NCBI RefSeq assembly: GCF_002920535.1
Contig: NZ_PQSS01000023.1
Span: 1 to 64,000 of the forward strand
From: Streptomyces sp. Ru71
GTDB lineage: Bacteria > Actinomycetota > Actinomycetes > Streptomycetales > Streptomycetaceae
Reading direction: 5' to 3'
Length of the DNA stretch: 64,000 bases
Below are positions 1 to 64,000 of the stretch, one piece after another (position 1 is the stretch's first letter; each line of letters starts with the position of its first letter). The notes below the pieces were generated by a model. That model saw only the letters and a program-made list of their open reading frames with translations. It made no database searches and was not told the DNA's origin. The position numbers were made by a program, and so were the translations under genes.

Positions 1-214
1 GATCCCCCCGGGCCCCGAACCCCTCCCGAACCCGGAACCGGGCCCACCGCTGTCCTAGCCGGACGGCGCTGAGGACTTGGCGACTGCGGCGGGCCGGCCG
101 GCCGGCGGCCAGACCCCGCCTACGTGCGGCCCCCGCCGCCCCGCCGGTGTCCGGCCCCCGACGCCGGCAGGGCCGAGGCGGTCGCCCGCCCCGGCCCTTC
201 CGGACGGCTGGTCC

Positions 215-1654
215 TTACGCCGTGATCTCCGTCCGGTCGCCGCCCCACAGGGTGTGGAAGGAGCCGTCGCGGTCCACCCGGCGGTAGGTGTGCGCGCCGA
301 AGAAGTCGCGCTGGCCCTGGGTGAGGGCGGCCGGGAGGCGTTCGGCGCGCAGGGCGTCGTAGTAGGCGAGGGCCGCGGAGAAGCCGGGGGTCGGCACGCC
401 CTGGAGGGTCGCGGCGACGACAACCTCGCGCCAGCTGTCCTGCGCCGCCGCGATCTCCCGCGCGAACGTCTCGTCGCTCAGCAGGCTCGGCAGGTCCGGC
501 CGGGCGTCGTACGCGGCGCGGATCCGGTCCAGGAAGGCCGCCCGGATGATGCAGCCGCCGCGCCAGATCGACGACACCGCGCCCAGGTCGATGTCCCAGC
601 CGTACTCCTCGCTGCCCGCGGCGATCTCGTGGAAGCCCTGGGTGTACGACACGATCTTCGAGGCGTACAGGGCCTGTTCCACCCGGTCCGCGAAGGTGGC
701 CGCGTCGGCGGCGGAGAGCGGGGACGGCTTGGGGCCGGCCAGCCCACGCGACGCCTCCCGCAGGGCCGCGTGGCCCGACAGGGAGCGGGCGAAGACCGCC
801 TCCGCGATGCCCGACACCGGCACACCGAGGTCGAGGGCGATCTGGACCGTCCAGCGGCCGGTGCCCTTCTGCTCGGCCTGGTCCACCACCACGTCCACGA
901 ACGGCTTGCCCGTGGCCGCGTCGACGTGCGCCAGCACCTCCGCCGTGATCTCGATCAGGTACGAGTCGAGCCGGCCGGTGTTCCAGGTGCGGAAGATCTC
1001 CGCGATCTCCGCGGGCGTGTACCCGGCCACCTCGCGCAGCAGCTGGTACGCCTCGCCGATCAGCTGCATGTCGGCGTACTCGATGCCGTTGTGCACCATC
1101 TTCACGAAGTGCCCGGCGCCGTCCGGACCGACGTGCGTCACGCACGGCGCCCCGTCCGCCGCCTTCGCGGAGATCTTCTCCAGCATCGGACCGAGCGAGT
1201 CGTACGACTCGGTCGAGCCGCCCGGCATGATGCTCGGGCCGTTCAGCGCGCCCTCCTCGCCGCCGGAGATGCCCGTGCCGACGAAGTGGATGCCCCGCTC
1301 GCGCAGCTCCCGCTCCCGGCGCCGGGTGTCCGCGAAGTGCGCGTTGCCGCCGTCGATGATCATGTCGCCCGGCTCCAGCAGCGGGGCGAACTCCTGGATC
1401 ACCGCGTCCGTCGGCTCCCCGGCCTTCACCATGATCACCAGTCGGCGCGGCCGCTCCAGCGCGTCCACGAACTCCTTGGCGGTCTCGGCCGCGACGAAGT
1501 CGCCCTCGTGCCCGAACTCCTCCACCAGCGCGTGCGTCCGCGACGCCGTCCGGTTGTGCAGCGCCACCGTGTAGCCGTTGCGCGCGAAGTTACGGGCGAG
1601 ATTGCGGCCCATCACCGCGAGTCCGGTGACGCCGATCTGGGCTGAAGTGCTCAT
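215..1654 (-). CDS. gnd: 6-phosphogluconate dehydrogenase (decarboxylating)
   Basis: Cytosolic enzyme of the oxidative pentose phosphate pathway that oxidises 6-phosphogluconate to ribulose 5-phosphate and CO2 with NAD(P)+. The N-terminus has the Rossmann motif 'GVTGLAVMGRNLARN'; further on are the substrate motif 'GISGGEEGALNGPSIMPGG', the catalytic-lysine segment 'HFVKMVHNGIEYADMQ' and the C-terminal 'QRDFFGAHTYRRVDRDGSFH' that closes the active site. At 479 residues it is the long form of the family. I chose the ATG at 1654, preceded by GGGAG about ten bases upstream, over an in-frame start ten codons earlier that adds unconserved residues. It is divergent from the RpfD-like gene. Family assignment is essentially certain. 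Confidence 0.97.
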   Translation of the reverse strand: MSTSAQIGVTGLAVMGRNLARNFARNGYTVALHNRTASRTHALVEEFGHEGDFVAAETAKEFVDALERPRRLVIMVKAGEPTDAVIQEFAPLLEPGDMIIDGGNAHFADTRRRERELRERGIHFVGTGISGGEEGALNGPSIMPGGSTESYDSLGPMLEKISAKAADGAPCVTHVGPDGAGHFVKMVHNGIEYADMQLIGEAYQLLREVAGYTPAEIAEIFRTWNTGRLDSYLIEITAEVLAHVDAATGKPFVDVVVDQAEQKGTGRWTVQIALDLGVPVSGIAEAVFARSLSGHAALREASRGLAGPKPSPLSAADAATFADRVEQALYASKIVSYTQGFHEIAAGSEEYGWDIDLGAVSSIWRGGCIIRAAFLDRIRAAYDARPDLPSLLSDETFAREIAAAQDSWREVVVAATLQGVPTPGFSAALAYYDALRAERLPAALTQGQRDFFGAHTYRRVDRDGSFHTLWGGDRTEITA

Positions 1655-4397
<2,743 letters not shown>

Positions 4398-4608
4398 GAG
4401 CTGCTCCTCTGCGTGAGGCGGGGGCGTCGGCCCCGGCGCGACGAACGGTCGGCTCGCATGACCAACACGATGCCTCTTCACCCTGTTCCACGTCGTCGTC
4501 CCTGAGCACTGAATGCTTCCTACTGCCGGTGGAGTACGCCTGGAGCCCGCTCATACCTCAGGGGGGTGACACAGGGCGGCCACCCGGTGATCACAGCGGG
4601 GCACGGAC

Positions 4609-5481
4609 TTGCTACTACTGCTGCCCGTGGACCTCGACCCCGGCCTCGCCGCCCTCCGGCCGCTCGGCGGCTTCTTCCTGCTGCACGTGACTTCGCGGGC
4701 ACCCCGCCCGCTGCCCACGCTCGCGGACGCCTACGGCGACGATGTGCCGCGGGCCGGCGGAGATCCCCTGGCCATCCGGGTGCGGAAGGTCGCGGGGAGC
4801 ATCCGCGCCCCCGAGCCGCGGGTCGCGGCGTCCATCGCCCACCAGGGGCTGGCTTCGAGGCTGTGGTCCGTCGCCCTCGGCAGTGCCGCGCTGTACGGTA
4901 CGGTCCTGGACCTCGACCCGCGGCTGCTGCACTGGGACCCGGACGCGGGCGCCCCCGACGACCTGTGGCTCACCGAGGCGCGTCCGCGCGACGACCTCCG
5001 GCCGGCCCTGGCCGACACCGCAGGGGAACGCCGCCTGGGGGAAGACCCCGCGCCCCCAGTCGCCACCGCCGCAGGTGAACCCCACCCCTGGGAAGACCCC
5101 GCGCACCCGGTCCCCGCCGCCCTCGCCGACGCCGTACTGGCCGCCCACCTGCGCCCCCTCGGCGCCGCGCTGCGTGCCCGCTACCGCCTCGCGCCCGGGC
5201 TGCTGCGCGGCAACGCCGCCTCCGCGCTGGTGGGCGCCGCCGGGCAGCTGGGGCGCTGGGCCACGGCCCACGGCCGCCCCGAGGTCGCCGCCCGCGCCCG
5301 CGCGCTGACCGCCGCCCTGCTCGCCCACCCGGAGCTGGCCGGCGCGGGCACCTTCACCGCGGCCCGGGGCTTCCGGCGCCGCAGTTGCTGCCTGTACTAC
5401 CGCGTCCCCGGCGGGGGCGTGTGTGGCGACTGCTGCTTCCCGAGCCCACCGCGCTCTTCCCCGCGGGCCCCGTCTGAGTGA
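4609..5481 (+). CDS. FhuF-like (2Fe-2S) siderophore-reductase family protein
   Basis: Cytoplasmic iron-sulfur protein related to ferric siderophore reductases of the FhuF type, which release iron from imported siderophores. The C-terminus has the signature Cys-Cys-x10-Cys-x2-Cys ('CCLYYRVPGGGVCGDC'), and mid-protein 'LASRLWSVALGSAALYG' is typical of the family. Residues 135-168 are a 17-residue tandem duplication, absent from the usual family layout. The start is uncertain: TTG at 4609 has a GCGGGG stretch upstream, and an in-frame GTG at 4627 is possible. No siderophore genes are adjacent. The stop codon overlaps a possible upstream start of glgA, but a better glgA start lies further on. Confidence 0.8.
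   Translation: MLLLLPVDLDPGLAALRPLGGFFLLHVTSRAPRPLPTLADAYGDDVPRAGGDPLAIRVRKVAGSIRAPEPRVAASIAHQGLASRLWSVALGSAALYGTVLDLDPRLLHWDPDAGAPDDLWLTEARPRDDLRPALADTAGERRLGEDPAPPVATAAGEPHPWEDPAHPVPAALADAVLAAHLRPLGAALRARYRLAPGLLRGNAASALVGAAGQLGRWATAHGRPEVAARARALTAALLAHPELAGAGTFTAARGFRRRSCCLYYRVPGGGVCGDCCFPSPPRSSPRAPSE
5011..5112 (+). repeat. 51-bp in-frame tandem duplication in the FhuF-like gene
   Basis: Two successive 17-codon units encode 'ADTAGERRLGEDPAPPV' and 'ATAAGEPHPWEDPAHPV'. They share the skeleton TAxGExxxxEDPAxPV and are followed directly by the conserved helix, so this looks like a duplicated or inserted surface loop. Confidence 0.75.
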
Positions 5482-5522
5482 CCATGAAGGGGCAACAGCC
5501 GCTGAGCACAGGGGGTCGACGG

Positions 5523-6695
5523 GTGCGAGTGGGACTGCTGACCCGGGAGTTCCCCCCGGACGTGTACGGCGGCGCGGGCGTCCATGTCGAGTTCCTGGCC
5601 CGTGAGCTCGGGCCGCTGGTCGATCTCGACGTGCACTGCTGGGGCGAGGGCTCCGCCGCGGACAGGGCGGCCGGTATCCAGCGCCACCGCCCCTGGTCCC
5701 GCCTGGACGACGCCAACGACGCGCTGCGCACCTTCTCCGTGGACCTGTCGATGGCCGCCGCGCTGCAGGGCCGCGACCTGGTCCACTCCCACACCTGGTA
5801 CGCCAACCTGGGCGGCCACCTCGCCAAGCTGCTGTACGGCGTCCCGCACGTGGTGACCGCGCACTCGCTGGAGCCGCTGCGGCCCTGGAAGGCCGAGCAG
5901 CTGGGCGGCGGCTACGAGCTGTCCGGCTGGGCCGAGCGCACCGCCTTCGAGTCCGCCGACGCGGTCATCGCCGTCTCCGGTGCCATGCGCGAGGACATCC
6001 TGGCCTGCTATCCGGCGCTCGACCCGGAGCGGGTGCACGTCGTGCACAACGGCATCGACACCGCGCTGTACCGGCCCGATCCCGGCACCGACGCCCTCGT
6101 CCGGGCCGGCGTCGACCCGGACCGCCCGTACGTGCTGTTCGTCGGGCGCATCACCCGGCAGAAGGGCGTCCCGCACCTGCTGCGGGCCGTGCGGGACATC
6201 GACCCGGCCGCCCAGGTCGTGCTGTGCGCGGGCGCCCCCGACACCCCGGAGATCGACCGCGAGTTCCGCACGCTGTACGAGGAGCTGAGCGCCGTACGCG
6301 ACGGGGTGCGCTGGATTCCGCGCATGCTGCCGCGTCCCGAGGTGATCCAGCTGCTCACGCACGCGGCGGCCTTCGTGTGCCCGTCGGTGTACGAGCCGCT
6401 CGGCATCGTGAACCTGGAGGCGATGGCCTGCGGCACCCCTGTGGTCGCCTCCCGGGTCGGCGGCATCCCGGAGGTCGTCGAGGACGGCGTGACCGGGGTA
6501 CTCGTCGATGTGGACGACCACTTCGAAGCGGGTCTCGCCCGCGCGCTGGACCGGGTCCTCGGGGACCCGGTCGCCGCCCGGCGCATGGGTGAGGCGGGAC
6601 AGGAGCGGGCGGTCACCCGGTTCGGCTGGGACGCGGTCGCACGGCGCACGGTCGAGCTCTACGAGGAGATCCTCGGCGGCAGGAAGCAGGCGTAA
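5523..6695 (+). CDS. glgA: glycogen synthase / maltose-1-phosphate synthase-type GT4 glycosyltransferase
   Basis: Retaining GT4 glucosyltransferase of the actinobacterial GlgA type. In mycobacteria the homologue (GlgM) makes maltose 1-phosphate from ADP-glucose for the GlgE route, so either linear glucan extension or maltose 1-phosphate synthesis is possible here. The N-terminal 'TREFPPDVYGGAGVHVEF' binds acceptor; 'VLFVGRITRQKG' and 'YEPLGIVNLEAMACGTPVVA' (the E-x7-E nucleotide-sugar motif) form the C-terminal Rossmann domain. I place the start at GTG 5523, with AGGGGG upstream; GTG 5478 and ATG 5484 are in frame but add 13-15 unconserved residues. It sits just upstream of glgC, which would supply ADP-glucose. 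Confidence 0.93.
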   Translation: MRVGLLTREFPPDVYGGAGVHVEFLARELGPLVDLDVHCWGEGSAADRAAGIQRHRPWSRLDDANDALRTFSVDLSMAAALQGRDLVHSHTWYANLGGHLAKLLYGVPHVVTAHSLEPLRPWKAEQLGGGYELSGWAERTAFESADAVIAVSGAMREDILACYPALDPERVHVVHNGIDTALYRPDPGTDALVRAGVDPDRPYVLFVGRITRQKGVPHLLRAVRDIDPAAQVVLCAGAPDTPEIDREFRTLYEELSAVRDGVRWIPRMLPRPEVIQLLTHAAAFVCPSVYEPLGIVNLEAMACGTPVVASRVGGIPEVVEDGVTGVLVDVDDHFEAGLARALDRVLGDPVAARRMGEAGQERAVTRFGWDAVARRTVELYEEILGGRKQA

Positions 6696-6746
6696 GCGCC
6701 CTGACCAAGGGCAGGCATCGGTCAACCAGTGGTGAGGGGAGCGGCC

Positions 6747-7967
6747 ATGCGTCGTGGTGGTCCTTCGGTGCTCGGCATCGTGCTCGCGGGCGGAGAGGGC
6801 AAGCGCCTGATGCCCCTGACCGCCGACCGCGCCAAACCGGCGGTCACCTTCGGCGGGACGTACCGGCTCGTCGACTTCGTACTGTCCAACCTCGTCAACG
6901 GCGACATCCTGCGCATCTGCGTGCTGACCCAGTACAAGTCGCACTCGCTGGACCGGCACATCACCACCACCTGGCGGATGTCCAGCCTGCTCGGCAACTA
7001 CGTCACCCCCGTCCCGGCCCAGCAGCGCCTCGGCCCGCGCTGGTACCTGGGCAGCGCGGACGCGATCCTGCAGTCGCTGAACCTGATCCACGACGAGCAG
7101 CCCGAGTACGTGGCCGTCTTCGGCGCCGACCACGTGTACCGCATGGACCCGCGCCAGATGCTGGCCCAGCACATCGAGGGCGGCGCGGGCGTCACCGTGG
7201 CCGGCATCCGGGTGCCGCGCGCCGAGTCCTCGTCCTTCGGCGTGATCACGCCGGGCTCGGACGGGCGGACGGTGGAGCGCTTCCTGGAGAAGCCCGCGGA
7301 CCCGCCGGGCCTCGCGGACGACCCGGCCTGTGTGTTCGCCTCGATGGGCAACTACATCTTCACCACCAAGGCGCTGATCGACGCCCTGCACCGGGACGCC
7401 GAGGACACGAAGTCCGTGCACGACATGGGTGGCTCGATCCTGCCCCAGCTCACCGAGCGCGGGGAGGCGCAGCTGTACGACTTCAGCGCCAACCACGTGC
7501 CCGGCGAGACCAGCCGCGACCAGGGCTACTGGCGGGACGTGGGCACCATCGACGCGTACTACGAGGCCCACATGGACCTCATCGCCGAGCGCCCCGCGTT
7601 CAACCTCTACAACCGGCACTGGCCGATCTACACCCACTCCACCGACCTGTCCCCGGCCCGCTTCAACGCCGGCGGCATCGCCAGCGAGTCGATCATCAGC
7701 GCCGGGTGCCTCATCCGCGGCCAGGTCACCCGCTCGGTGCTGTCCCCGGGCGTGGTGGTGGACCCGGGTGCGGTCGTCCAGGGCTCGGTGCTGCACGACA
7801 ACGTCCACGTGGGCCGGGGTGCGATCGTGCGCGGCGCGATCCTGGACAAGAACGTCGAGGTGCCGCCGGGCGCGACGATCGGCGTCAACCCTAGCCGTGA
7901 CGCGGAGCTGTACACGGTCTCCAAGGCAGGAGTGATCGCCCTGGGCAAGGACCAGCGGGTCTCCTAG
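6747..7967 (+). CDS. glgC: glucose-1-phosphate adenylyltransferase
   Basis: ADP-glucose pyrophosphorylase: ATP plus glucose 1-phosphate gives ADP-glucose and PPi, the committed step of glycogen and alpha-glucan synthesis. The N-terminal nucleotidyltransferase loop is '[20 protein letters not shown]'; the substrate region includes '[10 protein letters not shown]' and 'FLEKPADPP', and the C-terminus is a left-handed beta-helix with hexapeptides. The ATG at 6747 follows GAGGGGAGCGGCC. It lies 51 bases after glgA on the same strand, so the two are likely one transcription unit providing donor and polymerase. Length (406 residues) is normal. Confidence 0.96.
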
Positions 7968-7989
7968 CCGTAGGCGCCGACGTGGGTCC

Positions 7990-8016
7990 GGCGGGGGCGC
8001 GGCAGGCGTCCCCGCC
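7990..8016 (+). terminator. possible hairpin terminator after glgC
   Basis: GGCGGGG (7990-7996) pairs with CCCCGCC (8010-8016) across a 13-base loop, 22 bases after the glgC stop. There is no T-run, so it may act only as a 3'-end stabiliser. Confidence 0.35.
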
Positions 8017-8097
8017 CCGGTCCGCCCCCGTCTGCCCGTCCGCTTGTCATGCCCTGGACGGGAACCGGAATCCGTGCTGTCATGCCGAGGGCCGCTG

Positions 8098-8113
8098 TTT
8101 ACAACGATGTAAA
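8098..8113. promoter_or_regulatory. LacI-type palindromic operator upstream of GH2 gene
   Basis: TTTACAACGATGTAAA is a 16-bp dyad with seven of eight pairs matching and a central CG, typical of LacI/GalR-family operators. It lies 55 bases before the GH2 start and is AT-rich against a GC-rich background. No LacI gene is adjacent, so the regulator would act in trans. Confidence 0.55.
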
Positions 8114-8168
8114 AGCGCGCCCGTCCCGGGCGACGAGCCGTCACCCGCCTTCCCCCGAAGGAGGATCC

Positions 8169-10790
8169 ATGCGCACCGGACGCCTCAGAACGAAACTCAC
8201 GCTCCTGCTCGCCACGGCCCTAGGGCTCGCCGGTCTGACCGCGGCCCCGGCCGCCGGCGCCGGCACCGCCCGGGCCGCGGACGCCGTCGAGGTCCACGGC
8301 CTCAAGGGCGAGTACTACACCCAGTCCGCCCCCGGGGCCTTCGACTTCCACGAGCTGAAGGCCACCGGCTTCGACCCGGACCTCGACTTCGACACCCTGG
8401 AGCCGCGCCTGCAGTTCACCACCGGACAGTCGGACGACGTCAGCGTCCGCTGGACCGGCAAGCTCGTCCCCGAGCGGTCCGGCCCCCACACCTTCTCGAT
8501 CACCGGCGACAACGGCTTCCGCCTGTGGGTCGGCGGCCGGCTCGCCATCGACCACTGGGTCGACGACTGGGACCGCGAACAGGCCTCCGCTCCCGTCGAG
8601 TTGACCGCCGGACAGTCCTACGACCTCAAGGTCGAGTACTTCGAGCACTTCGGCGGCTCCAACCTGCATCTGCGCTGGACCGAGCCCGGCGGCGCCAAGG
8701 AGACCGTGCCGCAGTCGGCGCTGCGCCTGCCCGACGGCTTCGACTACGACGGCGCCACCGCCGCCACCGTCCTCGCCGACGGCCGCACCCTGAAGCTGGA
8801 CTTCGCGCAGACCCTGGCCGCGCCCCCGGCCTCCTTCACGGACCACCTCCGGGCCGTCATCGGCGGCGCCTCCTGGCCGCTGGCCGGCGCCCGGCCCGAC
8901 CCCGCCGACCCCAGGGCCCTGCTCGTCGCCCTCGACCAGCCCGTCGTGGGCAACAAGGCCGGTACCGCCCGCGGCACCGCCGACGTCCGCTACGACGGAG
9001 CCGGCGGCCTGACGGGGACCGACGGCAACGTTGTCAAAGCCTTCTGGAGCAGCGGCCCCAACCGCTCGACGTACGAACTGCGCACCCCCTGGGCCGACCA
9101 GGTCGATCCGGAGCGGCCGCTCGACGACTACCCCAGGCCCCAGCTCACCCGCGACGCCTGGCAGAACCTCAACGGCCGCTGGCAGTTCGCCGCCGCCGAG
9201 GCGCAGGAGCGGCCGCCCACTGGCCGCGACCTGCCCGAGCGGATCACCGTGCCCTACCCGGTCGAGTCGCAGCTGTCCGGCCTGGAGCGGCACGAGGACC
9301 GTATGTGGTACCGCCGCACCTTCACCGTCCCGCCCGGCTGGCACATCGGCTCCGGCAAGCGGCTGAAGCTCAACTTCGGCGCCGTCGACTGGCGGGCCGA
9401 GGTGTACGTCAACGGCACCGAGGTCACCGAACACCAGGGCGGCTACGACAGGTTCAGCGCCGACATCACCGACGCGCTGAGGCCCGGCCGTACCCAGGAA
9501 CTGATCGTCGGCGTGTACGACCCGACCGACGCGGCGGGCGGCGAGAACCCGCCGCTGGGCAAGCAGCGCCTGGACCCGAGCGGCATCTGGTACACCCCGA
9601 CCTCCGGCATCTGGCAGACGGTCTGGCTGGAGCCGGTCGCCGCCGACCATGTCGAGGCCCTCAAGCTCACCCCCGACCTCATCCGCGACACGCTCACCGT
9701 CGAGGCGCGGGGCGTACGCGCCGGCGTACCGGTCACGGCGACGGCGTACGCGCACGGCCGCCTCGTGGCCACGGCGCACGGCACCACCGGCACCCCGCTG
9801 ACCCTGACGATCAGTGACCCGCACCTGTGGACGCCCGACGACCCGTTCCTGTACGACCTGAGGCTGACCGTCGGCGCCGACCGCGTCGGCAGCTACTTCG
9901 GGATGCGCTCCATCGGCGTGCGGAAGATCGACGGAGTGCCCCGCACGGTCCTCAACGGCAAGCCCGTCTATCTGATGGCCACCCTCGACCAGGGCTTCTG
10001 GCCGGACGGCCTGTACACCGCGCCGACCGACGACGCCCTCGCGTACGACCTGAAGGTGCACAAGCGGCTCGGCTTCAACTCCGTGCGCAAGCACATCAAG
10101 GTCGAACCCGACCGCTGGTTCTACTGGACCGACCGGCTGGGCCTGCTGGTGTGGCAGGACATGCCCGCGACGACCGCCGGTGTGAACCCGGACGCCGCCG
10201 CCCGCGCCGAGTACGAGCGGGAGATGAAGAAGATCATGGAGGACCACGTCTCCAGCCCGTCGGTGATCATGTGGGTCACCTTCAACGAGGGCTGGGGCCA
10301 GTACGACGAGGCCCGCATCGCCGACCAGGCCAAGACCTGGGACCCCACCCGGCTGGTCAACGGCATGTCGGGGCTCAACCTGGGCCGCGACGGCGGCACC
10401 GGCGACGTGATGGACGAGCACGGCTACCCCAGTCCCGCCCTGCCGCCCCACCCGGACGGGGAACGCGCCCTGCTCAGCGGCGAGTACGGCGGCCTCGGCC
10501 TGGCGGTGCCCGGGCACGCCTGGCCGGTGCAGCAGAGTTACGTCGACGTCGACCCGGCGACGTACACCGACGACTACCTGGCGAAGCTCGGCGAGGTGCG
10601 CGCGCTGGCCTGCCGGGGCGGCAACGGCGCCGTCTACACACAGATCAGCGACGTCGAGGGCGAGCTGAACGGCCTGCTCACCTACGACCGCCGGGTGCTC
10701 AAGCCGGACGCCGGCCGGCTGCGCGCCGCCCATCGCGCGCTGATCCGGGACGCGTCGCAGGCGAGGGTCGCAGGCTGCCCCGCTTCCTGA
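8169..10790 (+). CDS. secreted PA14-domain glycoside hydrolase family 2 protein
   Basis: Extracellular glycosidase of the GH2 clan (beta-galactosidase, beta-mannosidase or related; exact sugar not determinable). Residues 1-38 are a Sec signal peptide with cleavage near 'GTARAAD'. A PA14-type carbohydrate-binding domain follows ('GLKGEYYTQSAPGAFDF', 'FSITGDNGFRLWVGGRLAID'). The GH2 jelly-roll starts at 'TRDAWQNLNGRWQFAAAEAQ', and the TIM barrel has the acid/base Glu in 'WVTFNEGWGQYD' (about E707) and the nucleophile in 'LLSGEYGGLGLA' (about E772). The ATG is preceded by a perfect AAGGAGGA. A palindromic operator upstream suggests sugar-responsive control, and a strong terminator follows. Confidence 0.93.
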   Translation: MRTGRLRTKLTLLLATALGLAGLTAAPAAGAGTARAADAVEVHGLKGEYYTQSAPGAFDFHELKATGFDPDLDFDTLEPRLQFTTGQSDDVSVRWTGKLVPERSGPHTFSITGDNGFRLWVGGRLAIDHWVDDWDREQASAPVELTAGQSYDLKVEYFEHFGGSNLHLRWTEPGGAKETVPQSALRLPDGFDYDGATAATVLADGRTLKLDFAQTLAAPPASFTDHLRAVIGGASWPLAGARPDPADPRALLVALDQPVVGNKAGTARGTADVRYDGAGGLTGTDGNVVKAFWSSGPNRSTYELRTPWADQVDPERPLDDYPRPQLTRDAWQNLNGRWQFAAAEAQERPPTGRDLPERITVPYPVESQLSGLERHEDRMWYRRTFTVPPGWHIGSGKRLKLNFGAVDWRAEVYVNGTEVTEHQGGYDRFSADITDALRPGRTQELIVGVYDPTDAAGGENPPLGKQRLDPSGIWYTPTSGIWQTVWLEPVAADHVEALKLTPDLIRDTLTVEARGVRAGVPVTATAYAHGRLVATAHGTTGTPLTLTISDPHLWTPDDPFLYDLRLTVGADRVGSYFGMRSIGVRKIDGVPRTVLNGKPVYLMATLDQGFWPDGLYTAPTDDALAYDLKVHKRLGFNSVRKHIKVEPDRWFYWTDRLGLLVWQDMPATTAGVNPDAAARAEYEREMKKIMEDHVSSPSVIMWVTFNEGWGQYDEARIADQAKTWDPTRLVNGMSGLNLGRDGGTGDVMDEHGYPSPALPPHPDGERALLSGEYGGLGLAVPGHAWPVQQSYVDVDPATYTDDYLAKLGEVRALACRGGNGAVYTQISDVEGELNGLLTYDRRVLKPDAGRLRAAHRALIRDASQARVAGCPAS

Positions 10791-10861
10791 CCCGTGCGCG
10801 CCGCCCGGTCGGCTCGCGGCCGTCCGGGTGAAGTGACCTCAACGACCCCTTGAGTCCCATG

Positions 10862-10891
10862 AGTCCCGTCCCTCACACGAGGGACGGGACT
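10862..10891 (+). terminator. rho-independent-type terminator hairpin
   Basis: AGTCCCGTCCCTC pairs perfectly over 13 bp with GAGGGACGGGACT around the four-base loop ACAC and is followed by TTAA. It lies 71 bases after the GH2 stop and isolates the acyltransferase gene from the GH2 transcript. It is one of the strongest simple hairpins in the window. Confidence 0.85.
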
Positions 10892-10991
10892 TAATCTGCT
10901 GTTAACTGTGCGTAGCCTGATCGTACTTGACCGTAATCGGTTCCAGGGGTTTGACTGCACACTCATCGGTCCGTCGACGCGAGGCAAGCCC

Positions 10992-12341
10992 TTGACTTCT
11001 GATCTGCTCGCACCTCTCGACCTGGCGTTCTGGAACATCGAGTCCCCCGAACACCCCATGCACCTGGGCGCGCTCGGGATCTTCTCCGCCCACTCGCCGA
11101 CCGCGGGCGCGCACGCGGCCGACCTGCTCGCCGCGCGCGCCGCGGCCGTGCCCGGGCTGCGCATGCGCATCCGTGACGTCTGGCAGCCCCGCGAGGCGCG
11201 CTCGCCGTTCTCCTTCGGCGGGGCCGTGCGCGAGCCCGTGCCCGACTTCGACCCGCTCGACCACATCCGGCTGCACGCCCCCACGGCCGACTTCCACGAC
11301 GAGGCCGGCCGGCTCATGGAGCGTCCGCTGGAGCGCGGGCGGCCACCGTGGGAGGCGCATGTGCTGCCCGGCGCCGACGGGGTGTCCTTCGCCGTGCTGT
11401 TCAAGTTCCACCACGCCCTGGCCGACGGGCTGCGGGCGCTCGGCCTGGCCGCCGCCGTCCTCGACCCCGTCGAGATGCCCGCGTCCCGGCCCAGGCCCGC
11501 CGAGCCCGCACGCGGTCTGCTGCCCGATGTGCGGCGGCTGCCGGGCCTGGTGCGCGGGGCCGTGGCGGGCGCCCTGTCCGACGTCGGCCGCGCCCTCGAC
11601 ATCGGCGCCTCCGTGGCCGTCTCCACCCTCGGTGTGCGCAGCACGCCGGCGCTGACCGCCGAGCCGTCGGGCACCCGCCGCACCGCCGGCGTGGTCCTCG
11701 ACCTCGACGATGTGCACCGCATCCGCAAGACCGTCGGCGGCACCGTCAACGACGTGCTGATCGCGGTCGTCGCCGGCGCGCTGCGCACCTGGCTCGACGA
11801 GCGCGGCGACGGCAGCGAGGGCGTCGCGCCGCGCGCCCTGATCCCGGTCTCCAAGCGCCGCCCGCGCACCGCCCACCCCCAGGGCAACCGGCTCTCCGGG
11901 TACCTGATACGGCTCCCGGTCGGCGAGAGCGACCCGCTCGGCCGGCTGGCGCAGGTGCGCGTGGCGATGGACCGCAACAAGGACGCCGGACCGGGCCGGG
12001 GCGCCGGCGCGGTCGCGCTGCTCGCCGACCATGTGCCGGCGCTCGGCCACCGGCTCGGCGGGCCGCTGGTCAGCCAGGCGGCCCGGCTGTGGTTCGACAT
12101 CCTCGTCACCAGCGTGCCGCTGCCCAGCCTGAGCCTGAGGCTCGGCGGGAACCCGCTCACCGCCGTCTTCCCGCTCGCCCCGCTGGCCCGCGGCCAGTCC
12201 CTGGCGGTCGCGGTCTCGACGTACCAGGGCCGGGTCCACTACGGCCTGGTCGCCGACGCCGAGGCCGTACCGGATCTCGACCGGTTCGCCGCTGCCCTGT
12301 CCCAGGAGGTGGAGACACTGCTCACAGCGTGCGTGGACTGA
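10992..12341 (+). CDS. wax ester synthase / acyl-CoA:diacylglycerol acyltransferase (WS/DGAT)
   Basis: Membrane-associated acyltransferase that esterifies diacylglycerol or long-chain alcohols with acyl-CoA, forming storage lipid. The catalytic HHxxxDG motif is 'HHALADG' (H140 to G146 from the chosen start). The N-terminal 'LAPLDLAFWNIESPEHPMHL' and the later 'VGGTVNDVLIAVVAGALRTW' and 'NRLSGYLIRLPVGE' are diagnostic of the family. I set the start at TTG 10992, which has GAGG at normal spacing and gives the usual N-terminus; in-frame codons from 10908 add unconserved residues. It stands alone after the strong terminator, 103 bases before the next gene. Confidence 0.93.
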   Translation: MTSDLLAPLDLAFWNIESPEHPMHLGALGIFSAHSPTAGAHAADLLAARAAAVPGLRMRIRDVWQPREARSPFSFGGAVREPVPDFDPLDHIRLHAPTADFHDEAGRLMERPLERGRPPWEAHVLPGADGVSFAVLFKFHHALADGLRALGLAAAVLDPVEMPASRPRPAEPARGLLPDVRRLPGLVRGAVAGALSDVGRALDIGASVAVSTLGVRSTPALTAEPSGTRRTAGVVLDLDDVHRIRKTVGGTVNDVLIAVVAGALRTWLDERGDGSEGVAPRALIPVSKRRPRTAHPQGNRLSGYLIRLPVGESDPLGRLAQVRVAMDRNKDAGPGRGAGAVALLADHVPALGHRLGGPLVSQAARLWFDILVTSVPLPSLSLRLGGNPLTAVFPLAPLARGQSLAVAVSTYQGRVHYGLVADAEAVPDLDRFAAALSQEVETLLTACVD

Positions 12342-12444
12342 GGCCCGCGCGTTTGGTTCCGGGGTGCGGCGCTCCGTAGAATTCCGCGTTCGAAAGCGGG
12401 CGCGGTCGGAGCGCCGCGGGACCAGACCAGGGATCGGCAGCGCG

Positions 12445-13938
12445 ATGACGGTGACAGAGGACGGCTCGGCGACCACGGACGAGGTGGCGTACGGGCCCGG
12501 CATCGACCCCGAGCGCCTGGCCGTGTGCCTGAGCGTGCTGGAGGAACTCGACCGGCTCGACGTCGACCACCCCGACGCGATCAAGGTGCGGCGGGCCACC
12601 TCGCACATCTACCGCACGGTCAAGCAGCGCCGCCGCCAGGAGCGCCGCGCCGCCAAGACCGCCCACGACCGCGCGGTCACCGAGGCCACCGCGACCGGCT
12701 CCGCCGAGCGCATCGACGACGAGACCGAGGGCATCCTGCCCTCCTCCAAGGTCGAGCCCGGCCGGATCGCGGGCATACTGCAGCGCCCCCGCTCCTGCTA
12801 CACCTGCAAGAAGCGCTACGTCGAGGTCGACTACTTCTACCACCAGCTGTGCCAGGAGTGCGCCGAGCTGAACCGCGCCAAGCGCGACGCCCGCGCCGAC
12901 CTCTCCGGCAGGCGTGCCCTGCTCACCGGCGGCCGCGCCAAGATCGGCATGTACATCGCGCTGCGGCTGCTGCGCGACGGCGCCCACACGACGATCACCA
13001 CCCGCTTCCCGAAGGACGCCATCCGCCGCTTCAAGGCGATGGAGGACTCGGCGGACTGGCTGCACCGCCTGGAGGTCGTCGGTATCGACCTGCGCGACCC
13101 CGCGCAGGCGGTGGCCCTGGCCGAGCAGGTCACCGAGGCCGGTCCGCTCGACATCCTGATCAACAACGCGACGCAGACCGTCCGCCGTCTGCCCTCCGCC
13201 TACGCGGCCCTGGTCGAGGGCGAGAGCGCCCCGCTGCCCGCCGGTGAACTGCCCGCCCACCATGTGATCGGCGCGTTCAACTCCGGCGCGGTCGACGGCA
13301 TCGCCGCGCTGCCGGTCGGCACCAGCGGCCTGGACGCGCAGAAGGTCGCCGACCTCGCGCTGGTCGCCGGCAACGCCAGCATCGCCCGGCACATCGAGGG
13401 CACCGCCATCGACGCCGGCGGTCTCGTGCCGGACGTCGTGGAGAGCAACACCTGGGTGCAGACCATCGACCAGATCTCGCCGGTCGAGCTGCTGGAGACC
13501 CAGCTGTGCAACTACACGTCGCCGTTCATCCTGATCAGCGCGCTGCGCCCGGCGATGGCGGACGCCGCGAAGAAGGCCGCCAGCGGTCGCGCGTACGTCG
13601 TCAACGTCTCGGCGATGGAAGGCGTGTTCAACCGCGGCTACAAGGGCGCCGGGCACCCGAACACCAACGCGGCGAAGGCGGCCATGAACATGGTCACGCG
13701 GACCAGCGCCCAGGAGATGTTCGACACCGACGGCATCCTCATGACGTCCGTGGACACGGGCTGGATCACCGACGAGCGGCCGCACTACGACAAGCTGCGG
13801 CTGGCCGAGGCCGGTTTCCACGCCCCGCTCGACCTGGTCGACGGCGCCGCCCGCGTCTACGACCCGATCGTGCGCGGCGAGGCCGGCGAGGACCTGTACG
13901 GCGTCTTCCTGAAGGACTACGCCCCCGGCAAGTGGTGA
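12445..13938 (+). CDS. zinc-ribbon fused short-chain dehydrogenase/reductase-like protein
   Basis: Two-part protein. Residues 1-150 form a charged, mostly helical region ending in a four-cysteine zinc ribbon ('CYTCKKRYVEV' then 'QLCQECAEL', CxxC-x17-CxxC). Residues 155-497 are a Rossmann SDR with 'RALLTGGRAKIGMYIALRL' and 'DILINNATQTVRRLPS'. Where a classical SDR has Ser, Tyr-xxx-Lys, this one has 'VNVSAMEG' and 'HPNTNAAKAAMN': the Lys is present but the Tyr position is Thr. Substrate unknown; it may be a non-classical reductase or an NAD-binding regulatory protein. ATG 12445 gives a natural start, though its ribosome site is weak. It is well expressed-looking (strong codon bias) and appears intact. 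Confidence 0.85.
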   Translation: MTVTEDGSATTDEVAYGPGIDPERLAVCLSVLEELDRLDVDHPDAIKVRRATSHIYRTVKQRRRQERRAAKTAHDRAVTEATATGSAERIDDETEGILPSSKVEPGRIAGILQRPRSCYTCKKRYVEVDYFYHQLCQECAELNRAKRDARADLSGRRALLTGGRAKIGMYIALRLLRDGAHTTITTRFPKDAIRRFKAMEDSADWLHRLEVVGIDLRDPAQAVALAEQVTEAGPLDILINNATQTVRRLPSAYAALVEGESAPLPAGELPAHHVIGAFNSGAVDGIAALPVGTSGLDAQKVADLALVAGNASIARHIEGTAIDAGGLVPDVVESNTWVQTIDQISPVELLETQLCNYTSPFILISALRPAMADAAKKAASGRAYVVNVSAMEGVFNRGYKGAGHPNTNAAKAAMNMVTRTSAQEMFDTDGILMTSVDTGWITDERPHYDKLRLAEAGFHAPLDLVDGAARVYDPIVRGEAGEDLYGVFLKDYAPGKW

Positions 13939-13972
13939 GGGCCCGCCCCCCGGCGCCGTAGACCTTACGGGC

Positions 13973-14452
13973 CTACCGGTCGGCCCGGTCCGCCCGGTCC
14001 GCCCGGTCGGCGGCGGTGGGGCGGGAGTTGCGCGCGGCGAGCAGTTCCAGCACCGTGCGCCAGTCCTCCAGCACCCCGCCGTCGAGGGCGTCGGTGCGCG
14101 CCTCCTCGTCCGCCAGGCGCAGGGCGACCAGCGCGTCGTCCGCCGTCGCGCTCTCGCGTGGGGCCGCGCGCACGAGCCGGTGGACCCGTTCCCCGAGCAG
14201 TGAGCGCACCGCGCCGGCCGCGCGTTCGGCGCCCTGGGCGGCGTCCCCGGGACGCAGCAGCCGCCCCACCGCGAGCACCAGCCCGGCCACCTGGAGCTCC
14301 TTGTCGGCGGGGTGGCGGCGGCGCAGCAGCGCGGCGGTGCGCAGGGCGTGGTCGTGCAGATCGGCCGGGGCGGCGGCGCGGGACGGCAGGTCCCGCACGC
14401 CCCGGCAGGCGTACAGCAGATCCATCAGCTCCTCGACGCCGCGCAGTTCCAT
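13973..14452 (-). CDS. degenerate HD-domain (PhnZ-like) protein
   Basis: Small soluble protein whose pattern matches HD-domain oxygenases and phosphohydrolases of the phosphonate-degradation (PhnZ-like) group. 'DLHDHALRTAALLRRRHPAD' matches their first helices, 'LQVAGLVLAVGRLL' sits where they carry 'LLHDIGHLL', and 'GAVRSLLGERVHRLVRA' matches the helix before their 'HVAAKRYL'. Here the metal-binding His-Asp pair is Ala-Val and the later His is missing, so metal catalysis is unlikely; a binding or regulatory role is my inference. The C-terminus is an ADR tripeptide repeat coded by a nine-base tandem repeat. It converges with the SDR gene, 34 bases apart. Confidence 0.6.
   Translation of the reverse strand: MELRGVEELMDLLYACRGVRDLPSRAAAPADLHDHALRTAALLRRRHPADKELQVAGLVLAVGRLLRPGDAAQGAERAAGAVRSLLGERVHRLVRAAPRESATADDALVALRLADEEARTDALDGGVLEDWRTVLELLAARNSRPTAADRADRADRADR
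13976..14011. repeat. four 9-bp tandem repeats at the 3' end of the HD-like gene
   Basis: CCGGTCSGC-type units repeat four times and code Ala-Asp-Arg copies at the C-terminus on the minus strand. The unit length keeps frame, so copy number may vary between strains. Confidence 0.85.
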
Positions 14453-14912
14453 GCGTCAGTCCTCCCGCGAGTCAGCCGGTGCCGGCACGACAGCAGATCA
14501 CGGCCGGCTTGTCGCACCACCAACGGCACTTGAACAGCGGACCGAAGTCGAAGACCCGCGCGGGAACATAGGCCGATCGAGTGATGGACAAAAGGCGCCA
14601 AACCGGGCAAAGGGTTCAATTCCCTAGTGGGGACATGTGCGTGACTTGCCATGGTTACCCCAAATTTTCAGCCCCATCGAGCGGGGCCCCGCTCATTTGG
14701 TTAATCTGTAGCCGACGGACAGCAGAACGGGGTCCCACCCACACCCACCGTCCGTCACGGGACAAGCCGGTCCACCACGGCCTGAACCACTGTGAATTGC
14801 CGACGCCACCGCGTCCGAACGCCTTGAGACAGACCCGAGCGGGCGTCGAGGAACAGGCCGCAGCATGGGCCGATACGACGTCCCCGGGTGACCGACACAT
14901 AAGGAGTGCGCG
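14453..14912. other. 460-bp intergenic region with a perfect 16-bp palindrome
   Basis: No convincing gene is seen. The middle (about 14580-14710) is distinctly AT-richer than its surroundings and contains the perfect dyad GAGCGGGGCCCCGCTC at 14679-14694, flanked by AT-rich bases. An isolated tRNA T-arm-like GGGTTCAATTCCC at 14612 has no matching tRNA body. The promoter of the short downstream gene probably lies in this spacer. Confidence 0.5.
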
Positions 14913-15086
14913 GTGACACCAGAGAAGACGAATCGCGAGCAGCGCCCCAAGGAACGCACGGAGCGCGCCGGCCGCCGGCCCGGAGAGATCGGCAGCCTCG
15001 ACGTGTGGGCGCGGTCCGCCCCCATCCGCCTCGCCGGATACGAGGAAGACCTGGCCGAGCCGCACATCCTGCCCAGCGTGGACTGA
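14913..15086 (+). CDS. 57-residue hypothetical small protein
   Basis: Short gene starting at GTG with a perfect AAGGAG seven bases upstream. The product is highly charged and basic at the N-terminus ('NREQRPKERTERAGRRPGE'), then becomes acidic and ordered-looking ('SLDVWARSAPIRLAGYEEDL'), ending in 'AEPHILPSVD'. It has no signal peptide, membrane segment or cysteine. I do not recognise the family. The leader-plus-core look could fit a ribosomally made peptide precursor, but no modification enzyme is nearby; the GNAT gene 56 bases downstream is the only possible partner. A small regulatory protein is equally possible. Confidence 0.65.
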   Translation: MTPEKTNREQRPKERTERAGRRPGEIGSLDVWARSAPIRLAGYEEDLAEPHILPSVD

Positions 15087-15142
15087 GTCCCGGGCAGGAG
15101 CATCGCGATCGCCGACCGCATGGGCGTGCCAGACTCACGCCC

Positions 15143-15625
15143 ATGCTGATCAGACAAGCCGCGGCCGAGGACTGGCCGCAGATCTGGCCGTTCTGGCACC
15201 GCATCGTCGCCGCCGCCGAGACCTACGCCTGGGACCCGGACACCACCGAGGAAGCGGCCCGCGCCCTGTGGATGAGCCCGGCCAAGCGCGTCTACGTCGC
15301 CGAGGACGAGACCGGAACCGTCGTCGGCTCCGCCTACCTGACGCCCAACTACGGCGGCCCGGCCGCCGGCATCGCCAACGCCGGTTTCATGGTCGACCCC
15401 GAGCGTGGCGGCCGCGGCATCGGCCGCGCCCTCGCCGAACACATCCTGATCGAGGCCAAGGCCCAGGGCTACCGCGGCATGGTCTTCAACTCCGTGGTGG
15501 AGACCAACCCGGCCGTGGCCCTGTGGATCTCCCTCGGCTTCACGATCGTCGGCACGATCCCGGACGCCTTCGCCCACCCCCGGCACGGCCTGGTGGGCCT
15601 GCACGTCATGCACAAGCGGCTCTGA
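15143..15625 (+). CDS. GNAT family N-acetyltransferase
   Basis: Cytosolic acetyl-CoA-dependent acetyltransferase of the GNAT fold. 'VDPERGGRGIGRALAEHILI' is the acetyl-CoA pyrophosphate loop (motif A, RGxGIG-type), preceded by the 'GTVVGSAYLTPNYGG' strand and followed by 'NPAVALWISLGFTIVGTIPD' (motif B). At 160 residues it has the usual single-domain size. The closest general group is phosphinothricin-like or amino-acid-like acetyltransferases, but the substrate cannot be assigned. ATG 15143 fits the fold start but has little ribosome-site similarity, so coupling to the 57-codon gene 56 bases upstream is possible. Confidence 0.88.
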   Translation: MLIRQAAAEDWPQIWPFWHRIVAAAETYAWDPDTTEEAARALWMSPAKRVYVAEDETGTVVGSAYLTPNYGGPAAGIANAGFMVDPERGGRGIGRALAEHILIEAKAQGYRGMVFNSVVETNPAVALWISLGFTIVGTIPDAFAHPRHGLVGLHVMHKRL

Positions 15626-15665
15626 ACGCACCAGCGGCTCCGAGCCTGGCCGTGGACAGCCTCGC

Positions 15666-16970
15666 TCACCCCGGTTCCCCCCGCCACGCACCGTCCCGGG
15701 CCGCCCAGCGGACCGCGGGGGGCACCGCGAGACCCGCCACGGCGAACAGGGCGCCCAGCAGGGCCCAGCCGAGGGCGCCGTGACCGATCGCGGTGACCGT
15801 GACCAGGGCCGGGCCCGCCATCATGCCCGCGGACATGCCGGCCCCGAAGACGCCCTGGTAGACGCCGTGGGCGCGGGCGTCGGCGAGTTCGTAGCCGAGG
15901 GTCCAGCCGCCGGCCGCGGAGAGCACCTCGGCGAAGACCTGCACCACCGCACCGGCGGTCAGCGCCAGCACCGCCCACAGGGGGGACAGACCCGCGGAGA
16001 GGGCGTACACCGCGCAGGCGGCGGCCAGCAGCAGGCCCGAGAAGGCCATCGCCCGCACCGCGGCCGGTACCTGTGAGGCGCGGCGGGCCGCCCGCACCTG
16101 CAGCAGCGCCACCAGGACGCAGTTGACGATCATCAGCAGGGCCGCGGTCCAGCGGGGTGCCTCGGTCCGTTCCACGATCCACAGCGGCAGCCCCACCTCG
16201 GACAGCGAGAACTGCACGACCAGCACCGCGTTCAGCACGGTGACCGCCAGGAACGGCAGATCGCGCACCGCGCGCCAGCGGTCGGCGGCCGGGGCGCCGG
16301 CGTCCAGGCCCTGCCGCTCGACGGCGTGCGGCGCCAGCGGCAGCCGGGGCACCAGCAGGGCCGGCCCCGCGAACGACAGCGCGTCGAGCAGGATCACCGT
16401 CACATAGGCGGACCGGGTGTCCAGTTGCAGCGCGACCGCGCCCAGCGCGCCGCCCAGGCCCATGCCGACGTTCGTCACCATCCGCAGATAGGCCCGCGCC
16501 TCCACGCGCGTCGCGGCCGGCAGCACGTCGGCGTACAGCGCCCCCTGCACCCCGCGGCTCGCCATCTGCAGTCCCGTCGCGACGATCACCGTGACGAGGA
16601 ACGCGGCGTAGGAGTGCACCAGTGTGTAGGCGGCCGTCGCCAGGCCCGTGCCGCCCCACAGCAACGCGCCCACCCGCCGCGCGCCCCAGCGGTCCGCGGC
16701 CCGGCCTGCCGGCACCCCGGCCACCACGCCGACCAGTCCCGCGACCGTCATGCCCACGCCGACCGCGGTCGCGTCCAGACCGACGATGCGGGTGAAGTAC
16801 AGGACGCCGAGGGGGAAGTACAGTCCGTTGCCGAGGGAGTTGACGGCGGTCAGCACGGTGGCCAGGCGCAGCGCCGGGTCGGCCGGCAGCAGCCCGCCGG
16901 CCCGGGTGGCGCGGGCGGGCGCGGGGGCGTCGTCCTGGCCCGGGGCCGGTGAGACGGGTGTCGTGGTCAT
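15666..16970 (-). CDS. major facilitator superfamily efflux transporter
   Basis: Twelve-helix MFS permease of the multidrug-efflux type in the cytoplasmic membrane. The cytoplasmic loop between helices 2 and 3 has the MFS signature form 'GVPAGRAADRWGARRVGALL', and long hydrophobic stretches continue to the C-terminus. The N-terminal 35 residues are polar and probably cytosolic. It is divergent from an ArsR-type regulator gene only 57 bases away, with a palindrome in the gap, so repression by that regulator with release by the transported compound is a natural inference. Substrate unknown. Confidence 0.9.
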   Translation of the reverse strand: MTTTPVSPAPGQDDAPAPARATRAGGLLPADPALRLATVLTAVNSLGNGLYFPLGVLYFTRIVGLDATAVGVGMTVAGLVGVVAGVPAGRAADRWGARRVGALLWGGTGLATAAYTLVHSYAAFLVTVIVATGLQMASRGVQGALYADVLPAATRVEARAYLRMVTNVGMGLGGALGAVALQLDTRSAYVTVILLDALSFAGPALLVPRLPLAPHAVERQGLDAGAPAADRWRAVRDLPFLAVTVLNAVLVVQFSLSEVGLPLWIVERTEAPRWTAALLMIVNCVLVALLQVRAARRASQVPAAVRAMAFSGLLLAAACAVYALSAGLSPLWAVLALTAGAVVQVFAEVLSAAGGWTLGYELADARAHGVYQGVFGAGMSAGMMAGPALVTVTAIGHGALGWALLGALFAVAGLAVPPAVRWAARDGAWRGEPG

Positions 16971-17011
16971 GCGGATCAGGCAACCCGGTCGGCGGGCCGG
17001 TCCGGCATTGA

Positions 17012-17028
17012 TTTAGCGTGGCGCTCAA
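17012..17028. promoter_or_regulatory. ArsR-type dyad operator in MFS/ArsR divergent promoter
   Basis: TTTAGCGTGGCGCTCAA has arms TT-x-AGCG and CGCT-x-AA around a 3-base centre, with one mismatched pair. It ends on the first base of the regulator start codon, so binding would block that gene and, 42 bases away, possibly the MFS gene. Confidence 0.5.
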
Positions 17029-18014
17029 TGATCGAGTTCCGTTTCGGCGTCGGCGACCTCGCCACCACCTCCTTCGCCTACTCCGCGCTCCAGGAGACGG
17101 TGTTCTCGCTGCGCTGTCTGCACGACCCGGCCCGCTATCCGCACCACCGGCCGTGGCTGCGCCGCATCCGGCCGCACCTGGCCGGCCTCGACCACGAGGT
17201 GCTGACCGCCCTGTCCGCGCCGTGGCTGTGGGTGCCGGACTTCCTCACCCCGCGCCCCCGTCGGGCCCGTCCCGTCTTCGCCGACGAACTCGACACGCTC
17301 CGCCGCACCCCGCCGGACGTCGTCGCCGACGGCTTCCGCGCCACCTACCGCACCGAGGACGCGCTGCCGCCCGTCATAGCGCGGGGACTGGCCGACCCGC
17401 CGGCCCTGCTGGCCCGGCTCACGGACGCCCTCGACGCCTACTGGCACACCTGCCTGCGCGACGACTGGTGGCCGCGTGTGCAGGCCATCCTGGAGGGCGA
17501 TCTCGCCCACCGGGGGCGGATGCTCGCCGAGCAGGGCGCCGCCGCGATGCTGGCCGGGCTGGACGACCGGCTCACCTGGAGCGAGGGCCGACTGCTGCTG
17601 TCCACCCGGGACTTCACGGTCGCGGCACCGTGGAGCGACGCGGTGGGCATCGCCGGGCGCGGCATGGTCCTGCTGCCCACGCTGTTCGCCCGGGGCGCCC
17701 AGCCCCTGATCGATCCGTCCCGCCCGCCCGTGCTGGTCTATCCCGCCCGCGGCCGGGCCACCCTGTCCGAGGAGCCCCCGCCGGTCACCCGCGACGCGCT
17801 CGTCCGCCTCCTCGGCCGCCCCCGCGCCCGCCTGCTGCTCCTGCTCGCCGAACCGGCCTCCACCACGGAACTGGCCCACCGCCTGGACGTCACCCCGGGC
17901 GCGGTCAGCCAGCACCTCGCGGTCCTCTACGACGCGGGCCTGCTCTCCCGCACCCGCACCGGCCGCATCGTCCGCTACGCCCGCACCGAACTGGGCGACG
18001 ACCTGTGCCGTTAG
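17028..18014 (+). CDS. ArsR-family transcriptional regulator with N-terminal DUF5937-like domain
   Basis: DNA-binding regulator of 328 residues. The C-terminal 75 residues are a winged helix-turn-helix ('AEPASTTELAHRLDVTPGAV' then 'SQHLAVLYDAGLLSRTRTGR'). The first 240 residues ('IEFRFGVGDLATTSFAYSAL') match the N-terminal domain common in Streptomyces regulators of this size and presumably bind the effector. No obvious metal-binding cysteines are present, so a small organic ligand is more likely than a metal. The gene lacks a ribosome site and an AT-rich dyad abuts the ATG, consistent with leaderless translation. It is divergent from the MFS exporter. Confidence 0.85.
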   Translation: MIEFRFGVGDLATTSFAYSALQETVFSLRCLHDPARYPHHRPWLRRIRPHLAGLDHEVLTALSAPWLWVPDFLTPRPRRARPVFADELDTLRRTPPDVVADGFRATYRTEDALPPVIARGLADPPALLARLTDALDAYWHTCLRDDWWPRVQAILEGDLAHRGRMLAEQGAAAMLAGLDDRLTWSEGRLLLSTRDFTVAAPWSDAVGIAGRGMVLLPTLFARGAQPLIDPSRPPVLVYPARGRATLSEEPPPVTRDALVRLLGRPRARLLLLLAEPASTTELAHRLDVTPGAVSQHLAVLYDAGLLSRTRTGRIVRYARTELGDDLCR

Positions 18015-18457
18015 AGGGTGTCTGCAAAGTCCCGCCTGCCCTGCGGGCGAACGAGGCGACTTTGCGGACCGCCCTGGGCCCGCGACGCGCCGAGCGCCGT
18101 GCCCGTGCGGTAGAGCTCCACCAGCAGGGGCCGCAGCGCGCGTCCGGCCGCGGTGAGGGTGTAGCGGGTGCGGACCGGGAAGCCGGGCAGCCGCTGTCGC
18201 TCCACCAGGCCGCGCTCGCGCAGGGTGTCCAGCCGCTCGGTGAGCACCTTGGGGCTGATCCGCGGGAGCCGGGCGCGCAGCTCGCCGAAGGAGTGCGGGC
18301 CGTGCATCAGCTCGCGCAGGACGAGCGTGGTCCAGCGGCCCGCCACCGCCGCCAGGGCGACCTCGACCGGGCAGCCGGGCTCGGGCCGGTCCGTGCGGCC
18401 CGCCGCGGACGGCACCAACTCCGGGTCCCACACGTGGGTTTCCGTTTGGTGAGCCAC
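18011..18457 (-). CDS. HxlR-family transcriptional regulator
   Basis: Winged-helix regulator of the HxlR/MarR-like type: 'CPVEVALAAVAGRWTTLVLR' followed by 'HGPHSFGELRARLPRISPKV' and 'LTERLDTLRERGLVERQRLP' is the classic pattern. The N-terminal cysteine before the first helix, often redox- or aldehyde-sensitive in this family, is present. The start is uncertain: GTG 18457 is used here; GTG 18433 would leave more room for a promoter. The last 20 residues are coded within a large inverted repeat (18016-18074) and are unlikely to be conserved. It is divergent from an NTF2-like gene, its probable target. Confidence 0.85.
   Translation of the reverse strand: MAHQTETHVWDPELVPSAAGRTDRPEPGCPVEVALAAVAGRWTTLVLRELMHGPHSFGELRARLPRISPKVLTERLDTLRERGLVERQRLPGFPVRTRYTLTAAGRALRPLLVELYRTGTALGASRAQGGPQSRLVRPQGRRDFADTL
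18016..18074. terminator. large hairpin between converging ArsR and HxlR genes
   Basis: GGGTGTCTGCAAAGTC (18016-18031) and GACTTTGCGGACCGCCC (18058-18074) form a nearly perfect inverted repeat with an inner GC-rich stem. It spans the 3' end of the HxlR coding region and begins two bases after the ArsR stop. It could act as a bidirectional terminator or be the remnant of a small mobile element. Confidence 0.6.
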
Positions 18458-18481
18458 GCCGCCACCGGCTTGGCTGCCGTC

Positions 18482-18901
18482 ATGAGCCTTCCCGTGAACC
18501 CCGCGCGCGATCATGCCCCCACTGTCACCCTCACCTCCGACGCCGCGCAACACCCCCGGGTGTTCGCCGCCGCGTTCAACTCCGGCGACCCGCGGGCGCT
18601 GGCCGCCGTCTACGAGACGGGCGCGGTGTTCGCGCCCCGCCCCGGCACGGCCGTGACCGGGGCGGACCTGCGAGCCGCCAACGCCGCCTTCCAGTCCCTC
18701 GGCGTGCCGATCACGGTCCGCACCCGGCACGCCTACGTCGCGGGCGACCTCGCGCTGCTGGTCGTCGACTGGGTCCTCGACGGCCCGGGCGCGGACGGCC
18801 GCCCCGTCCACCTGGAGGGCACCGCCACGGACGTGGCCCGCCGGGGCGGCGACGGCCTGTGGCGCTACGTCATCGACAACCCGTTCGGCACCGCGCGGTG
18901 A
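18482..18901 (+). CDS. NTF2-like / SnoaL-like small protein
   Basis: A 139-residue protein with the cone-shaped NTF2-like fold: 'VFAAAFNSGDPRALAAVYET' (first helices), 'GAVFAPRPGTAVTGADLRAA', then alternating strands to 'GDGLWRYVIDNPFG'. Members of this superfamily are small ketosteroid-isomerase-like enzymes or ligand-binding proteins; the function here is unknown. The ATG lies 24 bases from the assigned start of the divergent HxlR regulator, which probably controls it. No clear ribosome site is present, so it may be leaderless. Confidence 0.82.
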   Translation: MSLPVNPARDHAPTVTLTSDAAQHPRVFAAAFNSGDPRALAAVYETGAVFAPRPGTAVTGADLRAANAAFQSLGVPITVRTRHAYVAGDLALLVVDWVLDGPGADGRPVHLEGTATDVARRGGDGLWRYVIDNPFGTAR

Positions 18902-18909
18902 GCGCTTGA

Positions 18910-20253
18910 CTAGGACAGACCCGCCGTGCGCTCCCACGGGCGCAGCCGCTCCAACTGCTCCGCGAGCTGCAGCAGTTCGGGCTCCGACCCGGGGCGCCCC
19001 ACCAGCTGCACGGCGCACGGGGCGCCGGAGGGCAGCGTGCCGAGCGGCACGGCCGCGGCCGGCAGGCCGGTGAGGTTCCACGGCGGGGTGAACGGCGAGT
19101 AGGCGGTGTTGGCGGCGATGTTGCGCAGCCAGCCCCGCTCGTGCCAGGGCCCGGCCTCGGGGGAGCGGCGGGCCAGCGCCGGGGTGAGCAGCACGTCGTA
19201 CGTCTCGAAGAACGGCTCCAGCCGCTCGCGCAGCTGCTCGCGGGCCCGTCCGGTGCGCACGGTGTTCAGGAAGCGGCGGCCGAGGGCCGCGTGGACCCGG
19301 GTGCGCCGGGTCAGCAGGCGGGCGTCCAGGCCGGCCGCGTCGACGGCGGTGCCGGCCGTCCAGTGGGCCAGCGCGGTCACGCCCAGCGACAGCGGGTACG
19401 GCGGGTCGGCCCGCCGTACCGTGTGGCCGGCCCGCGCCAGCAGCCCGGCCGCCGCGCGCGCCGCGGACCTGTAGGGCGCCGTCACCGCCACCCCGGCCAG
19501 CGGGCTGCGCAGTGAGACGGCGATTCTGCGGGTCCCGGGCGCCGGGGCGCGTAGGGCGTCGGCGCCGGCCAGGACCGACAGGGCCAGGCGGACGTCCTCG
19601 ACGGTGGTGGCGAGCGGGCCGTTCTCCGCCATGCCGAACCAGTCGCCCTCGCCGATGCCCGCCGGGACCACGCCGCTGCCCGGCTTGATGGTGACCAGGC
19701 CGCAGTTGGCGGCCGGGATGCGCAGCGAGCCCATGCCGTCGTTGCCGAGCGCGAGCGGCACGAAGCCGGCGGCGACCGCGGCGGCGCTGCCTCCGGAGGA
19801 ACCGCCCGCCGTGCGGGAGGTGTCCCACGGGTTGCGGGAGGTGCCGTGCACCCCCTCCGTCGTACCGAAGACGCACAGTTCGGGCACGTTGGTCAGGCCC
19901 ACGACCACCGCGCCCGCCGCGCGCAGCCGGGCCACGGTCACATGGTCGTCCCCGGCGGGTGTGTCCGGGGTCGCGGCGGTGCCGATCCGCGTCGACTCGC
20001 CGCGCACGGCGAGGTTGTCCTTGACCGCCACCGGCACCCCGGCGAGCGGGAGTTCACCGAGGTCGCCCCGGGCGCCGACCTCGTCGGCCTCGGCCAGCGC
20101 CGCCCGCGCGCGCACCGTGCGGAAGGCACCGATCCGCCCGTCCAGCCGCTCGATCCGGGCCAGATGTTCCGCCACCACCTCCCGGGGCGTGGCCCGCTTC
20201 TCGCGGACGGCGGCGGCTATCTCGGCGGCGGACAGACCGACCCAGGTGGTCAC
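18910..20253 (-). CDS. amidase signature family protein
   Basis: Cytosolic amide hydrolase of the amidase signature family. The Ser-cisSer-Lys triad is visible: K78 in 'GVPVAVKDN', S152 in 'TAGGSSGGSAAAVAAG' and S176 in 'GNDGMGSLRIPAANCG', with the canonical 24-residue spacing between the two serines. Length 447 is normal. Start GTG 20253 has GAGGAG upstream. The substrate cannot be told from sequence; GatA is unlikely because gatB and gatC are absent. It is convergent with the NTF2-like gene and lies downstream of, but in a different context from, the LacI regulator gene on the same strand. Confidence 0.92.
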   Translation of the reverse strand: MTTWVGLSAAEIAAAVREKRATPREVVAEHLARIERLDGRIGAFRTVRARAALAEADEVGARGDLGELPLAGVPVAVKDNLAVRGESTRIGTAATPDTPAGDDHVTVARLRAAGAVVVGLTNVPELCVFGTTEGVHGTSRNPWDTSRTAGGSSGGSAAAVAAGFVPLALGNDGMGSLRIPAANCGLVTIKPGSGVVPAGIGEGDWFGMAENGPLATTVEDVRLALSVLAGADALRAPAPGTRRIAVSLRSPLAGVAVTAPYRSAARAAAGLLARAGHTVRRADPPYPLSLGVTALAHWTAGTAVDAAGLDARLLTRRTRVHAALGRRFLNTVRTGRAREQLRERLEPFFETYDVLLTPALARRSPEAGPWHERGWLRNIAANTAYSPFTPPWNLTGLPAAAVPLGTLPSGAPCAVQLVGRPGSEPELLQLAEQLERLRPWERTAGLS

Positions 20254-20342
20254 GGGCGCTCCTCGGGGCGATTACCGGTGAGTAGTGCGATGGGAGAACT
20301 GTGCCGCGCCCACCCCCGCCGCGTCGAGAGCACGCCTGCCCC

Positions 20343-21389
20343 TCAGCGGCCGCGCGCCCTCCCCGTGCTGTCCCGCTCGATCAGCTTCGGCACCGGCACC
20401 CGCACGGTGCGCGCCGGGCCCCCGTCCAGCAGCGCGAGCAGCTCGCGGGCCGCCGTGCGGCCGAACTCCACGCTGTCCCTGGACAGCGCCGACAGCCACG
20501 GCTCGACCAGCCGGCACAGCGCCGAGTCCTCCCAGGACACCACCGACACCTCGGCCGGCACCGCCCAGCCCAGCCCGGTCGCGGCGGCGATCCCGGCGAC
20601 GGCCATCACATCGTTGTCGTAGACGAGCGCGGTCGGCGCGGGGGAGCGCTCCAGCACCCGGCGGGTCACCGCGGCGCCCTGGGCGTCGGAGTAGTCGGTG
20701 GTCACCGACTCGACCTCGGCCAGGCCCCGCCGCAGCGCCTCGGCCCGCAGGGCGCGCATCCTGCGCTCCGTGTGCGCGAGGCCCGGCAGCCCGGCGATGT
20801 GCACGATCCGCCGGTGGCCCAGCGCGCACAGCCGGTCCACCACCGCCGCCATCGCGCCGGCGTCGTCCGCCCACACCGAGGACAGCCCCGGGTGGCGCGC
20901 GTCCGGCGCACCGCCGATCACCACGGCCGGCAGGCCGAGTTCGTCCAGCAGGTCGGGCCGGGGATCGTCGCTGCGCGGGTCGACCACCAGCACGCCGTCC
21001 ACCCGGTGCTCGGCCCACCAGCGCCGGTAGACCGCGCACTCCTCGGTGACGTCCCGGGCCACCTGGAACAGCAGCCCCAGATGGCGTTCGGCCAGCACCT
21101 CCTGGATACCGGAGACCAGCTGGAGGAAGAAGGAGTCCACGCCGAGGGTGTCGGCGGGGCGGGCCAGCACGAAACCGACTGTCGCCGCGCCCTCGCCGGA
21201 CAGGGCGCGCGCCGCCGTGCTGGGCCGCCAGCCCAGCTGCTCGGCGACCCGGCGCACCCGGTCCCGGGTGACCTCCGAGACACCGGGACGGCCGTTGAGC
21301 GCGAAGGAGACCGCGCTCTCGGAGACACCGGCACGCCGCGCGATGTCCTTCATCGTCGGCCGGCGTGCCGGCACCCGCTTGCCCGACAA
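20343..21389 (-). CDS. LacI-family transcriptional regulator of the glycan locus
   Basis: Repressor of the LacI/GalR family. Residues 13-60 are the helix-turn-helix and hinge ('MKDIARRAGVSESAVSFALN' and 'RVRRVAEQLGWRPSTAARAL'); the rest is a periplasmic-binding-protein-like sugar domain. The TTG at 21389 is supported by AGGGGGGAG just upstream; an internal ATG at 21353 would cut the first twelve residues. It is divergent from the sugar ABC transporter and glycosidase genes, and three palindromes with LacI character occupy the spacer, so autoregulation plus control of the whole rightward operon is inferred. The inducer is probably an N-glycan-derived mannooligosaccharide. Confidence 0.92.
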   Translation of the reverse strand: MSGKRVPARRPTMKDIARRAGVSESAVSFALNGRPGVSEVTRDRVRRVAEQLGWRPSTAARALSGEGAATVGFVLARPADTLGVDSFFLQLVSGIQEVLAERHLGLLFQVARDVTEECAVYRRWWAEHRVDGVLVVDPRSDDPRPDLLDELGLPAVVIGGAPDARHPGLSSVWADDAGAMAAVVDRLCALGHRRIVHIAGLPGLAHTERRMRALRAEALRRGLAEVESVTTDYSDAQGAAVTRRVLERSPAPTALVYDNDVMAVAGIAAATGLGWAVPAEVSVVSWEDSALCRLVEPWLSALSRDSVEFGRTAARELLALLDGGPARTVRVPVPKLIERDSTGRARGR

Positions 21390-21417
21390 CCCGTGCTCCC
21401 CCCTGAACGTTCCGAGT

Positions 21418-21435
21418 GACTAATGCGCTTGAGTC
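21418..21435. promoter_or_regulatory. LacI-type operator O1
   Basis: GACTAATGCGCTTGAGTC, an imperfect 18-bp dyad with a central GCGC; seven of nine pairs match. It lies 29 bases from the regulator start and shares its core with O2. Confidence 0.65.
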
Positions 21436-21442
21436 AGCTCAG

Positions 21443-21458
21443 GCTAAAGCGCATTAGC
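21443..21458. promoter_or_regulatory. LacI-type operator O2
   Basis: GCTAAAGCGCATTAGC, a 16-bp dyad with seven of eight pairs matching and the same GCGC core as O1, centred 24 bases away. CTAATGCGCTT of O1 is also an exact inverted repeat of AAGCGCATTAG of O2. Confidence 0.7.
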
Positions 21459-21509
21459 GATCTGCCGCAAGAGATCGTTGTCAAAGTCGCTGACCTGGCC
21501 AAATGGCCA

Positions 21510-21524
21510 ACTAAAGACTTTAGT
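21510..21524. promoter_or_regulatory. palindromic operator O3 upstream of ABC transporter operon
   Basis: ACTAAAGACTTTAGT is a perfect 15-bp palindrome (7+1+7) whose half-site ACTAAAG resembles the O1/O2 half-sites. It lies 110 bases before the solute-binding-protein start, where a promoter-proximal operator would be expected. Confidence 0.65.
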
Positions 21525-21634
21525 TCGAGTGAATCCATTGACGTAATCGGGAATCGGCGGGCAAGGTCTGCCCCGGCGCCATCGGCCGGGCCGTCCCCCC
21601 TCGCACACCGTCCTGAAAGAAGGAGCACACCGTC

Positions 21635-22927
21635 GTGCGCATCTCCCGCAGAACCTTCGCCGCCGCTGCCGCCGCCGTCGTCCTGTTGCCGCTGAGCGCC
21701 TGCGGCAGCGGCGGGGACGACAGCGGCTCGGACGACGCCTCGGGCAAGGTCCAGGGCGACATCACCTTCCAGACCTGGAACCTCAAGGCCAACTTCAAGG
21801 ACTACTTCGAGGGCGTCGTCGCCGAGTTCGAGAAGAAGTACCCGGGCACGCACGTCAAGTGGATCGACCAGCCCGCCGAGGGCTACCCCGACAAGATCAG
21901 CGCCGACGCGGCCGGCGGCACCCTGCCCGACGTCGTCAACGTCTCCCCGGACCTGGTCGCGCCGCTCGCCAAGGCCGGCCTCGCGCTCGACCTGGACAAG
22001 GCGGCCGGGCAGTACAAGAAGGAGTACCTGGACGGCGCCTGGGCGAGCCACCGGGTCCCGGGCCTCGGCGGCACCTACGCCTTCCCCTGGTACCTCAACA
22101 CCGGGCCGCTGTTCTACAACAAGGCCCTGTTCACCAAGGCCGGACTCGACCCCAGCAAGCCGCCGAAGACGTACGACGAACTCTTCGCGGACGCGCTGCA
22201 GCTGGCCCGCAAGAGCGACGGCAAGGTCGCCACCCTCGCCAACGTGCCCACCATCGAGGACTTCGGCCGCTACGGAGTGGAGCTGATGAACAAGGAGGGC
22301 ACCGGCTTCGCCTTCAACGACGCCAAGGGTGTCGAACTCCTCACCAGGTACAAGGAGTTGTACGACGCCAAGGCGCTCGACCCGCAGGCGCTGACCGCGA
22401 CCCCGGAGTCCTCCGGCAAGAAGTTCCTCACCGAGGCCGTCGCCATGAACCCCGGCAGCGCACTGGACCTGGAGAACTTCAAGAAGAACGCGCCGAACCT
22501 GTACCGGAACATCGGCATCACCGACCAGATCACCAGCACCGGGCACGCCAACATGTACGTGATGGGCGTGATGGTCAACGCGCAGACCAGGAAGAAGCCC
22601 GCCGCGATCGCCTTCGCGCACTTCGTCACCGACGCCGCCCACCAGATGTCGTTCGCCAAGCAGGTCGCGATCTTCCCGTCCACCGCCGGCTCGCTCGACG
22701 ACCCCTACTTCACCAAGGAGGACGGCACCGACGTCACCCGGGTGCGCATCGCCGCCGCCAAGTCGCTGAAGACCGCCGTCAACTACACGCCGGTGCTGTT
22801 CAGCGACCAGATGAAGACCGCGCTGCGCAACGAGGTCGCCCGGGCGCTGCAGGGCAAGGAGAGCCCCCAGGACGCTCTCGACAACGCTGTCAAGCAGTGC
22901 GACACGCTGCTGAAGCAGCAGGGCTGA
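21635..22927 (+). CDS. ABC transporter sugar-binding lipoprotein
   Basis: Extracellular solute-binding protein of the carbohydrate (family 1, MalE-like) group, anchored as a lipoprotein. The N-terminus is a basic signal peptide with lipobox 'LPLSACGSGG' (Cys modified). The body has the usual features ('ITFQTWNLKANFKDYFEGVV', 'PDVVNVSPDLVAPLAKAGLA', 'FPWYLNTGPLFYNKALFTKA'). The GTG start has AAGGAG upstream. It is first in a run of six rightward genes with two permeases and three glycosidases. By context the ligand is probably a mannose/GlcNAc oligosaccharide; no ATPase gene is present, so a shared MsiK-type ATPase elsewhere is likely. Confidence 0.93.
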   Translation: MRISRRTFAAAAAAVVLLPLSACGSGGDDSGSDDASGKVQGDITFQTWNLKANFKDYFEGVVAEFEKKYPGTHVKWIDQPAEGYPDKISADAAGGTLPDVVNVSPDLVAPLAKAGLALDLDKAAGQYKKEYLDGAWASHRVPGLGGTYAFPWYLNTGPLFYNKALFTKAGLDPSKPPKTYDELFADALQLARKSDGKVATLANVPTIEDFGRYGVELMNKEGTGFAFNDAKGVELLTRYKELYDAKALDPQALTATPESSGKKFLTEAVAMNPGSALDLENFKKNAPNLYRNIGITDQITSTGHANMYVMGVMVNAQTRKKPAAIAFAHFVTDAAHQMSFAKQVAIFPSTAGSLDDPYFTKEDGTDVTRVRIAAAKSLKTAVNYTPVLFSDQMKTALRNEVARALQGKESPQDALDNAVKQCDTLLKQQG

Positions 22928-22933
22928 CGCACC

Positions 22934-23827
22934 ATGGCCGGCTCCACCGCCTCCCGGGTGCGGCGCCAACTGCCCACCAGCCCCTGGCTGTTCGCCGCAC
23001 CGGGACTGCTGATCATCGGCGCGTTCATCCTGTGGCCGTTCGTCTCCACGGTGATCAACGCCTTCACCGACCGCCGCACCCTGGTCCCCGGACAGTTCGT
23101 CGGGCTCGCCAACTTCCGCGAACTCCTGCACGACGACATGTTCTGGATCGGACTGCGCAACAGCGCGCTCTACGTCGTCGGCGTCGTCCCCGCCCTCGTC
23201 GTGCTGCCGCTGCTGCTGGCCCTGCTGGTGCAGAAGAACATCCCCGGCATCGCCTTCTTCCGCTCCGCCTTCTACACCCCGGTCGTCGCCTCGATCGTCG
23301 TGGTCGGCCTGATCTGGGTGTGGCTGCTGGACGAGCGCGGACTGGTGAACTCCCTGCTGGAGGCGGTCGGGGTGGGCCGGATCGGCTTCCTCAGCGACCA
23401 GTGGCTGCTCCTGCTGAGCGCCATGGCCGTCACGGTGTGGAAGGGCCTCGGCTACTACATGATCATCTATCTGGCGGCACTGGCGAACGTGCCGCGCGAG
23501 CTGCACGAGGCCGCCGCCGTGGACGGCGCGGGCGCGGTCCGCCGCTTCCTCACCGTCACCATGCCCGCCGTCCGCTCCACGATGGTGCTGGTCGGCGCGC
23601 TGTCCTCGGTCGCCGCGTTCAAGGTGTTCTCCGAGGTGTATCTGATGGCCGGCCCCAGCGGCGGCCCGGCCGGCGAGGACACCACCCTCGTCATGCTGGT
23701 CCAGCGCACCGGCACCGGCCTGACCGGCCGGGTCGGCTACGCCTCCGCCATCTCCCTGGTCGTCTTCGTCGTCACCGTCGCCCTGATGCTGCTCGTGCTG
23801 CGCGCCGACCGGAAGGAGGACCGGTGA
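22934..23827 (+). CDS. sugar ABC transporter permease 1 (MalF-like)
   Basis: Integral membrane subunit with about six helices. The cytoplasmic loop that contacts the ATPase is the EAA motif 'PRELHEAAAVDGAGAVRRFL' followed by 'TVTMPAVRSTMVLVGAL'. The N-terminus 'SPWLFAAPGLLIIGAFILWP' is typical of CUT1 permeases. It starts six bases after the binding-protein stop and its stop overlaps the next start as GTGA, so translation of the two permeases is coupled. It should pair with the second permease to import the oligosaccharide. Confidence 0.95.
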   Translation: MAGSTASRVRRQLPTSPWLFAAPGLLIIGAFILWPFVSTVINAFTDRRTLVPGQFVGLANFRELLHDDMFWIGLRNSALYVVGVVPALVVLPLLLALLVQKNIPGIAFFRSAFYTPVVASIVVVGLIWVWLLDERGLVNSLLEAVGVGRIGFLSDQWLLLLSAMAVTVWKGLGYYMIIYLAALANVPRELHEAAAVDGAGAVRRFLTVTMPAVRSTMVLVGALSSVAAFKVFSEVYLMAGPSGGPAGEDTTLVMLVQRTGTGLTGRVGYASAISLVVFVVTVALMLLVLRADRKEDR

Positions 23828-24729
23828 GCGTCATCGACAAGACGCGGCCCGCGCCGCACGCGGAGGCGGCCCCCGAACCCCGCCTCACCGACGAACACGG
23901 CCGGCGCATCCGGGTCTGGGAGCTGGCCTGGCGGTACCTGCTGCTGCTCGCCGTACTGGCGCTGACCGTCGGCCCGTTCCTGTGGCAGCTGTCGACCTCC
24001 CTCAAGGGGCCGACCGAGGACATCTTCAGCTCCCCGCCCCGCTTCCTGCCCGAGCATCCCACCCTGCACAACTACGAGCGGGTCGCGGACACCATCCCCG
24101 TCTGGGACTACGTCCTGAACTCGCTCAAGGTCGCCACCGCCAACGTCGTCACCAACTGCGCCGGCTCCGCCCTCGCCGGCTACGCGCTCGCCCGGCTGCG
24201 CTACCGGGGCCGCCGCGCCGCCACCCTCGCCTTCATCCTGGCCATGCTGGTGCCGGTGGAGGGCATCGTCATCGCCCAGTTCACCACGATGCGCGAACTC
24301 GGCCTGAACAACACCCTGATCGGTGTCGTGCTGCCCGGTTCGATCGGCGCGATGAACGTGCTGCTGATGCGCAACGCCTTCCTCAACCTGCCCTACGAGA
24401 TCGAGGAGGCGGCGTTCGTCGACGGCGCGAACGTCTGGCAGCGCTTCACCCGCATCGCGCTGCCCGCGGTCAAGGGCACCCTCGCCGTCGTCGCGATCTT
24501 CTCCTTCATGGGCGCCTGGGACGACTTCCTGTGGCCGCTGATCGTGCTGAGCGACCCGTCCCGGTTCACCCTCACCATCGGCCTCAACTACCTGCACGGC
24601 ACCTTCGCCAACGACGAGCGGCTCGTCGCCGCGGGCACCGTCATCGCCGTCGCCCCGCTCATCGTCCTCTTCGCCTGCCTCCAGCGGTACTTCTTCCGCG
24701 GGGTCGGCGAGGGCGCGGTGAAGGGCTGA
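23824..24729 (+). CDS. sugar ABC transporter permease 2 (MalG-like)
   Basis: Second membrane subunit of the CUT1-type sugar importer, with six helices and the EAA loop 'PYEIEEAAFVDGANVWQRFT'. A polar cytosolic N-terminus of about 40 residues precedes 'WRYLLLLAVLALTVGPFLWQ'. Start GTG 23824 overlaps the upstream stop (GTGA); GGAAGGAGG-type sequence lies just before it. The glycosidase gene begins 38 bases downstream, so importer and intracellular trimming enzymes appear to share one transcript. Confidence 0.95.
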   Translation: MSVIDKTRPAPHAEAAPEPRLTDEHGRRIRVWELAWRYLLLLAVLALTVGPFLWQLSTSLKGPTEDIFSSPPRFLPEHPTLHNYERVADTIPVWDYVLNSLKVATANVVTNCAGSALAGYALARLRYRGRRAATLAFILAMLVPVEGIVIAQFTTMRELGLNNTLIGVVLPGSIGAMNVLLMRNAFLNLPYEIEEAAFVDGANVWQRFTRIALPAVKGTLAVVAIFSFMGAWDDFLWPLIVLSDPSRFTLTIGLNYLHGTFANDERLVAAGTVIAVAPLIVLFACLQRYFFRGVGEGAVKG

Positions 24730-24767
24730 CCCCGCTCCAGGCCACCCCCCTCCCAAGGACCTCGCAC

Positions 24768-26023
24768 ATGCCCCCTGCCCCGCGCTTCGGCGTCAACTAC
24801 ACCCCCAGCGAAGGGTGGTTCCACCACTGGCTCGACTACGACCCGGGCGCCGTGCGCGCCGACCTCGACTCGATCGCCGCGCTCGGCGTGGACCACGTCC
24901 GCGTCTTCCCGCTGTGGCCCTACTTCCAGCCCGACCGCGCCCTGATCCGGCCCCGGGCGATCGAGCAGCTCCTCGACCTGGTCGACGCCGCCGCCGAACG
25001 CGGCCTCGACGTCAACGTCGACGGCCTCCAGGGCCACCTCAGCAGCTTCGACTTCCTGCCCGCCTGGACCCGCACCTGGCACCGGCGCAACCTCTTCACC
25101 GACCCCGAGGTCCTCGACGGCCAAGCCGCCTATCTGCACGCCCTGGCCGCCGCGCTCGCCGACCGGCCCAACTTCCTCGGCATGACCCTCGGCAACGAGG
25201 TCAACCAGTTCTCCGCCGGCCCCACCCCGACCCCGACCGGGCGAGCGCGGACCAGATCGACACCTGGCTGGAACGCATGCTCGCCGCCTGCGAGAAGGGC
25301 GCCCCCGGCCGGCTGCACCTGCACGCCGAGTACGACGCCACCTGGTACCAGGACGACCAGCCCTTCACCCCCGCCCAGGCCGCCCGGCACGGCGCCGTCA
25401 CCGCCGTCCACTCCTGGGTCTTCAACGGCACCGCCCAGCGCCACGGCCGCACCGGCGTCCCCACCGAGCACCACGCCGCGTATCTGATCGAGCTGAGCAA
25501 GGCCTGGGCCGACGACCCCGGGCGCCCGGTGTGGCTGCAGGAGGTCGGCGCCCCCGCGCCCCTGATCCCGCCCGAGCACGCCGCCGCCTTCACCGAGGCC
25601 ACCATCGCCGCCGCCCTGGACTGCCCCGACCTGTGGGGCGTCACCTGGTGGTGCTCCCACGACGTCTCCCGCTCCCTCGCCGACTTCCCCGACCTCGAAT
25701 ACGGCCTCGGGCTGCTCACCAACGACCGGCGCCCCAAGGACACCGCGCGCGTGCTGGCCCGGGCCGCCGGCACCCCCCGGCCCACCCCCGCCCCGCGCAC
25801 CACCGCCCTCGTCGTCCCGGCCGACCCCGGGACACGCTCGCGCTGCGCCCCCGGCGGGCCCGTCTTCGACGCCTTCTTCCGGCTGGTCGCCGACGGCGCC
25901 CGCCCCACCACCGTCCTCGACACCCGCGCCCAGGACACCGCCCACCTGGCCGCGCGCGGCATCACCGAGGTCGTCGCTCCCGAACAGGTACTCCCCACCC
26001 CGCCAGGAGGAACCCGCTCGTGA
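24768..26023 (+). pseudogene. GH5-like glycosidase (probable beta-mannosidase) split by one-base frameshift
   Basis: Cytosolic (no signal peptide) TIM-barrel glycosidase resembling GH5. Frame one runs from ATG 24768 ('RFGVNYTPSEGWFHHWLDYD') through the acid/base motif 'TLGNEVNQFSAG' (E144). The second half continues in another frame from about 25221 ('HPDPDRASADQIDTWLERML') with the nucleophile motif 'WLQEVGAPAPL' (about E259 if joined). Adding one C to the C-run at 25221-25223 restores a continuous product of about 418 residues. Its stop overlaps the next start as GTGA, showing that the second frame is the genuine one. It is either a recent inactivating deletion or a sequencing error. By its neighbours it would cleave the core beta-mannose of N-glycans; this is inference. 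Confidence 0.8.
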
Positions 26024-28032
26024 ACCCCACCAGACGCACCGTCCTGCGGGCCGCCGGCGCGGCGGCACTGCTGCCCTCACTGCCCTCGACGCCCGCCCAG
26101 GCCGCCCCCCGCGCCGCCGCCTCGCTCCAGCCGTACGCCTCCTACTGGTACCCCGACTCGCTGCCCTCCGGCAGTCCCGGCCCCGGTATCACCTGGCGCA
26201 GCCTGAAGGCCTGGCGGGCGGCGACCGACCCCGACCTCGCCTTCAACGCGGCCTCCGTCCCGCTCGCGCCCCGCTTCACCCCCGCCCCGGCCAACGCCAC
26301 GGCCCGCTCCGGGCAGGCCCGCATCCAGGCCCTGGTCTCCTTCGGGCCGACGTCGGGCAACCCCTCGCAGGGCTCGGCCACCGCCGACTACTACGCCCTC
26401 ACCCACTGGGCGTACATCGACGAGCTGGTCTTCTGGGGCGGCTCGTCGGGGGAGGGGCTGATCCTGGCGCCGAACGCGCCGGTCGTGGACGCCGCCCACC
26501 GGCACGGGGTGCCCGTCCTCGGGAACGTCTTCCTGCCGCCCGTCGCCTACGGCGGGCAACTGCGCTGGACCCGTGACCTGGTGCGCAAGGACGCCGCCGG
26601 GCACTACCCCCTCGCCGCGCAGCTCGTCGCGGTCGCCGCCGCGTACGGCTTCGACGGATGGTTCGTGAACGCCGAGACCGGCGGCGGAGACCGCGCGCTC
26701 GGCGCCGACATGCTCGGCTTCGTGCGGGAGCTCACGGCGCTGGCCACCGCCCGGGGACAGCGCGTGACCTGGTACGACGCGATGACCGTGGACGGCACCG
26801 TCAACTGGCAGAACGCGCTCACCAGCCGCAACCAGGCGTTCTTCCAGGCCGCCGACGACATGTTCGTCAACTTCGGCTGGAGCACGGCCTCTCTCGCCTC
26901 CTCCGGCGCCACCGCCGAGCGGCTCGGCCGCGACCGCTACGAGCTGTGGGCCGGCGTGGACGTGGAGGCGGGCGGCTGGAACACGTCCGTGAACTGGGAC
27001 GCGGTCGTGCCGAGCGGCTCGGACCACGTCACCTCGATCGGGTTCTACCGGCCGGAGTGGACCCGCAACCACCTGCCCGACGGGCAGCGCGAACCGGCCG
27101 CGTTCCACGCGGCCGACGACCGGTTCTGGACCGGACGCTCGCTGGACCCGACGCGCCCCGATCCCGCCGACCCGTGGCGGGCACCCGCGGTGTCCGTGGC
27201 CGACCGGTCCACGGTGACGTCCGTGCCGTTCGCGAGCGTCTTCAACACCGGGCACGGACTGCGCTGGTACGAGGACGGCGAAGTCGTCTCCGGCACGCCG
27301 TGGAACCACCTCGGCCTCCAGGACCGGCTGCCGTCGCGGCGATGGGCGGTGCACACGGCCGGGCGGCGGCCGGCCGTCTCCTTCGACTTCGCCGACGCCT
27401 GGCGGGGCGGCAGCAGTGTGCTCGTCGACGGGGACGCCGACGCCCCGGTCGTGATCGAGCTGTACGCGACACGGCTGCCGGTCACCGCGGACACGGTGGT
27501 CGAGCTGACGCACCGCGCCGACGCCGGCCCCGTCACCGTGGAGCTGGCGGTGGCCACCGCCGAACCGGGCACGCCGGGCACCCCACCGCCGTACACCTTC
27601 CGGCCGGTCGCGGTCTCCGGCGGCTGGCAGACCGAGACCGTGCCGCTCACCGGCCTCTCCGGCACCGTGCGCGCCCTCGGCGTCCGGCTCACCGCGCCCG
27701 GCGGCGGCCCCGTGCGCTGGCGGCTCGGCGCTCTCGCCGTGCGCACCGCGCACGACACCCCGGCCACGCCCACCGGCTTCCGCGTCACCGCCGCCTCCGG
27801 CGGGGAAGTCCGCCTGGCCTGGAACCGCCCCGCCGCCGGGGTACGCCAGTACACCCTGCACCGCGTGCTGCCCGACGGCACCCGCCGGTTCCTCGGCGCC
27901 ACCGGACAGTACGCCTTCCACGCCGCGGGCCTGCTGCCCGAGCAGGGCGAGCGCGCCGCACGGTTCGAAGTGCGCGCGGTGGGGGAGCTGTACACCTCGT
28001 CGGCCCCCGCGACTTTGACCCACCCCTGGTAA
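26020..28032 (+). CDS. Tat-exported GH85-like endo-beta-N-acetylglucosaminidase
   Basis: Secreted endoglycosidase that should hydrolyse the chitobiose core of N-glycans and free the oligosaccharide from glycoproteins. Residues 1-29 are a twin-arginine signal ('NPTRRTVLRAAGAAALLPSL', ending 'TPAQAA'). The catalytic region has the GH85 pattern 'YGFDGWFVNAETGGG', in which N217 and E219 correspond to the Asn/Glu pair used in substrate-assisted catalysis. A sandwich domain follows, then a fibronectin-III-like domain at about 585-668 ('PTGFRVTAASGGEVRLAWNR'). GTG 26020 has AGGAGG upstream and overlaps the preceding stop. It would supply oligosaccharides for the upstream ABC importer. Confidence 0.88.
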   Translation: MNPTRRTVLRAAGAAALLPSLPSTPAQAAPRAAASLQPYASYWYPDSLPSGSPGPGITWRSLKAWRAATDPDLAFNAASVPLAPRFTPAPANATARSGQARIQALVSFGPTSGNPSQGSATADYYALTHWAYIDELVFWGGSSGEGLILAPNAPVVDAAHRHGVPVLGNVFLPPVAYGGQLRWTRDLVRKDAAGHYPLAAQLVAVAAAYGFDGWFVNAETGGGDRALGADMLGFVRELTALATARGQRVTWYDAMTVDGTVNWQNALTSRNQAFFQAADDMFVNFGWSTASLASSGATAERLGRDRYELWAGVDVEAGGWNTSVNWDAVVPSGSDHVTSIGFYRPEWTRNHLPDGQREPAAFHAADDRFWTGRSLDPTRPDPADPWRAPAVSVADRSTVTSVPFASVFNTGHGLRWYEDGEVVSGTPWNHLGLQDRLPSRRWAVHTAGRRPAVSFDFADAWRGGSSVLVDGDADAPVVIELYATRLPVTADTVVELTHRADAGPVTVELAVATAEPGTPGTPPPYTFRPVAVSGGWQTETVPLTGLSGTVRALGVRLTAPGGGPVRWRLGALAVRTAHDTPATPTGFRVTAASGGEVRLAWNRPAAGVRQYTLHRVLPDGTRRFLGATGQYAFHAAGLLPEQGERAARFEVRAVGELYTSSAPATLTHPW

Positions 28033-28060
28033 CCACCCGCGGACGATTACGGAGCACCCG

Positions 28061-31000
28061 ATGCATGACGACCGCAGCCTGGTCGAAGCCCGCCTCAAGC
28101 GCGTCCTCGACGAGCGCATCCGCCCCGCCGTGTACCCCGAGTCCGTGCCGCTGGACGTGGCGGTGTGGCACGCGCCCGGCGAGCCGGTGCCGGTCGAAGA
28201 GGGCCTGGCCGCCGAGCCCGAGCCGATCGCGGTCGGCGCCCGCTGGGGTGCTCCCTGGGGCACCAGCTGGTTCCGGGTCACCGGCACCGTCCCCGCCGCG
28301 TGGGCCGGGAAGACCGTGGAGGCCCTGCTCGACCTCGGCTTCGACGAGAACATGCCCGGCTTCCAGTGCGAGGGACTGGTCTACCGGCCCGACGGCACCC
28401 CCGTGAAGGGCCTCAACCCGCGCAACCAGTGGGTACGGATCGGTGCGCCCGCCGAGGGCGGCGAAGAGGTGCGGCTGCACATCGAGGCCGCCTCCAACCC
28501 GGTCATCCTCGACTACCACCCCTTCGTGCCGACACCGCTCGGCGACAAGGAGACCGCCGGCAGCGAGCCGCAGTACCGGCTGGCCCGCATGGACCTCGCC
28601 GTCTTCGACGAGGAGGTCTGGCAGCTGGTGATCGACCTGGAGGTGCTCGGCGAGCTGATGGCCGAGCTGCCGGCGGACGCCCAGCGCCGCTGGGACGTGC
28701 TGCGCGCGGTGGAGCGGGCCCTGGACGCGGTCGACCTGCAGGACGTGAACGGCACCGCGGCCGCCGCCCGCGCCGAGCTCACCGGCGTCCTCGCCGCCCC
28801 GGCCGTCCCCTCCGCGCACCGCATCAGCGCCGTCGGGCACGCGCACATCGACTCCGCGTGGCTGTGGCCGCTGCGCGAGACCGTCCGCAAGGTCGCCCGG
28901 ACCACCTCCAACATGACCGCGCTGCTGGAGGACGAGCCGGAGTTCGTCTTCGCCATGTCGCAGGCCCAGCAGTGGGCGTGGGTGCGCGACCACCGGCCCG
29001 AGGTGTGGGCGAGGGTGAAGAAGGCGGTCGCGGACGGCCGGTTCGTGCCGGCCGGCGGGATGTGGGTGGAGTCGGACACCAACATGCCCGGCTCGGAGGC
29101 GATGGCCCGGCAGTTCGTGCACGGCAAGCGGTTCTTCCTCGACGAGTTCGGCATCGAGAACGACGAGGCCTGGCTGCCGGACACCTTCGGGTTCGCCGCC
29201 GGCCTGCCGCAGATCATCAAGGCGGCCGGCGCCAAGTACCTGCTGACGCAGAAGATCTCCTGGTCGCAGACCAACAAGTTCCCGCACCACACCTTCCGCT
29301 GGGAGGGCATCGACGGCACCCGGATCTTCACCCACTTCCCGCCCGTCGACACCTACAACTGCTCCATGAGGGGCAGTGAACTCGCCCACGCCGAGCGCAA
29401 CTTCAAGGACAAGGGCGTCGCCCGCCACTCGCTCGCCCCGACCGGCTGGGGCGACGGGGGCGGCGGCACCACCCGCGAGATGGTCGCCAAGGCGGCCCGG
29501 GTCAGGAACCTGGAGGGCTCGCCCACCGTGCGGTGGGAGACCCCGCACGCCTTCTTCACCCAGGCCGAGGCCGAGTACCCCGAGCCGCCCGTCTGGGTCG
29601 GTGAGCTGTACCTCGAACTGCACCGCGCGACCCTCACCAGCCAGGCCAAGACCAAGCAGGGCAACCGGCGCAGCGAGCACCTGCTGCGCGAGGCGGAGCT
29701 GTGGGCGGCCACCGCCGCCGTACGGGCCGGATTCCCCTACCCGTACGAGGAGCTGGACCGGATCTGGAAGACGGTCCTGCTGCACCAGTTCCACGACATC
29801 CTGCCCGGCTCGTCCATCGCCTGGGTGCACCGCGAGGCCCGCGCCACCTACGAGCGCGTCGCCGCCGAGCTGAACGCGATCATCGACGCGGCCCAGCGCG
29901 CCCTGGCCGGCGCGGGCGAGGTGCCGCTGGTGTTCAACGCCGCCCCGCACACCCGCTCCGGCATCCCGGCCGGCGGCGCCGGCAGCCCCGTGACCGAGGG
30001 GCAGACGACGCGGGAGGACCGCACCGGCGGCGGGCACGTCCTGAGCAACGGCCATCTGCGGGTCGAGGTCGACGAGCGCGGCCTGGTCGTCTCCGTGTAC
30101 GACGTCGAGGCCGACCGCGAGACCCTCGCGCCGGGCCGGTGCGCCAACCTGCTCCAGCTGCACCCCGACTTCCCGAACATGTGGGACGCCTGGGACGTCG
30201 ACAAGTTCTACCGCAACACCGTCACCGACCTCACCGACGCCGACTCGGTCACGGCCGGCGAGGACGGGCGCTCCGTGCGGATCACGCGTTCCTTCGGCTC
30301 CTCCACGGTCACCCAGGTACTGTCGCTGGCGCCGGGGGAGCGCAGGCTGGTCATCGACACCGAGGTCGACTGGCACGAGACGGAGAAGTTCCTGAAGCTG
30401 GCCTTCCCGCTGGACGTGCACGCCGAACGGTACGCCTCGGAGACCCAGTTCGGGCACTTCCACCGCCCCACGCACACCAACACCTCCTGGGAGGCGGCCA
30501 AGTTCGAGGCCTGCAACCACCGCTTCGTCCACCTGGAGGAGCCCGGCTGGGGGGTGGCGATCGTCAACGACTCCACCTACGGCCACGACGTCACCCGTAC
30601 CGTCCGCACCGGCGGCGACGGCGGTACGACCACGACCGTGCGCGTCTCGCTGCTGCGCGCCCCGCGCTTCCCCGACCCCGAGACCGACCAGGGCGTGCAC
30701 CGCTTCCGGCACGCGCTCGTGCCCGGTGCGTCGATCGGGGACGCGGTGCGCGAGGGCTGGCGGATCAACCTGCCCGAGCGGCGGCTGACGGGCGGCGGCG
30801 AGGTCGCCCCGCTGGTGACCGTCGACCAGGACGCGGTCGTGGTCACGGCGGTGAAGCTCGCCGACGACGGCAGCGGCGACGTGGTCGTCCGCTTCCACGA
30901 GGCCCACGGCGGCCGGGCCCGCGCCACCCTGACGGCCGGCTTCCCCGTCGCCGGGGTCACGGTCACCGACCTGCTGGAGCGCCCGCTGCCCGACGCCCCG

Positions 31001-31081
31001 GCGCCGCCGGCCGACGGCGAGCGGATCGGCGTACGGCTGCGGCCGTTCGAGCTGGTGACGCTGCGGCTGCGCCGGGGGTGA
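28061..31081 (+). CDS. GH38 alpha-mannosidase
   Basis: Large cytosolic zinc-dependent alpha-mannosidase (1006 residues, no signal peptide) that trims alpha-linked mannose from imported N-glycan fragments. The family metal motif is 'VGHAHIDSAWLWPLRET' (H260, H262, D264) and the nucleophile lies in 'WLPDTFGFAAGLPQI' (D374). The N-terminal part is the sandwich domain seen in long bacterial GH38 enzymes, and the C-terminal half is the beta-rich mannosidase domain ('HTNTSWEAAKFEACNHRFVH'). ATG 28061 has GGAG upstream. It is last in the LacI-controlled gene run, 28 bases after GH85, and converges with a kinase gene. Confidence 0.95.
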   Translation: MHDDRSLVEARLKRVLDERIRPAVYPESVPLDVAVWHAPGEPVPVEEGLAAEPEPIAVGARWGAPWGTSWFRVTGTVPAAWAGKTVEALLDLGFDENMPGFQCEGLVYRPDGTPVKGLNPRNQWVRIGAPAEGGEEVRLHIEAASNPVILDYHPFVPTPLGDKETAGSEPQYRLARMDLAVFDEEVWQLVIDLEVLGELMAELPADAQRRWDVLRAVERALDAVDLQDVNGTAAAARAELTGVLAAPAVPSAHRISAVGHAHIDSAWLWPLRETVRKVARTTSNMTALLEDEPEFVFAMSQAQQWAWVRDHRPEVWARVKKAVADGRFVPAGGMWVESDTNMPGSEAMARQFVHGKRFFLDEFGIENDEAWLPDTFGFAAGLPQIIKAAGAKYLLTQKISWSQTNKFPHHTFRWEGIDGTRIFTHFPPVDTYNCSMRGSELAHAERNFKDKGVARHSLAPTGWGDGGGGTTREMVAKAARVRNLEGSPTVRWETPHAFFTQAEAEYPEPPVWVGELYLELHRATLTSQAKTKQGNRRSEHLLREAELWAATAAVRAGFPYPYEELDRIWKTVLLHQFHDILPGSSIAWVHREARATYERVAAELNAIIDAAQRALAGAGEVPLVFNAAPHTRSGIPAGGAGSPVTEGQTTREDRTGGGHVLSNGHLRVEVDERGLVVSVYDVEADRETLAPGRCANLLQLHPDFPNMWDAWDVDKFYRNTVTDLTDADSVTAGEDGRSVRITRSFGSSTVTQVLSLAPGERRLVIDTEVDWHETEKFLKLAFPLDVHAERYASETQFGHFHRPTHTNTSWEAAKFEACNHRFVHLEEPGWGVAIVNDSTYGHDVTRTVRTGGDGGTTTTVRVSLLRAPRFPDPETDQGVHRFRHALVPGASIGDAVREGWRINLPERRLTGGGEVAPLVTVDQDAVVVTAVKLADDGSGDVVVRFHEAHGGRARATLTAGFPVAGVTVTDLLERPLPDAPAPPADGERIGVRLRPFELVTLRLRRG

Positions 31082-31123
31082 GCGCGGGGCGCTGCGGCCG
31101 GTGAGCCCGGACTGGGCGGCCGG

Positions 31124-32470
31124 TCAGTGCCTGCCCTTGCCGCCGGGCATCCGCTGGGCCTTCTCCTTGGCCTTCTTCGGCGTGCCGCCCCGGCCGGAGC
31201 GCGGCGGGACGCCGGTGGCGCCGCCGTGTCCCGCCGGGGCGCCCGCCGCCTCCCGGGTCGGGCGGGGCGGAGCGGGTTGCGGGCTGTCCTGGAGGGCGGT
31301 GTCGCCGAGCCGTTCACGGGAGGTGGGCCCGGACGACGGAGGTGCGGCAGGGCGTTCGGACTCCCCGTCCTTCGTGGCCGAAGGCGGGGCCGTGACCGAC
31401 CGGGGCGTGGTGGCGCGGCCCTTCGCGTCCGAGGAGCCGTCCGGGACGGCGAGCGTGGTGGCCAGGGCCGTGACGAGCGCGGCGGCCCCGCCGGCGACCA
31501 GGACGCGCCGGCGTGCGGGTGCGCCCCGGACCACCCCGCGCGGGGCGGCGGACGGACCGGGCAGCGTGAGGCGGGGCTCAGTCGCCTCCGGCTGCCCCTG
31601 CTGGGCCTCCGCCTCCGCCTGCCACGCCTCGGCCGCCCTCCCGGGGGAGCGGGCCAGTGTGCTCAGCACCTGGGCGCAGCCGTGCGCCGACGGGCGGTCC
31701 CGCTCGTCCAGGGCGGTCATCTTCCGTAGCAGCTCGGCGAGTTCGTGCGGAATGAACCCCGGCAGCACCGGCCGGCGGTGCAGTCGCGCGATCGCGGCCT
31801 CCAGGGGGACACCGCCGTACTCCAGCCGGGCCGTCAGGCATTCCAGGAGCACCAGTCCGAGGGCGTGGACGTCGGCGGCCGGGCCGACGGGCCGGCCGAG
31901 GACCTGCTCGGGGGCCAGGTAGGCGGCCGTGCCGATGAGGGCGCCGGGCGCCGTGCGGGTGGTGGCGTCGACCAGCCGGGAGATGCCGAAGTCGGTCAGG
32001 TGGGGCCGGCCGGAGGAGTCCAGGAGGATGTTCGACGGCTTGACGTCACGGTGCACGATCCCCGCCTCGTGCGCGTGGGCCAGCGCCCGGGCGAGGCCGG
32101 CCCCGAGCGCGGCCGTCACGCCCGGGGACAGCGGGCCCTCGGCGATGCGCCGCTTCAGGGTCGGGCCGTCGATCAGCTCCATGACCAGGTAGGGGCGGCC
32201 GTCGTGCCGGCCGGCGTCGTACACGGTGACCAGGCCGGGATGCCGCAGCCGGGCCAGGATCACCGCCTCGTTGTGGAAGCGTTCCTCCATGTCGGCGTCG
32301 GCGCCGGCGCGGAACACCTTGACGGCCACCGCTCGTCGCAGGCGCAGGTCGAGGCCGCGGTGCACGTCGGCGGCGCCGCCCGAGCCGATGAGCCCGTCCA
32401 GGCGGTACCGTCCGGCGAGAACGTCCGCGAAGCACCGGGACGGTGCCGAAGCCGGCCGGCGAAGCCGCAT
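31124..32470 (-). CDS. transmembrane serine/threonine protein kinase
   Basis: Membrane-anchored Hanks-type kinase. The N-lobe has 'GLIGSGGAADVHRG' and the ATP-binding Lys in 'RAVAVKVFRAG' (K51); the catalytic loop is 'HRDVKPSNILLD' (D142) and the DFG is 'LTDFGISRLVD' (D160). One transmembrane helix ('RVLVAGGAAALVTALATTLA') follows a linker at about residue 325, and a Pro/Ser-rich tail ending in basic repeats is predicted outside. No PASTA or other sensor domain is visible. ATG 32470 has GGGAG at good spacing and is preferred over GTG 32482. It converges with the GH38 gene; no obvious substrate gene is adjacent. Confidence 0.93.
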   Translation of the reverse strand: MRLRRPASAPSRCFADVLAGRYRLDGLIGSGGAADVHRGLDLRLRRAVAVKVFRAGADADMEERFHNEAVILARLRHPGLVTVYDAGRHDGRPYLVMELIDGPTLKRRIAEGPLSPGVTAALGAGLARALAHAHEAGIVHRDVKPSNILLDSSGRPHLTDFGISRLVDATTRTAPGALIGTAAYLAPEQVLGRPVGPAADVHALGLVLLECLTARLEYGGVPLEAAIARLHRRPVLPGFIPHELAELLRKMTALDERDRPSAHGCAQVLSTLARSPGRAAEAWQAEAEAQQGQPEATEPRLTLPGPSAAPRGVVRGAPARRRVLVAGGAAALVTALATTLAVPDGSSDAKGRATTPRSVTAPPSATKDGESERPAAPPSSGPTSRERLGDTALQDSPQPAPPRPTREAAGAPAGHGGATGVPPRSGRGGTPKKAKEKAQRMPGGKGRH

Positions 32471-32605
32471 CTCATCTCCCACTGCTGTCGGGCTGCTGCG
32501 TACGGTGCGCTCGTCCCCGACGGGCGCCGGACACGCGTACCCCTGACAGACCGGGCTACCCCCACGGCGGCCCGGAGCGCCGGGGCCCCTTCGGCGAGCC
32601 TTCGT

Positions 32606-34036
32606 TCAGGCCCGCTCGCTGACCCCGGCCAGCCGGGTCGGGGGCAGGTACTCGCGTACGTACGTCCGTTCCCAGCAGGCGCCCGTCTCGCGCAGCTCCC
32701 GCCAGGTCGTGTAGCGGTAGCGGAAGAGGCGGGCGCGGACGAACCGCGGGGGAGCGCCCGGCGGGAAAGGGGAGCGGCGCAGCAGGCGCAGGGTGTCGCG
32801 GTCGTTCTCCAGCAGCCGCTCCACCAGGCCCTGGAACCACGCGCCCGCGTACGCCGGGGACAGCGCCGCGAACCACATCAGCCAGTCCAGGCGCAGGTGG
32901 TACGGCGCGAACTGGCGGGGCCAGTGCCGGGGGTCGCCGGGCTTGCCCTTGAACTCGTACTCCCGCCAGTCGGAGTCCTCGCGCGGCACGTCGTCGAGGG
33001 TGCCCTCGACCACCACCTCGTAGCGGACCCGGCTGACGCTGCCGAACGCGCCGTAGGTGTTGACCAGGTGCAGCGGGTCGAAGGAGCGGTTCATCACCTG
33101 GCGGCGGGAGATCATGTTGACCACCGGGTGATAGCTGAGGAACACCAGTCCCGCCGCCACCGCCAGGACGACCACCTCGTACCACAGGGGCGCCGAGCCG
33201 GGCGCCGACGCCGGAGCGCCGCCGTCCGGGAAGCGCAGCGCCGGCACGGCCAGCACGATCGTGATCCAGTTCAGCCAGGAGAAGTTGCCCGACAGCACCA
33301 GCCACAGCTGGGTGAGGATCATCAGCGAGGCCGCGGCCGTCGCGACCGGCTGCGGGGTGAACAGCAGGAACGGCACGATCAGCTGGGTGACGTGGTTGGC
33401 GGCCACCTCCACCCGGTGCAGCGGCCTGGGCAGGTGGTGGAAGAACCAGCTCAGCGGGCCCGGCATCGGCTGGGTCTCGTGATGGTGGTCCAGGCAGGTC
33501 AGCTTCCGCCAGCACTCGTCCCCGCGCATCTTGATCAGTCCCGCCCCGAACTCCACCCGGAACAGGATCCAGCGCAGCAGGAACAGCACCACGACCGGCG
33601 GCGCCACCTCGTCGTTGCCCAGGAACGCCGCCAGGAACCCGGTCTCCAGCAGCAGCGACTCCCAGCCGAACGAGTACCAGGTCTGCCCCACGTTGACGAT
33701 CGACAGGTACAGCGCCCACGGCACCAGCCACAGCACGATCCCCGCCCACAGGGGCAGATACCCGTCCACCCCCGCCAGCAGCGCCGCCGACACCGCACAG
33801 CCCGCCCACGCGCACCCCGCGAAGAAGCGGTCGGAGTAGTGCAGCTGGAACAGGCTCGGCGCCCGCCGGAAGGACACCCGGGCGGTGAAGCGCGGGATCG
33901 GCAGCATGCCGCGCTCGCCCAGCAGCGCGCGGAACTGCAGGGCCGCCGTGAGGAACGCGACCAGGTAGACGCCGGCCAGGGCCCGCTGGAAGACCAGCCG
34001 GCTCAGCCAGTAGTCGGGTGCGATGAACCAGTCCAC
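32606..34036 (-). CDS. lipase maturation factor family membrane protein
   Basis: Polytopic membrane protein of the lipase maturation factor (LMF1-like, DUF1222) family. In animals LMF1 helps lipases fold; the bacterial role is unknown. Diagnostic segments are 'YWLSRLVFQRALAGVYLVAF', 'FGWESLLLETGFLAAFLG', 'FRVEFGAGLIKMRGDECWR' and 'PLSWFFHHLPRPLHRVEVAA'. About eight helices precede a soluble C-terminal domain ('YEFKGKPGDPRHWPRQFAPY'). I chose GTG 34036 because GAGGAG lies nine bases before it and it gives the family-typical N-terminus (MDWF); an ATG at 34060 is also in frame. It is transcribed towards the kinase gene, 135 bases away, and is divergent from the SpoIIE-type gene. Confidence 0.9.
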   Translation of the reverse strand: MDWFIAPDYWLSRLVFQRALAGVYLVAFLTAALQFRALLGERGMLPIPRFTARVSFRRAPSLFQLHYSDRFFAGCAWAGCAVSAALLAGVDGYLPLWAGIVLWLVPWALYLSIVNVGQTWYSFGWESLLLETGFLAAFLGNDEVAPPVVVLFLLRWILFRVEFGAGLIKMRGDECWRKLTCLDHHHETQPMPGPLSWFFHHLPRPLHRVEVAANHVTQLIVPFLLFTPQPVATAAASLMILTQLWLVLSGNFSWLNWITIVLAVPALRFPDGGAPASAPGSAPLWYEVVVLAVAAGLVFLSYHPVVNMISRRQVMNRSFDPLHLVNTYGAFGSVSRVRYEVVVEGTLDDVPREDSDWREYEFKGKPGDPRHWPRQFAPYHLRLDWLMWFAALSPAYAGAWFQGLVERLLENDRDTLRLLRRSPFPPGAPPRFVRARLFRYRYTTWRELRETGACWERTYVREYLPPTRLAGVSERA

Positions 34037-34223
34037 GCTGCCGCGCTCCTCTCCTGCCATTCTCCGCCCGCTCGATCGTCACTCTCCGTGTGCCACGGCT
34101 CCGCCCGGGTAACCCGAAGGGGTGAAAACCGGCCCCGCCCGGCGGTCGGAGCACCGCGAGCCCGTGGTCGAGGGGCCGCTGATCCAGTTCGAATAATCGG
34201 GCAAACCCTGGCAAGGTGGGCGC

Positions 34224-36311
34224 ATGGTTGATCGGGGAGCGAGCGCGCTGTCCCTCCCGGACGACTGGCCCGCCCACCCGGATCCGATCCTGGCGCTCAA
34301 CCGCATGGGCAGCTTCGACTGGGACCTGGACACCGGCCTGATGAACATGGACGCCCAGGCCCACGAGGCCTTCGACGTGCGCCCCGACGAATACGACGGC
34401 CGGCCCGAGACCCTCGCCGGCCGGGTGCCGCCCGGCGAGGCCCGCCGCCTGGACGCCCTGGTCGCCCAGGCGATCAAGGACGGCAGCGAGAACTACGGCG
34501 CCTACTTCCGCGTCCGCTGCCGCACCGGCGAGCTGCGCTGGACCCACACCCAGGGCTACATCCGGCGCGACGAGAGCGGCCGCCCGCGCCGGATCGTCGG
34601 CATCGTCCGCGACGCCACCGCGGAACTCGACGAGTTCGCCGCCCACCGCCAGCAGGCCTCCCTGGACGAGGCCCGCCGCAGGCAGACCAACGTCGTCCAG
34701 CTCACCACCGCCGCCCTCGCCCACGCCCGCACCGTGCAGGACGTCATCGACGTCCTCAAGGACACCCACGGCCTGATCCACCTCGGTGCCGCAAGCCTCG
34801 TCATGGGCCTGGTCGAGGCAGGCCGCATCCGGCTGATCGCGGAGGGCCCCGCCGGTGCCTCCGTCCCCGGCACGCGGATCACCCGCATCGACGAGCCGTA
34901 CCCGATGGGCGAGGTGGTGCGCACCCTCAGCCCCCGGTTCATCGAGTCACCCGAGGAGTTCGCCGCCGACTACCCGATCCTGTGGCCGCACCTCACCGAC
35001 CTCAACATCACCGCGGCCGCCTATCTGCCGCTCATCGTCCAGGCCCGCCCCATCGGCGCGATGGGCCTGCTCTACAACGACCGGCACGGCTTCACCCCCG
35101 AGGAACGCAACATCCTCGTCGCCCTCGGCAGCAGCATCGCCCAGAGCCTGCAGCGCGCGATGTTCTACGAGGAGGAGAAGGACATCGCGCAGGGCCTGCA
35201 GCAGGCCATGCTGCCGCGCACCATCCCCAGCGTGCCCGGCGCCGACGTCGCGGTGCGCTACCGCGCGGGCAGCGCCGGCGGCGTGCTCGGCCGGGACATC
35301 GGCGGCGACTGGTACGACCTGATCCCGCTGCCCGGCGGCCGGGTCGGCGCCGTCATCGGCGACGTCCAGGGCCACGACACGCACGCCGCCGCCGTCATGG
35401 GCCAGCTGCGCATCGTGCTGCGCGCCTACGCCGCCGAGGGCCACACCCCGGCCACCGTGATGGCCCGCGCCTCGGTCTTCCTGCACGAGCTGGACACCGA
35501 CCGCTTCGCCACCTGCCTGTACGCCGAGGCCGACCTCGGCACCGGGGTCGTCCAGGTGGTGCGGGCCGGCCACATCGACCTGCTGCTGCGGGCCGCCGAC
35601 GGAAGCTGCCGCCGCGTCCCCGTCCCCGGCGGGCTGCCGCTCGGCCTGTCCGCCGAGTTCCGCAGCCTGGAGTACCCGGTCACCACCGTCGAACTCGATC
35701 CCGGGTGCACCCTGCTGCTGACCACCGACGGCCTGGTCGAGCAGCCCGGCGACGACCTGGACGACGGCATGCGGGCCCTCGCCGAGCTCGTCGACGCCGG
35801 CCCCGACGACGTATGGGCCCTCGCCGACCGGCTGATCGAGGTCGCCGAGGAACGCGGCGGCGACGACGACGTCGCCCTGCTCCTGCTGCGCCGCCGCCCC
35901 CCGGACAGCCCGCGCACCGCGGGGCGCCTGCAGCAGCACGTCGCCCCCGGCGACGCGGAGGCGCTCACCCAGGCCCGGCACATGATTCGCGCCGCCGTGC
36001 GCGCCTGGGGCGCCCGCGAGCGCGCCGACGAGATCGAACTGGTCGCCGACGAACTGATCACCAACGCCCTCATGCACACCGAGGGAGCCGCCATCGTCAC
36101 CCTGCGGCAGCTCACCGGCGCCGACCGCCGGCTGCGGGTCGACGTCGAGGACACCTCCAGCGCCCTGCCGCGCCGCCGCGAGGCCGGCATGTCGGGCGTG
36201 TCCGGGCGCGGCCTGATGCTGGTCGACCTGCTGACCGACGTGTGGGGCGTGGAGGCACGCGGCGGCGGCAAGTGCGTGTGGTGCGAGTTCGTGGTGCCCG
36301 CCCCGACCTGA
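34224..36311 (+). CDS. PAS-GAF-SpoIIE phosphatase-HATPase signalling protein
   Basis: Multi-domain cytosolic regulator typical of Streptomyces partner-switching systems. A PAS domain lies at about 20-140 ('GSFDWDLDTGLMNMDAQAHE'), a GAF domain at about 160-310 ('AAAYLPLIVQARPIGAMGLL'), and a PP2C/SpoIIE phosphatase at about 316-548 ('VLGRDIGGDWYDLIPLPGGR', 'VIGDVQGHDTHAA', 'GGDDDVALLLL' with the Mn-binding Asp residues). An anti-sigma-like HATPase lies at about 555-692 ('LVADELITNALMHTEGAAIV', 'GRGLMLVDLLTDVWG'). It probably dephosphorylates an anti-anti-sigma protein and may also phosphorylate one. No STAS partner is adjacent. ATG has AAGGTGG upstream. Confidence 0.94.
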   Translation: MVDRGASALSLPDDWPAHPDPILALNRMGSFDWDLDTGLMNMDAQAHEAFDVRPDEYDGRPETLAGRVPPGEARRLDALVAQAIKDGSENYGAYFRVRCRTGELRWTHTQGYIRRDESGRPRRIVGIVRDATAELDEFAAHRQQASLDEARRRQTNVVQLTTAALAHARTVQDVIDVLKDTHGLIHLGAASLVMGLVEAGRIRLIAEGPAGASVPGTRITRIDEPYPMGEVVRTLSPRFIESPEEFAADYPILWPHLTDLNITAAAYLPLIVQARPIGAMGLLYNDRHGFTPEERNILVALGSSIAQSLQRAMFYEEEKDIAQGLQQAMLPRTIPSVPGADVAVRYRAGSAGGVLGRDIGGDWYDLIPLPGGRVGAVIGDVQGHDTHAAAVMGQLRIVLRAYAAEGHTPATVMARASVFLHELDTDRFATCLYAEADLGTGVVQVVRAGHIDLLLRAADGSCRRVPVPGGLPLGLSAEFRSLEYPVTTVELDPGCTLLLTTDGLVEQPGDDLDDGMRALAELVDAGPDDVWALADRLIEVAEERGGDDDVALLLLRRRPPDSPRTAGRLQQHVAPGDAEALTQARHMIRAAVRAWGARERADEIELVADELITNALMHTEGAAIVTLRQLTGADRRLRVDVEDTSSALPRRREAGMSGVSGRGLMLVDLLTDVWGVEARGGGKCVWCEFVVPAPT

Positions 36312-36342
36312 GCACCCGCCGCCCCGGTGGCACCCTGGACGT

Positions 36343-37206
36343 ATGCCGGAACTGCCCGAGGTGGAAGCGCTCAAGGACTTCCTGTCCGAGCACCTGGTCG
36401 GCCACGAGATCGTCCGCGTGCTGCCGGTCGCGATCAGCGTCCTGAAGACCTACGACCCGCCCCTGAGCGCCCTGGAGGGACACGAGGTCACCGCGGTGCG
36501 GCGGTACGGCAAGTTCCTCGACCTCGTCACCGGCGGCGGCCCGCACCTGGTCACCCATCTGGCCCGGGCGGGCTGGCTGCAGTGGAAGGACCGCCTGCCC
36601 GACGGCCCGCCCCGCCCCGGCAAGGGCCCGCTCGCCCTGCGCGTCGCGCTGGAGACCGGCGCCGGCTTCGACCTCACCGAGGCCGGCACGCAAAAACGCC
36701 TCGCGGTGTACGTCGTCGACGACCCGGCGCGGGTCGAGGGCGTCGCCCGGCTCGGCCCCGACCCGCTCGCCGACGACTTCGACGAGGCGCGCTTCGCCGC
36801 CCTCCTCTCCGGTGAGCGCCGGCAGCTCAAGGGCGCCCTGCGCGACCAGAGCCTGATCGCCGGGGTCGGCAACGCCTACAGCGACGAGATCCTGCACGCG
36901 GCGAAGATGTCCCCGTTCAAACTGGCCGCCTCCCTCACCCCCGAGGAGACCGCTCGCCTGTACGAGGCCCTGCGCACCACGCTGACCGAGGCCGTCGAGC
37001 GCTCCCGGGGCGTGGCCGCGGGCCGGCTGAAGGCGGAGAAGAAGAGCGGCCTGCGCGTCCACGGCCGCACCGGCGAGCCCTGCCCGGTGTGCGGCGACAC
37101 CATCCGCGAGGTCTCCTTCAGCGACTCCTCGCTGCAGTACTGTCCGACCTGCCAGACCGGCGGCAAGCCGCTCGCCGACCGCCGGCTGTCCCGCCTGCTG
37201 AAGTGA
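36343..37206 (+). CDS. Fpg/Nei family DNA glycosylase
   Basis: Base-excision repair glycosylase/AP lyase that removes oxidised bases. It starts with 'MPELPEVEALKDFLSEHL', where Pro2 is the catalytic nucleophile and Glu3 the acid; the beta-hairpin Lys is in 'RRYGKFLDLVTGG'. The helix-two-turn-helix is 'LIAGVGNAYSDEILHAAKMS', and the C-terminus has a CxxC-x16-CxxC zinc finger ('CPVCGDTIREVSF' and 'QYCPTCQTGG'). Length 287 is normal. Whether it prefers purines (Fpg) or pyrimidines (Nei) cannot be settled here. It starts 31 bases after the phosphatase gene on the same strand. Confidence 0.94.
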   Translation: MPELPEVEALKDFLSEHLVGHEIVRVLPVAISVLKTYDPPLSALEGHEVTAVRRYGKFLDLVTGGGPHLVTHLARAGWLQWKDRLPDGPPRPGKGPLALRVALETGAGFDLTEAGTQKRLAVYVVDDPARVEGVARLGPDPLADDFDEARFAALLSGERRQLKGALRDQSLIAGVGNAYSDEILHAAKMSPFKLAASLTPEETARLYEALRTTLTEAVERSRGVAAGRLKAEKKSGLRVHGRTGEPCPVCGDTIREVSFSDSSLQYCPTCQTGGKPLADRRLSRLLK

Positions 37207-37272
37207 GGCCCACGGCCCTGTGATGGACTCTCGGTGATCCCCGCCCTCTGAGAGGACCCACCCCTGAACACC

Positions 37273-38520
37273 ATGCTCGCCGAGTCGCTGTCCGCCGTCC
37301 TGCTCGCCCTCGTCCTGGCTTGCGCGGTCGTCCGTCCCTGGGGGTGGCCGGAGGCCGTCGTAGCGGTGCCGGCCGCCGCAGTCGTCGTCGGCACCGGGGC
37401 GATCTCCCTGGACCACGCCCGCGAGGAGGCCGCCCGCCTGGGCCCGGTGATCGGGTTCCTCGCGGCGGTGCTGGTCCTGGCCGAGCTCTGCGACGACGAG
37501 GGGCTGTTCCAGGCGTGCGGGGCGTGGATGGCGCGGGCGGCGGCGGGCAGTCCGACCCGGCTGCTGCTGTACGTCTTCGTCACCGCCTCGGCGATCACGG
37601 CCGTGCTCAGCCTGGACGCCACGGTGGTGCTGCTGACCCCGGTCGTGTTCGCCACCGCGGCCCGCCTCGGCGCCCGGCCCAAGCCGCACGTCTACGCCTG
37701 CACCCACCTGTCGAACACCGCCTCGCTGCTGCTGCCGGTGTCCAACCTGACCAACCTGCTGGCCTTCTCGGTCAGCGGGCTGAGCTTCGCCCGGTTCGCC
37801 TCTCTGATGGCGCTGCCGTGGCTGGCCGCCATCGCCGTGGAGTTCGCGGTGTTCCGGCGGTTCTTCGCCTCCGACCTGGGCGCCGGCGCCGAGACCCCCG
37901 ACACCGGCGAGCCGCCCCGGGTGCCGGTGTTCGCGCTGCTGACGGTCGCGGGCACGCTGGCCGGGTTCCTGCTCGCCTCCGCGGTCGGCCTGGACCCGGC
38001 GTGGGCGGCGTGCGCGGGCGCGCTGGTGCTGGCGGTACGGGCGCTGGCCCGGCGGCGGAAGCGGCCGGCCGAGATCGTCCGGGCCGCCTCCGTGCCGTTC
38101 CTGGCCTTCGTGCTGTCCCTGGGCATCGTGGTCCGCGCGGTCGTCGACAACGGACTCGCCGGCGCCCTCGGCCACCTGGTCCCGGACGGCACCTCCCTGC
38201 CGGCCCTGCTGGCCGTCGCCGCGCTGGCCGCCGTCCTGGCGAACCTGATCAACAACCTTCCCGCCGTGCTCGTGCTGCTGCCCCTCGCCGCGCCCTCCGG
38301 CGCCGGCGCGGTCCTCGCCGTGCTGCTCGGCGTGAACCTCGGGCCCAACCTCACCTACGCCGGCTCGCTGGCCACGCTGCTGTGGCGGCGGATCGTGCAC
38401 CAGCACGACCACCCGGTGGAGCTGAAGGAGTTCACCAAGCTCGGTCTTCTCGCCGTGCCCCTGTCCCTGGGCGCCGCCGTGGTGGCACTGTGGGGTTCCC
38501 TGCTGATGATCGGAGCATGA
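37273..38520 (+). CDS. ArsB/SLC13-type anion transporter
   Basis: Polytopic permease of the ion-transporter superfamily that includes ArsB arsenite pumps and SLC13 anion carriers; about eleven helices cover the whole 415 residues. Typical segments are 'ITAVLSLDATVVLLTPVVFA', 'CTHLSNTASLLLPVSNLTNL', 'LANLINNLPAVLVLLPLAAP' and 'GVNLGPNLTYAGSLATLLWR'. No arsR or arsC is adjacent, so arsenite export is possible but unproven. ATG 37273 is used. The best ribosome site (GAGAGG) fits instead a CTG nine bases upstream (37264), giving LNTMLAES, so a non-canonical start should be considered. It is followed after 16 bases by a Usp gene. Confidence 0.87.
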   Translation: MLAESLSAVLLALVLACAVVRPWGWPEAVVAVPAAAVVVGTGAISLDHAREEAARLGPVIGFLAAVLVLAELCDDEGLFQACGAWMARAAAGSPTRLLLYVFVTASAITAVLSLDATVVLLTPVVFATAARLGARPKPHVYACTHLSNTASLLLPVSNLTNLLAFSVSGLSFARFASLMALPWLAAIAVEFAVFRRFFASDLGAGAETPDTGEPPRVPVFALLTVAGTLAGFLLASAVGLDPAWAACAGALVLAVRALARRRKRPAEIVRAASVPFLAFVLSLGIVVRAVVDNGLAGALGHLVPDGTSLPALLAVAALAAVLANLINNLPAVLVLLPLAAPSGAGAVLAVLLGVNLGPNLTYAGSLATLLWRRIVHQHDHPVELKEFTKLGLLAVPLSLGAAVVALWGSLLMIGA

Positions 38521-38536
38521 GCGGAGGCCGGTCGCC

Positions 38537-38977
38537 ATGGCCGTCGTCGTCTGGATCGCCGAGGGCACCTGGCGTGCGTGCGTGGATGCCGCGCGCACCC
38601 ATGCCGCGGACGCCGCCGACATCGTGCTGCTGCACATCAGCGGCCACGATGTGCCCGACGCCGCACACGGCGCGTTCGCCGGACTGCTGGGCCGCGCCGA
38701 CCCGGGGCACGACCCCGGCACCCGGCTGGAGCGGATGGCCGCCGACTCCGCGCAGCGCCTCCTCGACGCCGCCGCCGACAGGCTCGGCCGTCCCTGCACC
38801 CGGATGGAACGCAAAGGCCGGCCCGAGCGGGAGGTGGTCGTCGCCGCCCGCGACGCCGACCTGCTGATCCTCGCCCGCGACGGCGACCGCACCCACCCGG
38901 GACCGAAGAGCCTCGCCCCGCCGTCCCGCTTCGTCGTCGACCACGCCCCGTGCCCCGTGCTGCTGGTGTGGCCGTAG
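38537..38977 (+). CDS. universal stress protein (UspA-like), divergent nucleotide loop
   Basis: Single Usp domain (146 residues). The first strand and helix ('VVVWIAEGTWRACVDAARTH') and last strand ('HAPCPVLLVWP') fit the family. In place of the usual G-x2-G-x9-G-(S/T) ATP loop it has 'LLILARDGDRTHPGPKSLAP', so nucleotide binding is doubtful. GCGGAGG lies before the ATG. It is 16 bases after the ArsB/SLC13-type transporter gene, and this transporter-Usp arrangement suggests co-transcription and a possible regulatory contact; that link is inference. Confidence 0.82.
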   Translation: MAVVVWIAEGTWRACVDAARTHAADAADIVLLHISGHDVPDAAHGAFAGLLGRADPGHDPGTRLERMAADSAQRLLDAAADRLGRPCTRMERKGRPEREVVVAARDADLLILARDGDRTHPGPKSLAPPSRFVVDHAPCPVLLVWP

Positions 38978-38996
38978 GACGGCGGTTGGGCGGCCG

Positions 38997-39647
38997 CTAC
39001 CGGGGGCGCAGGGTCACCAGGGGCCGGCCGTCCGCCGTACGGACCTCGTAGCGGGCGATCTGGCCGGGGTGGAAGGCGGCGCTGCCCTCGACGGTGGCCG
39101 CGCGGTCGTCGGAGCCGGGCGCGGTCCAGGTGGTGACGGTCTGCTCCGAGCCGTCGCGGCCGATCACGACCAGGCGACAGGAGCGGGCCCCGGCCGCGTC
39201 CCGGACCTTCAGCCGGACCTCGCTGCCCCAGTCCTCGTCGTGCGTGGTGACCTCGGCCCACACCCCCGAGCGCGGGTCCGTCGCGGCGAGCGGCGCGGCC
39301 CCGTCGTCGCCGGTCGCGAGGACCGCCACCGCCGGCCCGGTCAGCGCGACGACGACCGCCGCGGCGACGGCGTACAGCAGCCGGCGGCGCCCGGCCCGCC
39401 GGCGGCGGCCGATCTCGGCGAGCAGCCGGTCCAGCGGCCCGGGGCCCGCGGTCGCCATCGGGTGCACGGAGCGCGGCGTGGCCCGCCGGTACAGCATCAA
39501 CTGCCGGGTCACCGGACCGAATTCGGTCACCCGCGCCGAGCAGCCGGCGCACTCCATGAGGTGGTCCTCGAAGCGGAAGGCCTCCGCCTCGTCCAGCACG
39601 CCGAGCGCGTAAGCGGCGACGTCGCGATGCCGTTCCAGGGACCTCAT
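38997..39647 (-). CDS. membrane-anchored zinc anti-sigma factor
   Basis: Transmembrane anti-sigma factor. The cytosolic N-terminus is a zinc-binding anti-sigma domain ('RHRDVAAYALGVLDEAEAFR', then 'FEDHLMECAGCSARV', H29-x3-C33-x2-C36). One transmembrane helix follows ('RLLYAVAAAVVVALTGPAVA'), then an extracellular beta-rich domain ('SEVRLKVRDAAGARSCRLVV'). ATG 39647 has GAGGA upstream; a longer start at 39692 adds a poor leader. Genes of this kind normally follow their ECF sigma gene, but none is present here, so the partner is either unlinked or lost. Confidence 0.9.
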   Translation of the reverse strand: MRSLERHRDVAAYALGVLDEAEAFRFEDHLMECAGCSARVTEFGPVTRQLMLYRRATPRSVHPMATAGPGPLDRLLAEIGRRRRAGRRRLLYAVAAAVVVALTGPAVAVLATGDDGAAPLAATDPRSGVWAEVTTHDEDWGSEVRLKVRDAAGARSCRLVVIGRDGSEQTVTTWTAPGSDDRAATVEGSAAFHPGQIARYEVRTADGRPLVTLRPR

Positions 39648-39831
39648 GCGAATCCTCGTGCCGTAGGGTGCGGGTGGGGTCACTCCTTGCACCCATCGGT
39701 ACGGACCACGGCACCGATTGACTCAAGCCACGCACACAAATCGCCGCCGGGGATTCGGAGCGGCAGGGCCCGCGGATTGGTCCGGTCGGGGAAATTTCCG
39801 CCGGAGCGGCCGGTGGGTCCGCCGGGCCGGC

Positions 39832-40335
39832 TCAGAAGAGGTGGATGGCCAGGTGACCGAGCGGCAGCCCGAGCTGCCACGCCGGCGTCCACACCTGGGG
39901 CCCGTCGTCCTCGCCGAACACCCCGGCCCCGCCCGGCACCGCGTTCAGGTCGGGCGCGAGCAACTCGGTCTCCTCCAGCCAGCGCCACGCCGCCCGCGCC
40001 AGCTCCAGGTCCGGTGTGGCGCAGCCCTCGGCGTCCAGCGCCGCCAGCCGCTCGCGCACCCAGTCCTGCCACGGCTGGTCGTACGCCGTCAGTGACAGCC
40101 AGGTCTCCAGCTGGGTGACGACCCGGATGCCGGACAGCTCGCCCTCGGTGTCGGAGAGGAAGATGGTCAGGGCGAGCGCGTCGCGCCCGGCGCGGAACTC
40201 GAACGACGTCGGCGGCATCAGATCGCCGGTGCGCAGCAGCTCGTCCGCGATGTATTCGGCGTACAGCCAGGCCATGGGGACGGTGAGTTCTCCGCCGTCG
40301 GCGCCGTCCGTGCCCTGGTGACCTCTGTGCAGCAT
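39832..40335 (-). CDS. hypothetical actinobacterial protein
   Basis: A 167-residue soluble, acidic, tryptophan-rich protein with no signal peptide or membrane segment. It contains 'WLYAEYIADELLRTGDLMPP', 'GIRVVTQLETWLSLTAYDQP' and 'ARAAWRWLEETELLAPDLNA'. I do not recognise the family. The ATG at 40335 has AGGAAGGA directly upstream, and codon use matches its neighbours, so it is probably a real gene. It is transcribed towards the anti-sigma gene, 184 bases away, across a spacer that contains the palindrome GGAAATTTCC at 39790. Confidence 0.75.
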   Translation of the reverse strand: MLHRGHQGTDGADGGELTVPMAWLYAEYIADELLRTGDLMPPTSFEFRAGRDALALTIFLSDTEGELSGIRVVTQLETWLSLTAYDQPWQDWVRERLAALDAEGCATPDLELARAAWRWLEETELLAPDLNAVPGGAGVFGEDDGPQVWTPAWQLGLPLGHLAIHLF

Positions 40336-40727
40336 TCCTTCCTGCCTTCCTCCGGTGTCGCGCGTCGCCCGGTGCGGGCCCCCGTCCGGAACACGGATGA
40401 AGACAGCCGATTACTCAACCATGGTCAGCAGCAAGGCGCTTTGCGAAGCCTTGACCCAGTGGCCGGTTTCACCGCAGGTCGGCGAGCGGCACGAGGACGC
40501 GGGAATTCACGGTACCGGGCGCCGGGCGGGGCGCCGACGCCGCTTTCGCCCCACTGGCCCCGGGAGACGCATCAGTGCCCGGACGTCATGCCGGCATGGA
40601 GTGAGTGTGTTCACAGCCCGCCCGGTCGGCGGACACCGGACGGGTCAATGCGGCGCCCGGGCCGTTTGCGAGAGCCGGACCCCACATACCTATTCGTAGG
40701 TAAATGTGACCATGGCAGGGGTGAGTG
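40336..40727. other. 392-bp divergent intergenic region
   Basis: No gene is supported. It holds two perfect dyads: CATGCCGGCATG at 40587-40598 and the TACCTA-TTCG-TAGGTA hairpin at 40687-40702 next to the CapA-like gene. Promoters for both flanking genes should lie here. Confidence 0.5.
40687..40702 (+). promoter_or_regulatory. TTCG-loop inverted repeat before CapA-like gene
   Basis: TACCTA and TAGGTA are perfect 6-bp arms around TTCG, 25 bases before the ATG. As RNA this would be a very stable UUCG tetraloop hairpin close to the ribosome site; as DNA it could be an operator. AT-rich against its background. Confidence 0.5.
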
Positions 40728-41879
40728 ATGAACGCACGCGCACGCAGACGACTGCTGGCCCTGGCTCTCACGGCCGTCCTCGCCGCGGGGGCCGCCTGCC
40801 AGGCCCACGAGCGCGAGCAGGCCGGGCGTGCCGCCCCGCCGGCCGGCCCGCGCGGCTTCACCCTCGTCGCCTCCGGGGACGTCCTGCCGCACAGCTCGGT
40901 CATCGAGCGGGCGCAGTTCGACTCCGGCGGCATCGGCTACGACTTCCGCCCCCTGTTCGCCGGCGTCAAACCCCTGGTGGCGCCCGCCGACGTGGCCCTG
41001 TGCCACATGGAGGGCGTGCGCGGCACGGACGGCGACGACGCCGGCAGCCCTCCCTTCGCCGCGCCGCCCGAGGTCGTCGAGGGACTCGCCGCCACCGGCT
41101 ACGACAGCTGCGCCACCGCCTCCGACCACGCCCTCGACAGCGGCGCGGACGGCGTGCGGCGCACCCTGGAGACCCTCGACAGGGCCGGCGTGCGGCACGC
41201 CGGCACGGCGCGCACCGTGGCGGAGGCGAACTCCGTGACGCTCCTGCGCGCCGGCCGGGCCAAGGTCGCCCACCTCGCCTACACCTTCGACACCGACGGC
41301 GTCCCGCTGCCGTCGGGGCAGCCGTGGGCCGTCGGCCTCATCGACGAGGGCAAGATCATCGCGGATGCCCGGGCCGCCCGGAAGGCCGGGGCGGACGTGG
41401 TCGTGGTGTCCCTGCGCTGGGGCACCGAGTGGCAGGACGGGCCCGACGACAGGCAGCTCGACCTGGCCCGCCGGCTGACCGCCTCCCGGGACGGCGGCCG
41501 CCCCGACATCGACCTGATCCTCGGCACCCACGCCCATGTCCCGCAGCCGTACGAGAAGGTCAACGGCACCTGGGTGGTCTACGGCATGGGCGACGAGGTG
41601 GCCGGCGAGATGTACAACCTCGAAGGCGCCGAGGACCCGCGCGGCAACCAGTCCACCCTGAGCCGCTTCACCTTCGCGCCGCCGCGGCGGCCGGGCGGGC
41701 GGTGGGAGGTGGTCAGGGCGGAATTCGTCCCGCTGCTGTTCGACGTGGACGCGGGCCGGGTGGTGAACCTCAACCGGGCCCTGGCCGAGGGCGCCGGGGT
41801 GCGCGGGGTCCGCGACCGCATCCGCCAGGTGGTGGAGAGCCGGGGCGCGGCCACGGCCGGGCTGGTGATGGGGCAGTAG
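40728..41879 (+). CDS. CapA-family (metallophosphatase-like) lipoprotein
   Basis: Predicted surface lipoprotein with the CapA/PgsA calcineurin-like fold, associated in other bacteria with poly-gamma-glutamate capsule, though no capB or capC is nearby. Residues 1-25 are a signal peptide ending in a lipobox 'LAAGAACQ' (Cys25 if counted from ATG 40728, approximate). Fold motifs are 'FTLVASGDVLPHSSVIERA' (metal Asp), 'ALCHMEGVRG' and 'DLILGTHAHVPQPYEKVNG' (metal His), 'VVYGMGDEVAGEM'. Start ATG 40728 follows AGGGGTGAG; GTG 40725 is the alternative. It converges with the MarR gene. Confidence 0.88.
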   Translation: MNARARRRLLALALTAVLAAGAACQAHEREQAGRAAPPAGPRGFTLVASGDVLPHSSVIERAQFDSGGIGYDFRPLFAGVKPLVAPADVALCHMEGVRGTDGDDAGSPPFAAPPEVVEGLAATGYDSCATASDHALDSGADGVRRTLETLDRAGVRHAGTARTVAEANSVTLLRAGRAKVAHLAYTFDTDGVPLPSGQPWAVGLIDEGKIIADARAARKAGADVVVVSLRWGTEWQDGPDDRQLDLARRLTASRDGGRPDIDLILGTHAHVPQPYEKVNGTWVVYGMGDEVAGEMYNLEGAEDPRGNQSTLSRFTFAPPRRPGGRWEVVRAEFVPLLFDVDAGRVVNLNRALAEGAGVRGVRDRIRQVVESRGAATAGLVMGQ

Positions 41880-41894
41880 GGCGGCGGGCGCGGG

Positions 41895-42368
41895 TCAGTT
41901 CACGTCCACGTGCTCGAACATCCTCAGCATCTCGCCGAGCACGCGCAGACAGGCCGAGACGTCGGCGTCGGTGAGGCCGCCGCCGACCTCACGCAGCAAC
42001 GCCTGCTCACGGGCGAGCACGGCGGTGATCGCCTCCCGGCCCCGCGCGGTCAGGCGGATCAGCGAGGAGCGCTGGTGCGCCGGGTTGGGGATGCTCTCGA
42101 CCAGGTCCCGGGCGGCGGCGTCGTTCACCATCCGCTGCACGAACTGCCGGCTGAGCGCCTGGGCGCGGCCCATCTGCGGCACGGTCAGCGGGCCGTGCCG
42201 GTGCAGCAGGTCCAGTACGGCGCGCACGCCCACGGAGAGCCCTTCGACGGCCTCCCCCTGTTCGACGGCCCGCTGGACGCGCCGGTAGAGGGGGCCGACC
42301 ACGTCGAAGACCTCGGTGAGGCGGTGGGCGAGCACGTCGGGGGCGAGGGGTTCGTCGGCGGGATTCAC
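41895..42368 (-). CDS. MarR-family transcriptional regulator
   Basis: Winged-helix dimeric repressor, 157 residues: 'SVGVRAVLDLLHRHGPLTVP', recognition helix region 'QALSRQFVQRMVNDAAARDL' and wing 'IPNPAHQRSSLIRLTARGRE'. GTG start at 42368. It is divergent from an alpha/beta hydrolase, and the 89-base spacer plus start region carries three copies of a 19-bp ATGACA-type palindrome. The simplest reading is autorepression plus repression of the hydrolase, relieved by a small lipophilic or phenolic ligand; the ligand is unknown. Confidence 0.93.
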   Translation of the reverse strand: MNPADEPLAPDVLAHRLTEVFDVVGPLYRRVQRAVEQGEAVEGLSVGVRAVLDLLHRHGPLTVPQMGRAQALSRQFVQRMVNDAAARDLVESIPNPAHQRSSLIRLTARGREAITAVLAREQALLREVGGGLTDADVSACLRVLGEMLRMFEHVDVN

Positions 42369-42377
42369 CCGCCCATC

Positions 42378-42396
42378 ATGACACCCGAGGTGTCAT
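42378..42396. promoter_or_regulatory. MarR operator copy 1
   Basis: ATGACACCCGAGGTGTCAT is a perfect palindrome (8-bp arms, 3-base centre) ten bases from the MarR start codon. Confidence 0.8.
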
Positions 42397-42408
42397 AGCG
42401 CCCTGAGA

Positions 42409-42427
42409 ATGACACCTGGGTTGTCAT
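42409..42427. promoter_or_regulatory. MarR operator copy 2
   Basis: ATGACACCTGGGTTGTCAT repeats the copy-1 motif with one mismatched pair, 31 bases further on. Confidence 0.8.
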
Positions 42428-42440
42428 CATGGCGCCCCTC

Positions 42441-42459
42441 ATGACACCTTGATTGTCAT
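42441..42459. promoter_or_regulatory. MarR operator copy 3, overlapping hydrolase start
   Basis: ATGACACCTTGATTGTCAT has perfect ATGACA/TGTCAT arms, 32 bases after copy 2. Its last two bases are part of the hydrolase ATG at 42458. Confidence 0.75.
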
Positions 42460-43288
42460 GACGACGAATGAGCGGGACCTCTCCGGCCTGTCCTTCCTCG
42501 ACCTCGCCGACGGCGGCCGCCTGGCCTACCGCGACACCGGCTCCGGCCCGCCCCTGGTGCTGCTGCACGGCGGCTTCCTGGACCACCGCATGTGGCACGC
42601 CCAGATCCCGGCCCTGGCCGCCGGACACCGCGTCCTCGCCCCGGACGCCCGCGGCCACGGCGCCTCGTCCAACGCCACCGGGCCGTTCCGGCAGACCGAC
42701 GACGTCGCCGAACTGCTGCGCCGGCTGGACACCGGACCGGCCGTGCTCATCGGTCTGTCCATGGGCGCCGGCATCGCCGTCGACACCGCGCTGGAACACC
42801 CGGACCTGGTGCGCGCCCTGGTGGTCACCGGCGCGGGCACCAGCGAACCCGACTTCCAGGACCCCTGGAGCACCGCGTTGCTTGCGGAATGGACGGGCGC
42901 CCTGGCCGCCGGCGACATCGAGGGCTGGCTGGAGGCGACCCTGCGCTGGGTGGCGGGCCCGCACCGCACCCTCGACCGGATCGACCCCGACGTCGTACGC
43001 CGGCTGCGCGAGATGCAGCTCGGCACCATCACCAAGCACACCGCCGACGAGCCCGACTGGCGGGTCCCGGTGACGGACACCTGGAAGCGGGCCGCCGGCA
43101 TCGAGGTGCCGGTGCTGGCGATCCACGGCGGCATCGACGCCGACGACCACCTGCGCATGGCCGACCGGCTGGTGGCCACGGTGCGCGACGGGCGGGCCGC
43201 CACCGTCGACGGCACCGCCCACTACCCGAACATGGAGCGGCCCGAGGCCTATCTGACGCTGCTCACCGGCTTCCTCGGCACGCTCTAA
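42458..43288 (+). CDS. alpha/beta hydrolase
   Basis: Soluble alpha/beta-hydrolase fold enzyme (276 residues) of the esterase/haloperoxidase/lactonase type. The oxyanion segment is 'PLVLLHGGFLDHRMW', the nucleophile elbow 'LIGLSMGAGIAV' (S101), and the catalytic His is in 'GTAHYPNMERPEAYL'. The ATG at 42458 lies in the third MarR operator copy with no ribosome site, so the transcript may be leaderless. It is divergent from and presumably controlled by the MarR regulator, suggesting detoxification of the regulator's ligand. Its stop overlaps the converging permease stop by four bases. Confidence 0.9.
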   Translation: MTTNERDLSGLSFLDLADGGRLAYRDTGSGPPLVLLHGGFLDHRMWHAQIPALAAGHRVLAPDARGHGASSNATGPFRQTDDVAELLRRLDTGPAVLIGLSMGAGIAVDTALEHPDLVRALVVTGAGTSEPDFQDPWSTALLAEWTGALAAGDIEGWLEATLRWVAGPHRTLDRIDPDVVRRLREMQLGTITKHTADEPDWRVPVTDTWKRAAGIEVPVLAIHGGIDADDHLRMADRLVATVRDGRAATVDGTAHYPNMERPEAYLTLLTGFLGTL

Positions 43289-44697
43289 CGCCCCGCCAGC
43301 GCCGACCGCTTGTACGAGTAGCCGAAGTAGATCACCAGACCGATCACGAACCACACCGCGAACCGCACCCAGGTCTGCCACTGGAGGAAGGTGATCAGCC
43401 AGATCGAGAACACCACGCCCAGCGCCGGCACGAACGGCATCCAGGGCGTGCGGAAGGTGCGCGGCAGCTCCGGCTGCCGGTAGCGCAGCACGATCACCGC
43501 CGTGCACACCACCACGAACGCCAGCAGGATGCCGATGTTGGTCAACTCGGCCGCCTCGCCGATGGGGACGAATCCCGCGATGGCGGCCGACGCCACCCCG
43601 ACGATCCACGTCACGCGCGTCGGCACGTGCCGCGTCGGGTGCGTCTTGGCGAACCAGCGGGGCAGCAGGCCGTCCCGGGACATGGAGAACCACACCCGGG
43701 TGACGCCCAGCATGAAGGTGAACATCACCGTGAGGATGCCGATGATGGCGCCCACCGCGATGACGTCCGCGAGCCCGCTCAGCCCGACCGACTTGAACGC
43801 CGTGGAGAAGCCGCTCTCCTTGTCGATGTCCTTGTAGTTCTGCATGCCCGTCAGCACCAGGCACGCCGCCACGTACAGCACCATGGAGATCGCCAGCGAG
43901 TACAGGATCGCCTTCGGCATGTGCCGCTGGGCGTCCTTGGACTCCTCCGCCGCCGTCGACATGGCGTCGTAGCCGAAGACCGCGAAGAACACCGTCGCCG
44001 CGCCCGTGAACGCCCCGCTGATTCCGTACGGGAAGAACGGGTGGTAGTTGTCCGTGTCGATGTGGAACACGCCGACGCCGATGACCAGCAGGACCACCAG
44101 CACCTTCAGGACCACCACGACCGTCTCGAACCGGGCGGCGTTCCTGATGCCCAGGTTGAGCAGATAGGCGATCAGCAGGCACAGCAGCGCCGCGAACAGG
44201 TCGACCCGGTGGCCGTGACCGGTGCCCGGGGCGCCGAGCATCCACTGCGGCAGATCGGCGCCCATCTCCTCCACCAGGAAGCTGAAGTAGCCGGAGATGC
44301 CGATGGCGACCACCGCCACGATCGCCGTGTACTCCAGCAGCAGGTCCCAGCCGATGAACCAGCCGGCGAACTCGCCGAGCACCGCGTAGCCGTAGGTGTA
44401 CGCCGAGCCCGCCTTCGGGATCAGCCCCGCGAACTCGGCGTACGACAGCGCGGCGCAGGCGCTGGCCACGCCGGCGATGAGGAAGGACACCACCACCGCC
44501 GGACCCGCCGTGCCGTTGGCCACCGTGCCGGCCAGGGTGAAGATGCCCGCGCCGATGATGCCGCCCACGCCGATCGCGGTCAGCTGCCACAGCCCGAGCG
44601 ATCTCTCCAGCCTCGGGCCCTCCGCGACTTCCGTCTCCTCGATGTGCTCGATCGGTTTGCGACGGAGAATGCCCTCGCCCATCCGGAGCCCGGCCAC
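43285..44697 (-). CDS. APC-superfamily amino acid permease (cationic amino acid transporter type)
   Basis: Twelve-helix amino-acid permease in the cytoplasmic membrane. 'LWQLTAIGVGGIIGAGIFTL' is the consensus first helix, with 'YAEFAGLIPKAGSAYTYGYA' and 'VFFAVFGYDAMSTAAEESKD' in the substrate-binding core; this group most resembles cationic amino acid transporters. I chose GTG 44697 because AGAGGTGAG stands at ideal spacing; ATG 44682 or ATG 44742 are alternatives in frame. It is divergent from the HbpS-like gene, 280 bases away. Substrate is not proven. Confidence 0.93.
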   Translation of the reverse strand: MAGLRMGEGILRRKPIEHIEETEVAEGPRLERSLGLWQLTAIGVGGIIGAGIFTLAGTVANGTAGPAVVVSFLIAGVASACAALSYAEFAGLIPKAGSAYTYGYAVLGEFAGWFIGWDLLLEYTAIVAVVAIGISGYFSFLVEEMGADLPQWMLGAPGTGHGHRVDLFAALLCLLIAYLLNLGIRNAARFETVVVVLKVLVVLLVIGVGVFHIDTDNYHPFFPYGISGAFTGAATVFFAVFGYDAMSTAAEESKDAQRHMPKAILYSLAISMVLYVAACLVLTGMQNYKDIDKESGFSTAFKSVGLSGLADVIAVGAIIGILTVMFTFMLGVTRVWFSMSRDGLLPRWFAKTHPTRHVPTRVTWIVGVASAAIAGFVPIGEAAELTNIGILLAFVVVCTAVIVLRYRQPELPRTFRTPWMPFVPALGVVFSIWLITFLQWQTWVRFAVWFVIGLVIYFGYSYKRSALAGR

Positions 44698-44977
44698 GCG
44701 TCTCACCTCTTCGCGATCGGCAAACGGCTGACGGCGGATCATGATGTCCCAGTCCCCTCGCCCTGGGAAGACGCCACGCACGAGCCCGGCACGGCGAGGG
44801 TCGTCCGATCGGACGACACGACCGTCATCCGATGCGCGCCGCGGGACGAGCCGGGCCGTCGAGGGGAGCGGGCCGGTTCCGGGCGGAGGCTGGAGGCACA
44901 GCGCACCAAGCGCTGAGCGTGGACCCGGCACCAGGCCGCGGTCCGCGCCTGTGCGACACGACAGGGAGCCGTCCGGC

Positions 44978-45538
44978 ATGCAGCACAAGGCAAAGAAGTT
45001 CTCCACCCGCGCCAAGGTCGTCACCTCCGCCGCCCTCCTCGCCGCCGTCGGCGCCGGTGCGGCCGGCGCGGTGTCCGCCTCCGCCGACACCCCGGCCGCC
45101 GCCCCCGCCGCGCTGAAGGAGAAGACCACCACGACCTCCACCCACCTCACGGTCGACGCCGCCACCGACGCCGCCCGGGCCGCCCTGGACGCCGCCGAGA
45201 AGGACGGCCAGCGGGTCACCGTGGCCGTCGTCGACCGCAACGGCAACACGATCGTGACCCTGCGCGGCGACGGCGCCGGCCCGCAGTCCTACGAGAGCGC
45301 GATCAAGAAGGCGTACACCTCGGTCTCCTGGAACGCGCCCACCTCGGAGCTGGCCAAGCGCCTGGAGAAGGCCCCCAACCTGAAGGACATCCCGGGCACC
45401 CTGTTCCTCGCCGGCGGCGCCCCGGTCGCGTACAACAGCGCGCCGATCGCGGGCATCGGCGTCGCGGGCGCCCCGTCCGGCGACCTGGACGAGAAGTTCG
45501 CGCAGGCCGGCGTCGACGCGATCAGCAACGGCCGCTGA
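44978..45538 (+). CDS. secreted HbpS/GlcG-like haem-binding protein
   Basis: Exported protein of the GlcG/HbpS fold (186 residues). S. reticuli HbpS is an extracellular haem-binding octamer that modulates the SenS-SenR system. A signal peptide occupies residues 1-38 ('VVTSAALLAAVGAGAAGAVS', end 'SASADT'). The domain has 'HLTVDAATDAARAALDAAEK', 'GQRVTVAVVDRNGNTIVTLR' and 'FLAGGAPVAYNSAPIAGIGV', which are family hallmarks. No senS/senR genes are adjacent, so a role in haem scavenging or oxidative protection is the safe statement. ATG 44978 has GGGAG upstream. Confidence 0.9.
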   Translation: MQHKAKKFSTRAKVVTSAALLAAVGAGAAGAVSASADTPAAAPAALKEKTTTTSTHLTVDAATDAARAALDAAEKDGQRVTVAVVDRNGNTIVTLRGDGAGPQSYESAIKKAYTSVSWNAPTSELAKRLEKAPNLKDIPGTLFLAGGAPVAYNSAPIAGIGVAGAPSGDLDEKFAQAGVDAISNGR

Positions 45539-45687
45539 CCGCCCGGGCCACCCGCGTGAGCGCCACCCTGACCGGGCGGCACGCTCCCGAACCGGCGGCG
45601 CGCGGCCTCCCCCCGGCCGCGCGCCGCCGGCGCACCCGCCTGACCGCCGTACTGTCGTCCGTCGCCGCCCTGTGGAGGAGTCGCGCC

Positions 45688-46311
45688 GTGCCCCGAGAGG
45701 AACCGTCCGCCGCCGATCTCGCCCTGCTCCGGGCCGCCGGCCGCGGTGACGCCGACGCCGTCCGGGCCGCGCTGGCCCGGGGTGCCCGCCTGGAGACCCG
45801 CGACGCCGACGGCCGTACGCCCCTGCTGCGCGCCGCCCTCGCCGACCATGTCCAGGCGGCCCGCGCGCTGGTCGCCGCCGGCGCCGACGTCGACGCCCGC
45901 GACGACCGGCAGGACAGCCCGTGGCTGGTCACCGGTGTCACCGGCAGCGTCGCCATGATGCGCGCGCTGCTGCCCGGCGGCCCGGACGTGACGCTGACCA
46001 ACCGCTTCGGCGGCGTGTCGGTCATCCCGGCGAGCGAACGCGGCCACGTCGACTACGTGCGGGCGGTACTGGCCGAGACCGGCACCGACGTCGACCACGT
46101 CAACCGGCTCGGCTGGACGGCGCTGCTGGAGGCCGTGATCCTCGGCGACGGCGGCCGCGTCCACCAGGAGGTCGTCGAGGTCCTGCTCGCCGCGGGCGCC
46201 GACCCGTCGCTGCCCGACGGTGAGGGCACCACGGCCCTCGCACACGCCGAGCGCCGCGGCTTCACGGGCATCGCGGCGGTGCTGCGCCGGGCCGAGGGCG
46301 GACGCCGATGA
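45688..46311 (+). CDS. ankyrin-repeat protein
   Basis: Soluble protein made of about five ankyrin repeats, for example 'DADGRTPLLRAALADHVQAA' with 'RALVAAGADVDARDD', and 'EVVEVLLAAGADPSLPDGEG'. Such proteins bind other proteins, and the target is unknown. The start GTG 45688 is chosen for its strong GGAGGAG at eight bases; an earlier in-frame GTG at 45556 would add 44 arginine-rich residues with no features. Its stop overlaps the start of the beta-propeller lipoprotein (ATGA), so the two are translationally coupled and may work together. Confidence 0.87.
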   Translation: MPREEPSAADLALLRAAGRGDADAVRAALARGARLETRDADGRTPLLRAALADHVQAARALVAAGADVDARDDRQDSPWLVTGVTGSVAMMRALLPGGPDVTLTNRFGGVSVIPASERGHVDYVRAVLAETGTDVDHVNRLGWTALLEAVILGDGGRVHQEVVEVLLAAGADPSLPDGEGTTALAHAERRGFTGIAAVLRRAEGGRR

Positions 46312-47501
46312 GCCGTCGTACAGCGGCGGCCGGTCCGCTCGCCGCGCTGGCCGCCGCCGTGGCCCTGACCGCCTGCACCGCGGGCCCCGGCAACCCCAGC
46401 GTCACCCCCTCCGCCCCACAGACCTCGGCCTCAGCACCGGCGCCCCCGGCCACCACCCCCGGTGAGACCCTCCTGCTCACCGACTTCGGCGCCGACACGG
46501 TCACCTTCCTCGACCCCGCCCACCGCCGCACCCTCGGCTCGGTGAAGGTCGGCACCGCCCCCTACGGCGTCGCCGTCGACGCCCGCGGCACCGCCTGGGT
46601 GGCGACCGCCGAGGGCGTGGCCGCCGTGGACACCGCGGCCCGCCGGCGCACCGCGCTGATCCCGTACACCACCGACACGGGGCCCGTGACGACGGGGGAG
46701 TACCGGGGCGGCGGCATGGGCATCGCCCTGTCCCCGGACGGCACGCGCGCGTACGTCGGCGTGAACGTGCCCGGCGGCGACGGCGTCCTGGAGATCGTCG
46801 ACACCCGAAACGCCGAGGTCGTCGCGACCGTGCCCGTGGGACGCCGCCCCTTCGACGTCGACGTCTCCCGCGACGGCCGCCAGGTGTACGTCACCGGCCA
46901 CGACTCCTTCGACGTCACCGTCGTCGACCCGCGCACCCTCGCCGCCCGCCGCATCGAGGTCGCCCCGTACGGCACCGAAGGCGGCCTGGGCTCCTGGCTG
47001 AAGCCGCACTACACCGCCGTACGCCCCACGGACGGCGCCCTGCTGCTGCCCTTCGAGGGCGAGCGCCTCGCGGTCGTCGACCCCACCACCGGCCACGTCC
47101 GCATCGAGCGCATGACCGCCGACACGCACCAGCACGGCGTCACCGTCGCCGCCGACGGCACCCTCTACGCCGTCGGCACCGGCCCCGCCGACCCCGCGCG
47201 GGACGAGGGACCCTCGCTGACCGTGCGCACCCCGGCCGGAACCGAACGGGTCATCCCGCTGGACGGCCCGCACGAGAGTGCCGCCCTGTCCGCCGACGGC
47301 CGCACCGCCTACGTCTCGGGCGGCTTCACCCGCGACGGGTACTGGAACGGCCTCAGCGTCGTCGACACCCGCACCGGAGCGGTGACCCGCGTCCCGGCCG
47401 GCCGGCGCCCGCTGGGGATCGCGGTCCTGCCGGCGGCTACGGCACCACCGTCACCGGCCACCGCCCCGCCTTCACCAGGCGCACCGCGACCGAGCCGATG
47501 A
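46308..47501 (+). CDS. YncE-like beta-propeller lipoprotein
   Basis: Exported lipoprotein: signal 'LAALAAAVALTACTAGPG' with lipobox LTAC, then a Pro/Ala/Thr linker, then a seven-bladed YncE-type propeller with repeated 'VGTAPYGVAVDARGTAWVAT' and 'VGRRPFDVDVSRDGRQVYVT' blades. Function unknown; propellers of this type are scaffolds or ligand binders. Translation is coupled to the ankyrin gene by ATGA. The last 21 or so residues (repeated '[13 protein letters not shown]') lie antisense to the 3' end of the Usp gene, which they overlap by 65 bases, and probably are not functional. Confidence 0.88.
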   Translation: MSRRTAAAGPLAALAAAVALTACTAGPGNPSVTPSAPQTSASAPAPPATTPGETLLLTDFGADTVTFLDPAHRRTLGSVKVGTAPYGVAVDARGTAWVATAEGVAAVDTAARRRTALIPYTTDTGPVTTGEYRGGGMGIALSPDGTRAYVGVNVPGGDGVLEIVDTRNAEVVATVPVGRRPFDVDVSRDGRQVYVTGHDSFDVTVVDPRTLAARRIEVAPYGTEGGLGSWLKPHYTAVRPTDGALLLPFEGERLAVVDPTTGHVRIERMTADTHQHGVTVAADGTLYAVGTGPADPARDEGPSLTVRTPAGTERVIPLDGPHESAALSADGRTAYVSGGFTRDGYWNGLSVVDTRTGAVTRVPAGRRPLGIAVLPAATAPPSPATAPPSPGAPRPSR

Positions 47502-47913
47502 TCCGGTGGCCGGCCTGCTCGGAGGCGCCCACCACCACCGCGTCCGCCTTCAGCTCGTCGGCGGCCTTCACCAGGCCGTTGTAGGGGTCGCCGCGGAAGG
47601 TGTGGAACTCCCAGCGCACGTCGAATATCCCCCTGACCCGCTCGGTCGCCTCCCGGATCTGCGCCACGATGTCCTCGGCGATCTCGTCGGTGGTGTCCGC
47701 CACCGGGGCGCCGAGGGCCGCGCCCCCCGCCAGCACCGGCTGCACGTAGACCACCGCCAGCAGCGCCCGCTGCCGCCTGGCCAGACCGCCCGCGTAGGCC
47801 GCGGCGCGCAGCGAGGACTCGGAGCCGTCCACCCCGGCCACGATGACCTTCGGCCCGTCGGTGCCCCGTTCGAACTGGTGGGGGTCGAACTGGTGCGAGT
47901 GCTGTTCCGTCAC
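47437..47913 (-). CDS. universal stress protein (UspA family)
   Basis: Cytosolic single-domain Usp (158 residues) with a complete nucleotide site: '[20 protein letters not shown]' and the G-x2-G-x9-G-S-type loop in '[20 protein letters not shown]', ending 'GRWPVTVVP'. This ATP-binding form contrasts with the degenerate Usp near 38.5 kb. GTG start at 47913. It converges with the beta-propeller gene over a 65-base antisense overlap and is divergent from lysX, 91 bases away. Confidence 0.93.
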
Positions 47914-48004
47914 GACCCGAGGCTATCGGAGCCGCCCGCTCCGCAAGCCGGCCGGGGACCGCTCGACGGGCGAACGAGCCGCGGCCTTCCTACAGTCGGA
48001 TGGT

Positions 48005-51000
48005 ATGAGTGCCACCGCGGAGGCCGCCGCCCGACGGGACACCCCTGGGCCGGCACGGCCCTCCGGGAGCCGCTTGCTCAGCCGGGTGCCCGAGGGCTTC
48101 GCGACCTTCTTCGGCGCCCTCGGCCTGCTGTGCGTGCTGCTGGCCCTCATACCGCCCCTGCGGCGCCTGCTGCGCCCCGTCGTGCGCTTTCTGGACCTCC
48201 TGCTGGTCCCCATCAGCGCCAACCTCGCCTACGCCGTCTTCCTGTTCCTGCTGGCCGCCGCCACCGCCGCCCGCAAAAGGATCGCCTGGTGGCTGGTCGT
48301 CGTCTACCTGGGCCTGGTGGTCCTCACCGACGTCCTGGGCCTCGCCGTCGGCCTGTACGCCGAGTCCGTGCCCTCCCTGGTGGTGTGCGCCCTCGCCCTG
48401 GCGCTGCTGGTCGTCGCCCGCCGCGAGTTCTACGCCGCCTCCCGCAAGGCCGCCGTACGCCGCGCCCTCGCCGTCCTGCTGGCCGGGCTGGCCGTGGCGA
48501 TCCTCGTCGGCTGGGGCCTGGTCGAGGCCTTCCCCGGCACACTGCCGCACGGCCAGCGGCTGTCCTGGGCCGCCAACCGGGTCCTGGGCGGGCTGGTCTC
48601 GGCCGGCTCCTTCGACGGGCGCCCGCCCCGCGCCCTGTTCTTCCTGCTCGGCCTGTTCGGCGCGCTCGCCCTGCTGAACGCCGCCGCCACCCTCTTCCGC
48701 TCCCAGCGCCTGGAAGCCGCCCTCCACGACGACGAGGAGGAACGCATCCGCGCCCTGCTCGGCCGCTACGGCGACCAGGACTCGCTCGGCTACTTCGCCA
48801 CCCGGCGCGACAAGGCCGTCGTCTTCTCGCCCAGCGGCAAGGCCGCCGTCACCTACCGCGTCGAAGCAGGCGTCTGCCTGGCCAGCGGCGACCCCGTCGG
48901 CGACCGCGAGGCCTGGCCGCACGCCATCGCCGCCTGGCTCGACGTGGCCCGCCGCTACGGCTGGGCGCCCGCGGTGATGGGCGCCTCCGAGGAGGGCGCC
49001 ACCGCCTACGCCCGCGCCGGCCTCGGCGCCCTCCAGCTCGGCGACGAGGCCATCGTGCAGGTGTCCTGCTTCGACCTGGACGGCCGCGACATGCGGGTCA
49101 CCCGGCAGGCCGTGCACCGGGTCCGCCGCACCGGCGCCACCTGCCGCATCCGCCGCCACGAAGCGCTCACCGAAGCCGAGATGGAGGAGATCGTCGGCAA
49201 GGCCGACGCCTGGCGCGACACCGAGACCGAACGCGGCTTCTCCATGGCCCTGGACCGCCTCGGCGACCCCGCCGACGGCGACTGCCTGCTGGTGGAGGCG
49301 TTCGGCGAGGACGGCCGGCTGATCGCCCTGCTCTCCTTCGTGCCCTGGGGCCGCGACGGCATCTCCCTGGACCTGATGCGCCGCGACCGCGACACCGCCC
49401 CCAACGGCGTCATGGAGTTCATGGTCGCCGAGCTGTGCGCCGCCGCCCCCAAGCTGGGCGTGCGCCGCATCTCGCTGAACTTCGCCGTCTTCCGCTCGGT
49501 CTTCGAGGAGGGCGCCCGCATCGGCGCCGGACCCGTCCTGCGGCTGTGGCGCCGCCTGCTGCTGTTCTTCTCCCGCTGGTGGCAGCTGGAGGCCCTGTAC
49601 CGCTCCAACGCCAAGTACCACCCCGAGTGGTACCCGCGCTTCCTGTGCTACGGCGACGCCGCCGCCCTCGCCCGGATCGGCCTCGCCTCAGGCATCGCCG
49701 AGGGCTTCGTCCCCGTGCCGTCGCTGCGCAAGCTCTGGGGCAAGGCGCACCCGAGGGGGGTGCGGCGGCCCGCCACCACCGAGGGCCTGCCGCCGCTGGC
49801 GGCACTCGGTCTCGACGGAGGGGGCGAGACCGGGGCCGGCGGCCCGGACGCGGGCCTGCCCGAGCAGGTCCGCGTCCGGCACCGCACCCTTCAGCGGCTG
49901 CGCGCCGAGGGCACCGACCCCTACCCGGTCGGCGTCCCGGCCCGCACCCACACCCTCGCCGAGGTCCGCGACGGCGAGGAGGTCACCGTCGCCGGGCGGA
50001 TCATGCTGGTGCGCGACTTCGGCGGCATCGTCTTCGTCGTCCTGCGCGACTGGTCCGGCGACCACCAGCTCGCCCTCACCCGCGAGCGGACCGGCGCCGC
50101 GCTGCGGCGCTTCCGCGCCGACACCGACATCGGCGACCACATCACCGCCAGCGGCCGGGCCGGCGTCAGCGACAAGGGCGAACCGACCGTCTTCGTCACC
50201 GCCTGGCAGCTCACCGGCAAGTGCCTGCGCCCGCTGCCCGACAAGCGCCGCGGCCTGGCCGACCCGGAGACCAGGGTGCGCATGCGCTACCTCGACCTGG
50301 CCACCAGCCCCGCCGCACGCGAGGTGGTCCGCGCCCGCTCCACCGCCGTCCAGGCGCTGCGCCAGGGCCTGCTGGAGCGCGGCTACCTGGAGGTCGAGAC
50401 GCCGATGCTGCAGCAGATCCACGGCGGCGCCAACGCCCGCCCCTTCACCACCCACATCAACGCCTACGACCTCGACCTGTACCTGCGCATCGCGCCCGAG
50501 CTGTATCTGAAGCGGCTGTGCGTGGGCGGCCTGGAGAAGGTCTTCGAACTGGGCCGCACCTTCCGCAACGAGGGCGTCTCCTACAAGCACAACCCCGAGT
50601 TCACGATGCTGGAGGCCTACCAGGCGTTCGCCGACTACGACGTGATGCTCGACCTGGTCCGCGAGCTGATCCAGGGCGCGGCCACGGCCGCCTTCGGAAC
50701 GCCCGTCGCCCGCAAGGACGGCCGCGAGTACGACATCTCGGGCCGGTGGCCGGTCAAGACCGTCCACGGCGCGATCTCGGAGGCGCTCGGCGAGGAGATC
50801 GACGCCGGCACCGACCTGGCCCGGCTGCACCGGCTGTGCGACCGCGCGGGCGTGCCGTACACCCAGGACGACGGCCGAGGCGACGTCGTGCTGGAGATGT
50901 ACGAGCGGCTGGTGGAGGAGCGCACCGAGCTGCCCACCTTCTACAAGGACTTCCCGACCGACGTCTCCCCGCTCACCCGGCAGCACCGCGCCGACCCGCG

Positions 51001-51286
51001 CCTGGCCGAGCGCTGGGACCTGGTCGCCTTCGGCACCGAGCTGGGCACCGCCTACTCCGAGCTGACCGACCCGGTGGAGCAGCGCCGCCGGCTGACCGAG
51101 CAGTCCCTGCTGGCGGCGGGCGGCGACCCGGAGGCCATGGAGCTCGACGAGGACTTCCTGGACGCCCTGGAGTACGCCATGCCGCCCACCGGCGGGCTCG
51201 GCATCGGTGTGGACCGCCTGGTGATGTTCCTGACCGGTCTGACCATCCGCGAGACCCTTCCCTTCCCGCTGGTCCGCCGCCGCTGA
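48005..51286 (+). CDS. lysX: bifunctional lysylphosphatidylglycerol synthase / lysyl-tRNA synthetase
   Basis: Fusion enzyme that charges tRNA with lysine and transfers it to phosphatidylglycerol, lowering membrane negative charge and giving resistance to cationic peptides. Residues 30-250 hold several membrane helices of the MprF type; about 255-580 is the aminoacyl-transfer domain ('[20 protein letters not shown]', '[20 protein letters not shown]'). About 655-745 is the OB-fold tRNA-binding domain ('[18 protein letters not shown]'), and 760-1093 is the class II synthetase core ('[20 protein letters not shown]' motif 2, '[18 protein letters not shown]' motif 3). ATG 48005 gives 1093 residues, normal for LysX. 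A terminator hairpin follows. Confidence 0.96.
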
Positions 51287-51309
51287 CGGCCGGGGCCGCT
51301 GCGGGCCCC

Positions 51310-51341
51310 CACCCGGCTGCTTGCGCTGAGCGGGTGTTTTT
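51310..51341 (+). terminator. terminator after lysX
   Basis: CACCCG (51310-51315) pairs with CGGGTG (51331-51336) and is followed by TTTTT, 24 bases after the lysX stop. The T-run is rare in this GC-rich sequence. Confidence 0.7.
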
Positions 51342-51400
51342 CTGCCGCCGCTCCGGTGTCACCGTGGTGCGCCGCCCGCCTGCCGGGCGACTGATTGGTC

Positions 51401-52237
51401 ATGAAGAAGGATCAGTTCCTCACCCGGCGCCGGGTGCTGCTCGCCGGCGCCGCCGCACTGGGGGCGGCCGGCACCGCCGGGCTGTTCGCCCTGGGCGGCG
51501 CCGACGAGCCGGCCCCCTCGGCCGCCCCCGCCGCCGGCGCCCCGGTGCAGCCGTCGCGCAAGCCGTCCGCCTACCGGCTGCAGCCCCTGACCGGAGACGA
51601 GCCGCCGCGCGCCCTGCCGCCGCGCACGCCCGTGCGGAGCGAACCGCTGCTCAGCATGCCCGCACGCGGCCGCACCATGTACCTGACCTTCGACGACGGA
51701 CCCGACCCGCGCTACACCCCGGACATCCTCGACACCCTGCGCGAGTACGACGTGCGGGCCACCTTCTTCGTGTGCGGCGAGATGGCCTCGTACAACAGGG
51801 ACCTGCTGGCGCGCATGGCCGACGAGGGCCATGTCGTCGGCAACCACACCTGGACCCACCCGCTGCTCACCCAGCTCGACCGGGCGGAGATCCGCGACGA
51901 GATGGAGCGCACCAGCGACATCATCGAGGACACCTACGGCGAGCGCCCGCGCTGGTTCCGCGCCCCGTACGGCGCCTGGAACCGCGCCGCCTTCCAACTG
52001 GGCGCCGCGATGGGGATGGAGCCGCTGGCCTGGACGGTCGACACCGAGGACTGGACCACCCCCGGCACCAGGGCCATCGTCCGCGCCGTCGAGGACGGCG
52101 CCGGCCCCGGTGTCGTGGTGCTCTCGCACGACGCCGGCGGCGACCGCTCCCAGAGCGTGCGCGCGCTGCGCAGCTACCTGCCGCAACTGCTGGACTCCGG
52201 CTACCACCTCACCGTGCCGAGCCGGCCGTACGCGTAG
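51401..52237 (+). CDS. Tat-exported polysaccharide deacetylase (NodB domain)
   Basis: Secreted CE4-type deacetylase, expected to remove N-acetyl groups from peptidoglycan, chitin or another polysaccharide. Residues 1-35 are a twin-arginine signal ('LTRRRVLLAGAAALGAAGTA'). The NodB domain carries 'YLTFDDGPDPRYTPDIL' (D98, D99) and 'GNHTWTHPLL' (H149, H153), which form the metal site, and 'RWFRAPYGAWNRAAF' (motif 3). ATG 51401 is used; an in-frame TTG two codons earlier is possible. Its stop TAG is directly followed by a MITE-like insertion that separates it from a terminator at 52441. Confidence 0.93.
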   Translation: MKKDQFLTRRRVLLAGAAALGAAGTAGLFALGGADEPAPSAAPAAGAPVQPSRKPSAYRLQPLTGDEPPRALPPRTPVRSEPLLSMPARGRTMYLTFDDGPDPRYTPDILDTLREYDVRATFFVCGEMASYNRDLLARMADEGHVVGNHTWTHPLLTQLDRAEIRDEMERTSDIIEDTYGERPRWFRAPYGAWNRAAFQLGAAMGMEPLAWTVDTEDWTTPGTRAIVRAVEDGAGPGVVVLSHDAGGDRSQSVRALRSYLPQLLDSGYHLTVPSRPYA

Positions 52238-52420
52238 GCCCTGTCGTTTGGATCATCCCGGCGTCGCGGGGCCTGGCACGCTCCCCCGAGCTCTGCGAGC
52301 AGGGGGCACCCCCACCGCGTTGTCGCCCTCCTCCGCCTTGCAGCTGCATGCACCAGACCCCGCTCGGGCCGGCCGAGAGGCGCCGTTTCTCACAGCCGGC
52401 CTGATCCAAACGCCAGGGCC
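52237..52420. mobile_element. 184-bp MITE-like element with TA flanks
   Basis: The ends are inverted repeats: GCCCTGTCGTTTGGATCA at 52238-52255 and TGATCCAAACGCCAGGGC at 52402-52419 (17 of 18 pairs match). The sequence between has no coding capacity. TA dinucleotides at 52235-52236 and 52421-52422 flank the element exactly as a target duplication of an IS630/Tc1-mariner-type transposase would. Very similar short elements are, from memory, common in Streptomyces intergenic regions. No transposase is present, so it would have been moved in trans. Confidence 0.8.
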
Positions 52421-52421
52421 T

Positions 52422-52891
52422 AGGCGGTCTCGCCCGGATCAGCGGGCAGGGCGGAGTCCATCCGTCCTGCCCGCTGTATTTGTTATGCCTCAACTCCCCT
52501 TGCAATATGCCCTCCTGTAATGGTGTGAGTTGCTCCACATGTCTATTGTGCCCTCGCGCCCTGCCATACCTCCGAGCAGCTCGGCCGGATAACTGACCGA
52601 AGTCCATGGTGGATTGGGGTCGGCCGGGGTTAAGGTGGCCCACCGGAGAAACAGGCTGAGTGCTCAACTCGGAATCTCGTGAGGGGTGGCGTTGTGTCTA
52701 CGCGGTTGTCGGCGTCGGATTCACGCCCCCGGTGACGTTCACATCAGAACGCACATGCCCTCAAGGCCTCCTTCATCGCGCGCACTCTTCCGGCCGTTTC
52801 CCATGCGTTGATTCCCTTTCACCTCTGACCCTGATCCGGCTGTTGGCATCCCCGGAACAGGTCATTTCCTGTACCCATTCGGCAAGGAAAG
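52422..52891. other. 470-bp AT-richer spacer before the RHS gene
   Basis: Apart from the terminator at 52441 I see no gene here. Base composition drops well below that of the flanking genes (for example around 52478-52570 and 52850-52900). This fits an accessory insertion boundary and the promoter of the RHS gene; no tRNA or att-like repeat was found. Confidence 0.5.
52441..52484 (+). terminator. terminator hairpin with T-rich tail
   Basis: AGCGGGCAGG (52441-52450) pairs perfectly with CCTGCCCGCT (52466-52475), with an inner GGA/TCC pair, followed by GTATTTGTT. It most likely belonged to the deacetylase gene before the MITE-like element separated them. Confidence 0.8.
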
Positions 52892-55800
52892 TTGGAGAGA
52901 TTGCTGACAAGACGGAAACGTCGGCGCGCTGTGCGCCGAATAGCGGGGGCCGTGGCATTGTTCATGGCCGCGGAGTGCCTGGGCGTCGCCGGGGAGGGCG
53001 TCGCCGGGGCACAGGTTCTGCCGGAAGAGACGTCCGTGGGCACGAAGACCCAGACCCAGACCCCGGCGTCCGCGGCCGACCTGGCGTCGGCGCGTCTGAC
53101 GGCGCGGTTGCGGCATCGACGGGTCGAGGTCGAGTCGGCACGGACGGAGTCGTCGACGACCTGGGTGAACCCTGACGGCACCCTCACCACCGACGTGGCG
53201 TCGGGGCCCGTGCGCTTCAAGCAGAACGGTGCCTGGGTGGGCGTCGATCCCACGCTGGTCCTCGGGGCGGACGGCACGCCCGCGGCCCGGGCGCATCCAC
53301 TGGGCCTGGAACTGGGCGGACGGTCTCCCGCCTCCGTGGCGGCGCGGCTGAAGTCGTCCCACGCCAAGCCGGGGGACGTGCAGGCCCCGGAGTCGTCGCT
53401 GGTGACGCTGGGACGTGGTGACCGGCAACTGGCCATGTCGTGGCGGGGTGTACTGCCCTCACCGTCCCTGGACGGCACCCGCGCGACCTACCGGGACGTG
53501 CTGACCGGCGGTGACCTGGTCGTGGAGGCGACCCGCACCGGGTTCGAGCAGTTCCTGGTGCTGAAGAACCGGGCCGCCGTGGACGCCTCCGGCCGGGTGA
53601 CCCTGACCCTGCGGGCCAAGGGCCTGAAAGCATCCGCCCGGCCCGACGGCTCGGTCGTCTTCACCGACGCCAAGTCGGGCAGGAGCGCGGGGACACTGCC
53701 GGCACCCGTGATGTGGGACGCGGCAGTGAACGCCCGTACGGGAGAGCATCCGCACCGGGCGAAGGTCGCCACCCAGGTCTCCCAGCACGGGAGCTCCATC
53801 GACCTGTCCCTGATACCCGATCGGAGCTTCCTGGACGATCCGGGGACCAGGTTCCCGGTCACGGTCGACCCGGCGGTCGACCTCTCCAGCACCTTCGACA
53901 CCTTCGTCCAGCAGGGCTACGGAGTCGACGAGTCGACCAGTACCGAGCTGAAGCTCGGCAACAACGGTTCCTCGCAGGTGGCCCGTTCGTTCCTGGAGTT
54001 CAACACCTCCGCGATCACCGGAGCGAAGATCGACTCCGCTTCCCTGAAGCTGTACGAGACGCATTCGTGGTCGTGCGCGGCGAGATCGTGGGACGTGTGG
54101 GAGACCGGGAAGGCCACCACCGCGACGCGATGGACCGCTCAGCCCGCCTGGAACAAGAAGTGGGCCACCTCCACGCAGACCAAGGGATACTCGTCCTCCT
54201 GCGCGGCCGGCTGGGTCTCCGCGGACGTGACCGCGCTGGCGCAGAAGTGGGCCGATGGCACGACGACCTCGAACACCCTGGGCATCCGCGCGTCGGACGA
54301 GACCGATGCGTACGGCTGGAAGCGTTTCAACTCCGGCAACGCGGCCTCGAACACGCCCTACCTCTCGGTGACCTACAACAGCCTCCCGTGGGCCTCGGCG
54401 CAGGCCGTCGCGCCGTCGTCGGTCAACGCCTACAACGGCAAGCGGTACGTCACCTCCCTGACCCCGACTCTCTCGGCGCAGGTGGGGGACCCGGGCGGCG
54501 CGGAGGTGCAGGGGCAGTTCGAGGTGACCCCCGACCCGGCCTACAACGACGCCGGTTCGTACACCTGGACCGGCACCTCGGCATCGGTGACCTCCGGCGA
54601 GACGGCCTCGCTCCCGGTGCCCTCGGCCAACGCCTTCCCGGCCGGCTCGCATCTCAGGTTCCGCGTGCGCGGGTACAACGGCAGAGCGTACGGAGCCTGG
54701 TCGGGCTACCAGCCTTTCGTCCTGAACACGGCCGCTCCGGCGGCACCGACCGTCACCTGTGACGCCTACGCGAAGGACGCGTGGTCGGCGAAGGCCTCGG
54801 GCGGGGCCAAGTGCACCTTCGACACCTCCTCCACCGACGGCAGGGGCTTCTCCTGGGGTCTGGACGACCCGAACACCCCGAAGCTCGTGGAGGACTCCAC
54901 CGACGGCACCGGCGGTGACGCCCTCAGCGTCACGATCGATCCCGACGAGGGCAAGCACACGCTGTACGCCAAGACCGTCGACTCGGGTGGCAACGTCTCC
55001 ACCACGACGACCGTCTACAGCTTCGCCGTCGGAGCGGACGGCGCCGCACTGATCGCCCCGGAGTCCGGGGCCAACACCGCTCGCCGGCTCCGCCTGTCGG
55101 CGCAGTCCAAGTCCTCCTACACGGGGGTCACCTACGAGTACCGGCGGGGCGAGACCGACACCTGGCACACCGTGCCGCAGAGCGACGTCACCAAGGCCTC
55201 GGACGGGTCCGCTGTGACCTGGCCGGTACCGGTCAGCAACGGCTTTCCGCCCGATCTGACGTGGAACATCACCACCTCGCTCAGCGAGGACGGACCCGTG
55301 GACGTGCGGGCCACGTTCACCGCCGGCACGGTCACGGGGCACTCCCAGACGAACACCGTCCTGGTCGACCGCAGTGCCGGAACCGCGCCCTCCGAGGACG
55401 TCGGGCCCGGCGAGGTGAATCTCCTCACCGGTGACTACACGCTGGCGGAGGACGACGCGTCGGAGTTCGAGCTGTCGGTCTCCCGCACCGCCTCCTCCCG
55501 TCGCCCGACGAACGGCAGCGCGCAGGAGGGGCAGGCGGCGATCTTCGGTCCCCAGTGGACCAACGCGAGCACCGCGGACGTCTCCGACAGCGACTGGGCG
55601 TATCTGCGCAAGATCTCCTCCAGCTCGGTCGCCGTGGTGGACATCGACGGTGACCAGACCGGCTTCACCGCCACCGCGTCCGGCGGCTGGAAGCCCGAGC
55701 CGGGCGCCGAGGACCTGACGCTCACCGGATCACTGAGCGGATCGTTCACCCTCAAGGACACCGAGGGCACCACTGCCACGTTCGCCAAGATCGACCCGTC

Positions 55801-58800
55801 GGCGACGACGTGGCAGGTGGTCAGCACGGCGCTGCCCACCGGTGACTCGACGACGAGGATCAAGTACGAGCAGGTGACGGTCGGCGGCAAGCTGCTCGCC
55901 CGGCCCAAGTACATGATCGCCCCGACCTCCGCCGTCGCGAGCACGACCTGCGAGACGGCACCGGTCACCAAGGGCTGCCGGGTCCTGGAGTACGTGTACG
56001 CCACCTCCACCACGGCCACCGCCACCACCCTGGGCGACTTCGCCAACCAGGTGAAGCAGGTCCGCGTGTGGGCCACCGATCCGGGAGCCTCCGCGGCGAC
56101 CGCGGTGGCCGTCGCCCAGTACTCCTACGACAGCGAGGGCCGGCTCAGGGAGACCTGGGACCCGCGGATCACTCCGGCGCTGAAGACGAGCTATGGCTAC
56201 GACAGCGCGGGCCGGGTCACCACGCTCACTCCGCCCGGAGAGCTGCCGTGGACGTTCAGCTACGGCAAGGCGGGGAACGCCGCCACCGCCGGCGACGGCA
56301 TGCTGCTGTCCGTCTCCCGGCCGACCCTGAAGCAGGGTTCCGCCACGGAGACCGATGGCGGCACGGCCAGCGCCACGATCGTCTACGACGTGCCGCTCGC
56401 CGGATCCGGGGCTCCGTACCAGATGGGCGCGACGGATGTGGCCAAGTGGGGCCAGGTCGACGCTCCCACCGATGCCACCGCCGTCTTCCCGGCCGACTCC
56501 GTTCCCGCCTCGCACGACGGCACCGCCGTCCCGGCGACCGGCTATGCCCGGGCCTCGATCACCTATGCGGACGCCTCCGGACGCGAGGTCAACAGCGCCG
56601 ACCCGGGTGGCCACATCGACGCCACCGAGTACGACCGGTACGGCAACGAGGTGCGGGAACTCACCGCGGCCAACAGGTCCTTGGCGCTGGCCTCCTCGGG
56701 CAGTGCGCTGACCCGGCTGAACCAGCTCGGCATCGGGGGCCTGGCCACCGCGGACCGGGCCCAGCAGCTCGCCACGGTCACGGTGTACAGCGCGGACGGG
56801 CAGCGTGAACTGGAGTCCCTTGAGCCCCTCCACATGGCCGTCGTGACCGCCGACGTCCGAGCGGCCGACGGATCGATCGCCGTGCCGGCCGGGACGCCGG
56901 CTCCGGTGCGCGAGCACACCGTGACCAGCTTCGACGAGGGCCGTCCGGCGGATGCCGCGGTCTCCGACCTGCCCACGACCGTGAAGGTCGGGGCGCGGCT
57001 GAGCGGGTTTCCCTCCGACGCGGACGTGCGGACGTCCAAGATGGAGTACGACTGGGCGACGGGTCTCCCCGTGAAGACGATCGACGACCCGGGTGGGAAG
57101 AACATCGTCAAGACCATGGCCTATGACGCGGAAGGCCGCATCAAGAAGGTCACCGCTCCCATGTCGAACGGAGCGGACGCGGGCACCACGCTCACCTCGT
57201 ACTGGACCGCGACGGGAACCGGACCGTGCTCGGGCCGCCCCGAATGGGCCGACCTGACCTGTTCCGTGGGCCCGGCCGGAGCCATCACCGGGGGTGGAAG
57301 CAACCCTGCCTCCCTGCCGTCCGCGACCACCGAGTACGACCGCTGGGGCGACCCGGCGACCGTCACGGTGACCGCCAACGGTGTCACCCGTACGACGGTC
57401 AACACGAGGGACGCCGCCGGCCGTGTGACGGCGGTCGAGACGACCGGCGGAATCGGCACGCCAGTCCCGCCGACCACCACCACCTACGACCCGGACACGG
57501 GCGAGGTGGCGACGGTCACTTCGGCAGGACAGACCCTCACCTACGTCCAGGACAAGCTGGGCCGGCAGATCTCGTACGACGACGGCCAGGGCAACACCAC
57601 CACGACCGAGTACGACGCTCTCGGCAGGCCGGTGAAGACCTCCGACTCGGCCCCCTCCACCACCACCTACAGCTACGACACCACGAAGGAACCGCGCGGT
57701 CTGCCGACCTCGCTCACCGACTCGGTGGCCGGCACCTTCAGCGCCGGCTACGACGAGGACGGCGAAATCGCCACCGAGCATCTGCCGGGCGGCATCACCC
57801 TCTCCGTCACCGAGGACGAGACGGGCTCCGACACCTCCCGGACCTACACCCGGGACTCGGACGGCAGCGTCGTGCTCGCGGACGGCGCCGAGGAGTCCGT
57901 CCACGGCCAGACCGTGCACCAGGTCAGCACGGCCGGTGCGACGACCGATCAGCAGTTCGGCTATGACAGCCTCGGCAGGCTCGTCCGCGCCGACAACACC
58001 GCGCCGGACAACACCTGCACCCGGCACTCCTACACCTTCGACAACAACACCAACCGGACCGGACTCGACACCTCCACAGCGGCTCCCGGTACGCCGTGCA
58101 CCAGTGCCGGAGCCACCACGACGACGACCGCCTACGACAGCGCCGATCGCCTCATCGCGGCAGGCGTGACCTACGACGCCTTCGGCCGGACGACCACGCA
58201 GGCGGGCGGCTCCAGCCTGGCGTACTACACCAACGACCTGGTGCGGCAGCAGACCGCCGACGGACAGCGCCAGACCTGGAACCTGGACGCCGCCGGACGC
58301 CTCGGCGCCTGGACGGTGGAGTCCCAGAACGCCGACGGCAGCTGGACCCGGACCGGGTCGAAGACCAACCACTACGGCGACGACGGAGACGAGCCCACCT
58401 GGACTCTCGAAGACGCCGTCACCCACTCCATCACCCGCGACGTCGAAGACCTGGACAACGACCTGGCCGCGATCACCAGCGCCACCGGTGACATCGTGCT
58501 CCAGCTCACCGACCTGCACGGCGACGTCCGCGTGCAGTTGCCCCTCGACACGAGCCAGAGCCCGACGGTGCTGGACTCCGACGAGTACGGCATCCCGCGC
58601 GACGGGCAGGCGAGGACACGCTACGGATGGCTCGGCGCCGAGCAGCGGTCGGCCGAGACGCTCACCGGCATCATCCTCATGGGTGTCCGCCTGTACGACC
58701 CCACCCTCGGCCGCTTCCTCTCCATCGACCCGGTCGCCGGCGGCAACGCCAACGCGTACGAGTACTGCTCCGCGGATCCCGTCAACTGCTTCGACCTCGA

Positions 58801-59302
58801 CGGCAGGTTCGGCTGGGGCAAGTTCTTCGACCGGGTCGGGACGGGACTGTCCATCGCCGGAGCCTTCGGCTGTGGCCCCTGTGCGGCAGGGGCGGCCGTC
58901 ATCGGCGGAGCCCGTGGCATCTACAAGGTGACCCACGGGGACCGGTCGGGGTGGATAGACATCGCCGGCAGTGCCTTCTACGGTGGGGCGAAAGCAGCGA
59001 AGTGGGGCGGCAAGCTGATGAAGTCGCGCCGCATCGCCAAGAACCCCAAGGGCGTCAAGGGCAAGGGGAACAAGAGAGGACCGGCGCGGAAACACAAACG
59101 CGCACGCTCGAAGGCGGCGAAGAAGCACAAGCGTCACCACCGCAAGGTCGTGCACCGAGCCGACAAGATAGACAAGTGGTACGGCAACGGCAGCCTTGTC
59201 TATGGCCTGTACGGCGAGTACAGCGACTACAAGGCCAGTAAGAAGCACCACCACAAGAAGAAGAAGCACAAGAAGAAGCACAAGAGGAAGAAGCACCACT
59301 AG
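52892..59302 (+). CDS. giant secreted RHS/YD-repeat protein with variable C-terminal tail (candidate polymorphic toxin)
   Basis: A 2136-residue protein with the layout of secreted polymorphic toxins. Residues 1-40 are a very basic Sec-type signal ('RRIAGAVALFMAAECLGVAG'). A DNRLRE domain lies at about 327-496 ('QVARSFLEFNTSAITGAKID') and Ig/FN3-like modules to about 720. RHS YD repeats run from about 843 to 1900 (many 'YDSAGRVTTLTPPG' and 'TTTTEYDALGRPVKTSD' types), and the RHS core ends with 'MGVRLYDPTLGRFLSIDPV' and 'NAYEYCSADPVNCFDLDG' near 1966. The last 165 residues differ: a glycine-rich hydrophobic segment ('LSIAGAFGCGPCAAGAAVIG') then a Lys/His-rich tail. TTG 52892 has AAGGAAA upstream. 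Its stop overlaps the next start (TAGTG). Confidence 0.87.
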   Translation: MERLLTRRKRRRAVRRIAGAVALFMAAECLGVAGEGVAGAQVLPEETSVGTKTQTQTPASAADLASARLTARLRHRRVEVESARTESSTTWVNPDGTLTTDVASGPVRFKQNGAWVGVDPTLVLGADGTPAARAHPLGLELGGRSPASVAARLKSSHAKPGDVQAPESSLVTLGRGDRQLAMSWRGVLPSPSLDGTRATYRDVLTGGDLVVEATRTGFEQFLVLKNRAAVDASGRVTLTLRAKGLKASARPDGSVVFTDAKSGRSAGTLPAPVMWDAAVNARTGEHPHRAKVATQVSQHGSSIDLSLIPDRSFLDDPGTRFPVTVDPAVDLSSTFDTFVQQGYGVDESTSTELKLGNNGSSQVARSFLEFNTSAITGAKIDSASLKLYETHSWSCAARSWDVWETGKATTATRWTAQPAWNKKWATSTQTKGYSSSCAAGWVSADVTALAQKWADGTTTSNTLGIRASDETDAYGWKRFNSGNAASNTPYLSVTYNSLPWASAQAVAPSSVNAYNGKRYVTSLTPTLSAQVGDPGGAEVQGQFEVTPDPAYNDAGSYTWTGTSASVTSGETASLPVPSANAFPAGSHLRFRVRGYNGRAYGAWSGYQPFVLNTAAPAAPTVTCDAYAKDAWSAKASGGAKCTFDTSSTDGRGFSWGLDDPNTPKLVEDSTDGTGGDALSVTIDPDEGKHTLYAKTVDSGGNVSTTTTVYSFAVGADGAALIAPESGANTARRLRLSAQSKSSYTGVTYEYRRGETDTWHTVPQSDVTKASDGSAVTWPVPVSNGFPPDLTWNITTSLSEDGPVDVRATFTAGTVTGHSQTNTVLVDRSAGTAPSEDVGPGEVNLLTGDYTLAEDDASEFELSVSRTASSRRPTNGSAQEGQAAIFGPQWTNASTADVSDSDWAYLRKISSSSVAVVDIDGDQTGFTATASGGWKPEPGAEDLTLTGSLSGSFTLKDTEGTTATFAKIDPSATTWQVVSTALPTGDSTTRIKYEQVTVGGKLLARPKYMIAPTSAVASTTCETAPVTKGCRVLEYVYATSTTATATTLGDFANQVKQVRVWATDPGASAATAVAVAQYSYDSEGRLRETWDPRITPALKTSYGYDSAGRVTTLTPPGELPWTFSYGKAGNAATAGDGMLLSVSRPTLKQGSATETDGGTASATIVYDVPLAGSGAPYQMGATDVAKWGQVDAPTDATAVFPADSVPASHDGTAVPATGYARASITYADASGREVNSADPGGHIDATEYDRYGNEVRELTAANRSLALASSGSALTRLNQLGIGGLATADRAQQLATVTVYSADGQRELESLEPLHMAVVTADVRAADGSIAVPAGTPAPVREHTVTSFDEGRPADAAVSDLPTTVKVGARLSGFPSDADVRTSKMEYDWATGLPVKTIDDPGGKNIVKTMAYDAEGRIKKVTAPMSNGADAGTTLTSYWTATGTGPCSGRPEWADLTCSVGPAGAITGGGSNPASLPSATTEYDRWGDPATVTVTANGVTRTTVNTRDAAGRVTAVETTGGIGTPVPPTTTTYDPDTGEVATVTSAGQTLTYVQDKLGRQISYDDGQGNTTTTEYDALGRPVKTSDSAPSTTTYSYDTTKEPRGLPTSLTDSVAGTFSAGYDEDGEIATEHLPGGITLSVTEDETGSDTSRTYTRDSDGSVVLADGAEESVHGQTVHQVSTAGATTDQQFGYDSLGRLVRADNTAPDNTCTRHSYTFDNNTNRTGLDTSTAAPGTPCTSAGATTTTTAYDSADRLIAAGVTYDAFGRTTTQAGGSSLAYYTNDLVRQQTADGQRQTWNLDAAGRLGAWTVESQNADGSWTRTGSKTNHYGDDGDEPTWTLEDAVTHSITRDVEDLDNDLAAITSATGDIVLQLTDLHGDVRVQLPLDTSQSPTVLDSDEYGIPRDGQARTRYGWLGAEQRSAETLTGIILMGVRLYDPTLGRFLSIDPVAGGNANAYEYCSADPVNCFDLDGRFGWGKFFDRVGTGLSIAGAFGCGPCAAGAAVIGGARGIYKVTHGDRSGWIDIAGSAFYGGAKAAKWGGKLMKSRRIAKNPKGVKGKGNKRGPARKHKRARSKAAKKHKRHHRKVVHRADKIDKWYGNGSLVYGLYGEYSDYKASKKHHHKKKKHKKKHKRKKHH

Positions 59303-59832
59303 TGACCGCAGGACACGTCACCGGGCGCCTGGGTCGCATGGCTCCCGCAGCCGACCGGCTGGCCGCCGGTCTGATCGACCGGCTCGCCGCCCGGTTCGGT
59401 GCGGAAGGCGCCCCGCCGGTGCTCGGTGACGTGTCCCTGGCGCGAACCCGGATCGCCGCCAAGTCCGGAAGGATGTCCACCACGACGATGCAGGCCTGGG
59501 GGACTCTTGAGGAGTTCTACCAGTTCACCGCATGGTTGTGGTTCGTCCTGGCCATCGTGTCAGGGGCCGTGCTGACGGCGGCACACCTCGTCGTCCCCTC
59601 GGGATGGTGGCTCACCGTCGCCGACGCCCTCGGCGTCCCGTGGCTCTGTCTGTGCTCGGGATTCTTCGCCAGTCGGCTCGTGGTCGCCACAGCGGCGGGC
59701 ACGGCGGTCAAGCGGCAGCACGCCGGGGCGCGGCGCGCGCGGGTGGTGAACCGTTTCGTGGAGACTCCCGCCGTGGTGTGGCTGGCGCTGGCCTTCGTTC
59801 CGGTGTGGGCCCTCGCCGTCTTCGCCACCTGA
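59302..59832 (+). CDS. small three-helix membrane protein, candidate immunity protein
   Basis: A 176-residue protein with a polar first 65 residues and three hydrophobic segments ('FTAWLWFVLAIVSGAVLTAA', 'LGVPWLCLCSGFFASRLVVA' and 'TPAVVWLALAFVPVWALAVF'). I do not recognise a family. The GTG start shares a base with the RHS stop (TAGTG), a tight coupling typical of toxin-immunity pairs; the A/G-rich end of the RHS gene (AGAGGAAGAAG) may be its ribosome site. A membrane-located immunity protein would fit a toxin whose C-terminus acts on membranes. This role is inference from position and topology only. Confidence 0.75.
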   Translation: MTAGHVTGRLGRMAPAADRLAAGLIDRLAARFGAEGAPPVLGDVSLARTRIAAKSGRMSTTTMQAWGTLEEFYQFTAWLWFVLAIVSGAVLTAAHLVVPSGWWLTVADALGVPWLCLCSGFFASRLVVATAAGTAVKRQHAGARRARVVNRFVETPAVVWLALAFVPVWALAVFAT

Positions 59833-59887
59833 CGCGGCGCACGAAAGCGCCTGGGGCAAGAGCCTTCGCCCGCCGGCCGGGTGCCGC

Positions 59888-60559
59888 TCAGCGGACCTCG
59901 GCCAGGCGGGCGAAGACCACGACATTGCCGTCGTAGCCGTTCTTCTTGGAAAAACCGCCCCCGCAGGTGATGACCCGCAGTTCCGCGGCTCCCTTGGACG
60001 CGTACACGCGGTCGCCGGGGAAGTCGCTTTTGGCGAACACCTCGACGCCGTAGATCTCGAACACCGCCGTCTTTCCGTCCTGGCGGTGCACCTCGACGCG
60101 GTTTCCCTTTTTCAGCGCGCCCAGCCCGTAGAACACGGCCGGGCCCTGTTTGTTGTCGACATGGCCGACGATGACCGCCGTCCCCTTTTCCCCGGGCGAG
60201 ACGGCCCCGGTGAACCAGCCGGCCAGATTCGGGTCCTCCGGGGGCGGTGCGTCGACCCAGCCGTCCGCGTCCAGACCGACCGGCGTCACCGGCGCGTCGA
60301 CCGAGATCGCCGGGATGCGCACCCGGTCGGCCATCGAGAAGGCCAGCGGCTCCGGCGCCCGGGCGAGGCCCCCCTGGGCGCTGCGGCTGTCCGCGGCCGC
60401 CGCCGACGCCGGCTGGGGCGGGCCCACGTCGAACTCCCCGGAACCGTTGCGAATGAGCGCGAGACCGGTGAGCAGAACCAGCGCTATCACGCCCCAGGGG
60501 GCGCGCTTCCTGCGCCGCTCCTCCTCCTCGGCCAGTTCGGACAGCTCGGACGCAGACAT
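59888..60559 (-). CDS. class F sortase
   Basis: Membrane-anchored transpeptidase: an N-terminal charged segment, one helix ('WGVIALVLLTGLALIRNG'), then the sortase barrel outside. The catalytic His is in 'VIVGHVDNKQGP' (H133) and the Cys in 'LRVITCGGGFS' (C199). I do not see the usual catalytic Arg in the last strand ('GYDGNVVVFARL'); the nearest basic residues are two Lys just after the Cys, so the third active-site residue is unclear. It lies divergent from one and near another secreted protein with a sorting-signal-like C-terminus but no LPXTG, possible substrates. Confidence 0.9.
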   Translation of the reverse strand: MSASELSELAEEEERRRKRAPWGVIALVLLTGLALIRNGSGEFDVGPPQPASAAAADSRSAQGGLARAPEPLAFSMADRVRIPAISVDAPVTPVGLDADGWVDAPPPEDPNLAGWFTGAVSPGEKGTAVIVGHVDNKQGPAVFYGLGALKKGNRVEVHRQDGKTAVFEIYGVEVFAKSDFPGDRVYASKGAAELRVITCGGGFSKKNGYDGNVVVFARLAEVR

Positions 60560-60893
60560 TCGCCATCCCCTTTCGACACGGCCGTCGCCGCGTCACGGTG
60601 CGCATGGAAGAAACGCTAAGTGCGGTGGGCGCGAGCGGCGAGGAGGCCGCAGCGAACGGGTGGCGTGCTTTCCTTGTGTGCGCCATCCGTGGCGCCGCGC
60701 GGAGGTGACTTTCTGACGGTCCGTGACCTGCGGCGATATCCGGCCGCGCGCATGTCGGGCGGTGTGCCGTCTCACCGGTACGGACCATCCCCGAAATGCG
60801 GCGGCGTGCGCGGCATCCGAGGGTTTTTCCGGGAGACGCTTTCTCGCCGATCGACCGGGGACGGGTCCCGGGGTGTCTTCCGCGGAGGATCAC
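60560..60893. other. 334-bp divergent intergenic region
   Basis: Spacer between the sortase gene and a divergent secreted-protein gene. I see no open frame with a ribosome site and no strong dyad; it should contain both promoters. Confidence 0.45.
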
Positions 60894-61391
60894 ATGCGCA
60901 ACTCTCGTGCCCTGGCGGCCACGGCCGCCGCGGTCGCCGCACTCGGCCTCGCCGCCCCCACGGCCGCCGCGCGGGACGGCATGAACATCAACCCGAGCAA
61001 CATCGTCGCCCTGCCCAGCGTCATCGCCCGCGGCGGGCAGCTCACCATCACCGTCGACGGCTGCCCGTCCGGCGGCACGGCGACCTCGGACGCGTTCCGG
61101 CCCACACCGCTGACGCCGATCAACGGCGCCAACCGGACGGCCAGGGGCACCGCGACGATCGACCGGGAGGCACGCCCCGGCTCGCACCCCATCACGGTCA
61201 ACTGCAACGGCAGGACCCTGACCAACCCGGCCGCCTTCAGCGTCATCGGCGGCGTCCGCGGCGGCCTGGGCGGCAGCAGCTCCAGCGGCGCCACGCCCAC
61301 CGACATGGCCATCGGCGGCGGGCTCGTGGCCGCGGCCGTCATCGGCGGCGGGGTGTTCTGGCTGCGGCGCCGTTCCGAGAAGCACATCTGA
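60894..61391 (+). CDS. secreted protein with membrane-anchor-like C-terminus (sortase neighbour 1)
   Basis: A 165-residue exported protein: signal peptide ('ALAATAAAVAALGLAAPTAA'), a beta-rich domain with two Cys ('PSVIARGGQLTITVDGCPSG' and 'ITVNCNGRTLTN'), then a hydrophobic segment and basic end ('GGGLVAAAVIGGGVFWLRRR'). The hydrophobic-plus-Arg tail looks like a cell-wall sorting signal but no LPXTG or LAXTG precedes it. It is paralogous to the gene at 61562-62104, which it converges on, and divergent from the class F sortase. ATG has GCGGAGG upstream. Function unknown. Confidence 0.8.
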   Translation: MRNSRALAATAAAVAALGLAAPTAAARDGMNINPSNIVALPSVIARGGQLTITVDGCPSGGTATSDAFRPTPLTPINGANRTARGTATIDREARPGSHPITVNCNGRTLTNPAAFSVIGGVRGGLGGSSSSGATPTDMAIGGGLVAAAVIGGGVFWLRRRSEKHI

Positions 61392-61561
61392 GCGCCGTTC
61401 CGCCGTCCGTCCCGCCGCCCGCTCGCACCGCGCACGCCGCCAGGGCCTCGCCCCGGACCCCGCCGGGTACCGGGGCGCGGCCCGTTCCGGCTGCCGTTCC
61501 GGCTGCCGGTGCCAGCGGCCGTTCACGCCGCGGGTGTCAGCCGCGGTTCCGGCTTCCGGTG

Positions 61562-62104
61562 TCAGCCGCCGTTCACGCCGCCCACGTCACCTCGACGCCG
61601 GGCGAAGAAGTACGCCGTACCGGCCGCACCCGCGATCAGTGCCACCCCCAGCCCGATCTCCCCGGCGTCGAACCCGCCGGCGCTGCCGCCCTCACCGGCG
61701 TGCACCCCGCGCGGCACGGTCGGCCCCAACGGCTCCGGCGTCGGCCGCCCCCCGGAGATGGTCAGCCCCGTCGACCCGCTCACCCCGTCGCAGGTGAACG
61801 TCACCTGGTAGACCGCGCCCGGACGGGCGTCCCAGTCGACCGTGGCCGTGGCCGACGACCGGCGCGGCGCGATGGTGACCGTGTCGAACACACCCGAGGA
61901 GACGGTGACCGAGCCCCGGCAGCCCCCGTGGTCGCGGTCGACCTGGAGGGCGACCTGCCCACCGGCGGCGACCGTCGAGGGCACGACGGCGAAGCCGAAC
62001 GGGGTGATGCCGGCGGCGTCGCTCTTGGCGACGGCGGCCGGCGCGGTCAGGGCGAGGGCGCCCAGGCCCAGCAGTGCGGCAGAAGCGACGCGTATCGCGC
62101 GCAT
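61562..62104 (-). CDS. secreted protein with membrane-anchor-like C-terminus (sortase neighbour 2)
   Basis: A 180-residue exported protein similar in plan to its neighbour: signal peptide ('RVASAALLGLGALALTAPAA'), a beta-sandwich-like domain ('VVPSTVAAGGQVALQVDRDH', later 'YQVTFTCDGVSGS') with two Cys, then a hydrophobic stretch and Arg triplet ('IGLGVALIAGAAGTAYFFAR' then RRGD). The shared 'VPS-x-(V/I)-A-x-GGQ' element and two Cys make the two genes likely paralogues. It has no LPXTG. ATG 62104 has CCGGAGG upstream. Substrate of the nearby sortase or a plain membrane protein are both possible. Confidence 0.8.
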   Translation of the reverse strand: MRAIRVASAALLGLGALALTAPAAVAKSDAAGITPFGFAVVPSTVAAGGQVALQVDRDHGGCRGSVTVSSGVFDTVTIAPRRSSATATVDWDARPGAVYQVTFTCDGVSGSTGLTISGGRPTPEPLGPTVPRGVHAGEGGSAGGFDAGEIGLGVALIAGAAGTAYFFARRRGDVGGVNGG

Positions 62105-62329
62105 GGAGTGCCTCCGGTCCCGAGGAGCAGCCGCGGGGATCTGCCCCGCATGCACACACATGCGCCTCGTCGAACCGAAACGCTAGGAACGGGGGTACGC
62201 CTGCGCGATCGCAGTAGCGCGAACGGGTCAACCGTGTGGGCCGCCCGGGTGACGGCATGACCCCGTCCGGGGGACACCGGCGGCGCGGCGTCCCCGTCCC
62301 TGGGGTGAACGGGGACTCCCGGCCGGCCC

Positions 62330-63094
62330 TCAGCCCCGGGCGTGCGGGAAGAGGTTCAGCAGCGGTTCCATCGACGCGGCCGTGTCCCGGCTGTACGGGG
62401 CGTCGAAGTCCCAGATCAGGAACAGCAGGAAGGCGATCAGGGCGGAGAAGAGGCCCGCGAGGACCAGTTCCCGCGGGGTGCGGCGGATCTGCAGCGCGAA
62501 GACCATGCCGATCGTCACCATGGCCCCCGTGATCAGCCCGAACCACACCACACCCGGCATCGTCGGCGAGGTGGCGTTCGCCCGGGCGGTGCGCGCCTCG
62601 TCGGCCGCGGTGACCTGGTCGAGCAGCGGCTGGTAGGCCTGGGCCTCGAAGTCGTTGCGCGGCTGGTAGTCGGTGAGGTCGTGGCGGACCTGCTGGAGCA
62701 GCCGGTCGCCGCGTCCGGTCGTCTCCCCGTGCTCCTCCATCGCCTTCCACTCCTTGGTGACGACGTGTCCGACATAGGCGTTGACATCCGCCCGGATCCG
62801 GTCACGGACGTCCACGGGGTAGACCCGGACCCGCTGGTCGATCTCGTGCAGCGCCTGTGCCTCCGCCTGCACATGGTCCTGGGCGGCGCTGCGGGCCTCC
62901 CACACGCCCGCGATGGCCAGGCCCAGAACGATGGCGTAGACCACGCCGATCCACATGGTCATGTACTCGATGACGTCTGGGGTCTCACTGGTGTCCTCGT
63001 CGTCGGCCGCCCTCTTGTGACGGACGAGCGTGATGACGACCACGACGACACAGGCGGCCAGCATCGCGAGGATGAGAACAAGCCATTCCGGCAA
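62330..63094 (-). CDS. DUF4239 (bestrophin-like) membrane protein
   Basis: A 254-residue integral membrane protein of the DUF4239 family. Two N-terminal helices ('EWLVLILAMLAACVVVVVIT', 'MWIGVVYAIVLGLAIAGVWE') are followed by a soluble helical middle ('AEAQALHEIDQRVRVYPVDV') and two C-terminal helices ('ELVLAGLFSALIAFLLFLIW'). Function is unknown; the family is sometimes called bestrophin-like, implying but not proving an ion channel. The start is TTG 63094, with GGAGG nine bases upstream inside the short gap from the preceding proline-rich gene, so they probably form one transcript. Confidence 0.9.
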   Translation of the reverse strand: MPEWLVLILAMLAACVVVVVITLVRHKRAADDEDTSETPDVIEYMTMWIGVVYAIVLGLAIAGVWEARSAAQDHVQAEAQALHEIDQRVRVYPVDVRDRIRADVNAYVGHVVTKEWKAMEEHGETTGRGDRLLQQVRHDLTDYQPRNDFEAQAYQPLLDQVTAADEARTARANATSPTMPGVVWFGLITGAMVTIGMVFALQIRRTPRELVLAGLFSALIAFLLFLIWDFDAPYSRDTAASMEPLLNLFPHARG

Positions 63095-63112
63095 GGGAGA
63101 TACCTCCAGGGC

Positions 63113-63716
63113 TCAGCGCGGACGGAGCGCGGCGACGGCCACGATCGCGGGCGCGGTGATGAGCAGGACATAGGTGACCGGCGAGACGCGGTGCTGAGGC
63201 TGCCGCCGGGGCGGCGCCGCGTGGTAGCGCGGATAGCTGACCGGGGTCGCCGACGGCCGCGGAGCCGGCGGGGGCGTCGGGCTCGGCTTCGGGGTCGGGC
63301 TGGGGGGCGGCGGAGGAGCCGGTGCCGGGCGCACGGGCGCGGGCCTGGGTGCCGGCGGTTTCGGGGCCGGTGGCGTGGGCCGCGGCTTCGGCGGCGGTGG
63401 GGGCGCCGGGCCTCGGCGGGGGCGGCGGCGGTTCGGGGACCGGCGGCGGGGGTGGCGGCGGTGGCGTCGGGCTGGGCGTGGGAGTCGGGGTGGGGGTCGG
63501 AGTCGGTGAGCACCCCGGCAGGACGGGCCAGTCGGGACTGCCGGCCACCGCCACCGCCGTCACCCCGTCCGGTCCGGTCGAGGCGTAGGCGCAGGCGTCG
63601 GCCGCCGCCGTCCCGGCCGGCGTGCCGACGAGCAGCCAGGTCAGGGCCACCGCGGCCAGCACCCGTGCGCCGGCGGCGGATCGGGTCGGTTCGGGTCCAT
63701 GCACGACGGAGATCAT
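63113..63716 (-). pseudogene. secreted proline-rich protein, interrupted by a one-base frameshift
   Basis: The first part, from ATG 63716, encodes a signal peptide ('ARVLAAVALTWLLVGTPAGT'), a short Cys-containing module ('ACAYASTGPDG' to 'PVLPGCSPTPTPT') and Pro-rich sequence. After a run of five G on the plus strand (63399-63403) the natural continuation moves to another frame: Pro-rich 'PPPPPSPTPKPSPTPPPAPR', then a C-terminal membrane helix ('VSPVTYVLLITAPAIVAVAA') and stop at 63113. Removing one base there gives a sensible product of about 200 residues. The unshifted frame would instead run into the DUF4239 gene. Either a recent insertion in a homopolymer or a sequence error; function unknown. 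Confidence 0.65.
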
Positions 63717-63970
63717 GAGGTCCGCCGGCCCCCGCCATGCCCGGCCGGCGGCCGATTGCTCCGAAGGAGGGACAGCGGGCGGCGTGGCGCCTCGCGGCGC
63801 TGACGCTCGTACGTACGGCCAGGCGCACGCGCGTACGGGCTGCGGAATAACTCGTTCCGCAAAGAATTCCGCTCCGCCGTTGAACACACCCGCACCCCTC
63901 GTGCGTACCCAAGGCCGTGCGGCGGCCCAGCAGGGCGCTGCAACAGTCTTGTGAACGTGGGGAGTTGACG
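63717..63970. other. 254-bp divergent intergenic region
   Basis: Contains an inverted repeat GCGGAA-N7-TTCCGC at 63842-63860 in a locally AT-rich stretch, perhaps an operator or promoter element for one of the flanking genes. No gene was seen. Confidence 0.4.
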
Positions 63971-64000
63971 ATGAAGACCTCCTGGCGGAGCGCCTCGCTC
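63971..64000 (+). CDS. 5' end of a gene cut by the window edge
   Basis: ATG preceded by GGGGAG at six bases, followed by ten open codons (MKTSWRSASL) to the end of the window. The basic start suggests a signal peptide or regulator, but nothing more can be said. Confidence 0.5.
   Translation, partial: MKTSWRSASL

What the first reader, a model, noticed from the sequence alone, without database searches (positions are those of the whole stretch)
52892..59832. Secreted RHS protein coupled to an unknown membrane protein: candidate new toxin-immunity pair
The RHS core ends in the usual 'GRFLSIDPV...DLDG' boundary, after which the sequence changes character. The next gene overlaps the stop (TAGTG) and encodes a small three-helix membrane protein I do not recognise. 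This is the layout of polymorphic toxin loci, but I recognise neither the tail nor the partner. The protein has its own signal peptide, so it may act by contact or release rather than through a type VI system. The AT-richer upstream region and adjacent MITE suggest horizontal acquisition.
Basis: partly seen in the sequence, partly recalled or inferred. Interest (0 to 1): 0.75.

Follow-up and report, generated by a model that had tools for sequence, protein, structure and literature searches.

The report
Secreted RHS toxin with membrane guardian
A soil bacterium carries an inserted gene for a giant secreted shell protein that probably delivers a membrane-damaging toxin to rival bacteria, followed directly by a small membrane protein that probably protects the producer; the general kind is known, but this toxin and its protector matched no named family in the libraries searched.

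Summary
A 2136-aa RHS protein with a signal-peptide-like start ends its core at DLDG (58804), continues for 165 cationic, Gly-rich residues, and is overlapped by one base by a 176-aa, 3-TM protein without family match. It looks like a polymorphic-toxin locus: in 100 related loci that I chose, tails fall into 37 classes on one scaffold, some with known toxin domains, and 12 of 16 multi-member classes keep a downstream ORF. The locus is inserted: in 20 of 24 relatives' sortase loci the flanking deacetylase adjoins the sortase. The tail has one clear full-length relative (L088) and a distant one (L089); both are followed by 3-TM proteins of P0002's topology, as are two fainter relatives, and 0 of 93 other loci. 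L088's locus carries an array of five small membrane-protein ORFs. Against: P0002 has no detectable sequence similarity to those partners, my five-tail grouping and topology rule were made after the fact, and two tails with other partners (L100, L109) are about as near as the fainter ones. Inferred mechanism: the released tail depolarises the target membrane; the partner blocks it in the producer. New member of a known kind; function untested.

The parts
52231..52426 (.). MITE-like element (32-nt inverted arms) at the left edge of the insertion
   Evidence: arms; TIR; other copies in the genome
52892..59302 (+). RHS protein: signal-peptide-like N-terminus, DNRLRE domain (aa 336-494), YD/RHS repeats, Rhs-associated core (aa 1898-1971), variable tail
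58727..58804 (+). C-terminal plug DPVAGGNANAYEYCSADPVNCFDLDG: two Asp 22 residues apart, the spacing of the DPXGX18DPXG aspartyl-protease motif
   Evidence: spacing census; motif from PMC10684867 (passages)
58805..59299 (+). polymorphic C-terminal tail, predicted toxin: Gly-rich hydrophobic helices then a cationic region
59302..59832 (+). 176-aa, 3-TM protein, predicted immunity protein

Best explanation
This is a secreted RHS polymorphic toxin with its immunity gene. Proposed steps. (1) The RHS protein is exported by its own signal peptide (inferred from sequence). (2) Its YD-repeat shell encloses the C-terminal tail, and the Asp pair at the plug cuts the tail off near DLDG (inferred from motif spacing). 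(3) On or near another streptomycete the tail is released and its Gly-rich hydrophobic helices, with the cationic region, insert into the cytoplasmic membrane and collapse the membrane potential (inferred). (4) The overlapping gene makes a 3-TM protein in the producer's membrane that binds the tail there and prevents insertion or pore opening (inferred from position and topology). Shown here: the core boundary, tail polymorphism on one scaffold, the shared partner topology behind the nearest tails, an array and orphans of partner-type genes, and insertion of the locus.
For: Tails on this scaffold: 37 classes in 100 loci, among them prokaryotic phospholipase A2, PT-HINT, GIY-YIG, DUF6973, and Tox-URI2 just below its cut-off. 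Window and L088 tails are homologous over their length (37% identity; z = 22.4, 19.9). Ranked blind to partners, the two tails nearest the window's of 99 are L088 and L089 (z 19.9, 6.3); both, and the fainter relatives L090 and L093, are followed by a 151-196-aa ORF with a 2-TM hairpin, a K/R-rich loop and a C-terminal TM, which 0 of 93 other loci have. An ORF with 2 or more TM follows the tail in 34 of 98 loci, against 2 of 98 on the reverse strand and 5 of 84 at 1.5 kb downstream. In G127 five small membrane-protein ORFs lie in a row behind the toxin; two match partners of other tail classes (79% and 56% identity), one is a second copy of the cognate. Orphan partners in G206 and G185. 7.6-kb insertion. 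Asp-Asp spacing 22 in 59 and 21 in 13 of 77 loci where it could be read.
Against: P0002 is not detectably homologous to any other partner: BLASTP E 3.1; not found by profiles of the others; pairwise z 0.0-3.2; hhalign probability 0.2%. By BLAST no downstream ORF is conserved between L087 and L088; the same holds for 4 of 16 multi-member classes, this one included. My grouping of five tails is after the fact: BLAST clustering puts only L088 with the window, and L089, L090, L093 in a broad class of 20 loci; a profile of L087+L088 recruits nothing at 1e-3; direct BLAST lists L109 and L100, with 63-aa 2-TM partners, but not L089; in the blind ranking L090 is 7th and L093 outside the first 15. The topology rule was also set after seeing the five. 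Hydrophobic tails and TM partners are not significantly associated (OR 2.3, p = 0.076). The tail lacks a GxxxGxxxG zipper, and its model is poor (pLDDT 51).
Confidence: 0.55

Rival explanations
1. The hydrophobic part of the tail is only an entry or pre-toxin segment; the harmful part is the cationic C-terminal half, acting inside the target (for example binding or cutting nucleic acid). The 3-TM protein would then block entry rather than neutralise a pore.
For: Tails of other loci have a similar hydrophobic segment (GFIPGLGAAAWAYRAYR and the like) in front of other sequence: L084 with PT-HINT, L068 with a non-TM partner; L097 has a comparable stretch before PT-HINT. The tail is highly basic (+40), but so are most tails (71 of 100 above +0.1 per residue).
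Against: No nuclease or nucleic-acid family match to the tail (PHROG matches fall on the K/R/H-rich stretch and have no function). The partners behind the window tail and its four relatives are membrane proteins, whereas L068 has a non-TM ORF behind it.
Confidence: 0.24
2. The RHS protein is a wall or adhesion protein with a structural tail, and the membrane protein is an unrelated neighbour or export helper.
For: No toxicity data; P0002 has no homologue found; inserted next to cell-wall genes (deacetylase, class F sortase).
Against: Tail polymorphism, known toxin domains on the same scaffold, array and orphans of partner-type genes.
Confidence: 0.13
3. P0002 is not the cognate immunity protein; it was left from another cassette or replaced the original.
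For: No sequence similarity to the partner of the closest tail.
Against: One-base overlap with the tail's stop; same topology as the partners of L088 and L089.
Confidence: 0.08

Closest known systems
Tse5/Tsi5 (Rhs pore-forming effector of Pseudomonas aeruginosa)
   Same: RHS shell with C-terminal plug carrying paired Asp; C-terminal toxin with immunity protein in the cytoplasmic membrane; Tse5 is among five weak PDB sequence matches to the RHS protein (E 1.4e-4). Passages read.
   Different: Tse5 uses the type VI system; Tsi5 has two predicted TM regions; no PDB match of the window tail.
CDI ionophore toxins and CdiI (CdiA-CT EC93 class)
   Same: Membrane-depolarising polymorphic tails, small hydrophobic immunity proteins that diverge very fast (~30% identity within a group); abstract and two sections read.
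   Different: Delivered by CdiA; CdiI is a 72-100-aa two-helix hairpin; those toxins share a glycine zipper that the window tail lacks.
TspA/TsaI (Staphylococcus aureus type VII)
   Same: Gram-positive membrane-depolarising polymorphic toxin, membrane immunity protein, several immunity homologues at the locus (passages read).
   Different: Type VII carrier; predicted five-TM DUF443 immunity proteins.
RHS polymorphic toxins (Zhang et al. 2012, PMC3482391) and bacterial teneurin-like RHS/YD proteins (PMC13018210)
   Same: Scaffold, variable tails, adjacent immunity genes; heterogeneous polyimmunity loci in the former, toxin enclosed in the shell in both Gram groups in the latter. Passages read.
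   Different: Neither this tail nor this partner matches a Pfam or NCBIfam family.
Streptomyces umbrella toxins (PMC11062931; search listing only)
   Same: Secreted polymorphic antibacterial proteins of Streptomyces.
   Different: Multi-protein particles (recalled); not compared by sequence here.

Membership tests
RHS polymorphic toxin | YD/RHS repeats and Rhs-associated core | tested here: met
   RHS_repeat 1e-10; Rhs_assc_core 3e-14
RHS polymorphic toxin | C-terminal plug with paired Asp (DPXGX18DPXG) | tested here: met
   Asp-Asp spacing 22; DPVA...DLDG, so the first G and second P of the consensus differ
RHS polymorphic toxin | Tail differs between relatives while the scaffold is conserved | tested here: met
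   of five long homologues in the same genome four have other tails and one is cut by its contig end
RHS polymorphic toxin | Own export signal | tested here: inconclusive
   Signal-peptide-like N-terminus by eye in the window protein and three of four paralogues; no predictor run, start codon uncertain
RHS polymorphic toxin | Tail is toxic, neighbour gives immunity | not testable with these tools
   needs expression assay
CDI-type ionophore / Tse5-type pore former | Sequence or fold match of the tail to a known member | tested here: not met
   no PDB sequence match; Foldseek best E 2.2 on a low-confidence model, uninformative; no Pfam match of the tail region
CDI-type ionophore / Tse5-type pore former | Glycine zipper GxxxGxxxG | tested here: not met
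   absent in the window tail, small-residue variants only
Partner group of L088/L089/L090/L093 | Same topology | tested here: met
   rule set after seeing the five
Partner group of L088/L089/L090/L093 | Detectable sequence homology of P0002 | tested here: not met

The most novel reading that the evidence does not exclude
Streptomyces deploys a broad arsenal of secreted RHS toxins that act on the membrane, in several unrelated tail classes, each paired with its own small membrane immunity protein. In the class found here the immunity proteins keep a fixed 3-TM topology while their sequences have diverged beyond recognition, and some strains stockpile immunity genes for several tail classes behind one toxin.
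Probability: 0.42. Interest if true: 0.6.

Novelty: new member of a known kind. Interest (0 to 1): 0.45.

Why it matters
If true, it extends membrane-acting RHS toxins, described for a Gram-negative injection system (Tse5), to proteins that streptomycetes simply secrete. It would supply an unnamed toxin class and a fast-diverging immunity class that sequence annotation misses, and it predicts which strains resist which.

Tried and rejected
Pattern scans of genome contigs with P0002 and with the tail gave no relatives (both scans spent; they need exact 8-residue words). P0002 and tail in plasmids: no match. P0002 in 246 genus genomes: only itself. Treating P0002 as a sequence homologue of the other partners was rejected; alignments A2 and A6 force P0002 into register and are not evidence of homology, so the E-value for G000 is circular, as are those of the five tails. 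Structure models of tail (pLDDT 51, pTM 0.23) and partner (pLDDT 63, pTM 0.37) are too weak for fold search; Foldseek found nothing for the partner and only E > 2 matches for the tail. Five predicted helices in the tail recall the five-helix CDI bundles, but at that confidence I give it no weight. A profile of A6 against PDB sequences gave one match at E 0.73, ignored. Association of hydrophobic tails with TM partners was tested and is not significant. PHROG matches of the tail cover its K/R/H-rich part; I judge them to be composition. Three weak class-level tail matches (G722, G590, G672) were not followed, nor were four weak partner matches (G005, G155, G164, G204). No Rfam match in the window. 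PADLOC: none.

The 100 loci are not a random sample: I took them from the listed hits (the second list was cut), favouring those most like the window core or with alignments running into the tail. Two had too little downstream sequence and were dropped (98 of 100). could read 77 of 100. One search examined 25 of the 30 sortase loci, one of them the window itself. output was cut in the middle; tails were recomputed. One search printed at most four members per class, and close relatives among the loci can make a downstream ORF look conserved. The ten tails scanned were chosen by me.

Full report
What is there. The window is a stretch of an 8.23-Mb genome (G000:C23:1-64000). The best RHS-core matches on plasmids are mostly named Streptomyces (19 of 23 records), so I take it as Streptomyces (inference). 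At 52892-59302 lies a 2136-aa RHS protein, at 59302-59832 a 176-aa protein whose GTG start overlaps the RHS stop by one base. The RHS protein has a DNRLRE domain, YD repeats and an Rhs-associated core ending at residue 1971. Its C-terminal plug reads DPVAGGNANAYEYCSADPVNCFDLDG, with two Asp 22 residues apart, the spacing of the DPXGX18DPXG aspartyl-protease motif described for Rhs toxins (PMC10684867, passages). Among 77 related loci where this could be read, 59 have spacing 22 and 13 have 21. Cleavage itself is not shown.

The boundary. A query of the last 100 core residues plus the tail was run against 41 relatives and 392 genus genomes; 100 of 392 genomes have a match at E <= 1e-18. Of the 149 matches listed besides the window's own (a capped list), 82 end at or before query 111, that is within 11 residues of DLDG, 39 at 112-150 and 28 later; the longer ones are part real tail relatives and part, I think, shared hydrophobic or basic composition. 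The same genome has five more long homologues (53-59% identity); four have other tails (one with PT-HINT), the fifth is cut by its contig end.

Polymorphism. I fetched the C-terminal and downstream regions of 100 loci, window included, chosen from those hits. Their tails form 37 classes, 16 with two or more members. Of ten tails that I chose for a Pfam scan, seven have a match: PT-HINT (L084, L085, L097, L101), GIY-YIG behind HINT (L101), prokaryotic phospholipase A2 (L079), DUF6973 (L070), and Tox-URI2 just below its cut-off (L074, L097). In 12 of 16 multi-member classes at least one downstream ORF is conserved between members; in four, including the window's, none is by BLAST. An ORF with at least two TM segments follows the tail in 34 of 98 loci, against 2 of 98 for the reverse strand and 5 of 84 for the stretch 1.5 kb downstream. 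So this scaffold carries known toxin domains and often a small membrane protein next door.

The window's tail. It is homologous over its length to that of L088 (G127): 37% identity, alignment z = 22.4 and 19.9 against shuffles. L089 (G339) is a distant relative (z = 6.9 and 6.3). L090 (G402) and L093 (G326) resemble L089 clearly (z 12.9 and 14.0) but the window only faintly (3.2 and 0.7). Profile searches built from these five found no further full-length member in 392 genus genomes or 394 class genomes (three weak partial hits). This five-tail group is mine, made after the fact: BLAST clustering joins only L088 to the window and puts L089, L090 and L093 in a broad class of 20, and L100 and L109, with 63-aa two-TM partners, are about as near to the window tail as L090. 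The tail is Gly-rich and hydrophobic in its first 80 residues and strongly basic after that (+40 in all). The closest relative's tail lacks the K/H-rich last ~18 residues.

The partner. Each of the five tails is followed by a 151-196-aa ORF (gap -25 to +113) with an N-terminal soluble part, two TM segments with a nearly uncharged loop, a 20-40-residue K/R-rich loop and a C-terminal TM: 5 of 5, against 0 of 93 other loci (per-protein charges). Both the group and the rule were set after seeing the data, and L090 and L093 are close relatives, so the Fisher p of 1.5e-8 overstates it. Ranked blind to partners, the two nearest of 99 tails (L088, L089) both have the topology; below them the ranking is mixed (L090 7th, L093 outside the first 15). 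By sequence P0002 is not related to the others at any level I could measure, and the partner subfamilies are hardly more similar to each other (best held-out E 5.8, 0.006 and 0.03). Fast divergence of membrane immunity proteins is known: CdiI ionophore immunity proteins of one group share about 30% identity (PMC11630599, abstract and two sections).

Array and orphans. Behind the L088 toxin five small membrane-protein ORFs lie in a row: the presumed cognate, a 65-aa protein 79% identical to the partner of the L129 tail class, a 63-aa protein (hydrophobic by eye), a 158-aa protein 56% identical to the partner of the L105 tail, and a second copy of the cognate type. In G402 a displaced tail end and a second partner copy follow the first pair. 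G206 and G185 have partner genes with no RHS gene evident among the ORFs of the 3.4 kb fetched; the G185 copy has a stop before its third TM. Strings of immunity homologues at one toxin locus are described for TspA/TsaI (PMC7456083, passages) and as heterogeneous polyimmunity loci (PMC3482391, passages).

Insertion. In 20 of 24 sortase loci, each from another relative, the polysaccharide deacetylase and the class F sortase that flank the window's locus are convergent neighbours. In 19 of these 20 the BLAST ends are about 25-140 bp apart, in one (L199) 1.1 kb. None of the 24 shows a match to the RHS protein or P0002 in the 1.5-kb flanks held; the four without a deacetylase include three with only 50-54% sortase identity, probably paralogues. 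In the window 7.6 kb lie between them. GC is 0.692 for the insertion, 0.635 for its first 650 bases, 0.624 for the tail and 0.730 for the window. A MITE-like element with other copies in the genome sits at the left edge; whether it had a part in the insertion is unknown.

Mechanism. Best reading: secreted RHS toxin, tail released by the plug protease, insertion in the target's cytoplasmic membrane, and neutralisation by the 3-TM protein in the producer's membrane. Tse5 shows that an RHS shell can deliver a pore former whose immunity protein is thought to be an integral membrane protein (PMC9637101 and PMC10684867, passages). The rival that I cannot exclude is that the hydrophobic segment is an entry module and the basic half acts inside the cell. 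The structure models do not decide.

Novelty. The kind (RHS polymorphic toxin with membrane immunity protein) is known. The window's tail and partner match no family in Pfam, NCBIfam or PADLOC, the tail no solved structure by sequence, and in PHROGs only function-less profiles match, on the basic stretch of the tail; the related tails and partners scanned had no match above a curated cut-off. My paper searches listed no study of a Streptomyces RHS toxin with a membrane immunity protein; only an open-licence library was searched.

Noticed in passing
L088:158-3453, minus strand (G127:C25): Five small membrane-protein ORFs in a row behind one RHS toxin, two of them related to partners of other tail classes: a heterogeneous immunity array.
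   Followed up: yes
L070, L111, L135, L142: Tails of one class (L070 matches DUF6973) are followed by a conserved ORF with an N-terminal hydrophobic segment and, in some, a lipobox-like Cys (by eye), suggesting a toxin neutralised outside the membrane.
   Followed up: partly
L079 (G261:C6): RHS scaffold in a genome of another family (same class) with a prokaryotic phospholipase A2 tail.
   Followed up: partly
L072/L082, L091/L095/L096, L129/L150, L100/L107/L109, L104/L155: Several other RHS tail classes followed by 62-92-aa proteins with one or two TM segments, much like CdiI ionophore immunity proteins in size.
   Followed up: partly
window 52231-52426: MITE-like repeat with about four near-complete and many partial copies elsewhere in the genome.
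   Followed up: partly
G066:C1:12227-12787 and 8608498-8609058: The same RHS tail match appears near both ends of the contig in opposite orientation, as expected for terminal inverted repeats of a linear chromosome.
   Followed up: no
L090 (G402:C159), 400-900 bp after the tail stop: Displaced tail end and second partner copy, a likely orphan toxin-immunity cassette.
   Followed up: partly
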